Assembly: GCA_009693245.1 (NCBI GenBank)
Contig: SHXO01000026.1
Coordinates: forward strand, 1-33,023
Length of the DNA: 33,023 nt
DNA from: Betaproteobacteria bacterium
GTDB lineage: Bacteria > Pseudomonadota > Gammaproteobacteria > Burkholderiales > SHXO01
Reading direction: 5' to 3'
Below, piece by piece: positions 1 to 33,023 of the stretch; within the stretch, counting starts at the first letter, position 1; the number at the start of each line of letters is the position of its first letter. A program made the translations under genes and the position numbers. The notes under the pieces are model-generated. The model did no database searches. It saw only the letters and a list, made by a program, of their open reading frames with translations, and was not told the DNA's origin.

Positions 1-58
1 CATCGAAGAATCCAGGCTGCTTGGGTTTGGGTTGCTTCCTGCGTTTGTCTTTCTTCAT
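1..58 (-). CDS. N-terminus of an unidentified basic protein (cut by window edge)
   Basis: On the - strand an ATG at 58-56 opens a frame reading MKKDKRRKQPKPKQPGFFD that runs off the left edge without a stop. A GAGG lies a few bases upstream, and an in-frame GTG 15 bases upstream is an alternative start. The segment is strongly basic and proline-rich, as in some small cytoplasmic or nucleic-acid-binding proteins, but nineteen codons are too few to name a family. It would be transcribed divergently from the nitronate monooxygenase gene. Confidence 0.3.
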   Translation of the reverse strand, partial: MKKDKRRKQPKPKQPGFFD

Positions 59-288
59 CGGCCTCGGGATCACTTTGCGCTTCGAGACTTTTTATCACAT
101 CGATTCCATACACACTACTCTAGAATGCTGAATTATTAGAGGTGCCCTAGCGTCAAGGCGCGCTGCGAGGAAGGCCAGGTCGAGGATGTTTATCCCTACC
201 GCCAAGCCATACGCTTCGCGTCTCGCTTCCGTAAAGGCAATTTCAAGCCAAATCATTGATCTTTTCGTGTAATTCAAGAGACATTCTT

Positions 289-368
289 CCCTCACCCTCG
301 GTCCCTCTTCCGGCGGGAGAGGGAGACAAAAAGCCCTTCTCCCCACGGGAGAATGGTGGCTATGAGGG
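289..368. repeat. REP-like intergenic element folding as two hairpins inside an outer stem
   Basis: The outer arms CCCTCA (289-294) and TGAGGG (363-368) enclose two hairpins. The first is CCCTCTTCC/GGGAGAGGG (303-311 and 315-323, one G-T pair, loop GGC). The second is TTCTCCC/GGGAGAA (337-343 and 347-353, loop CAC). This is a three-way-junction layout. From memory, very similar CCCTCACCC...TTCTCCC...GGGAGAA...TGAGGG elements are scattered between genes in many proteobacteria; I could not search to confirm it. The rest of the gene-free stretch 60-431 shows no convincing gene. A - strand frame at 95-346 runs through this repeat and is probably spurious. Confidence 0.7.
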
Positions 369-431
369 AAACGATCTTGAATTAAAGTACCGTCATGTTT
401 TTTTGGAATGCCCGATAGTTAGAGAGGATTT

Positions 432-1514
432 ATGGCCAAGCTACATACACCCCTGTGCGATCTTCTGGGGATTCGCCTCCCCATCATTCAAGCGCCCATG
501 GCCAGTGCCGCGTCACCCGCGTTGGTGAAGGCGGTGTCCGCCGCCGGGGCGTTAGGGTCTTTCGGTTGCGCCTACTCTCAGCCGGAAGCGATGCTGAAAG
601 AGGCCGCTGAAGTGAGGGCGCATACGAACAAGCCTTTTCAGCTCAATTTCTTCGTCTCCCCGCAGCCCGAGCCCGTGGCGGGCGCCTCGCAGCGCGCCGC
701 CATCGATGCGGTCGCGCGTTATTACGCGGAACTCGGATTGCCGGCGCCGGAGCCGGTTCAGCCGCCTTTCGCCCCGGACTTGAATGCACAACTGGCCGCC
801 GCCAAGGAAATCCGGCCCGCGGTGTTGAGCGTTCACCTGGCGGAATTACCAGTGCGCACCATTCGCGAGTTTCAATCCATGGGTGTCAGGGTGGGGGCCA
901 GCGCGACATGCATCGCCGAGGCCAAGCACCTGGAGCGTTTGGGCGTGGATTACATCGTGGCGCAAGGCGGCGATGCGGGCGGGCACCGCGGCACGTACAT
1001 GAAAGATCCCTACGACGCCATGACCGGCACCCTGTCACTTACGCGCATGTTGGTGCGTTCGGTGTCCACGCCCATCGTGGCGGCTGGTGGCATCATGGAT
1101 GGCGCGGGTATCGCGGCGGCATTGGCCCTGGGCGCGCAAGGCGCGCAATTGGGTACGGCTTTCATTCCCTGTCCCGAGGCCGGGGCACCCGAAGTGCACA
1201 AGCGCAGCTTGCTCGCGCAACAAGACGACAACTCAACCATCACCGAAAAATTCACCGGCAAGCCCGCGCGCGGAATTACCAATCGCTATATTCGCGAAGC
1301 CAGATCGAACCCGCAACTACCGTTCCCCATCCAGCATGGATTGACGGGAAAAATGCGCGCCACTTCCGGCAAGACAGGCAACCCGGATTTCGCCGCCATG
1401 TGGTGCGGCCAAGCGGCGTCGCTGTCCCGCGCCCTGCCGGCGGCTCAGTTGGTGGCGGTGTTGGAAGCGGAGACCCTGGAAGCGCTCGACCGTTTGGCGA
1501 GCTTACGCGGCTAG
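432..1514 (+). CDS. Nitronate monooxygenase (2-nitropropane dioxygenase family)
   Basis: This 360-residue FMN-dependent TIM-barrel enzyme would oxidise alkyl nitronates to carbonyl compounds and nitrite in the cytosol. The N-terminus LLGIRLPIIQAPMA is the usual first strand and FMN loop. QGGDAGGHRG near residues 178-187 carries the His (H185) aligned with the catalytic base of class I enzymes. AAGGIMDG and GAQGAQLGTAF form the phosphate-binding end of the barrel. The ATG at 432 follows an AGAGGA Shine-Dalgarno at good spacing, so a longer upstream frame was rejected. The TAG stop overlaps the stop of the convergent barrel-protein gene within CTAG at 1511-1514. Some family members are enoyl reductases or act on other substrates, so the substrate is inferred from family only. 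Confidence 0.9.
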   Translation: MAKLHTPLCDLLGIRLPIIQAPMASAASPALVKAVSAAGALGSFGCAYSQPEAMLKEAAEVRAHTNKPFQLNFFVSPQPEPVAGASQRAAIDAVARYYAELGLPAPEPVQPPFAPDLNAQLAAAKEIRPAVLSVHLAELPVRTIREFQSMGVRVGASATCIAEAKHLERLGVDYIVAQGGDAGGHRGTYMKDPYDAMTGTLSLTRMLVRSVSTPIVAAGGIMDGAGIAAALALGAQGAQLGTAFIPCPEAGAPEVHKRSLLAQQDDNSTITEKFTGKPARGITNRYIREARSNPQLPFPIQHGLTGKMRATSGKTGNPDFAAMWCGQAASLSRALPAAQLVAVLEAETLEALDRLASLRG

Positions 1515-2152
1515 AAAACGTAGCCGAATCCCGCTTGAATCACAGGCCATAAGCGGAAATCCTCGAGTTCGGTTTCCAATTGGGCTCGCTCTGCCTGCGC
1601 GTCGCTGGTGAGTTGGGCGCATTGGGCCGTGACGCCGCAGGTTAAATCGAGCCTCACCTTGGGCGATTGTTGGTACAGGACGCCCAAGTCAATGGAATAG
1701 GAAAATCCTTTCTTGGTCACGTTACCGAAGCCAACGCCCAGGAAGGGGGCGAACTTGTTGAATTCGATCTTTCCGGAAAGGGACCCGACTTCCGCGGCGT
1801 TGTAGGTCACTCCATTGAACTCGAAGGCGCCCCGGGTAGGCCGGGCCAGAACGGAGAAATTGGTCCCGTTGTAGAACGCGCCAAGACTCAAGCGGAAAGC
1901 ATGGCCGCCAGGGTGCCAGTCGACGGTAATCCCCGCGCTGCGTAGCTTGAATTCAGCATCGTAATTTACATTACTCTCCGTGAGGGTCTCATCCACGCTG
2001 TAGCCATTCAAGCCCGCGCGAATGGCCCAATGCTCGGAGATGCCACCGCCCACCTCAAGGCCTAAGCCGAGAGTACCGAAACGCCCCAGCAAGGCAAGGC
2101 CACCTTGGCCCGCTTGTGCAGTGGCAATTCCGGCCAGAAGCGACATTCCCAA
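1511..2152 (-). CDS. Outer-membrane beta-barrel protein (start codon uncertain)
   Basis: About 213 residues with alternating hydrophobic/polar strands, many glycines and a C-terminal aromatic residue (GFGYVF), all typical of small outer-membrane barrels; no specific family is recognised. Coordinates use the TTG at 2152, but that leaves a signal peptide with no basic n-region. In the same frame, ACG at 2167-2165 sits five bases after a GGAG Shine-Dalgarno and would give MRNVLLGMSLLAGIATAQA, a near-ideal signal peptide ending in an AQA cleavage site. An out-of-frame ATG at 2160 could also reflect an indel in the nearby T-run. Two cysteines near residue 170 (LTCGVTAQC) could form a loop disulphide. 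The gene converges on the nitronate monooxygenase with overlapping stops. Confidence 0.75.
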   Translation of the reverse strand: MGMSLLAGIATAQAGQGGLALLGRFGTLGLGLEVGGGISEHWAIRAGLNGYSVDETLTESNVNYDAEFKLRSAGITVDWHPGGHAFRLSLGAFYNGTNFSVLARPTRGAFEFNGVTYNAAEVGSLSGKIEFNKFAPFLGVGFGNVTKKGFSYSIDLGVLYQQSPKVRLDLTCGVTAQCAQLTSDAQAERAQLETELEDFRLWPVIQAGFGYVF

Positions 2153-2292
2153 AAGAACATTTCGCGTGCTTTCTCCCTATCGGTTGGTGGCGACTCGGTT
2201 CGCCAGTGAGACTAAACTACGACAGGTCAAGCAAGTGCTTGAGAGCCGCCGCCGCGGTTGAGCCCCAAATAGTCACGCATTGAAGGAATACC

Positions 2293-3474
2293 ATGAAAGA
2301 TCCCATCGTAATCATATCCGCCGTGCGCACCCCCATGGGCGCATTTCAAGGCGAATTGAAGGACTTTACCGCGGCGGAGCTTGGAGCCCAAGCCATTCGC
2401 GCCGCCATCGACCGCAGCGGTATCGAACCGGCGGACGTGCAGGAAGTCATCATGGGTTGCGTGTTGCCCGCCGGCCAGGGCCAAGCCCCCGCGAGACAAG
2501 CGGCCCTGGGCGGCGGACTTCCGCTGTCCGTGGGGTGCACCACCATCAACAAGATGTGCGGATCTGGAATGAAAGCCGCCATGCTGGCCCACGACCTACT
2601 GGCCGCGCGAACCAACGACATCATGATCGCCGGCGGCATGGAGAGCATGACCAACGCGCCCTACCTCCTACCGAAGGCGCGCGCGGGTTACCGCATGGGA
2701 CACCAGCAGGTGCTTGATCACATGTTCCTCGATGGATTGGAGGATGCCTATGACAAGGGGCGTTTGATGGGAAGCTTCGCGGAGGATTGCGCCGGCAAAT
2801 TCGGATTTACCCGCGCCGAACAAGATGCCTTCGCCATCACCTCGCTTGAGCGTGCGCAAAAGGCCAACAATGAAGGCTGGTTCGCCTGGGAGACCGTGCC
2901 GCTATCCCTCAAATCGGGAAAGGGCGACCGCTTCATGGATAAAGACGAGCAACCCTTCAAAGCGAATTTCGAAAAGATTCCGCAACTCAAGCCAGCCTTC
3001 CGCAAGGACGGAACTGTCACGGCCGCTAACTCTAGTTCCATTTCCGATGGCGCCGCGGCGCTGGTGATGATGCGCCGCACAGTTGCCGAGAAGCGCGGCC
3101 TGCGTCCAATCGCCACGATAATAAGCCATGCCACTCATGCGCAAGAACCCGGTTGGTTCACCACGGCGCCTGTGGGTGCCATCCAGAAATTATTCGGCAA
3201 GACGGGTTGGAAGACCGAGGACGTGGATCTTTATGAAATCAACGAAGCCTTCGCCGTGGTGACCATGGCGGCGATGAGAAAACACACGTTGCCCCATGAG
3301 AAGGTCAATATCCACGGCGGCGCCTGTGCGTTGGGCCACCCCATCGGCGCGTCCGGTGCGCGCATACTCGTTACACTCATCGGCGCATTGCGTAAGCGGG
3401 GATCGAAGCGAGGGGTCGCCTGCCTGTGCATCGGTGGCGGAGAAGCGACCGCCATGGCAATCGAACTTTCTTGA
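2293..3474 (+). CDS. Acetyl-CoA C-acyltransferase (thiolase II type)
   Basis: A full-length (393 aa) thiolase that condenses or cleaves acetyl-/acyl-CoA and acetoacetyl-/3-oxoacyl-CoA. The catalytic residues are visible: nucleophile C89 in KMCGSGMKA, H349 in ALGHPIGASGAR, and C379 in CLCIGGGEA. NEAFAVV is the usual active-site loop. Length and motifs fit the AtoB/PhaA branch better than FadA, but chain-length preference cannot be read from sequence. The ATG at 2293 follows AAGGAATACC. The RidA-like gene starts 12 bases after the stop, and its Shine-Dalgarno GAGG overlaps the thiolase TGA, so the two are probably cotranscribed. No phaB or phaC lies nearby, so polyhydroxybutyrate synthesis is not implied; acyl-CoA or amino-acid degradation is as likely. 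Confidence 0.93.
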   Translation: MKDPIVIISAVRTPMGAFQGELKDFTAAELGAQAIRAAIDRSGIEPADVQEVIMGCVLPAGQGQAPARQAALGGGLPLSVGCTTINKMCGSGMKAAMLAHDLLAARTNDIMIAGGMESMTNAPYLLPKARAGYRMGHQQVLDHMFLDGLEDAYDKGRLMGSFAEDCAGKFGFTRAEQDAFAITSLERAQKANNEGWFAWETVPLSLKSGKGDRFMDKDEQPFKANFEKIPQLKPAFRKDGTVTAANSSSISDGAAALVMMRRTVAEKRGLRPIATIISHATHAQEPGWFTTAPVGAIQKLFGKTGWKTEDVDLYEINEAFAVVTMAAMRKHTLPHEKVNIHGGACALGHPIGASGARILVTLIGALRKRGSKRGVACLCIGGGEATAMAIELS

Positions 3475-3485
3475 GGAATGCAATC

Positions 3486-3869
3486 ATGGCGCGCAAGCTA
3501 ATATCATCGGGATCGAGCTTCGAGAAAACCGCCGGGTATAGCCGGGCCGTGGTGGACGGCGATTGGGTGTTTGTCAGCGGCACCACGGGTTACGACTATC
3601 CCACCATGACCATCAGCAACGATGTCGCCATGCAGACTCGCCAAGCCTTCGAAAACATCAAGGCCGCCTTGGCCCAGGCTGGTTGTACGCTGGCGGACGT
3701 GGTTCGCGTTCGCTATTACCTTGCGCAGCGGCAACACTTCCATGAGCTTGCCCCGGTATTCGGGCAGTATCTGGGTGAGGCGCGGCCGGCTGCCACGGCG
3801 GTCATTTGCGATTTGATCGAACCCGCAATGAAGATAGAGATTGAAGTGACGGCTCGAAAGCGCGCGTGA
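3486..3869 (+). CDS. RidA-family (YjgF/UK114) protein
   Basis: A 127-residue protein with the RidA trimer fold: FVSGTTGYD near the N-terminus, the QTRQAFENIKAALAQAG helix, VVRVRYYLA, and a C-terminal KIEIEVTA strand. Canonical RidA deaminates reactive 2-aminoacrylate and other imines, using an Arg near residue 105 in a CRxxV-type motif. Here the corresponding segment reads ARPAATAVICD, so the Arg position is not the classical one, and this is probably a divergent RidA subgroup. The ATG at 3486 follows GAGG that overlaps the upstream thiolase stop; an upstream in-frame ATG lies inside the thiolase gene and has no support. Tight coupling to thiolase suggests a role in a CoA-thioester or amino-acid catabolic route, which is inference. 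Confidence 0.85.
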   Translation: MARKLISSGSSFEKTAGYSRAVVDGDWVFVSGTTGYDYPTMTISNDVAMQTRQAFENIKAALAQAGCTLADVVRVRYYLAQRQHFHELAPVFGQYLGEARPAATAVICDLIEPAMKIEIEVTARKRA

Positions 3870-3940
3870 CCGGATCCACCGGGGTAACGGGAACCGGCAT
3901 GTAAGCGCCACTTACCACGCGGGGAAAGGATGGTCCACTG

Positions 3941-3979
3941 ACCATGAAATTCGTGCATCGGATGACGTAATTTCATGGT
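3941..3979. promoter_or_regulatory. Perfect 11-bp inverted repeat upstream of the AAA+ ATPase gene
   Basis: ACCATGAAATT (3941-3951) and AATTTCATGGT (3969-3979) are exact reverse complements separated by 17 bases. The right arm ends 11 bases before the ATPase start codon, where an operator or a translation-blocking hairpin would act. The sequence is AT-richer than its surroundings, and the 17-base spacer would put the arms about two and a half helical turns apart (centre to centre). The binding factor is unknown. Confidence 0.55.
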
Positions 3980-3990
3980 AGAGTCTTTTA

Positions 3991-5184
3991 ATGATTAGCC
4001 GCCAACCTACCCTGGAAGCTCTTGGGGCCGCGCTCTCTCGAAGCCGAATCGTCGTGCTGGCGGGGCCGCGCCAGTGCGGGAAAACCACGATGGCTCGCAC
4101 GATGGTAGCGGAAGATTCGGCGAACTACTTCGATCTCGAAGATCCAGCCAGCCTCGCCCGTTTGAGCGAGCCCATGACCGCCCTTGCTCCGTTACGAGGC
4201 TTGGTCGTCATCGACGAAGTACAGAGGCGCCCAGAATTGTTTCCGGTGCTGCGAGTACTAGCGGACCGGCGCGAAGCCCCTGGCCAGTTTCTCGTTCTCG
4301 GTAGCGCCACGGGGGAATTGCTACGCCAATCGTCCGAGAGCCTCGCGGGCCGCGCGGAACGTGTTCATATGGGTGGCTTTACCCTGCCCGAATTGGGAGC
4401 CCTGGCGGAGAACCGCCTTTGGTTGCGCGGCGGATTTCCGCTTTCCTACCTCGCGAAGAACGATACCGATAGCGCGGTCTGGCGCAAAAACTTCATCCAG
4501 TCCCTACTGGAAAGCGACTTTCCGCAATGGGGTGTAAGGGTGCCATCGGCCGCGCTTCTACGCTTCTGGACCATGCTGGCGCACTACCATGGCCAAACAT
4601 GGAATGCGGCGGAGCCGGCGCGTGCATTGGGCGTGAGTGAGTCCACCGCGCGCCGTTACCTGGATTTGCTCGCGGACGCTTACATGATCCGGGTGCTGCA
4701 GCCGTATCACGCCAACATCGCCAAGCGGCAAATCAAATCTCCGAAAATCTACTTCCGGGACAGCGGTCTCTTACATCAGATGCTGGGCATCTCCGCCGAT
4801 AAAGCTCTTCTTACTCATCCGAAAGTGGGGGCGTCGTGGGAAGGGTTCGTTCTCGAGCAGACACTCGCGGTCTTGCAACCCGATGAGATCTATTATTGGG
4901 GCACGCACCAGGGCGCCGAGATTGACCTCGTGGCGAGAAAGGCCGGTATGTTGTTCGGCATCGAGTGTAAGCGCATCGACGCGCCGGCCATGACGCCCTC
5001 GATCAGAATCGCCATGGATGATCTTGGGCTGGATCGTGTCGCGGTGATTTACCCGGGATCGAAGCGCTATTCCATCGCCGAGCGAGTCGAAGCCGTGCCC
5101 TTGGGCTCCATCGTTTGGCCGGAGCGATACCTCGCCCGCCCGGAGTCCCATGGGATAGCATTGGCCAGATCATCATTGGACTGA
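3991..5184 (+). CDS. AAA+ ATPase with C-terminal DUF4143 domain
   Basis: A 397-residue protein of the AAA_14/DUF4143 type. Walker A is GPRQCGKTT (25-33) and Walker B is VVIDE (72-76), followed by a sensor-like LVLGSAT (about 101-107). A winged-helix-like stretch around 208-230 (LGVSESTARRYLDLL) leads into DUF4143. That domain ends in a PD-(D/E)xK-like core: E288, GAEIDLV with D312, and GIECK with E325 and K327. The family is common and patchily distributed in bacterial genomes and its biological role is not settled; links to mobile elements and defence have been suggested. It has its own upstream palindrome yet ends only 4 bases before the isomerase-like gene, which suggests insertion into an existing operon. 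The ATG at 3991 has only a weak AGAG Shine-Dalgarno. Confidence 0.88.
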   Translation: MISRQPTLEALGAALSRSRIVVLAGPRQCGKTTMARTMVAEDSANYFDLEDPASLARLSEPMTALAPLRGLVVIDEVQRRPELFPVLRVLADRREAPGQFLVLGSATGELLRQSSESLAGRAERVHMGGFTLPELGALAENRLWLRGGFPLSYLAKNDTDSAVWRKNFIQSLLESDFPQWGVRVPSAALLRFWTMLAHYHGQTWNAAEPARALGVSESTARRYLDLLADAYMIRVLQPYHANIAKRQIKSPKIYFRDSGLLHQMLGISADKALLTHPKVGASWEGFVLEQTLAVLQPDEIYYWGTHQGAEIDLVARKAGMLFGIECKRIDAPAMTPSIRIAMDDLGLDRVAVIYPGSKRYSIAERVEAVPLGSIVWPERYLARPESHGIALARSSLD

Positions 5185-5188
5185 ACTC

Positions 5189-5791
5189 ATGAATAAGCCC
5201 ATCGATTTCTACTTCGACTTCACCTCGCCCTACGGTTATCTGGCGGCTACCAAGATCGGCGCGCTCGCACGCAAATACGGGCGTGACGTGAAATGGAATC
5301 CCATTTTGCTCGGCGTGGTATTCAAGGCCACCGGCTCACCCATCGTGGCGACCATGCCGCTTAAGGGCGATTACATTGCCCACGATGCCTTGCGCAGCGC
5401 GCGCTTCATGGATGTGCCCTTTCGTATGCCGGGCAAGTTTCCTATCGCGGGAGTGGCACCCGCGCGCATCGCTTGTTGGGTACGCAATAGCGCGCCGGAA
5501 AAAATAGAAGCGGCGGTGCTTGCCATGTATCGCGCGTACTTTGTGGATGACCTCGATATCTCCGCTCCCGAGATCGCCGCGAAGGCAGTGGCGCGCGCAG
5601 GTGTCGATGAAGCCGCGGCGCTCGCCGCGACGAACGACAGCACAATCAAGGAGCAACTCAAGAACGAAGTCCAGGCCGCCTTGGATCGCAAAGTATGCGG
5701 TTCGCCCTACGCCATCATCGATGGCGAGCCGTTCTGGGGAGCGGACCGGCTCGACCAGATGGACCGTTGGTTGCGGCAGGGCGGGTTCTAG
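5189..5791 (+). CDS. 2-hydroxychromene-2-carboxylate isomerase-like protein (DsbA-like GST kappa fold)
   Basis: A 200-residue thioredoxin-fold protein. [14 protein letters not shown] places Ser13 where the NahD-type glutathione-dependent isomerase has its catalytic serine, and C-terminal [19 protein letters not shown] is the cis-proline and substrate/GSH loop of the family. Characterised members isomerise hydroxychromene carboxylate in naphthalene degradation, but most homologues outside aromatic operons have unknown substrates. No naphthalene genes are visible here. The gene starts 4 bases after the ATPase stop with only a weak Shine-Dalgarno, so translational coupling is plausible. The carboxyltransferase starts 2 bases downstream of its stop. 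Cofactor glutathione could come from the gshA-gshB genes in this window. Confidence 0.85.
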
Positions 5792-5793
5792 CG

Positions 5794-7401
<1,608 letters not shown>

Positions 7402-7424
7402 ATCTAGTTGAAGATGAAGACTCG

Positions 7425-7457
7425 CGGCTTAATAAGCCGTAATGGCAGTCCGCTGCC
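7425..7457. terminator. Pair of short hairpins between convergent genes
   Basis: CGGCTTA/TAAGCCG (7425-7431 and 7433-7439, one-base gap) is followed by GGCAG/CTGCC (7444-7448 and 7453-7457, loop TCCG). They lie between the carboxyltransferase stop and the VIT1-family stop, where a bidirectional terminator is expected. Neither has a U-tract, so this is a weak call. Confidence 0.35.
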
Positions 7458-7495
7458 TGCGAATAGCGCCTGATTGGTTCAAGCCAGAACCCGCC

Positions 7496-8527
7496 CTACC
7501 CAAGGCTTACTCCCAGCACCTTCCCAATCCCATAAGTAAGCGCTCCGGCCGCCGCACCGATCAGCATCATGCGGAACCCGCCGCGGAAGGCGCGTCTTCC
7601 GGTGAACAGGCTAGAGGTTGCGCCCACGCCGAACAAGCTGGCGGCGGTGAGGCAGATGGTCCACGGCAGCGGAGTATTCAAATGCAGTGCAAAGGGTATT
7701 AGCGGAACCGCCGCACCCAATCCAAACGATGCGAAGGAAGACAAGGCCGCGCCCCATGGCGAACCCAGCTCGTCGGGGTTAAGGCCCAGCTCCTCGCGGG
7801 CCAGAGCGTCCAGGCCGCGTTCGGGATCGGCCACCATGGAGGCGGCGAGGCGCTGGGCTTCTGCTCTCTCCAAGCCGCGCGCTTCGTAGATCAAGGCCAG
7901 CTCGGAGGCTTCTTCTTCCGGGTATTCGGCCAGTTCGTCGCGCTCCAACGCGATTTGATATTCATACATTTCGCGTTGCGATCGCACCGAAACGTATTCT
8001 CCAGCAGCCATGGAGAAAGCACCTGCCAGCAGCCCGGCCACCCCAGAGAGCAGGATCAAGCCGGGTTGGGCCGTCGCGCCCGCCACGCCGAGAATTAGGC
8101 TGGCATTGGAGACCAAGCCGTCGTTCACGCCGAAGACAGCGGCGCGCAGGTTTCCCCCGCCGGACAGTCCGCTATGGGCGCGTTCCATTCCGGTGGCGGG
8201 ATCGGGCGCCGCATGGCCCAAATCGGAACCGGTGTAGACGGACATCCCGCGCACTTTCATGGCCGCCAATACCGAATGCATCGCCCTGGGACCGTACCGG
8301 CGCGTAAGGCCGGCTACGATGCGCGTGCGCAATGACGGCGCAAACTCCGGCGGGACCGAAAGTCCCGTCTTGCTGGCCCTCTTCGCCCAATGTTCGGCTT
8401 GGCTCTCGGCTTCGCGTCCCAATTCCCTGAAGAGCTTTTCGCGCACCGTGCCGCGTTCAATCTCCGCCAGTACGCGGTAGAGGTAAGCGGAACCTTGTTC
8501 TTCTCGCCAGCTATGGAGTTCTTGCAT
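7496..8527 (-). CDS. Ferritin-like/VIT1 fusion iron transporter (MbfA-like)
   Basis: 343 residues. The N-terminal ~140 residues form a ferritin-like/rubrerythrin-like helical domain (WREEQGSAYLYRVLAEIERG and REAESQAEHW supply metal-ligand acidic and His residues). The C-terminal part is a VIT1/CCC1 membrane domain, starting with GGNLRAAVFGVNDGLVSNAS and containing LLAGAFSMAAGEYVSVRSQ, an acidic cytoplasmic segment (RDELAEYPEEEASE), and three further membrane segments to the end. This architecture matches membrane-bound ferritin A of alphaproteobacteria, which exports iron and protects against peroxide. The ATG at 8527 follows AAAGG; an upstream in-frame ATG at 8635 lies in a repeat element and is unlikely. 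Iron or manganese efflux across the inner membrane is the family expectation. The gene is monocistronic. Confidence 0.88.
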   Translation of the reverse strand: MQELHSWREEQGSAYLYRVLAEIERGTVREKLFRELGREAESQAEHWAKRASKTGLSVPPEFAPSLRTRIVAGLTRRYGPRAMHSVLAAMKVRGMSVYTGSDLGHAAPDPATGMERAHSGLSGGGNLRAAVFGVNDGLVSNASLILGVAGATAQPGLILLSGVAGLLAGAFSMAAGEYVSVRSQREMYEYQIALERDELAEYPEEEASELALIYEARGLERAEAQRLAASMVADPERGLDALAREELGLNPDELGSPWGAALSSFASFGLGAAVPLIPFALHLNTPLPWTICLTAASLFGVGATSSLFTGRRAFRGGFRMMLIGAAAGALTYGIGKVLGVSLG

Positions 8528-8559
8528 GTCTACCTTTTGAATTAAACGCGAGGGCTTTA

Positions 8560-8680
8560 GGGCGCCTCTAAAAATGCACAGAATGGGGTGAGGTCGAGCC
8601 GAGGAGCGCAGGTGTACGAGGAGTACATTGAGCACCGCAGGTTCGAGATCGGCCCATTATGGGAATTTTTGGAGGCGCCC
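8560..8680. repeat. Structured intergenic element with 16-bp terminal inverted repeats
   Basis: Arms GGGCGCCTCTAAAAAT (8560-8575) and ATTTTTGGAGGCGCCC (8665-8680) pair over 16 positions with one G-T. Inside are two direct repeats, GAGGAGCGCAGG (8601-8612) and GAGCACCGCAGG (8630-8641), flanking a perfect TGTAC/GTACA hairpin (8613-8617 and 8623-8627). It sits between the divergent starts of the iron transporter and uup. From memory, elements of this general design recur in betaproteobacterial genomes; I could not check a database. It may be a small non-autonomous mobile element or a structured RNA. Confidence 0.6.
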
Positions 8681-8722
8681 TTTAGCTATGCTACCGTCGC
8701 GCCCCATCTAAAGTGAACCATT

Positions 8723-10615
8723 ATGCCGCTCGCCACCCTCGAATCCGTTTGCCTCGCTTATGGCCATGTGCCGCTTTTGGATCACGCCAGTCTCGTTCTC
8801 GAAAGCGGCGAGCGGGTTGGCCTGATCGGGCGCAATGGCACGGGCAAAAGCAGCCTCTTGAAAATCCTCGCCAATCAATCTCACCCCGACGATGGCGTGG
8901 TGTGGCACCGGCCCGGGCTGCGCTTGGCCTACGTGGCGCAAGAACCCATCTTGGATCCCACCCACACCGTATTCGAATCCGCGCTGCAAGGGCTGGGGCC
9001 GGTGAAACAACTACTGATCGACTACGACCACGTCATCCACGCGGTGGAGAAGGATCATAGCGATGAGTCGATGGCCCGGCTCACCCACCTATCGAGCGAA
9101 CTGGATGCGCAGCATGCGTGGAGCTTCAAGTCGCGGGTGGAAATCGTGCTCTCGCGTCTGCAACTGAATGCGGAAGCGCTGGTGAGCACACTATCGGGAG
9201 GACAGAAGAAACGCCTGGCCCTGGCGCAAGCCATGGTGAGCGAACCCGAAGTCCTGTTATTGGATGAGCCCACCAACCATCTGGATATCTCATCCATCGA
9301 GTGGCTGGAATCGCTGCTCACGGAATTCACCGGCGCGCTGGTGCTCATTACCCATGACCGCCGCTTTCTCGACCTGGTGGTGACCCGCATCGCCGAACTG
9401 GACCGCGGCCGCCTCAACACTTATCCGGGCAATTTCTCGCAGTACCAAACCCTCAAGGCGCAGCAACTCGCCGATGAAACGGTGCGCAACGAGAAGTTCG
9501 ATAAGTTGCTCGCGCAAGAAGAAGTGTGGATCCGGCGCGGCATCGAGGCACGCCGCACCCGCGATGTGGGGCGCATCCGGCGGCTAGAAGCCTTGCGGCT
9601 CGCGCGCGCGGCTCGCCGCGAACGCACGGGAACCGCGAAGATCGGCGTGGATGCGGGCGAGCGCTCCGGAAAACTCGTGGCGGAGCTGGACGGCGTGAGC
9701 AAATCCTTCGGTGACAAGGTGGTGGTGAAAAGCTTTTCTTGCCGCATCCAGCGCGGTGACCGCGTGGGATTCGTCGGGCCGAACGGCGCGGGTAAAACCA
9801 CCTTGCTTAAACTGATCTTGGGGGAATTGCAGCCGGACGCGGGAAAAGTACGCTTGGGCTCGAAGCTCGCCATCGCTTACTACGATCAGTTCCGCAACCA
9901 ACTTGACGAGGAAGCCACGGTACTGGACACCGTGGCGCAAGGTTCGGACTTCGTGGAAGTGGAAGGCCAGCGCAAGCACGTCATGAGCTACCTCGGCGAG
10001 TTTTTGTTTCCGCCACAACGCGTGCGCTCGCCGGTAAAGTCCTTGAGCGGGGGCGAGCGCAACCGGCTCTTGCTCGCGCGATTATTCACCAAGCCCGTGA
10101 ACCTGCTGGTGTTGGACGAACCCACCAACGATCTGGACATCGAGACGTTGGAGCTATTGGAATCCCTACTTCAGGAATACGAAGGCACCGTGTTTCTCGT
10201 GAGCCACGACCGAGCGTTTCTCGATAACGTGGTGACGCAGGTCATCGCCTGGGATGGCCCAGGCAACTGGGTGGAGAATCCGGGCGGTTACGACGAGTGG
10301 ATGCGGGTGGTGAGCGCCCGAGAAGAGCGCGCCAAGGTACCGCCACCGGCCGCCCCGAAACCCGTTGCCGCGCAACGCACCGCGCGCCCCGAGAAGTTGA
10401 GTTTCAAGGAAACCCAGGAACTGAAGTCGCTACCCGCGACGATCGAATCCCTGGAAAAAGAGCAAACGGAACTCAGCCGCGTTATGTCGGACGCGGGCTT
10501 CTACAAATCCGATCCTGCGGATGTGAAACGAGCGAGCGAGCGCGTCGCGCAAATCGAGCAACTACTCTCCGAAGCCCTGGAACGCTGGACCGAATTGGAA
10601 GCCAAGGCCCGCTGA
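8723..10615 (+). CDS. uup: ABC-F family ATPase Uup
   Basis: 630 residues with two ABC domains in tandem. The first has Walker A GRNGTGKSS, signature LSGGQKKRLALAQAM and Walker B LLLDEPTNHLD. The second has GPNGAGKTT, LSGGERNRLLLARLF and LVLDEPTNDLD. The inter-domain linker is rich in Arg and charged residues (RRGIEARRTRDVGRIRRLE), as in ABC-F proteins. The C-terminal ~75 residues form the coiled-coil tail characteristic of Uup (PATIESLEKEQTELSRVM). ABC-F proteins bind ribosomes or branched nucleic acids rather than transport; E. coli Uup affects precise transposon excision and branch migration. The ATG at 8723 lies just past the repeat element, with no strong Shine-Dalgarno. Length and motifs are complete. 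Confidence 0.95.
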   Translation: MPLATLESVCLAYGHVPLLDHASLVLESGERVGLIGRNGTGKSSLLKILANQSHPDDGVVWHRPGLRLAYVAQEPILDPTHTVFESALQGLGPVKQLLIDYDHVIHAVEKDHSDESMARLTHLSSELDAQHAWSFKSRVEIVLSRLQLNAEALVSTLSGGQKKRLALAQAMVSEPEVLLLDEPTNHLDISSIEWLESLLTEFTGALVLITHDRRFLDLVVTRIAELDRGRLNTYPGNFSQYQTLKAQQLADETVRNEKFDKLLAQEEVWIRRGIEARRTRDVGRIRRLEALRLARAARRERTGTAKIGVDAGERSGKLVAELDGVSKSFGDKVVVKSFSCRIQRGDRVGFVGPNGAGKTTLLKLILGELQPDAGKVRLGSKLAIAYYDQFRNQLDEEATVLDTVAQGSDFVEVEGQRKHVMSYLGEFLFPPQRVRSPVKSLSGGERNRLLLARLFTKPVNLLVLDEPTNDLDIETLELLESLLQEYEGTVFLVSHDRAFLDNVVTQVIAWDGPGNWVENPGGYDEWMRVVSAREERAKVPPPAAPKPVAAQRTARPEKLSFKETQELKSLPATIESLEKEQTELSRVMSDAGFYKSDPADVKRASERVAQIEQLLSEALERWTELEAKAR

Positions 10616-10625
10616 GAAATTCGGG

Positions 10626-11246
10626 CTAGGTCAGCGGCAGCATTACCACCGCTTGGTAGGCGGGCCGTTGCTTGAGCAAACCGATCCAGCGCCGGATATT
10701 AGGAAATTCCTGGCGATCGATATCCAGGGAGAACCAGCGCCAGATAGCGCAACCCATGGGGATGTCGCCCATGGTCAAACGCTCGCCCGCCACGAAGGCG
10801 CGCTGCTTCAAATGATTGTCGAAGTAGCCAAGGATTTCGTTCGTGTTCATACGCGCGTCTTCCATGACCTTGGGGTCGCGCTGGTCCACCGGCGTGCGAA
10901 CCAAATTCCAGAATAGCGGGCGGAAGGCGGGCCAGAAGGTGGTGTTCTGCCAGTCCATCCACATGTCCGCCTCGGCTCGCACCATGGGATCTTCGGGCCA
11001 GAGTTTTCCTTCTCCATGCTTGGCCGCCAAGTACCGAACGATGGCGTTGGATTCCCACATCACGAAGGCGCCGTCTTCCAGCGTAGGCACCAATCCGTTG
11101 GGATTGAGCGCGCGGTATTGCGGCGTGTTCACCACCCCGAAGGCCGCGCCCGCATCCAGGCGTTGGTACTGCAATCCCAATTCCTCGCAGCACCACAGCG
11201 GTTTTTGCACGTTGACGGAGTTGTTACGTCCCCAAATTTTCAGCAT
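10626..11246 (-). CDS. Glutathione S-transferase family protein
   Basis: 206 residues. The N-terminal thioredoxin-like domain has IWGRNNSVNVQKPLWC at its active-site turn, NPNGLVPTLEDG with the cis-proline, and WESNAIVRYLA, the Glu-Ser pair that binds the gamma-glutamyl moiety of glutathione. The C-terminal all-helical domain contains TMGDIPMGCAIWRW, the usual N-capping/hydrophobic staple region. It is a cytosolic, probably dimeric detoxification enzyme; the substrate is unknown. Its start is 9 bases downstream of the nudC stop, so the two are likely cotranscribed. Its stop lies 10 bases beyond the stop of the convergent uup gene. Confidence 0.92.
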   Translation of the reverse strand: MLKIWGRNNSVNVQKPLWCCEELGLQYQRLDAGAAFGVVNTPQYRALNPNGLVPTLEDGAFVMWESNAIVRYLAAKHGEGKLWPEDPMVRAEADMWMDWQNTTFWPAFRPLFWNLVRTPVDQRDPKVMEDARMNTNEILGYFDNHLKQRAFVAGERLTMGDIPMGCAIWRWFSLDIDRQEFPNIRRWIGLLKQRPAYQAVVMLPLT

Positions 11247-11255
11247 GACAAGCTC

Positions 11256-12086
11256 CTATTCCCCCGCGCGCATGCGATCGAGCGTGGCGTCGATCAATTT
11301 GCGCGAAATACTGATGGGATTGGGTAGGGTGGGCAGCCGGTCCAGGGTGAACCAGCCGGCGGCTTCGATCTCCGAGGGATCGGGTTGAATCTCGCCGCCG
11401 GCGTAATCGCAATTGAAAGCGATCATCAGGGAATGCGGGAAGGGCCAGGACTGGCTGGCGAAATAGCGCAGGTTGGTCACCGCTATTCCCACCTCCTCCT
11501 TCACTTCGCGGTGAAGACAATGCTCCAAACTCTCGCCCGGCTCCACGAAACCCGCCAACGCGCTGTACATACCAGGCGCGAAATGCGGTGAGCGCGCCAG
11601 CAGGAGTTCGTTATCGCGCCGGATGAGCGCCATCACCGCCGGAGCCATGCGCGGGTAATGCAGTTGGTCGCAACGCGGGCACTGGCGCGCCCGCTCCCCC
11701 GGCTTGATCACGGTCTGCGTACCGCAACGCCCGCAAAATTGGTGGCTGCGATCCCAATCCACGATCTGCACCGCGCGCCCGGCGATGGCGAAATGGCGAT
11801 CGTCGAGCAGACCGAACAAACTGCGAAGCCCCGCCCAGATCATGCCGCCGGGGGCAGCCACCTGCGCTTCGCACTCCGCGGAGTAGCAGTGCACCTCGCC
11901 CAGGCGTCCAAGGTATTGCCGGCGCAAGGGTTTAAGACCTATCTCTTCCAGCTCGCGCAGGCGGGGAACTTCAGCGCGGACATGATCCTTGCGGACGAGC
12001 AATTGATTGCCCTGAAATGTGAACCACAAGGCCGATTCGGCAATTTCGCCGTCGGGCGCGACCAGTGGAAGAAAAATTTCGGACAC
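11256..12086 (-). CDS. nudC: NAD(+) diphosphatase NudC
   Basis: 276 residues. A four-cysteine zinc ribbon is formed by C118, C121, C136 and C139 (CGRCGTQ...CPRC). The Nudix box is at 179-201, GFVEPGESLEHCLHREVKEE, with all metal-binding glutamates. The NudC-specific SQSWPFPHS follows it (canonical SQPWPFPxS). The enzyme hydrolyses NADH/NAD to NMN and AMP and removes NAD caps from RNA. Length is close to the E. coli enzyme. It is first in a two-gene unit with the glutathione S-transferase. The 185 bases upstream (12087-12271) hold two small dyads, GGATGG/CCATCC at 12144-12157 and TCCGCA/TGCGGA at 12170-12184. They lie between nudC and the divergent restriction-modification locus and could regulate either. 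Confidence 0.94.
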   Translation of the reverse strand: MSEIFLPLVAPDGEIAESALWFTFQGNQLLVRKDHVRAEVPRLRELEEIGLKPLRRQYLGRLGEVHCYSAECEAQVAAPGGMIWAGLRSLFGLLDDRHFAIAGRAVQIVDWDRSHQFCGRCGTQTVIKPGERARQCPRCDQLHYPRMAPAVMALIRRDNELLLARSPHFAPGMYSALAGFVEPGESLEHCLHREVKEEVGIAVTNLRYFASQSWPFPHSLMIAFNCDYAGGEIQPDPSEIEAAGWFTLDRLPTLPNPISISRKLIDATLDRMRAGE

Positions 12087-12271
12087 GGCTAGGCTCAGTC
12101 GGCAGGTAGGTGCCGAATACTAATCCATCTCGGCGCACAGGTTGGATGGGTCCATCCGCACCCAGCTATTCCGCAATGTGCGGATTCCCCCTATCTGCGC
12201 TTCGAGGGACAATGCGAACGACGCATGTTTGTTCGATGGAGCAATGGAAAACTGTTTGGTAGCATGAAGAC

Positions 12272-13749
12272 ATGAAAATCGCAGCTGCGGCAAACCCCAG
12301 GGAAAGGCAAGAAGAACTCGGACAGTTCCTCACCGCTGCTCCAGTGGCGGATTTCATGTCGTCAATGTTTGGCCAACTTCCGCGAACGGTACGATTGCTT
12401 GATGCGGGCGCGGGCGCACTCGCCGCGGCTTTCGTCTCCCGGTGTCGTGAAGAACGCAGCGCAGTCGCTACCATCGAAGCCACCCTCTATTAAGTCGACG
12501 GCGCAATCCTAGACGCGCTGGGGGTGACGATACGCGAGTGTGAGAATCTCTGCTCGAAGGCGGGCATTCGCTTCACCTTCACTATCCATCCGGAAGGCTT
12601 CATCCAAGAAATGTCGGCCCGCCTCGCGGGAGGTTTGTTCGGTTCGCCGCCGCCTGCGTTCGATGTGGCCATCGCGAATCCGCCTTATCGCAAAATCAAC
12701 GCTGACTCGGCGGAGCGGCGCGCACTGCGTTTAGCCGGAGTCGAGACCAGCAATCTCTATACAGGCTTCATTGCGCTCATCCAGCGGCTATTGGTTCCCG
12801 GTGGCCAACTGGTCGGAATTACGCCGCGGAGCTTTTGTAATGGCCCTTACTTCCGCCCGTTTCGCGAAGACCTCCTGAGCCAGTTTGAGCTTCGCCGCCT
12901 GCATGTTTTCGAATCACGCCAGGCGGCCTTCCGCGACGACAGCGTGTTGCAGGAGAACATCATTTTCCATGTAGTGAAGGGCCGTAACCAACCACGCGAC
13001 GTTCTCATCTCCACCAGCAGCGGGGTGCAGGGCGAAAGCATCTCGGAGGCGGCCTTTCCATTCACCGAGATCGTTCGTCCGAACGACGCCGAGAAGTTCA
13101 TGCACATCCCTCCACGACAAGCCACGCCAGGGCTAAAGAAGCGTTGGACGGCCTCGGTTGCAGTCAGGCCTCGCTGGGGCTCACCGTTTCAACAGGTCGC
13201 GTTGTGGATTTCCGGCTCAAGGACGCGATTCGCAAGGAACCTGAAAGCGGAACCGTGCCGCTGGTCTATCCGTGCCACTTTAACGGAGGAACCGTCCATT
13301 GGCCAAAGCCCAAAGGCCGCAAGCCTAACGCCATTCTCGACAATGACGAGACGCGCGCATGGCTCGTGCCTTCCGGGGTGTATCTGCTTACGAAACGCTT
13401 CACGTCCAAAGAAGAGGGCCGGCGTCTTGTGGCGTGTTTGTTCGATCCCGACTTGGTGAAAGCGGACCGGATCGGATTCGAGAACCATCTGAACTATTTC
13501 CATGCGAACGGTCACGGATTGGAGCGTTCTCTGGCCGTTGGCCTATATGCCTTCCTAAACTCCACCGTGGACGACCAGTATTTTCGGCGCTTTAGCGGTC
13601 ACGCACAGGTGAACGCCACCGATCTGCGCATCCTTGCCTATCCCGGCCGAGACACGCTACAATCAGCGGGCCTTGAATTGAGGGCGCTTGACCTGTCGCA
13701 GGACGAGATCGACAAGCTCGTCCGCAAGCATCTTGATGCCTGCCGATAA
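12272..13749 (+). pseudogene. Broken BsuBI/PstI-type adenine-N6 DNA methyltransferase
   Basis: Three frame segments together make about 492 codons, close to the ~500 of M.BsuBI/M.PstI-type enzymes. Segment one (12272-12490) has AdoMet motif I as LLDAGAGALAAAF, which looks two residues shorter than the usual DAGAGxGxLT form. A TAA at 12491 then interrupts ATLY*VDGAILDAL; the frame continues unchanged, so GAA to TAA is the simplest lesion. Catalytic motif IV, VAIANPPYRK, is at 12665-12694. A second lesion near 13105-13125 shifts the frame: KFMHIP in the first frame is followed by HARAKEALDGL and GLTVSTGRVVDFR in another, consistent with loss of one base. The last segment contains FENHLNYFHANG and runs to 13749. 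The reading frame ends 14 bases inside the endonuclease gene. Confidence 0.88.
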
Positions 13750-14731
13750 TCCCGGCCGCAAAGCAACCGCCCGAAAGCGGAGGCTACCCGAAGCCATGGA
13801 GGTGTTAAGCGCCTTGCAGTTCGGCCCGAAGCAGCAAAACGAAACCGCCGCTTACTCGTTGCTGGCTTTGCTCGACCTTCAGCCAGATGCCTCGTGGGCC
13901 GGTGCACAGGCTCCCCTGCGCGGCATTACCCCAATCATCGACTTCATCGCCATGGCCTACGCCAATCGCTACGCGCCCAACACGCGCGAGACCATTCGCG
14001 ACGATGCCGTGAAGTTCTTCGTGGAAGACGGACTTCTGCCGCGCAATCCCGATGACCCCAAGCGTCCGGCCAACAGCGGGAAGATGGTCTATCAGATTGA
14101 ACCAGCCGCTCTCGCACTCTTGCGAAAGTTCGGGACTCCGGGATGGGCCTCTGGGTTGCGGCGTTATCTCGCCAGTCGCGAAACGCTCAAGCACGAGATT
14201 GCCCGCAAGCGCGACCTCGCGCGCGTGCCCGTCACCTTGCCCGACCGATCCCAAGTCGCGCTCTCTCCGGGTGGCCAGAATCCGCTCATCAAGGCCATCA
14301 TCGAAGACTTCTGCCCCGCCTTCGCTCCCGGTGGCGTTGTGCTCTACATCGGCGACACCGAGAACAAGTTCGTTCATTTAGAGACCGCAGGCTTGGCCGC
14401 GCTCGGCGTCACGTTGGATTCCGCCGCCAAAATTCCCGATGTCATTGTCCACCACACTGCCAGGAATTGGCTTCTGCTCATCGAAGCTGTCACCAGCGCT
14501 GGGCCAGTGGACGGCAAGCGCCGCAAGGAACTTAAAGGCCTCTTCGCAGGTTGTAAAGCCGGCCTCGTGTTCGTTAGCGCGTTCGAGAGCCGTCGCACCC
14601 TGCAAACCTTCGTTTCGCACATCGCGTGGGAATCCGAGGTATGGATCGCCGAAGACCCGGACCACATGATCCACTTCAACGGAGAACGTTTCCTTGGGCC
14701 GTATCCGGACGTGATGCCGACAAAGCCATGA
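13736..14731 (+). CDS. BsuBI/PstI-family type II restriction endonuclease
   Basis: 331 residues, full length for the family (R.PstI and R.BsuBI are about 320). The N-terminal half is a helical/winged domain (TRETIRDDAVKFFVEDGLL). The C-terminal half carries the family's nuclease core: LYIGDTENKFVHLE (D207), KIPDVIVHH (P234-D235), LLIEAVTSAGPVDGKRRKEL (E250) and later VFVSAF. Characterised members cut CTGCA/G; that specificity is inferred from family only. The ATG at 13736 overlaps the methyltransferase stop by 14 bases, the usual compact M-R arrangement. No frame lesion is visible in this gene although its partner is broken twice. An active enzyme would need protection by another methyltransferase. 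Confidence 0.88.
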   Translation: MPADNPGRKATARKRRLPEAMEVLSALQFGPKQQNETAAYSLLALLDLQPDASWAGAQAPLRGITPIIDFIAMAYANRYAPNTRETIRDDAVKFFVEDGLLPRNPDDPKRPANSGKMVYQIEPAALALLRKFGTPGWASGLRRYLASRETLKHEIARKRDLARVPVTLPDRSQVALSPGGQNPLIKAIIEDFCPAFAPGGVVLYIGDTENKFVHLETAGLAALGVTLDSAAKIPDVIVHHTARNWLLLIEAVTSAGPVDGKRRKELKGLFAGCKAGLVFVSAFESRRTLQTFVSHIAWESEVWIAEDPDHMIHFNGERFLGPYPDVMPTKP

Positions 14732-14817
14732 TTGCACACAGATAGGGCTCACATCCACCTGTTCATTCATCAAGCCAGCGGCTCTTTATACTGGCTCAAC
14801 CAAAAGATAATCATCGC

Positions 14818-16230
14818 ATGGCAAATGAAGTAAATCCGCGCCCCGTGCGAGCCGTCCTGGCCGCGGTGCAACTGCCGCGGGTCAGCGACCTCGATTTCGA
14901 GGCGTCGTTGAACGAGTTGCGCGAGCTTGCGAAGACTCTGGGTTTCGAGATCGCGGGCACGTTCATACAGAAGCGCTCCAGCTTTGACACCACGGCCTAT
15001 CTGGGCATTGGCAAGCGGCAAGAGATGCGGCGCTTCGTGGAAGACAAGGCCGAGGACGAGAAAGGCGCGCCATCGAACGCCGGCGGCGAGCGCAAAGCGG
15101 CGAAGAGCGGCGCCGCCAGGGCGAAGGAGGCCGCGCAGTCCGAGGTCGATCCGGAAACACGCCGCGCCGACATCGTGTTAGTCGATCATGAGATCTCCCC
15201 ATCGCAGGCGCGCAACCTCGAAATCGAAGTCGGTTGCGAAGTGATGGACCGAACCATGGTCATACTGGAGATTTTTCACCGGCATGCGCGCTCGCGCGCG
15301 GCACGGGCGCAAGTGGAAATCGCCCGGCTGGGTTACATGGCGCCGCGCCTGCGCGAAGCGGCAAAACTGGCCGGGCCGCAGGGGCGCCAGCGCAGCGGCA
15401 CGGGCGGCCGGGGCGCGGGCGAATCGCATGGCGAATTGGACCGGCAAAAAATCCGCAATCGCATCGCCGAACTGCAAGAGGAAATAAAGGCCATGGATGC
15501 GGAGCGCAAGACGCAGCGCGCGCGGCGCCAGGAGCAGCAGGGAATCATGCGTGTCGCGCTGGTGGGCTACACGAATGCGGGAAAATCCAAATTGATGCGC
15601 GCGCTCACCGGCAGCGAAGTGCTGGTAGCCAACAAGCTCTTCGCCACGCTCGATACCACGGTGCGCGCGCTGCATCCCGAAGGCGTGCCACGAGTGTTGG
15701 TCAGCGACACGGTCGGGTTCATCAAGAATCTACCGCACGATCTTGTTGCTTCATTCAAGTCCACGCTGGAAGAGGCAGCCGAGGCTTCTTTGCTTATCCA
15801 TGTCGCCGACGCGAGCGATCCAGGTTACGAACGCCAGATAGCGGTCACCGACGCAGTGCTCAATGAGATAGACGCCCAGGCCGTACCGCGCCTGCACGTG
15901 TTCAACAAAATCGACTGCGCCGGCGATACGGGTGCGCAAGAGGCGCATGCGGTGGCGTTGCGCGCGCAGTATCCCGGCTGCTTGGTAATGAGCGCGCTTA
16001 ACGCGGACGATGTCGCCAGACTGCATGAGACGATCATGGCGTTTTTCCGCAAGGACTTGGCCGAGGCCAGCATATTTCTGCCTTGGCCGGCGCAGAAAAT
16101 TCGAGGGGAGATTTTCTCGAACTGCGAAGTGCTGGAGGAGAGGGCCGAAGCGGAAGGGACGTTTTTTCGCGTGCGCGGCGAGGCTGGCACGGTAAACGGA
16201 CTGAGCAAGATGTTCGGCCAAACGAAGTAA
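14818..16230 (+). CDS. hflX: HflX-like ribosome-associated GTPase
   Basis: 470 residues. The N-terminal HflX domain contains FIQKRSSFDTTAYLGIGK and the conserved DIVLVDHEISPSQARNLE and DRTMVILEIFHRHARSRAARAQVE. A glycine-rich linker (GRQRSGTGGRGAGE) and a coiled coil (210-240) lead to the G domain: G1 GYTNAGKSK (250-258), G3 DTVGF (297-301), G4 NKID (363-366). HflX splits stalled 70S ribosomes. Two oddities stand out. A Lys/Ala/Glu-rich insert of about 40 residues (75-117) lies in the N-terminal domain, and G1 ends KSK rather than KST. The gene stands alone, not in an hfq-hflX-hflKC cluster, so it may be a paralogue or a transferred form. The Shine-Dalgarno is weak (AAAGA). Confidence 0.88.
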   Translation: MANEVNPRPVRAVLAAVQLPRVSDLDFEASLNELRELAKTLGFEIAGTFIQKRSSFDTTAYLGIGKRQEMRRFVEDKAEDEKGAPSNAGGERKAAKSGAARAKEAAQSEVDPETRRADIVLVDHEISPSQARNLEIEVGCEVMDRTMVILEIFHRHARSRAARAQVEIARLGYMAPRLREAAKLAGPQGRQRSGTGGRGAGESHGELDRQKIRNRIAELQEEIKAMDAERKTQRARRQEQQGIMRVALVGYTNAGKSKLMRALTGSEVLVANKLFATLDTTVRALHPEGVPRVLVSDTVGFIKNLPHDLVASFKSTLEEAAEASLLIHVADASDPGYERQIAVTDAVLNEIDAQAVPRLHVFNKIDCAGDTGAQEAHAVALRAQYPGCLVMSALNADDVARLHETIMAFFRKDLAEASIFLPWPAQKIRGEIFSNCEVLEERAEAEGTFFRVRGEAGTVNGLSKMFGQTK

Positions 16231-16303
16231 ATGCAGCTTTACGGGATGGCTGGGTAGTTTGGCTCGGTTCCACCGACCTATTAAACTCCAAGAGGAGGAT
16301 GTT

Positions 16304-16846
16304 CTGAAAATCGCCATGGTCGCCTTAGCAGTACTCGTCTTATCGGCGTGCGAAAGCTACGCGCCGCAGCGCTACGCCCCCGTCCCTGACAATACCCCCG
16401 TGTTGCGTAGTATTGGTTTGGGAAACATTAAAGTCGAGTCATTTATTATGTCAGCAGCGTTCGCTGCAACTTGCAGAGGTGGAATAACTGTCGATCCTCC
16501 CGTGAACATGACGTTCCAGGGTTATTTGCAGACTGCTCTCGCAGACGAATTAAAGGTCGCTGGCCTTTATAACGCGATCAGTCCAAGGGTTGTGCTTTCT
16601 GGCGATCTCGACATATTGGAGTCCTCGTCGATCAAGAATTTAACGAGGGGGGAGTGGAGTATTGGACTACGTATTAGCTCATCGAATGGAAGGAGCACCC
16701 ATGTATTCGAGCGGTACGAATTCGAGAGTGGGTTCGGGGGGATTACCGCATGCAGGCGATCTGCGGAAGCTTTTCTACCCGCCGTGCAAAGTCTTATTTC
16801 AAAGTTGGTGAGGAGTCGTGAGTTTCGGGCTCTGATAGAGACCTAA
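16304..16846 (+). CDS. Small outer-membrane-type lipoprotein of unknown function (putative CTG start)
   Basis: About 180 residues with a lipoprotein signal: KIAMVALAVLVLSAC, where LSAC is a lipobox and the Cys would be lipidated. The next residue is Glu rather than Asp, so outer-membrane sorting is expected. The mature part is mixed alpha/beta with no family I recognise; ALADELKVAGLY and the VVLSGDLDILESSS strand resemble periplasmic auxiliary lipoproteins in general character only. The start is inferred: a strong AGAGGAGG (16291-16298) is five bases before CTG 16304, while the nearest in-frame ATG (16316) is 17 bases away. The gene is visibly AT-richer than its neighbours, a possible sign of transfer. 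It converges on lpdA. Confidence 0.6.
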   Translation: MKIAMVALAVLVLSACESYAPQRYAPVPDNTPVLRSIGLGNIKVESFIMSAAFAATCRGGITVDPPVNMTFQGYLQTALADELKVAGLYNAISPRVVLSGDLDILESSSIKNLTRGEWSIGLRISSSNGRSTHVFERYEFESGFGGITACRRSAEAFLPAVQSLISKLVRSREFRALIET

Positions 16847-16940
16847 CACCAGAAGGAGTGATCGTACAGACAACAACCGGGCTGGGCTTTCCGACGTGCC
16901 GCATGCCAAGCGTGATATGCCTGGCCAGCGGTGAGCGGCC

Positions 16941-18687
16941 CTAACGCTTCGGCAGGAATAAATCCGTAATGCTGCCCTTCGCGATTTCCGCCGCGAAGAA
17001 AATCGTTTCCGATAGCGTGGGATGCGGGTGAATGGTGAGGCCGATATCGCCCGCCTCCGCGCCCATTTCCAATGCCAACACCGTTTCCGAAATAAGTTCT
17101 CCGGCATTGGGGCCAACGATGGCGGCACCCAGTAAGCGCTTGGTGTTTTTATCGAAGAGGAGCTTGGTGATGCCCTCGTCGCGGCCCGTGGTGAGCGCGC
17201 GACCGCTGGCGGCCCAAGGGAAGGATGCTTTTTCGTATTCGATTCCTTGGGCCTTCGCGGCGGTTTCGGTCAACCCCATCCACGCCACCTCTGGATCGGT
17301 GTAGGCCACCGAAGGGATGGTGCGGGCATCGAAGGCCGCCTTGTGGCCCGCGATGACTTCGGCCGCCGTCTTGCCCTCGTGCGAGGCTTTGTGGGCCAGC
17401 ATGGGCTCGCCCACGATGTCGCCGATGGCGAAGATGTGTGGCACGTTGGTGCGCAACTGTTTGTCCACGGCGATGAATCCGCGGTCCGTCACGTGCACCC
17501 CGGCGGCTTCCGCGTTGATGGTTTTTCCGTTTGGCCTGCGCCCGACGGAGAGCAGCACGCGGTCATACACTTGCGGTTGTGGCGCGCCTTCGCCTTCGAA
17601 AGTGGCGCGGATACCTTCCTTGAGCGACTCAAGCTTGGCGACCTTGGTCTTGAGCAATACCGCCTCATAGCGTTTTGCCACGCGGTTGTGCAGCGGCTTG
17701 ATGATGTCACGGTCGGCGCCTGGAATCAATCCGTCGAGTAATTCCACGACGGTCACCTTCGAGCCCAGCGAGTGGTACACCGTGGCCATCTCCAAGCCGA
17801 TGATGCCCCCGCCGATGACGAGCAATCGCTTGGGCGTGTCCTTGAGCGCCAGCGCGCCGGTGGAATCCATCAAGCGCTCGTCGTCGTAGGGAAATCCCGG
17901 TATGCGCGCGGGTTCCGATCCCGCCGCGATGATGGCGTTGTCGAAGGAGATTTTCTTCTTGCCTTCGGCGGTGTCCACTTCCAGCATGTGCGAGGAAACG
18001 AAACGGCCACTGCCTTGCACCACCTGCACCTTGCGTTGCTTGGCGAGACCCGCCAATTCTTTTGTAAGCTTGCCGACGACATTGTCCTTCCATCCCCGCA
18101 GTGCATTGAGATCGACTTGAGGCGCGCCGAATTTCACGCCGAAGTGCGACATCTCCTCGGCCTCCGCGATGACACGCGCGGAATGCAGCAGTGCCTTGGA
18201 AGGTATGCAGCCCACGTTCAAGCACACGCCACCCAGCGACGGCCAGCGATCCACCAGCACCACTTGCTTGCCCAGATCGGCGGCGCGGAAAGCCGCGGTG
18301 TAACCACCGGGGCCGGCGCCTAGGACTAGGACTTGCGCATGAAGGCCGGCTTTTGCGTGAGGCGAGGCGGGGGAGTCGGGAGGCGTAGGTTGGGAGGAGG
18401 AAGGGGGGAGGGGGGGGGGAGGAAGGCGCGGATGTGGCTGCTTCCGCGGCGGACTCCAAAAGAAGAATCAGGCTGCCTTCGGCCAGCTTGTCGCCCACTT
18501 TGATCTTCACTTCCTTGACCACACCCCCAACAGGCGCGGGTACATCCATGGTGGCTTTGTCCGATTCCAGGGTGATCAGGGAATCCTCCGCCTTGACCGT
18601 GTCTCCCGGTTTTACGAACACTTCGATCACGGGGACATCTTTGTAGTCTCCGATGTCGGGGACTTTTACTTCGAGGATGTTGCTCAT
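16941..18687 (-). CDS. lpdA: Dihydrolipoyl dehydrogenase with N-terminal lipoyl domain, frame broken in the linker
   Basis: The N-terminal lipoyl domain ([33 protein letters not shown] with the lipoylated Lys) reads from ATG 18687. The flavoprotein part reads in another frame: FAD-binding [14 protein letters not shown], redox-disulphide [19 protein letters not shown]-binding [12 protein letters not shown], and C-terminal HPHPTLSE with the His-Glu pair. The frames separate inside a Pro/Ser-rich linker at a run of ten C on the coding strand (18410-18419); one base fewer would restore a continuous protein of about 581 residues. Such lipoyl-Lpd fusions are normal E3 subunits of the pyruvate dehydrogenase complex in betaproteobacteria. 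The aceE and aceF partners are not adjacent. An internal ATG at 18263 would lack the FAD motif. No clear Shine-Dalgarno precedes ATG 18687. Confidence 0.85.
18356..18425. repeat. Degenerate G-rich heptanucleotide array inside lpdA
   Basis: Read on the + strand from 18356 in steps of seven: CGTGAGG, CGAGGCG, GGGGAGT, CGGGAGG, CGTAGGT, TGGGAGG, AGGAAGG, GGGGAGG, then a pure G unit and GAGGAAG. The consensus is close to CGGGAGG. It encodes the Pro/Ser/Thr linker of the protein on the - strand. Because seven is not a multiple of three, gain or loss of one unit changes the reading frame, as does slippage in the G10 run. Confidence 0.5.
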
Positions 18688-18693
18688 TTAGGG

Positions 18694-18724
18694 GCGTGAA
18701 AGATGAAGGGTGAAAGGGGAAGGG
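18694..18724. repeat. Short heptad-like repeat upstream of lpdA
   Basis: CGTGAAA, GATGAAG, GGTGAAA and GGGGAAG follow one another on the + strand, ending in GG, a few bases before the lpdA start on the - strand. The unit resembles the array in the lpdA linker and the one in front of ptsI. It occupies the place where a Shine-Dalgarno for lpdA would be. Confidence 0.4.
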
Positions 18725-18739
18725 TGTTCCCTTCGGCGC

Positions 18740-19996
18740 TTATTCTCGAATTTGGCCGTCGCCGAGCACCACGTATTTTTGCGAGGTCAAGCCTTCCAAC
18801 CCCACGGGCCCGCGCGCGTGCAGTTTATCGGTGGAGATGCCGATCTCGGCACCCAGTCCATATTCGAAGCCGTCGGCGAAGCGCGTGGAGGCATTCACCA
18901 TCACGGAACTTGAATCCACTTCGCGCAGGAAACGGCGCGCGCGCGTGTAATCTTCCGTCACGATGGCATCCGTGTGCGCCGAGCCGTGGAGCGCGATGTG
19001 ATCCATGGCCTCGTCAAGACCTGCCACCACGCGAACGGAAAGAATGGGCGCGAGATACTCCGTGTACCAATCCTCCTCCGTGGCTGGAGTCATCCGGGTA
19101 ACGATGGCGCGCGCGGCGTCATCGCCGCGCAACTCCACGCCCTTGTCCAGGTAGATTTTGCACAGCGGCGGCAGTACCCGCTGCGCGATATCTTGATGCA
19201 CGAGCAAGGTTTCCATGGTGTTGCAAGTGCCATAACGCTGGGTCTTGGCGTTGTCGGCGATGCGAATGGCTTTGTCCAAATCCGCGCGGTCGTCGATGTA
19301 GACGTGGCAAATACCGTCGAGGTGCTTCAGCACGGGAATCTTCGATTCCGCCGACACCCGTTCGATCAATCCCTTGCCACCGCGCGGCACGACGATATCG
19401 ACGTAATCTTTCATGGTGAGCAACTCGCCCACCGCGGCCCGGTCGGTTACTTCGATCACTTGCACGGCGGTTTCGGGCAGACCAGCGCTCTTTAAGCCTG
19501 CATGAACGCAAGCGGCAATGGCTTGATTGGCGTGAATGGCTTCCGACCCTCCGCGCAGGATGGCCGCGTTACCGGACTTCAAGCACAATCCCGCCGCGTC
19601 GGCGGTGACGTTGGGACGCGCTTCGTAGATGATTGCCACCACACCCAGCGGCACGCGCATCTTGCCTACCTGAATGCCCGTGGGACGATATTTGAGATCC
19701 GTGATTTCTCCGATGGGATCGGCCAATTGCGCGATCTGGCGCAGTCCATCCGCCATGGAAGCCACGGACTTCGCCGTCAAGGTTAGGCGGTCGATCATCG
19801 CTGGGTCGAGGCCGCGGGCGCGCGCACCATCGACGTCTCGCTTGTTCGCGGCGAGCAACTTATCCGCGTCGCACTCGATGGCCGCAGCCATGAATAGCAG
19901 GGCGTTGTTCTTCGCCCGCGTTTCCGCCCGGGCCATGGCTCGCGCGGCTTTTTTCGCTTCGCGGCCGACCTGGTGCATGTAGGTTTGAATGTCCAT
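18740..19996 (-). CDS. proA: Gamma-glutamyl phosphate reductase
   Basis: 418 residues, full length. It reduces L-glutamyl-5-phosphate to the semialdehyde with NADPH, the second step of proline synthesis. [13 protein letters not shown] contains the catalytic Cys. [32 protein letters not shown] and [10 protein letters not shown] are the cofactor and substrate loops; [16 protein letters not shown] is the usual C-terminus. The ATG at 19996 was chosen because the family N-terminus ([11 protein letters not shown]) begins there, and the longer frame upstream runs into accessory DNA. In many betaproteobacteria proA follows holA directly; here they are separated by about 2.1 kb of island DNA, and a decayed second copy of the proA 5' end lies beside holA. 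No proB is visible. Confidence 0.95.
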
Positions 19997-20040
19997 AGCG
20001 TGTCCCGGAGTAGGGGTGCATTTTAGCCCTACGCGGCTAA
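19971..20040. repeat. 70-bp direct repeat, copy A (5' end and leader of proA)
   Basis: Aligns without gaps to 22102-22171; by eye about 58 of 70 bases are identical, including the first 20 (TGGTGCATGTAGGTTTGAAT). It covers the first nine codons of proA plus 44 bases of leader. This copy carries the intact ATG. Confidence 0.8.
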
Positions 20041-20142
20041 GCCGATGAACGCAGCCCCTCATGCAGGATCTGAATCTCCCCAGCAAGAGCTATCGGTGAG
20101 TCAGCGCCGCAGCCCAACCAGCCTCCTCGGAAATGTAATCGC

Positions 20143-20644
20143 TCAAGGCAGTACCCGCCCTAGCGCACGCACCTTCTGCCACAACAGCGCCTTGGGGCAA
20201 TTCATCGCCATCGCCTGCATGCAGCGCTCCGCCCAGCCCTGGCGGCTCTGGGGCCGGTCGATGGCCTTTGCAAGATCGTTGAGCACGGACTGGCCATACG
20301 CCTGCTCAGCCTTGACAACAGCCTTTCGCAGCAGGGATAGCGGCAGGCCCATCATGGCCAGGTCGATCAGGTCGCGGTTGAACACGCCGTCGTCGTTCCA
20401 GCGGCCCGGCGCCTTCGCGGACGATGGCCGCGATGCCTTGAGGGCTGGTCAGCAACAGACGCGTGGCGCGGTAGCCACCGGCATCGGACACCATGAAGCC
20501 GATATCGGCCGACTCGCGGTATTCGCCATAACTTAGCGCGATGACGGTGCCACCGCCGAATAAGCAGCCGTTGGCGCGCAGCAATGGACCATCGAGCGCA
20601 CTGAGCACCTGCGCAATCCGCTGGCGATGTGGTCGCTCAAACAT
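20143..20644 (-). pseudogene. Nucleotidyltransferase toxin (AbiEii/AbiGii-like), internally deleted
   Basis: The start MFERPHRQRIAQVL and GGGTVIALSYGEYRESADIG match the N-terminal nucleotidyltransferase core of this toxin family, where the active site usually reads D-I-D; here the second Asp is Gly. After IAAIVREGA the frame continues into nonsense, and RWNDDGVFNRDLIDLAMM resumes in a different frame near 20410. This looks like loss of roughly 70-80 codons between the two halves. The C-terminal part, through GWAERCMQAMAMNCPKALLW, is otherwise well preserved. The ATG overlaps the upstream regulator's stop by 8 bases. Loss of an active-site residue and of the centre of the protein should leave it inactive. 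Confidence 0.78.
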
Positions 20645-21122
20645 GGCCCTCCCCAAACGCTAGGCGCAAAGCGTCCACGAGATGGAGTTCACGTGGCACC
20701 ATCGACTGTACGTCCAGATGGCGCCATTTGCGCTCGTAGATGCTCAACGCCTCGGCAGGCGTCAGCGCATCAATGCCGTGAACCTGCCAGGCGAGTTTCT
20801 TGAGTTGGGGGTAATCAGCCAGGTGGATGCGGGCAGGAATCCAATCCTTGTGATCGTCCTCATTCTTGCCAGCGCTAGACGTAGGCGGCGCGGGAATGCC
20901 GAAGTCAAGTCCCAGCGCCGCGATGGCATTGAGGTAGGCGCCCATGGTCACCGAGGGTTCACCTCTCTCAATGCGGTGCAAGGTGACGCGCGACATGCCC
21001 GCTGCCTGCGCTGCCGTGGTGGCACTGACGCGAAGTGACTTGCGGTGGGTACGAATCTGCTGTCCAAGAGCCTTGAGCTTCTCGGCGACGGCGTTAGGGA
21101 TAGCAGGACTTGCGGCTGGCAT
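20637..21122 (-). CDS. XRE-family helix-turn-helix regulator (antitoxin-like partner)
   Basis: 161 residues from ATG 21122. An XRE helix-turn-helix occupies about residues 23-70 (SATTAAQAAGMSRVTLHRIE, then GEPSVTMGAYLNAIAALGL). The C-terminal half (DYPQLKKLAWQVHGIDALTP, YERKWRHLD) is the domain usually found in regulators encoded just before AbiEii-like nucleotidyltransferases, so the pair is probably an antitoxin-toxin operon. The start was chosen because the perfect -10 box lies at 21133-21138: earlier in-frame ATGs overlap the promoter. The mRNA would have a leader of only a few bases. The operator dyad over the promoter suggests autoregulation. The reading frame is intact although its partner is broken. 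Confidence 0.8.
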   Translation of the reverse strand: MPAASPAIPNAVAEKLKALGQQIRTHRKSLRVSATTAAQAAGMSRVTLHRIERGEPSVTMGAYLNAIAALGLDFGIPAPPTSSAGKNEDDHKDWIPARIHLADYPQLKKLAWQVHGIDALTPAEALSIYERKWRHLDVQSMVPRELHLVDALRLAFGEGHV

Positions 21123-21132
21123 AGTGCCGCTC

Positions 21133-21164
21133 ATTATAGACATAGGTCATTATTTGTCCATAAT
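21133..21164 (-). promoter_or_regulatory. Promoter with overlapping operator for the XRE regulator
   Basis: On the - strand, TGGACA (-35; 21160-21155) and TATAAT (-10; 21138-21133) are spaced by 16 bases. ATTATAGACA (21133-21142) and TGTCCATAAT (21155-21164) form an inverted repeat with 9 of 10 positions matching, so each arm covers one promoter hexamer. Binding there would block RNA polymerase. Transcription should start near 21126, about four bases before the ATG. Confidence 0.7.
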
Positions 21165-21454
21165 GGGACGCATGTAGTGGATTCGGTGATCATCCACTTG
21201 GCCCGATACAGGCTGCCGCTCAATGTGCAAGCGCGGAGTCGATGAAGCCGCGCCCCCTGGGGATGGAAACCGGCTTCACGCGCTGGAGCCGCCCCACCTA
21301 CCTCGTCATGAAACTGGTGGATTTCAGCAGAGACTCGGCGCTTGGGTACTGCGTCCGTGCTCACATCCGATTCGCTTCCACGGCGTACTCGCGCCCAACG
21401 CGAAATTACGCTCGGCAATGGTGCCTAGCCCACTGGAGAATACACGGGAACCGA

Positions 21455-21660
21455 CAACCGATCACGCTCAAGGGCGTCGCCGGGATTGTGATCGAACACT
21501 GTCCACAGTGTGGTAGGCGCCTGAAAATCATCGCCGCTCCTTCGGCAGGCTCAGGACAGGGGTTGAATAAACCCCGCGCAAACGCGCGATTCCTCGCCCA
21601 TCTGGACCTGCCTGCCCGCGCCGCGGCGCGTGCCCCCACACAGAGTTGGTCTATTCCAGA
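21455..21660 (+). pseudogene. IS91-type transposase C-terminal remnant
   Basis: The frame contains GIVIEHCPQCGRRLKIIAA, then FLAHLDLPARAAARAP. This is the zinc-knuckle and tail pattern at the end of many IS91-family transposases (HCPxCGGxLKIIAA ... HLGLPARAPPRAP). Between the two, TCCTTCGGCAGGCTCAGGAC (21539-21558) matches, from memory, a short intergenic repeat common in proteobacteria, apparently inserted in the fossil. No start, catalytic tyrosine or HUH motif is present upstream. Confidence 0.55.
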
Positions 21661-21694
21661 CGTCGTGATTTTTAACCTCCGACTGGTTGGCTCT

Positions 21695-21884
21695 GGGTGT
21701 TTTCGATGATCAGATGATATTGGTTGGTCATCTGGCATTAGGCGTGGCCACCCAGTTGAAGCGTTTGCAGACCACGGCGAGAACCTCAAGCCAAGCGAGC
21801 CGGTTCTCGTCAGAAAGCTAGATGTCCTCGCGCCGGTCACCGCGAGCTGTGACGCGATAGAGCGCGCCTGCAAGTTCAGTGATC
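21695..21884 (-). pseudogene. Y1/REP-associated tyrosine transposase (RAYT) fragment
   Basis: Reading the - strand from 21884 gives RITELAGALYRVTARGD, RREDI, a TAG stop, LSDENRLAWLEVLAVVCKRF and NARMTNQYHLIIE. This is the N-terminal third of an IS200-like Y1 transposase of the REP-associated type. The HUH motif, normally NHYHLL, has decayed to NQYHLI. The catalytic tyrosine region is missing and the fragment ends at a stop soon after. It is a fossil and should not be active. Confidence 0.7.
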
Positions 21885-21902
21885 CTAGAAAAAGCTATTG
21901 CA

Positions 21903-22020
21903 CACGAAGGACACGACGGCACACGAAGAAAATCAAAAACATCGAAGCGGCATCGCTCTCACCAGATTGGTGAGCCTCAGTCGCGCCATGTTTCTTCGTA
22001 TTTACTTCGTGTCCATCGTG
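21903..22020. repeat. Imperfect inverted repeat of CACGAAGGACACGA type
   Basis: CACGAAGGACACGA (21903-21916) is complementary to TCGTGTCCATCGTG (22007-22020) at 13 of 14 positions, and CACGAAGAAA (21922-21931) to TTTCTTCGTA (21991-22000) at 9 of 10. The arms would form a long stem around a loop of about 60 bases. It sits next to the RAYT fragment. Positions 22021-22101 hold no recognisable gene. Confidence 0.55.
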
Positions 22021-22101
22021 GTTAATCGCCGTTTGTAGGGTGATGGAAGGGAGGTGTGGCATGCGGCATGTGATAATGAAAGACCTGACCCCGGCTTGTT
22101 T

Positions 22102-22171
22102 TGGTGCATGTAGGTTTGAATGTCCGTAGCGTAACCCGGCGTAAAAGTACGTTTTAGCTCTATGCGGGTAA
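22102..22171. repeat. 70-bp direct repeat, copy B (decayed proA 5' end beside holA)
   Basis: Second copy of 19971-20040. Here the proA start codon has become ACG (CGT on the + strand at 22125-22127), and the match stops abruptly at 22101, where island sequence begins. It lies a few bases beyond the holA stop, where proA is expected in the ancestral order. Confidence 0.8.
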
Positions 22172-22177
22172 CTTGGG

Positions 22178-23194
22178 CTAAGCAGAAGGACGCGGCGGCA
22201 TCATGCGCAAACCCAAATCTATCATCGCATTCCAGGGATCGCGTTTATCCACGCCCTTTAGCATGCGGTCCGCCTTGGCGGCGCGTAGCAGGCAGCGGTC
22301 GAGTTCGCGGGGTTGCAAGCGGCGCAGGGCGCTGGGGAGAAGGCGGGCGCGTGCCCCCCAGACTCTCGAATCGCGCATGGCCTGCGCCACGGGCTGGCCA
22401 CCGCTCACCAATTGGCCCACGCGCTTCAACGCGCGGATTTCCTCGACGATGGCCCATAGCACCAACACGCCGCTGGTCCCCTCGCTGCGCAAGCCATCCA
22501 AGACCCTGACGAAGCGCTCCCGATCGGCGGCGAGAATGGTTTCTCCCAATTGAAAGACGTCGAAACGCGCGACGTCGGTCACGGCTTGCTTCACCGCTTC
22601 CGCGTCTAGCGGGCCGGGGGGAAACAGCAGTCCCAGCTTGAGCACCTCTTGATGGGCGGCGAGCAGATTGCCTTGCACCCGGCCAGCGATGTAGCTCAGG
22701 GTTTGATCATCCGCCTCGTGCCCCTGGCGCTTCAGGCGCTGGCCCAGCCAGGCCCCCAGCCGGTCAATGGGAATGGGATCGGCGCTGACCACGACCCCCT
22801 TGCTCTCCAGCGCGCCAAACCACGCACTGGCCTGGGTCTGGCGGTCGAGTTTGGGTAAGGTGACCAAGGTCAACACATCGGGCGGCAAGTGTTCCGTATA
22901 GCGCTGCAGCATCTTCGCGCCTTCAACGCCAGGTTTGCCCGTGGGGATGCGCAGGTCGATCATGCGCTGGGCGGAGAATAGCGATAGGCTCTGGCCGGCT
23001 TCCAGAAGTTTTGCCCACTCGAAGCCTGCTTCGGCGATGAAGGTTTCGCGCTCCGCGTAACCGGCGCCACGTGCCTGCGCGCGGATGAGACCGGCCGCTT
23101 CCAACGCCAGCAACATTTCGTCGCCGGTGATGACGTACAAGCTCTTGAGTCCGCGCGCGAGCGTGGCCTCCAGTTGCCCCGCTTCGGTTCTCAT
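22178..23194 (-). CDS. holA: DNA polymerase III delta subunit
   Basis: 338 residues, the usual length of HolA, the clamp-loader delta subunit that opens the beta sliding clamp. Recognisable features are LYVITGDEMLLALEA near the N-terminus, SLSLFSAQRMIDLRIP, the LTLVTLPKLDRQTQASAWF strand-helix unit, GNLLAAHQEVLKLGLL in the lid region, and VARFDVFQLGETILAAD leading into the C-terminal collar domain. The ATG overlaps the ptsI stop as ATGA (23194-23191), so translation is coupled. In many betaproteobacteria holA follows leuS and lptE; here it follows ptsI, an unusual arrangement. There is no intact proA directly after it. Confidence 0.9.
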   Translation of the reverse strand: MRTEAGQLEATLARGLKSLYVITGDEMLLALEAAGLIRAQARGAGYAERETFIAEAGFEWAKLLEAGQSLSLFSAQRMIDLRIPTGKPGVEGAKMLQRYTEHLPPDVLTLVTLPKLDRQTQASAWFGALESKGVVVSADPIPIDRLGAWLGQRLKRQGHEADDQTLSYIAGRVQGNLLAAHQEVLKLGLLFPPGPLDAEAVKQAVTDVARFDVFQLGETILAADRERFVRVLDGLRSEGTSGVLVLWAIVEEIRALKRVGQLVSGGQPVAQAMRDSRVWGARARLLPSALRRLQPRELDRCLLRAAKADRMLKGVDKRDPWNAMIDLGLRMMPPRPSA

Positions 23195-24912
23195 GCGTTC
23201 ATCTTGCCGAGCAAGGCCAAGATCCTCTCGGGATCCTCGGCCTTCAACATGCGTTGGGCGAGATTCGTCACTTCCGCGAGATCGGTCTTGAGCAGTTGCT
23301 GTTTGATTTCAAGCAAGTGGGCGGGATGCATGGAAAACTGGCGCAGCCCGAAGCCTAGCAACATGCGCGTGAGCTTGACATCGCCCGCCATCTCGCCGCA
23401 CACGGCGACGGGTTTCTTCATTTTATTGGCCGTGCGGATGATGCTCGCCACCAGATTCACGATGGCGGGATGCAGAGGGTCGTAAAGATAGGCGACCTGG
23501 TCATCGGTGCGGTCGATGGCCAGGGTGTATTGGATGAGATCGTTGGTGCCGATGGAAAGAAAGTCGAGCTTGCGCGCGAAGAGCGGTAGCGAGAGCGCGG
23601 CGGCCGGCACTTCCACCATGCCACCGATGGGCACCGCCGTGTCGTAGGGAATGCCCTCGGCATCCAAGCTTTTCTTTGCTTCACCGATGAGATGCAGGGT
23701 CTGATTTAGCTCGTAGATGGTGGAGAGCATGGGAATCAGAATCTTGATTTCGCCGTAGTGCGAGGCGCGCAGGATGGCGCGTAACTGGGTGTGGAACATC
23801 TGGGGCTCCGCCAGGCAAAAGCGGATGGCGCGCAGACCCAGGGCCGGGTTGGGCGCGACTCTCTCGGCGTTTTTCAGCGTCTTGTCCGCGCCTAAGTCCA
23901 GCGTGCGCACGGTGACGGGGCGCCCCTCCATTTCGGCGGCCACTTTGCGGTAGGCCTCGAACTGCTCGTCCTCGCTGGGCAATTTATCGCGGTTAAGAAA
24001 AAGGAATTCGCTGCGAAACAGTCCGATGCCGGCGGCGTGGTTGTCCTTCGCTTGATATACGTCGTCCGGCAATTCGATGTTGGCGTGCAATTCGATGCGG
24101 GTGCCATCGAAGGTAGCCGCGCGCGTGGTCTTGATGCGGCCCAACTTCTGGCGCTCGAGTTCCCACTCCTCCCGGCGAAGCTCGTATTCCTGCAAGACAT
24201 TGGCGCCGGGATCGACGATGACCACGCCGTTGGTTCCGTCCACGATGAGCAGCTCGTTCTCCCGGATCAACCGCCGTGCGTGATGCAAGGCCACGATGGA
24301 GGGGATGTTCAAGCTGTGCGCGAGAATGGCCGTATGCGACGTGAGGCCTCCGACGTCGGTGACAAAACTCAAGTACCGGTGCCGCTTGAATACGATGACG
24401 TCCGCGGGGCTGAGATCATGGGCAACGAGGATGCTGGCGTCGTCTTCACGGGCGTGGGGAATGTTTTGTGTCTGCCCTGTCAGAACTTTCAGAACGCGCT
24501 CCACCACCTGCACCACGTCCGTCTGGCGCTCGCGTAAATAGGCATCCTCGATGCGCTCGAACTGCTCGATCAGCTCCTCCGCCTGCTGCGACAGCGCCCA
24601 TTCGGCGTTGCAACGCTGGCTCGCGATCAAATGCTTCGGCGTTTCCGAGAGCGTCGCATCGCTCAAGATCATCTGGTGTAAATTGAGGAAGCCCTCGAAC
24701 TCCGGCGGCGAATTGGCGGGAATGTGGCCGGACAGGGAGGCCAACTCCTCCCTCGCGGTTTGAATCGCGTCATCGAGGCGCGCCTGCTCCCGCTCGATTT
24801 CGTCCGCCGCGATGGTGTAGTGCGCCACTTCCAATTCGGCGTGGGAGAGCAAGTGCGCCCGCCCAATGGCGATGCCAGAGGAAACGCCGATGCCGTGAAG
24901 GGTGAAACTCAT
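23191..24912 (-). CDS. ptsI: Phosphoenolpyruvate-protein phosphotransferase (enzyme I)
   Basis: 573 residues, full-length EI, which takes phosphate from PEP and passes it to HPr. The phosphorylated His is H193 in VGGLTSHTAILAHSLNIPS. The PEP-binding barrel shows LFRSEFLFLNRD, PVTVRTLDLGADK, GLRAIRFCL, SIGTNDLIQYTLAIDRTD and VCGEMAGD with the catalytic Cys. It follows HPr and EIIA in one operon and overlaps holA by ATGA. No Shine-Dalgarno is visible before the ATG: the space is occupied by a GCCTCAC heptamer repeat that can pair with sequence near the HPr stop, so translation may depend on coupling or be modulated by that hairpin. Confidence 0.96.
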   Translation of the reverse strand: MSFTLHGIGVSSGIAIGRAHLLSHAELEVAHYTIAADEIEREQARLDDAIQTAREELASLSGHIPANSPPEFEGFLNLHQMILSDATLSETPKHLIASQRCNAEWALSQQAEELIEQFERIEDAYLRERQTDVVQVVERVLKVLTGQTQNIPHAREDDASILVAHDLSPADVIVFKRHRYLSFVTDVGGLTSHTAILAHSLNIPSIVALHHARRLIRENELLIVDGTNGVVIVDPGANVLQEYELRREEWELERQKLGRIKTTRAATFDGTRIELHANIELPDDVYQAKDNHAAGIGLFRSEFLFLNRDKLPSEDEQFEAYRKVAAEMEGRPVTVRTLDLGADKTLKNAERVAPNPALGLRAIRFCLAEPQMFHTQLRAILRASHYGEIKILIPMLSTIYELNQTLHLIGEAKKSLDAEGIPYDTAVPIGGMVEVPAAALSLPLFARKLDFLSIGTNDLIQYTLAIDRTDDQVAYLYDPLHPAIVNLVASIIRTANKMKKPVAVCGEMAGDVKLTRMLLGFGLRQFSMHPAHLLEIKQQLLKTDLAEVTNLAQRMLKAEDPERILALLGKMNA

Positions 24913-24916
24913 ATTT

Positions 24917-24979
24917 CGTGAGGCGTGAGGCGTGAGGCGTAAGGCGGAAAAGCGCGGTAGCCCAAAGAACGCCTCACGC
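24917..24979. repeat. Heptanucleotide tandem repeat and hairpin between HPr and ptsI
   Basis: On the + strand CGTGAGG occurs three times (24917-24937), followed by CGTAAGG (24938-24944). ACGCCTCACGC (24969-24979) is the exact complement of GCGTGAGGCGT at 24923-24933 and again at 24930-24940, so an 11-bp stem can form with two alternative arms. On the transcript the stem ends directly before the ptsI ATG and its other arm reaches the HPr stop. Confidence 0.65.
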
Positions 24980-25248
24980 TACTCCGCTTCATCGAACTTC
25001 CCCGCGATCAATTTCTCCAGCGCTTCCATGGCCGCCGCTTCGTCGGCGCCAGTGGTTTCCAGGGTGACGGTGGAGCCTTTGGCGGCGGCGAGCATCATGA
25101 CGCCCATGATGCTTTTCGCGTTCACCTTTCTGCCGGCCTTGGCGATCCAGACTTCGCACTGGAACTGGCCCGCGAGCTGGGTTAGCTTGGCCGCGGCCCG
25201 CGCGTGCAAGCCTAGCTTGTTGACGATCTGGATATCACGCTGCTGCAT
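24979..25248 (-). CDS. Phosphocarrier protein HPr
   Basis: 89 residues. H15 in NKLGLHARAA is the phosphorylation site. S46 in AKSIMGVMMLAA is at the regulatory-serine position, which matters where HPr kinase is present. The C-terminal acidic LEKLIAGKFDE is typical. The ATG at 25248 lies 14 bases inside the 3' end of the EIIA gene, and a longer frame upstream is spurious. HPr relays phosphate from enzyme I to EIIA. No HPr kinase gene is in the window, so Ser46 control cannot be judged. Confidence 0.94.
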   Translation of the reverse strand: MQQRDIQIVNKLGLHARAAAKLTQLAGQFQCEVWIAKAGRKVNAKSIMGVMMLAAAKGSTVTLETTGADEAAAMEALEKLIAGKFDEAE

Positions 25249-25636
25249 TGTTGGTCGCCAGATGTTGGATGCCATCCAGTCCGCCAGCCATGGTCTTTTG
25301 CACGAGGACGGGCAAAGGTTCACGGCGGTAAGTGATGGCGCGTATGAGCATGGACAGATTGACGCCCGATATCCCTTCGACACTGCCAGCCTTGAGCAGC
25401 ATGCAGACGATATTGCAGGGGGTGGCCCCCAGGAGATCGCTCAAGACCAGCACGCCATCGCCTTCGTCGAGTTCGCTCAACAGGACGTTGGCACTTCCAA
25501 GAAGATCCTGCGGATCTTGGTCTGGGCGAATTTCGAGTTGTTCCAATTTTGCCGGCCGAACACCGAAAACGTGCGATGCGCAATCGATCAAACTTTTGCC
25601 CAGCGCCCCGTGGGCCACGATGAGAATTCCGACCAT
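25235..25636 (-). CDS. PTS EIIA component, mannose (ManX) family
   Basis: 133 residues. ILIVAHGALG has H9, the expected phosphorylation site. DEGDGVLVLSDLLGATPCNI is the conserved EIIA(Man) core, and GVNLSMLIRAI follows. The gene starts directly after the gshB stop (TAAATG, no intergenic base) and overlaps HPr by 14 bases. No EIIB, EIIC or EIID partner is present in the window. In betaproteobacteria such an EIIA-HPr-EI set is generally regarded as regulatory rather than a sugar importer; the target here is unknown. Confidence 0.92.
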   Translation of the reverse strand: MVGILIVAHGALGKSLIDCASHVFGVRPAKLEQLEIRPDQDPQDLLGSANVLLSELDEGDGVLVLSDLLGATPCNIVCMLLKAGSVEGISGVNLSMLIRAITYRREPLPVLVQKTMAGGLDGIQHLATNNAAA

Positions 25637-26584
25637 TTAGCCGGCCGCCGTGGCTTTCTCGATGGCATCGATGACCATGGCAGCCACGCTAAATCCCGTC
25701 TGGTCATGAATCTCGCGCATGCAAGTGGGGCTGGTGACGTTGATTTCCGTCAGATAGTCCCCGATCACATCGAGCCCCGACAACAACAACCCATCGTCTC
25801 GGATGACGCGGCCGACGGTTTCCGCGATCTCACGGTCCCGCGCGGAGAGCGGCTGGGCGACTCCGCGGCCCCCGGCTGCCAGGTTTCCCCGGCTCTCGCC
25901 CGCTCTTGGAATTCGCGCCAGGGCATAGGGGGCCGGTACGCCACCGACCACCAGCACGCGCTTATCGCCTTGGGAAATTTCGGGGATGTAACGCTGGGCC
26001 ATCACCGTACGAGCGCCAAATTCGGTGAGCGTTTCGATGATGACTCCGGTATTGGGATCGTTGCGGCCCATTCGAAATACCGAGGCGCCACCCATGCCGT
26101 CCAAGGGCTTTAGCACGATATCGCCGTGCTCCTTGAGGAAGGCGCGAATCTCGTCCTCGCGGCGGGTGATGAGCGTGGGCGCGGTGAACTGGGGAAAGCG
26201 AGTGATGGAAAACTTCTCGTTGTAATCCCTTAGCGCGCGTGGCCGGTTGAACACGCGCGCCCCTTGGCTTTCCGCCAGCTCCAGCATATAGGTGCTGTAG
26301 ACGTATTCCATGTTGAAGGGCGGGTCCTTGCGCATGAGCACCGCGCCGAAGTAATTCAATTCCACTTCGATAGCCGGTTGCCCCCGGTACCAATCGGTCT
26401 TCTCGCCCGTGAGGGTGATGGGCATGGCCCTCGCCACCACGCGGCCGCCTCGGCAAAACACGTCCTCTTGCATGGCTGCGAACAATTCGTACTTGCGCGC
26501 CGCCGCCTCTTCCATCATGGCGAAGGAAGAGTCCTTGTAGGTCTTGACGTCCTCCAGCGGATCAAGGATGAAGAGTAATCTCAT
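25637..26584 (-). CDS. gshB: Glutathione synthase
   Basis: 315 residues from ATG 26584. ATP-grasp enzyme that adds glycine to gamma-glutamylcysteine. RLLFILDPLEDVKTYKDSSF is the standard N-terminus; PPFNMEYVYSTYMLE, LKPLDGMGGASVFRMG and QRYIPEISQGDKRVLVVGG are substrate and ATP loops, and LTEINVTSPTCMREI is near the C-terminus. The TTG three bases upstream is less likely than the ATG, which shares one base with the gshA stop (TGATG). The downstream EIIA start abuts its stop. Coupling with gshA allows balanced synthesis of the two enzymes. Confidence 0.96.
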   Translation of the reverse strand: MRLLFILDPLEDVKTYKDSSFAMMEEAAARKYELFAAMQEDVFCRGGRVVARAMPITLTGEKTDWYRGQPAIEVELNYFGAVLMRKDPPFNMEYVYSTYMLELAESQGARVFNRPRALRDYNEKFSITRFPQFTAPTLITRREDEIRAFLKEHGDIVLKPLDGMGGASVFRMGRNDPNTGVIIETLTEFGARTVMAQRYIPEISQGDKRVLVVGGVPAPYALARIPRAGESRGNLAAGGRGVAQPLSARDREIAETVGRVIRDDGLLLSGLDVIGDYLTEINVTSPTCMREIHDQTGFSVAAMVIDAIEKATAAG

Positions 26585-27903
26585 CAAGCGGCCACGCGGC
26601 GCGGGATCTGCATGGTGCCGTCTTCGTAGCTTTGCGCCAACTCCTCGATTTCGATGGAGGCGGCGAGCAAGGCCAACCTGGCGATCACGCCGTAGACGTA
26701 GAAACGATTCTCCGTGCTATCGGGACTGGCCGATGGATCGGGCATCACGCAGGCGCGCTCGAAGGGCAACGGAACGAACTGCATCCCCGGCGCGTTCAAG
26801 TTTTCGTCGATCCCGCGGCTCGTGTGTACGCGGTAGAAACCGCCCACGACGAACTGGTCGATCATGTAGATCACGGGCTCGGCCACGGCCTCGTTCACGC
26901 TTTCGAAGGTGTATACACCTTCTTGCACCATGACTTCCGAGACGGCCATGCCTTCCTTCACCACGGCCATCTTGTTGCGCTCCTTGCGGTTGAGGTCCTT
27001 GACCTCCGAGGGATCTTTCACCGACATGATGCCCATGCCGTAGGTTCCGGCATCCGCCTTCACGATGACGAAGGGTTCGCGATCGATGCCGTGTTCCTTG
27101 TACTTGCCACGGATTTTTTCCAGGATGCTGCCGACGTGGCCCGTCAGGCACTCCTCGCCGGTGCGTTCGTGGAAGTTGATCTCCCCGCAGGTGGCGAAGT
27201 AGGGATCGACGGTCCAAGGATCCGTACCGATCAACTGCGCGAACTCCTTCGCGACACGGCTATAGACACCGAAGTGATGGGACTTGCGCCGCGTCGACCA
27301 GCCGGAGTACACCGGCGGGATCACCTGCTGCTCCAAATTTTCCAGTATTTCGGGCACGCCGCCAGACAGATCGTTGTTGAGCAGCACCACGCACGGATCG
27401 AAATCCGCCAAGCCTAAGCGGTTACCCCGGCGTTCCAAAGGCTCCAACATCAACTGAGCGCCGCCGGGTAAGTCCATGGCGGTGGGCTGCTTGATGTCTG
27501 GAATGAGCGTCCCCACACGCACTTTCATCCCTGCCATGCGCAGCATGGTCTGGATTTGCACCACGTTTTGCAGGTAGAAGGTGTTGCGCGTGTGGTTCTC
27601 CGGGATGAGCAGCACACCCTTGGCCTCGGGACAGATTTTTTGCACCGAGGTCATGAGCGCTTGCACGCACAGCGGCAAGAATTCGGGCTTCAGGTTGTTG
27701 AACCCGCCCGGGAACAGGTTGGTGTCCACGGGCGCCAGTTTGAATCCGCTATTGCGCAAATCCACCGAGGCGTAAAAGGGCGCGGCATGGTCCTGCCACT
27801 GGGTACGGAACCAATGCTCGATCACTTGATGGTTGCGCACGATCCGGGATTCGAGTGCGATCAGCGGCCCGGTCATGCCCGATTGGATGTGAACAGCAGT
27901 CAT
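26584..27903 (-). CDS. gshA: Glutamate-cysteine ligase, Acidithiobacillus-type
   Basis: 439 residues, the length of the GshA branch first described in Acidithiobacillus ferrooxidans, which is unrelated in detail to E. coli GshA. It ligates glutamate and cysteine in the first, limiting step of glutathione synthesis. Recognisable stretches are [52 protein letters not shown] (ATP-binding) and the C-terminal [18 protein letters not shown]. It heads the gshA-gshB-EIIA-HPr-ptsI-holA unit and is divergent from fhs with 140 bases between them, where their promoters must lie; I found no clear promoter hexamers there. Confidence 0.95.
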
Positions 27904-28043
27904 TGGCTTCAGGTCTCGATCTTGGGTGGCGCGATTTTAGTCGCTTTCCCCCCAGACAAGGCCCAGGTCCAATAAACACTTGTTCCCGGCTTGGTTCTTT
28001 GACTAGACTTGCGCGCTTTATTCATTGTCCTAAGGTCCCACCA

Positions 28044-29720
28044 ATGCTGTCAGATATCGAGATCGCGCAACAAGCCCAACCGCAACGCATTGCGCACCTA
28101 GCCAAGGAGCGCCTGGGAATTCCGGCCGAAGCCTTGGAGCCCTACGGGCATTACAAGGCGAAGATCTCGCTCAAATACCTGGATGGATTGCCGGCGCGCC
28201 CCGGCAGCAAGTTAGTCCTGGTCACCGCCATCAACCCCACTCCGGCGGGCGAAGGTAAGACCACCACGACCGTGGGCTTGGGCGATGCGCTGAACCGCAT
28301 AGGAAAGAATGCCATCGTGTGTCTGCGGGAGCCTAGCCTCGGGCCCGTATTCGGCCTGAAGGGCGGGGCGGCGGGCGGCGGATACGCTCAGGTGATTCCC
28401 ATGGAGGACATCAACCTGCACTTCACCGGCGATTTCAGCGCCATCGCCTTGGCTAACAATTTAGTGGCCGCCATGCTCGATAACCACATTCACCACGGCA
28501 ACGAGCTTGGTTTCGACGTGCGCCGCGTGACTTGGCGCCGGGTGGTGGACATGAACGACCGGGCCTTGCGCGACATCACCGTCTCCTTGGGCGGCCCCGC
28601 TAATGGATTTCCGCGTGAAGACGGCTTCGACATCGTAGCAGCCTCGGAGGTCATGGCCATTTTCTGTCTTGCCACCTCGCTCAAGGACTTGAAACAACGC
28701 TTGGGCAACATCGTGGTGGGCTACACACGAGAACAAAAACCCATCACGGCGCGCGAGTTGAAGGTCGATGGCGCCATGACGGTATTGCTAAAGGACGCCT
28801 TGCAACCCAATTTGGTGCAGACTTTGGAAGGCACTCCCGCCATCATTCACGGCGGGCCATTCGCCAACATCGCCCATGGGTGCAACTCCGTAATCGCCAC
28901 CCAATCGGGTTTGAAGCTGGCCGATTATGTGGTGACCGAAGCGGGCTTCGGCGCCGATCTGGGGGCGGAGAAGTTCATCGATATCAAATGCCGGAAGACG
29001 GGGCTAAAGCCCAGCATGGCCGTGGTCGTGGCCACCCTTCGGGCCCTCAAATACCACGGTGGCGCGGATCTGAAAACGCTCAACCAGGAGAACTTGCCGG
29101 CGCTGGAAAAAGGCATCGCCAATGTGGAACGCCATGTGCGCAACATTCGCGAGCACTTCGGCTTACCCTGTGTGGTGAGCTTGAACCACTTCACGCACGA
29201 CACCCAAGCCGAGATCGCGCTACTCAAACGACAGATGGCACCGCTCGGCGTTTCGGTCATCGTCGCCAAGCATTGGGCCGAAGGGGGCAAAGGCGCGGAG
29301 GAGTTGGCGCGCGACGTGGTCGCACAAATCGATACTGCCACGAGCGCTTTCCAATTCGCCTATGACAGCGACCAAACTCTGTGGGACAAAATGAATGCGG
29401 TAGCCACGAAAATCTATGGCGCCGCCGGTATCGCCGCGAACACCAAGGTGCGCGCGCAGATCACGAAATTGCAAGAGCAAGGGTACGGACACTTTCCCGT
29501 GTGCGTGGCGAAGACCCAGTACTCCTTTTCCGCGGACGCCAGCTTACGCGGCGCGCCCTCGGGTCATACGGTGAATATCCGAGAAGTGCGCTTGAGTGCC
29601 GGTGCCGAATTTGTGGTCATGATATGCGGCGACGTGATGACCATGCCGGGATTACCGAAGGTTCCGGCGGCCGAAAAAATCGATGTCGATGAATCGGGCA
29701 AGGTGGTCGGCCTATTCTGA
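28044..29720 (+). CDS. fhs: Formate-tetrahydrofolate ligase
   Basis: 558 residues, full length. It makes 10-formyl-THF from formate, THF and ATP, supplying one-carbon units or allowing formate assimilation. The P-loop is [20 protein letters not shown], followed by [40 protein letters not shown] and [14 protein letters not shown]. The C-terminus contains [10 protein letters not shown]. The ATG at 28044 follows AAGG; the frame upstream of it overlaps the gshA promoter region and has no family similarity. Only two bases separate its stop from the stop of the convergent porin, leaving no room for a conventional terminator. No folD or fchA gene is nearby. Confidence 0.96.
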
Positions 29721-29722
29721 GC

Positions 29723-31056
29723 CTACCAAGCCAGATTGATCTCGAGGCGAAGGCCTACGATGATGTCCTTCTCGCGCTCGCGATTGCTCTGGGTCTTGAT
29801 GTATTGAAATTCCGGTTGGATGTTCAGCCAATCGTTGATCTTGGCCCGATAGGTAATTTCATAGGCCGTCTCATGCCTGACCACCGGATCTCCCGCGGCG
29901 AGCGCGAGATCTTGCGCTTTCTGGCCCAGGCGGACCCGGGCGATTCCGAAGCCAAGCACATCGTCAGGCCGGGAGGCGCACGGGCTTTCCAGGACAAAGG
30001 CCAGAGTCAGAGCATCTTTGACCGGGTTCACATCTTTGTTGGCCACTCCGTAGTGCACAGAGCCCATCAGACGACGCCCGGCTTCGTGCTTGAATAACTG
30101 ATGCTCCGCTAGGACGTAGAACCCTTGATTGTCGCGCTTGACCGGGTTGCCATCGCCATCGATTTCGGATAAATCATCGGCTTTCTTGCTGTATGACCAA
30201 GCACCCAGCGCGAGCTTGGTGAGGACTTTCTCGGAGTGCTGCTGGTCACCGGCGCGATAACCCAGCTCTCCCGCCCAAAGAGCGCCCTCGCCGCTACTCA
30301 GACGAAAGCGCAGCCCCTTCGGTTTGTTGGGATTGCCCGGCACGGCATCGAGAACCACCACTTGGCCGTAGGATCGCCCGGTAATCTGTGCGCGAACTCG
30401 AAAACCCAAGCCTGAGGTGGGGAAGATAGACGGGCCGTTGGCCCCCGTTTGCGACAGGTCGGTTCCTATCCCGAAACTTGGATGAAGGAAGACAGCGGCA
30501 GATTCCGTGACATAGAACTCGGAATTAAGATCGTAGAGTCCGCCTAGCAGAGATAGTTTGTCGTCCATGAACTGCTGTTGCCACCAAAGCTGGTGCAGCT
30601 TCCCAGGCCTCGCCGGTACCTCGATATTATTGACGCCTTGCTGCGTTCCCATGCGCTCATCCACGCGCCCGCCGTGATTGTGCAAGAGGTAAATAAACAC
30701 CGAGCTGCCCGGAATACTGAAGGCCTTCTCTCCTGCCAGTGTCAGCTTGAAATCCAGGTTGCCAAGGTAGGCCGAGTGATTGTCGTAAGAACCGTGTTCC
30801 CCGCGAATGTAATCCCCCTTGTAGCTCACCTCTAACAAGTAGGCGGAGCCTCGTTCTTGGCTTTGTCGTACCCGGGCGATCCGGCTTGGCGAGCCGCCGT
30901 TACCGCGGCGGCATCGATGATTTCAGTTCCGGCACCTTGCGCGAGTTGGATGGAGTTTGTATCCGATTCGGCGCGTGCACCATGGCCAAGGGCACTTAGC
31001 AGCAGAACGCCGATGATGGCTGCCCTTTCGTAATGGTGGTGTGATAACCCGGTCAT
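29723..31056 (-). CDS. OprB-type carbohydrate porin, frame broken after the N-terminal region
   Basis: ATG 31056 opens a signal peptide (RAAIIGVLLLSALGHGARA) and about 40 mature residues ending NEAPP. That frame then stops with PTC* at 30832. The barrel continues one base back as YLLEVSYKGDYIRG and runs 371 residues to LRLEINLAW with a terminal aromatic residue. One extra C in the CCGCC run near 30843 would give a seamless NEAPPYLLEVSYKGD. Barrel segments such as LHQLWWQQQFMDDKLSLLGG, EITYRAKINDWLNIQPEFQYI and EKDIIVGLRLE fit the OprB family, which takes up sugars through the outer membrane. Whether the break is real or a sequencing error cannot be told here. It lies between fhs and amtB and may be an insertion into the glnK-amtB-gsh order. 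Confidence 0.78.
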
Positions 31057-31168
31057 GGGCGAATCCTGTCGGTAGGTGGCACACCGGGGATTTCGACTGT
31101 TGCCCTTAAAAGTTAACCGCGATATTTCATCTTTCTCGCCAGTTCGCCCCGCTTTGAAAATTCCGCAC

Positions 31169-31193
31169 AAAAAAAGGGCACCCGAAGGTGCCC
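31169..31193 (-). terminator. Intrinsic terminator of amtB
   Basis: On the - strand GGGCACC/GGTGCCC (31193-31187 and 31182-31176) forms a perfect 7-bp stem with a TTCG tetraloop, followed by seven T (31175-31169). It lies about 35 bases past the amtB stop. Confidence 0.92.
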
Positions 31194-31227
31194 AAGATCC
31201 GAGGAGGAGTCTTTGTATTCGTGCGAA

Positions 31228-32700
31228 TTAGTAGTTGTAAGCGCGTTCCCCGTGCTGTGTTTCATCCAATCCCTGGCGTTCGTCTTCGTCGGAGATTCGC
31301 AACCCCACGACGGCATCGACGACTTTGAAGCTAATCACCGAGACCACCGCAGACCACACTATCGAAGTCGCCACTGCGGTGAGCTGTGATTTGAGCTGCG
31401 CGCCCATGTCGAAGTCACCGACTTTGTTGGCCACGTAGTCGTACACTCCGGTGCCGCCCAAGCTCGGCGCGACAAACACACCCGTGAGCAGGGCGCCCAG
31501 AATGCCGCCAATGCAGTGGACTCCAAACACATCCAATGAATCGTCATACCCCAGTTTGTGCTTCAACCACACCACCGCCCACAAGCACACTAGCCCGGCA
31601 CACAGGCCGATGACCAGCGCACCCTTGATGCCGACGAAACCGCAGGCCGGGGTGATGGCGACCAGCCCCGCCACCGCGCCTGAGGCCGCACCCAGCATGG
31701 TGGGTTTGCCACGGAAGATCCACTCACCCACCATCCATGCCACAGCCGCCATCGAGGTGGCGGCATGGGTATTGATGAAGGCCATGGCCGCGAGTCCGTT
31801 GGCTTCAAGGTTGGAGCCCACGTTGAAACCGAACCAACCAAACCACAACATGGCCGTACCCACCATGGTCATGGTCAGGCTGTGGGGCGCCATGGCTTCG
31901 CGCCCGAAGCCGATGCGCTTGCCTATCAGCAATGCGCCCACGAGGCCTGCAACACCGGCATTGATATGCACCACGGTTCCGCCGGCGAAATCCAAGGCCC
32001 CCTTCTGGAACAGCCAGCCCGCGGTGGCACCGGCCGCTTCCGCCGCTTTCGTATCGATATACGCATCGGGACCCGCCCAATACCACACCATATGGGCGAT
32101 AGGTAGATACGAAAAAGTGAACCACAAAACCATGAAAAGCAACACGGCGGAGAATTTCACCCGGTCGGCGAAGGCGCCCAGTATCAAGCACGGGGTGATC
32201 GCCGCGAAGGTGAGTTGGAAGGCGATGTAGATGTACTCCGGTATATATACGCCTTTGCTAAAGGTCGCCGCTGTGCTTTCGCCGGTGACCCCGTTCAGGA
32301 ACATCTTACTCAGTCCACCGAAGAAAGCGTTGCCCTCCGTAAAGGCCACGGAGTATCCGTAAACCACCCACAGAACCGACAATAGAGAAAAGGTGGCGAA
32401 GACCTGCATCAACATGGACAGCATGTTCTTGGTCCGCACCATGCCCCCGTAGAACAACGCGAGCCCGGGTATGGCCATGAAGATCACCAAGGCCGTGGCG
32501 GTGATCATCCAGGCAGTGTCCCCCTTATTCGGCACGGGTGCGGCCAGCGTCTGGGACGTACTCTGAGCCTCGGTGGTGCTCGCGGCGGCAACGGGTTGCG
32601 CCTCGGTGGCGGCCGTCGCTGTTTCGGCTTTGTCCTCTGCCATGGCGGGAACGATCAGCCATAACAGCGAGAACATCAACAATAAGATTCCCCTTTTCAT
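31228..32700 (-). CDS. amtB: Ammonium transporter
   Basis: 490 residues. A cleavable signal peptide (GILLLMFSLLWLIVPAMA) is followed by an Ala/Thr/Glu-rich periplasmic extension of about 35 residues, then eleven membrane segments. ALFYGGMVRTKNMLSMLMQ, GGTVVHINAGVAGLVGALL with the first pore His, the FGWFGFNVGSN region and DVFGVHCIGGILGALLTGVF with the second pore His are conserved Amt features. It conducts ammonium across the inner membrane and is gated by GlnK. The gene lies 12 bases downstream of glnK and ends at a strong terminator. The C-terminal tail (GLRISDEDERQGLDETQHGE) is the GlnK-binding segment. Confidence 0.96.
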   Translation of the reverse strand: MKRGILLLMFSLLWLIVPAMAEDKAETATAATEAQPVAAASTTEAQSTSQTLAAPVPNKGDTAWMITATALVIFMAIPGLALFYGGMVRTKNMLSMLMQVFATFSLLSVLWVVYGYSVAFTEGNAFFGGLSKMFLNGVTGESTAATFSKGVYIPEYIYIAFQLTFAAITPCLILGAFADRVKFSAVLLFMVLWFTFSYLPIAHMVWYWAGPDAYIDTKAAEAAGATAGWLFQKGALDFAGGTVVHINAGVAGLVGALLIGKRIGFGREAMAPHSLTMTMVGTAMLWFGWFGFNVGSNLEANGLAAMAFINTHAATSMAAVAWMVGEWIFRGKPTMLGAASGAVAGLVAITPACGFVGIKGALVIGLCAGLVCLWAVVWLKHKLGYDDSLDVFGVHCIGGILGALLTGVFVAPSLGGTGVYDYVANKVGDFDMGAQLKSQLTAVATSIVWSAVVSVISFKVVDAVVGLRISDEDERQGLDETQHGERAYNY

Positions 32701-32712
32701 TCGATTTTCTCC

Positions 32713-33023
<311 letters not shown>

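Follow-up and report, generated by a model that had tools for sequence, protein, structure and literature searches.

A palindromic IS5-type MITE of a betaproteobacterium carries an interior core found in MITEs with different ends

Results

A 121-bp palindrome between an mbfA-like and a uup-like gene

The window analysed here is the whole 33,023-nucleotide stretch of betaproteobacterial DNA, and positions refer to it. Between an mbfA-like gene and a gene for a uup-like ABC-F ATPase lies a 121-bp imperfect palindrome, for which the plus strand is called the core strand (Table 1). The original prediction had placed a structured element of 121 bases at 8560-8680 between these genes, and every part that it described was found in its place. 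The boundary of the palindrome is exact, with a 4-bp direct repeat, TTTA, adjoining both ends. The terminal arms, predicted to be 16 bases long, pair over 16 positions (8560-8575 with 8665-8680) by 15 Watson-Crick pairs and one T.G pair, and the ends, GGGCGCCTCYAAAAA, match those of IS5-family insertion sequences. The central hairpin is perfect, with TGTAC at 8613-8617, the loop GAGGA and GTACA at 8623-8627. Two internal direct repeats had also been described. They are present (GAGGAGCGCAGG at 8601-8612 and GAGCACCGCAGG at 8630-8641) but do not form a separate repeat: they are the pair of symmetric strands that lies between two GCA/GA loops. In our reading of the predicted fold, a 5-base helix strand in each copy would link two successive purine internal loops, to the first of which the copy contributes the GA side and to the second the GCA side, with the two copies opposed.

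Table 1 Features of the element and its neighbours in the window
Feature	Position	Strand	Basis or remark
mbfA-like gene	7496..8527	-	VIT1 domain, PF01988 E 7.1e-71; start 8527
Left target-site duplication copy, TTTA	8556..8559	.	Sequence; statistics over 28 elements
Whole MITE, 121 bp	8560..8680	+	Sequence, fold, target duplication statistics
Left terminal inverted repeat, GGGCGCCTCTAAAAA, IS5-family type	8560..8574	+	Like ends on IS5-family insertion sequences
First GAGnnnCGCAGG copy	8601..8612	+	Supplies GA to one purine loop and GCA to the following one
Conserved core, GC-GCA-(stem-loop)-GA-GC	8606..8633	+	Held-out covariance models R1 and R2
Central hairpin, TGTAC-GAGGA-GTACA	8613..8627	+	Two more G.T pairs lengthen the stem; family stem covaries
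Second GAGnnnCGCAGG copy	8630..8641	+	Faces the first copy in the fold
Right terminal inverted repeat, TTTTTGGAGGCGCCC on the plus strand	8666..8680	-	Sequence
Right target-site duplication copy, TTTA	8681..8684	.	Statistics over 28 elements
uup-like ABC-F ATPase gene	8723..10615	+	NF050005 778.6 bits, under its 900-bit cut-off; start 8723

Folded as RNA, the plus strand reaches -69.9 kcal/mol against -35.5 (sd 3.2) for shuffled sequences (z -10.7; 0 of 200 shuffles as low) and the minus strand -51.4 kcal/mol (z -7.3). Therefore, the fold of the palindrome is far beyond chance on both strands. A simple scan of 8400-8850 gave no terminator-like site, which, together with the target duplication, agrees with the earlier view that the element is not a simple terminator. 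Elsewhere in the window, a plus-strand frame at 12524-13459 contains an Eco57I-type methylase domain (PF07669, E 6.7e-12) and shows a weak PglX match; frames overlapping downstream of it may represent a larger or a frame-broken gene.

The element is a MITE with IS5-type ends

The element is 121 bp long with ends of 15-16 bp, too short for a transposase gene, and is flanked by TTTA on either side. These are properties of a MITE. It is single-copy in its own genome, and elements with the same ends are multicopy in other genomes. By blastn the element matched only itself in its own genome, and it had no match in the relatives sample (59 other genomes, E<=0.01), in plasmids or in phages. Among 300 genomes of the order, the end-pair pattern occurred only in the genome of the window, and a strict core pattern had no match in the genome contigs. 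The case of a single copy without homologues, raised in the original prediction, thus holds in part: the element is single-copy and has no blastn-level homologue, but homologues exist by ends and structure.

A gapped end-pair pattern recovered 28 stretches, with several in each of three genomes; the genomes carry labels such as Acidobacteriota, Cytophagaceae, Deltaproteobacteria and Chlorobaculum. Target duplications were assessed in the window element and these stretches, 28 of the 29 being used since one (L017) had lost its left flank at a contig end; some of the 28 end-pair stretches are probably chance pairs, and none was taken out for that. An exact 4-bp duplication outside GGGN-GCCTC...GAGGC-NCCC was present in 11 of the 28 elements, the window element among them, against 0.92 expected from re-paired flanks (z 8.0; maximum 5 in 2000 shuffles). 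The excess is confined to this register and length; across registers 0 to 8 and lengths 3 to 5, nothing else is comparable. A recognisable core is present in five of the 11 duplication-bearing elements (the window element, L010, L015, L021 and L022). The earlier suggestion of a small mobile element is therefore supported by the IS5 type of the ends, by the duplicated target and by relatives found in other phyla. At the mbfA loci of relatives, examined for an empty site, no uup gene was found alongside. One viral contig with an end pair (L007) was judged by eye to be a chance match.

Several elements with IS5-type ends differ in the interior. Five copies (L039-L042 in genome G302 and L056 in G306) are short versions that keep these ends, lack the core and measure 47 to 63 bp from GCCTC to GAGGC; in some of the G302 copies the missing piece sits, by eye, between AAGGC repeats. 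Also by eye, the ends of L014, L031 and L034 surround a different interior, a TTCGACAAGCTCAG-like repeat, and those of L023 and L035 another, a CATTGCGGG/GCGAG-like one. The genome of L025 (G310, labelled Rhizobium sp. MAG) holds 107 copies of GGNNCCTCTAAAAA in 1.5 Mb, the reversed control giving 0, and several copies lie close to the ends of contigs, where the repeat may have interrupted the assembly.

Related insertion sequences

One viral contig (L096) carries a 1153-bp insertion sequence with the ends AGGGAACCTCTAAAAA...TTTTTAGAGGTTCCCC. Its transposase is frame-broken and belongs to the IS5 family: one piece matches NF033581 at E 7.8e-31, under the whole-protein cut-off, and there are matches to PF01609 and PF05598. 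The L096 element was the only insertion sequence found when 80 of the 94 one-end stretches of viral contigs were checked for a partner end. Relatives of the L096 transposase occur in 181 plasmid records, and five of the eight matches fetched among them have GGG..CCTC[TG][AC]AAA-type ends; in two of these five, a 4-bp direct repeat was seen by eye (TCAC in one, AAAG in the other). Insertion sequences of the NF033581 (transpos_IS5_4) kind, in plasmids of Aromatoleum, P. putida (pWW0) and Lactococcus, share the GGGCRCCTCKAAAAA-type ends of the window element, but they encode a transposase and the window element does not. The ends of the element are IS5-like, but a parent transposase was not found in the same genome: in this 130-contig assembly the NF033581 model detected no full-length transposase and only an 87-aa match below the cut-off (E 8.5e-6). 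A parent search in G302 gave three end pairs 1 to 3.5 kb apart (L036-L038), some of whose ends belong to whole MITEs, and by eye no transposase-like frame was seen in L036 and L037.

The interior core covaries

The middle of about a dozen of the 28 stretches reads, by eye and with some degenerate cases, GCGSAG-hairpin-TGAGCA, as in the window. The same core occurs with other ends in plasmids of Pseudomonas, Halomonas and Haliscomenobacter and in viral contigs. A covariance model (R1) was built from 19 cores with the window left out, and its training set has double changes in 6 of 12 pairs. The window core is the best R1 match in the window but a weak one (13.3 bits, E 0.24), and R1 gave no match at E<=2 in the genome of the window. 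A core-only model (R2), built after this weak result from 25 cores without the window and ERIC, detected the window core at 8605-8635 with 21.3 bits (E 0.0032), the next match in the window having 12.6 bits. The core is thus recognised by a model that was not trained on it, with R2 though only at E 0.24 with R1.

At E<=0.01, calculated per genome and hence rough, R1 has matches in 62 of the 300 order genomes, five of the 62 with at least 20 scored candidates each; in the phylum it has matches in 30 of 200 genomes at E<=1e-4. Thirty order matches (29 distinct) lay outside the R1 training set, and all 348 of their 348 cells are paired, with 30 double-change cells; their covariation score, 0.312, exceeds that of the slid-partner controls (at most 0.094), and they lean towards R1 because R1 itself found them. 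Six order-match sequences have a GC to CG double change at the outer pair, a change absent from the R1 training set. The core-only R2 set also covaries. The check for covariation in the central stem that had been proposed therefore comes out positive in the R1 set, the order matches and the core-only set, and the central hairpin had rightly been seen as the variable part: across relatives the stem changes with compensation and its feet stay largely fixed. The constancy of GCGSAG and TGAGCA itself proves little, because the patterns and models containing these letters favour them. The interior core, GC-GNA-(stem-loop of free sequence)-GA-GC, is kept by compensatory changes and is not arbitrary filler.

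In L226 and L229-L233 the core is a variant, CCGGAG...TGAGGA, with a compensated change of the outer pair from GC to CG. Six elements of a same-genus genome, G003 (L245, L248 and L250-L253), bear the core with nested GNA/GA loops and have other ends; this genome gave six R1 matches at E<=0.0063, and by eye the ends of most of them are CAGGCTGTTGAAAAAC-like. The window also has a 27-codon open frame at 8628-8711 on the plus strand, with a TTG start at the 3' foot of the hairpin and a stop 11 bases before the uup start. A small ORF behind a GGAG or GCAG foot, the hairpin and ATG AGC was considered as a feature of the core and not adopted, because the model search selects for ATG, TTG takes its place in the window and, by eye, the frames differ in where they end.

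Purine bubbles lie on one strand

Mismatches in the arms are strongly one-sided. On the core strand, purine.purine and pyrimidine.pyrimidine mismatches number 233:15 in 33 elements and 602:65 in 80 elements, two sets that overlap and contain related elements. The first comprises 33 of 35 elements (L173, with a wrong centre, and L017 were left out) and the second 80 of the 86 elements of the order set after removal of six with an end score <8; the second also served for folding. The polarity has the same sign in 33 of 33 and 80 of 80 elements, and the window element, at 8:0, has the purine-purine bubbles on the core strand as the other core elements do. Fifteen control elements with IS5-type ends and no core were mixed; three of these controls, all from one genome (L016, L020 and L028), matched the core elements in one-sidedness and perhaps have a degenerate core. 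With purine-purine bubbles on one strand only, that strand therefore folds better when single-stranded, and the core strand is the better folder in 74 of 80 elements with RNA parameters and in 77 of 80 with DNA parameters. G.T and A.C mismatches in the arms number 48:64 and 96:147. This lack of a G.T excess speaks against selection for an RNA helix through wobble pairs in the arms. Relative to neighbouring long frames, 26 elements are antisense and 15 sense, without clear bias; 22 lie at convergent and 12 at divergent sites, 11 have a frame on one side only and 2 are spanned by a frame.

One core with different ends and duplication lengths

The order set consisted of 90 loci, reduced to 86 by the removal of four without a usable core or too short. 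Elements with GAGACCTTTGCACG ends show an exact 5-bp duplication in 12 of 14 cases (0.89 expected), the 14 coming from three genomes, and those with GAACCTGTTC-type ends an exact 3-bp duplication in 19 of 29 (8.5 expected; 0 of 5000 shuffles reached 19). For CAGGCTGTTGAAAAAC-type ends, an exact 4-bp duplication in 7 of 11 (3.6 expected) was not beyond the shuffles, and for GGGAAGCTCT-type ends the three elements all had a 3-bp duplication (1.7 expected). Three duplication lengths, 3, 4 and 5 bp, thus occur around one core, since the GAACCTGTTC, window and GAGACCTTTGCACG end types differ in this way.

The bodies outside the core and the ends were also aligned. With the best member pair taken for each pair of end types, z was at least 9 in 11 of 36 pairs. 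The end type of the window reached z 7.9 with one type and at most 3.7 with the other seven, and the window body itself z 0.1 to 6.7 against 31 others. Two end types, those of the Haliscomenobacter element L168 and of L235, had body z <5 against all 8 other types.

Comparison with known repeats

The nearest published case found is MITEPsy1 of Pseudomonas syringae. According to the available part of PMC3189936, it is an IS5-related MITE of 100 nt with 18-nt ends that is mobile in vivo and has a 4-nt target duplication, CTAG or YTAA. It resembles the window element in being IS5-related, in the 4-nt duplication and in holding CCTCTGAAAAA at one end, but its ends differ in detail and the window target is TTTA.

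The ERIC (IRU, RU-1) element of enterobacteria is a 127-bp palindrome with the centre AG-GA-GCTTAC-ATAA-GTAAGT-GA-CT, laid out as in the core with tandem GA and a G.T-closed stem, and its bubbles, scored in one copy, are 9:1 purine. The best R2 match in 78 kb of mixed loci was exactly this ERIC centre, only at 13.3 bits (E 0.81), and R1 gave no match to ERIC at E<=10. Alignment to ERIC exceeded z 4 for three of 32 elements, and the window element scored 15 against 11.6 in the null (z 1.5), so that it does not belong to ERIC by sequence. ERIC termini are TA-type, as the accessible text of PMC2229807 describes them, unlike the IS5-type ends here. The likeness of the centre is suggestive only, and we treat ERIC as a lead to a possible relative of the shared core.

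REP (GTAG/CGTC) palindromes, which go with RAYT transposases, resemble the core in being a hairpin with an unpaired foot (PMC3733652, consulted in part). The window element differs from them in its foot, GCAG instead of GTAG/CGTC, and in its IS5-type ends and target duplication. R178 of P. fluorescens, described in part of PMC2718517 as 101 bp long with an internal inverted repeat of 11 bp, may be likened to the core bodies by that description; intergenic repeats of P. fluorescens are reported there to favour convergent sites.

Published bacterial MITEs are described family by family in the literature that we found. The portions of open-licence papers searched, without supplements (including PMC5896051, PMC4666352 and PMC10969869), gave no core common to different ends, and string searches of open-licence papers with the end and core sequences gave nothing evidently relevant among the papers listed. 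An IS5-type MITE with a 4-bp duplication is of a known kind. For a core shared across MITEs with different ends, no published description was found in these searches.

Discussion

We consider it highly probable that the element is a non-autonomous MITE with IS5-type ends, whose interior core has been kept by compensatory changes across differing ends, most likely as a single-stranded structure. An IS5-family transposase acting in trans may have put it into a TTTA target between the mbfA-like and uup-like genes; we infer this because the element has IS5-type ends and an exact 4-bp duplication and because same-ended elements elsewhere show duplications too. The insertion in itself is of an ordinary kind, one single-copy MITE, and its interest is in the core that it exposed. 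The core probably functions as a single-stranded structure, in ssDNA or RNA. ssDNA is favoured over RNA because the arms have no wobble excess and the genes around the elements show no clear orientation. Such a structure, formed in ssDNA during replication or excision or, less favoured, in a transcript, might help the elements to persist or to move with any transposase.

The original prediction also allowed for an RNA gene, and the strong fold with its strand asymmetry and the covarying core could suit a structured RNA gene or a cis-regulatory RNA (sRNA or leader) of the mbfA/uup region, the ends being a mere stem base. The closing core pair, too, stays G.U or A.U and is never G.C, but this fixed U may be a constraint on sequence. 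The target duplication, the IS5-type ends and the relatives with many copies at separate places of one genome all speak for a mobile element instead. An Infernal/Rfam search of the window gave no match at gathering score (the best one inside the element at E<=5 was sX9 on the minus strand, 20.9 bits against a threshold of 44, E 2.8), no tRNA was found at the element, a simple sigma-70 scan gave no promoter-like site, and neither a wobble excess in the family arms nor a clear sense bias was seen. We therefore regard an RNA gene as very improbable, and that part of the prediction was not supported. A related explanation leaves the element mobile and lets the core act in transcripts, where read-through RNA would fold, the purine bubbles would avoid long double-stranded RNA, and the decay or translation of neighbouring mRNAs would be tuned. 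A like proposal has been published for ERIC in Yersinia, where folding of its transcripts would tune the mRNA decay or translation of neighbours (summarised in PMC2229807). In 74 of 80 elements the core strand gives the more stable RNA fold, and ATG closes the hairpin in 86 of 86, although the model search favours ATG and the window has TTG. The gene orientation (26 antisense, 15 sense) is unclear, G.U pairs are not in excess, and convergent sites outnumber divergent ones, 22 to 12, as for tolerated selfish DNA, and we hold a role in transcripts to be unlikely.

Palindromic MITEs could also arise repeatedly, and the core would then reflect convergence on a stable hairpin and not common descent or function. 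The low body z of the L168 and L235 end types (<5 against all 8 others), the similarly weak end type of the window and the occurrence of quite different interiors inside IS5-type ends fit such an origin. Convergence does not readily account for the unpaired GNA/GA letters, which stay while the stems change, for bodies that align at z of at least 9 in 11 of 36 end-type pairs, or for the detection of the window core by a held-out model, and it appears distinctly unlikely. More far-reaching is the idea of one ancient structural body, with the covarying core and one-strand purine bubbles, common to many MITE families with different transposases and perhaps to ERIC. The body would be the lasting unit and would change its ends, and its core would be read single-stranded by a host factor or in transposition. 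We put this forward as a tentative possibility about which we are more doubtful than confident, and our estimate was lowered slightly because the end type of the window has little body likeness to the others. If it is true, the body would live as a parasite of transposons and pursue new transposases by swapping its ends.

The usual classification of MITEs rests on the ends and takes the interiors as filler. Here, compensatory changes preserve the fold of an interior hairpin, while the ends vary and the moving enzyme with them. A shared core would help to explain why bacterial MITEs are palindromic and would give a common yardstick for MITE families that are now named apart. Elements of proven mobility would also allow its role to be tested directly.
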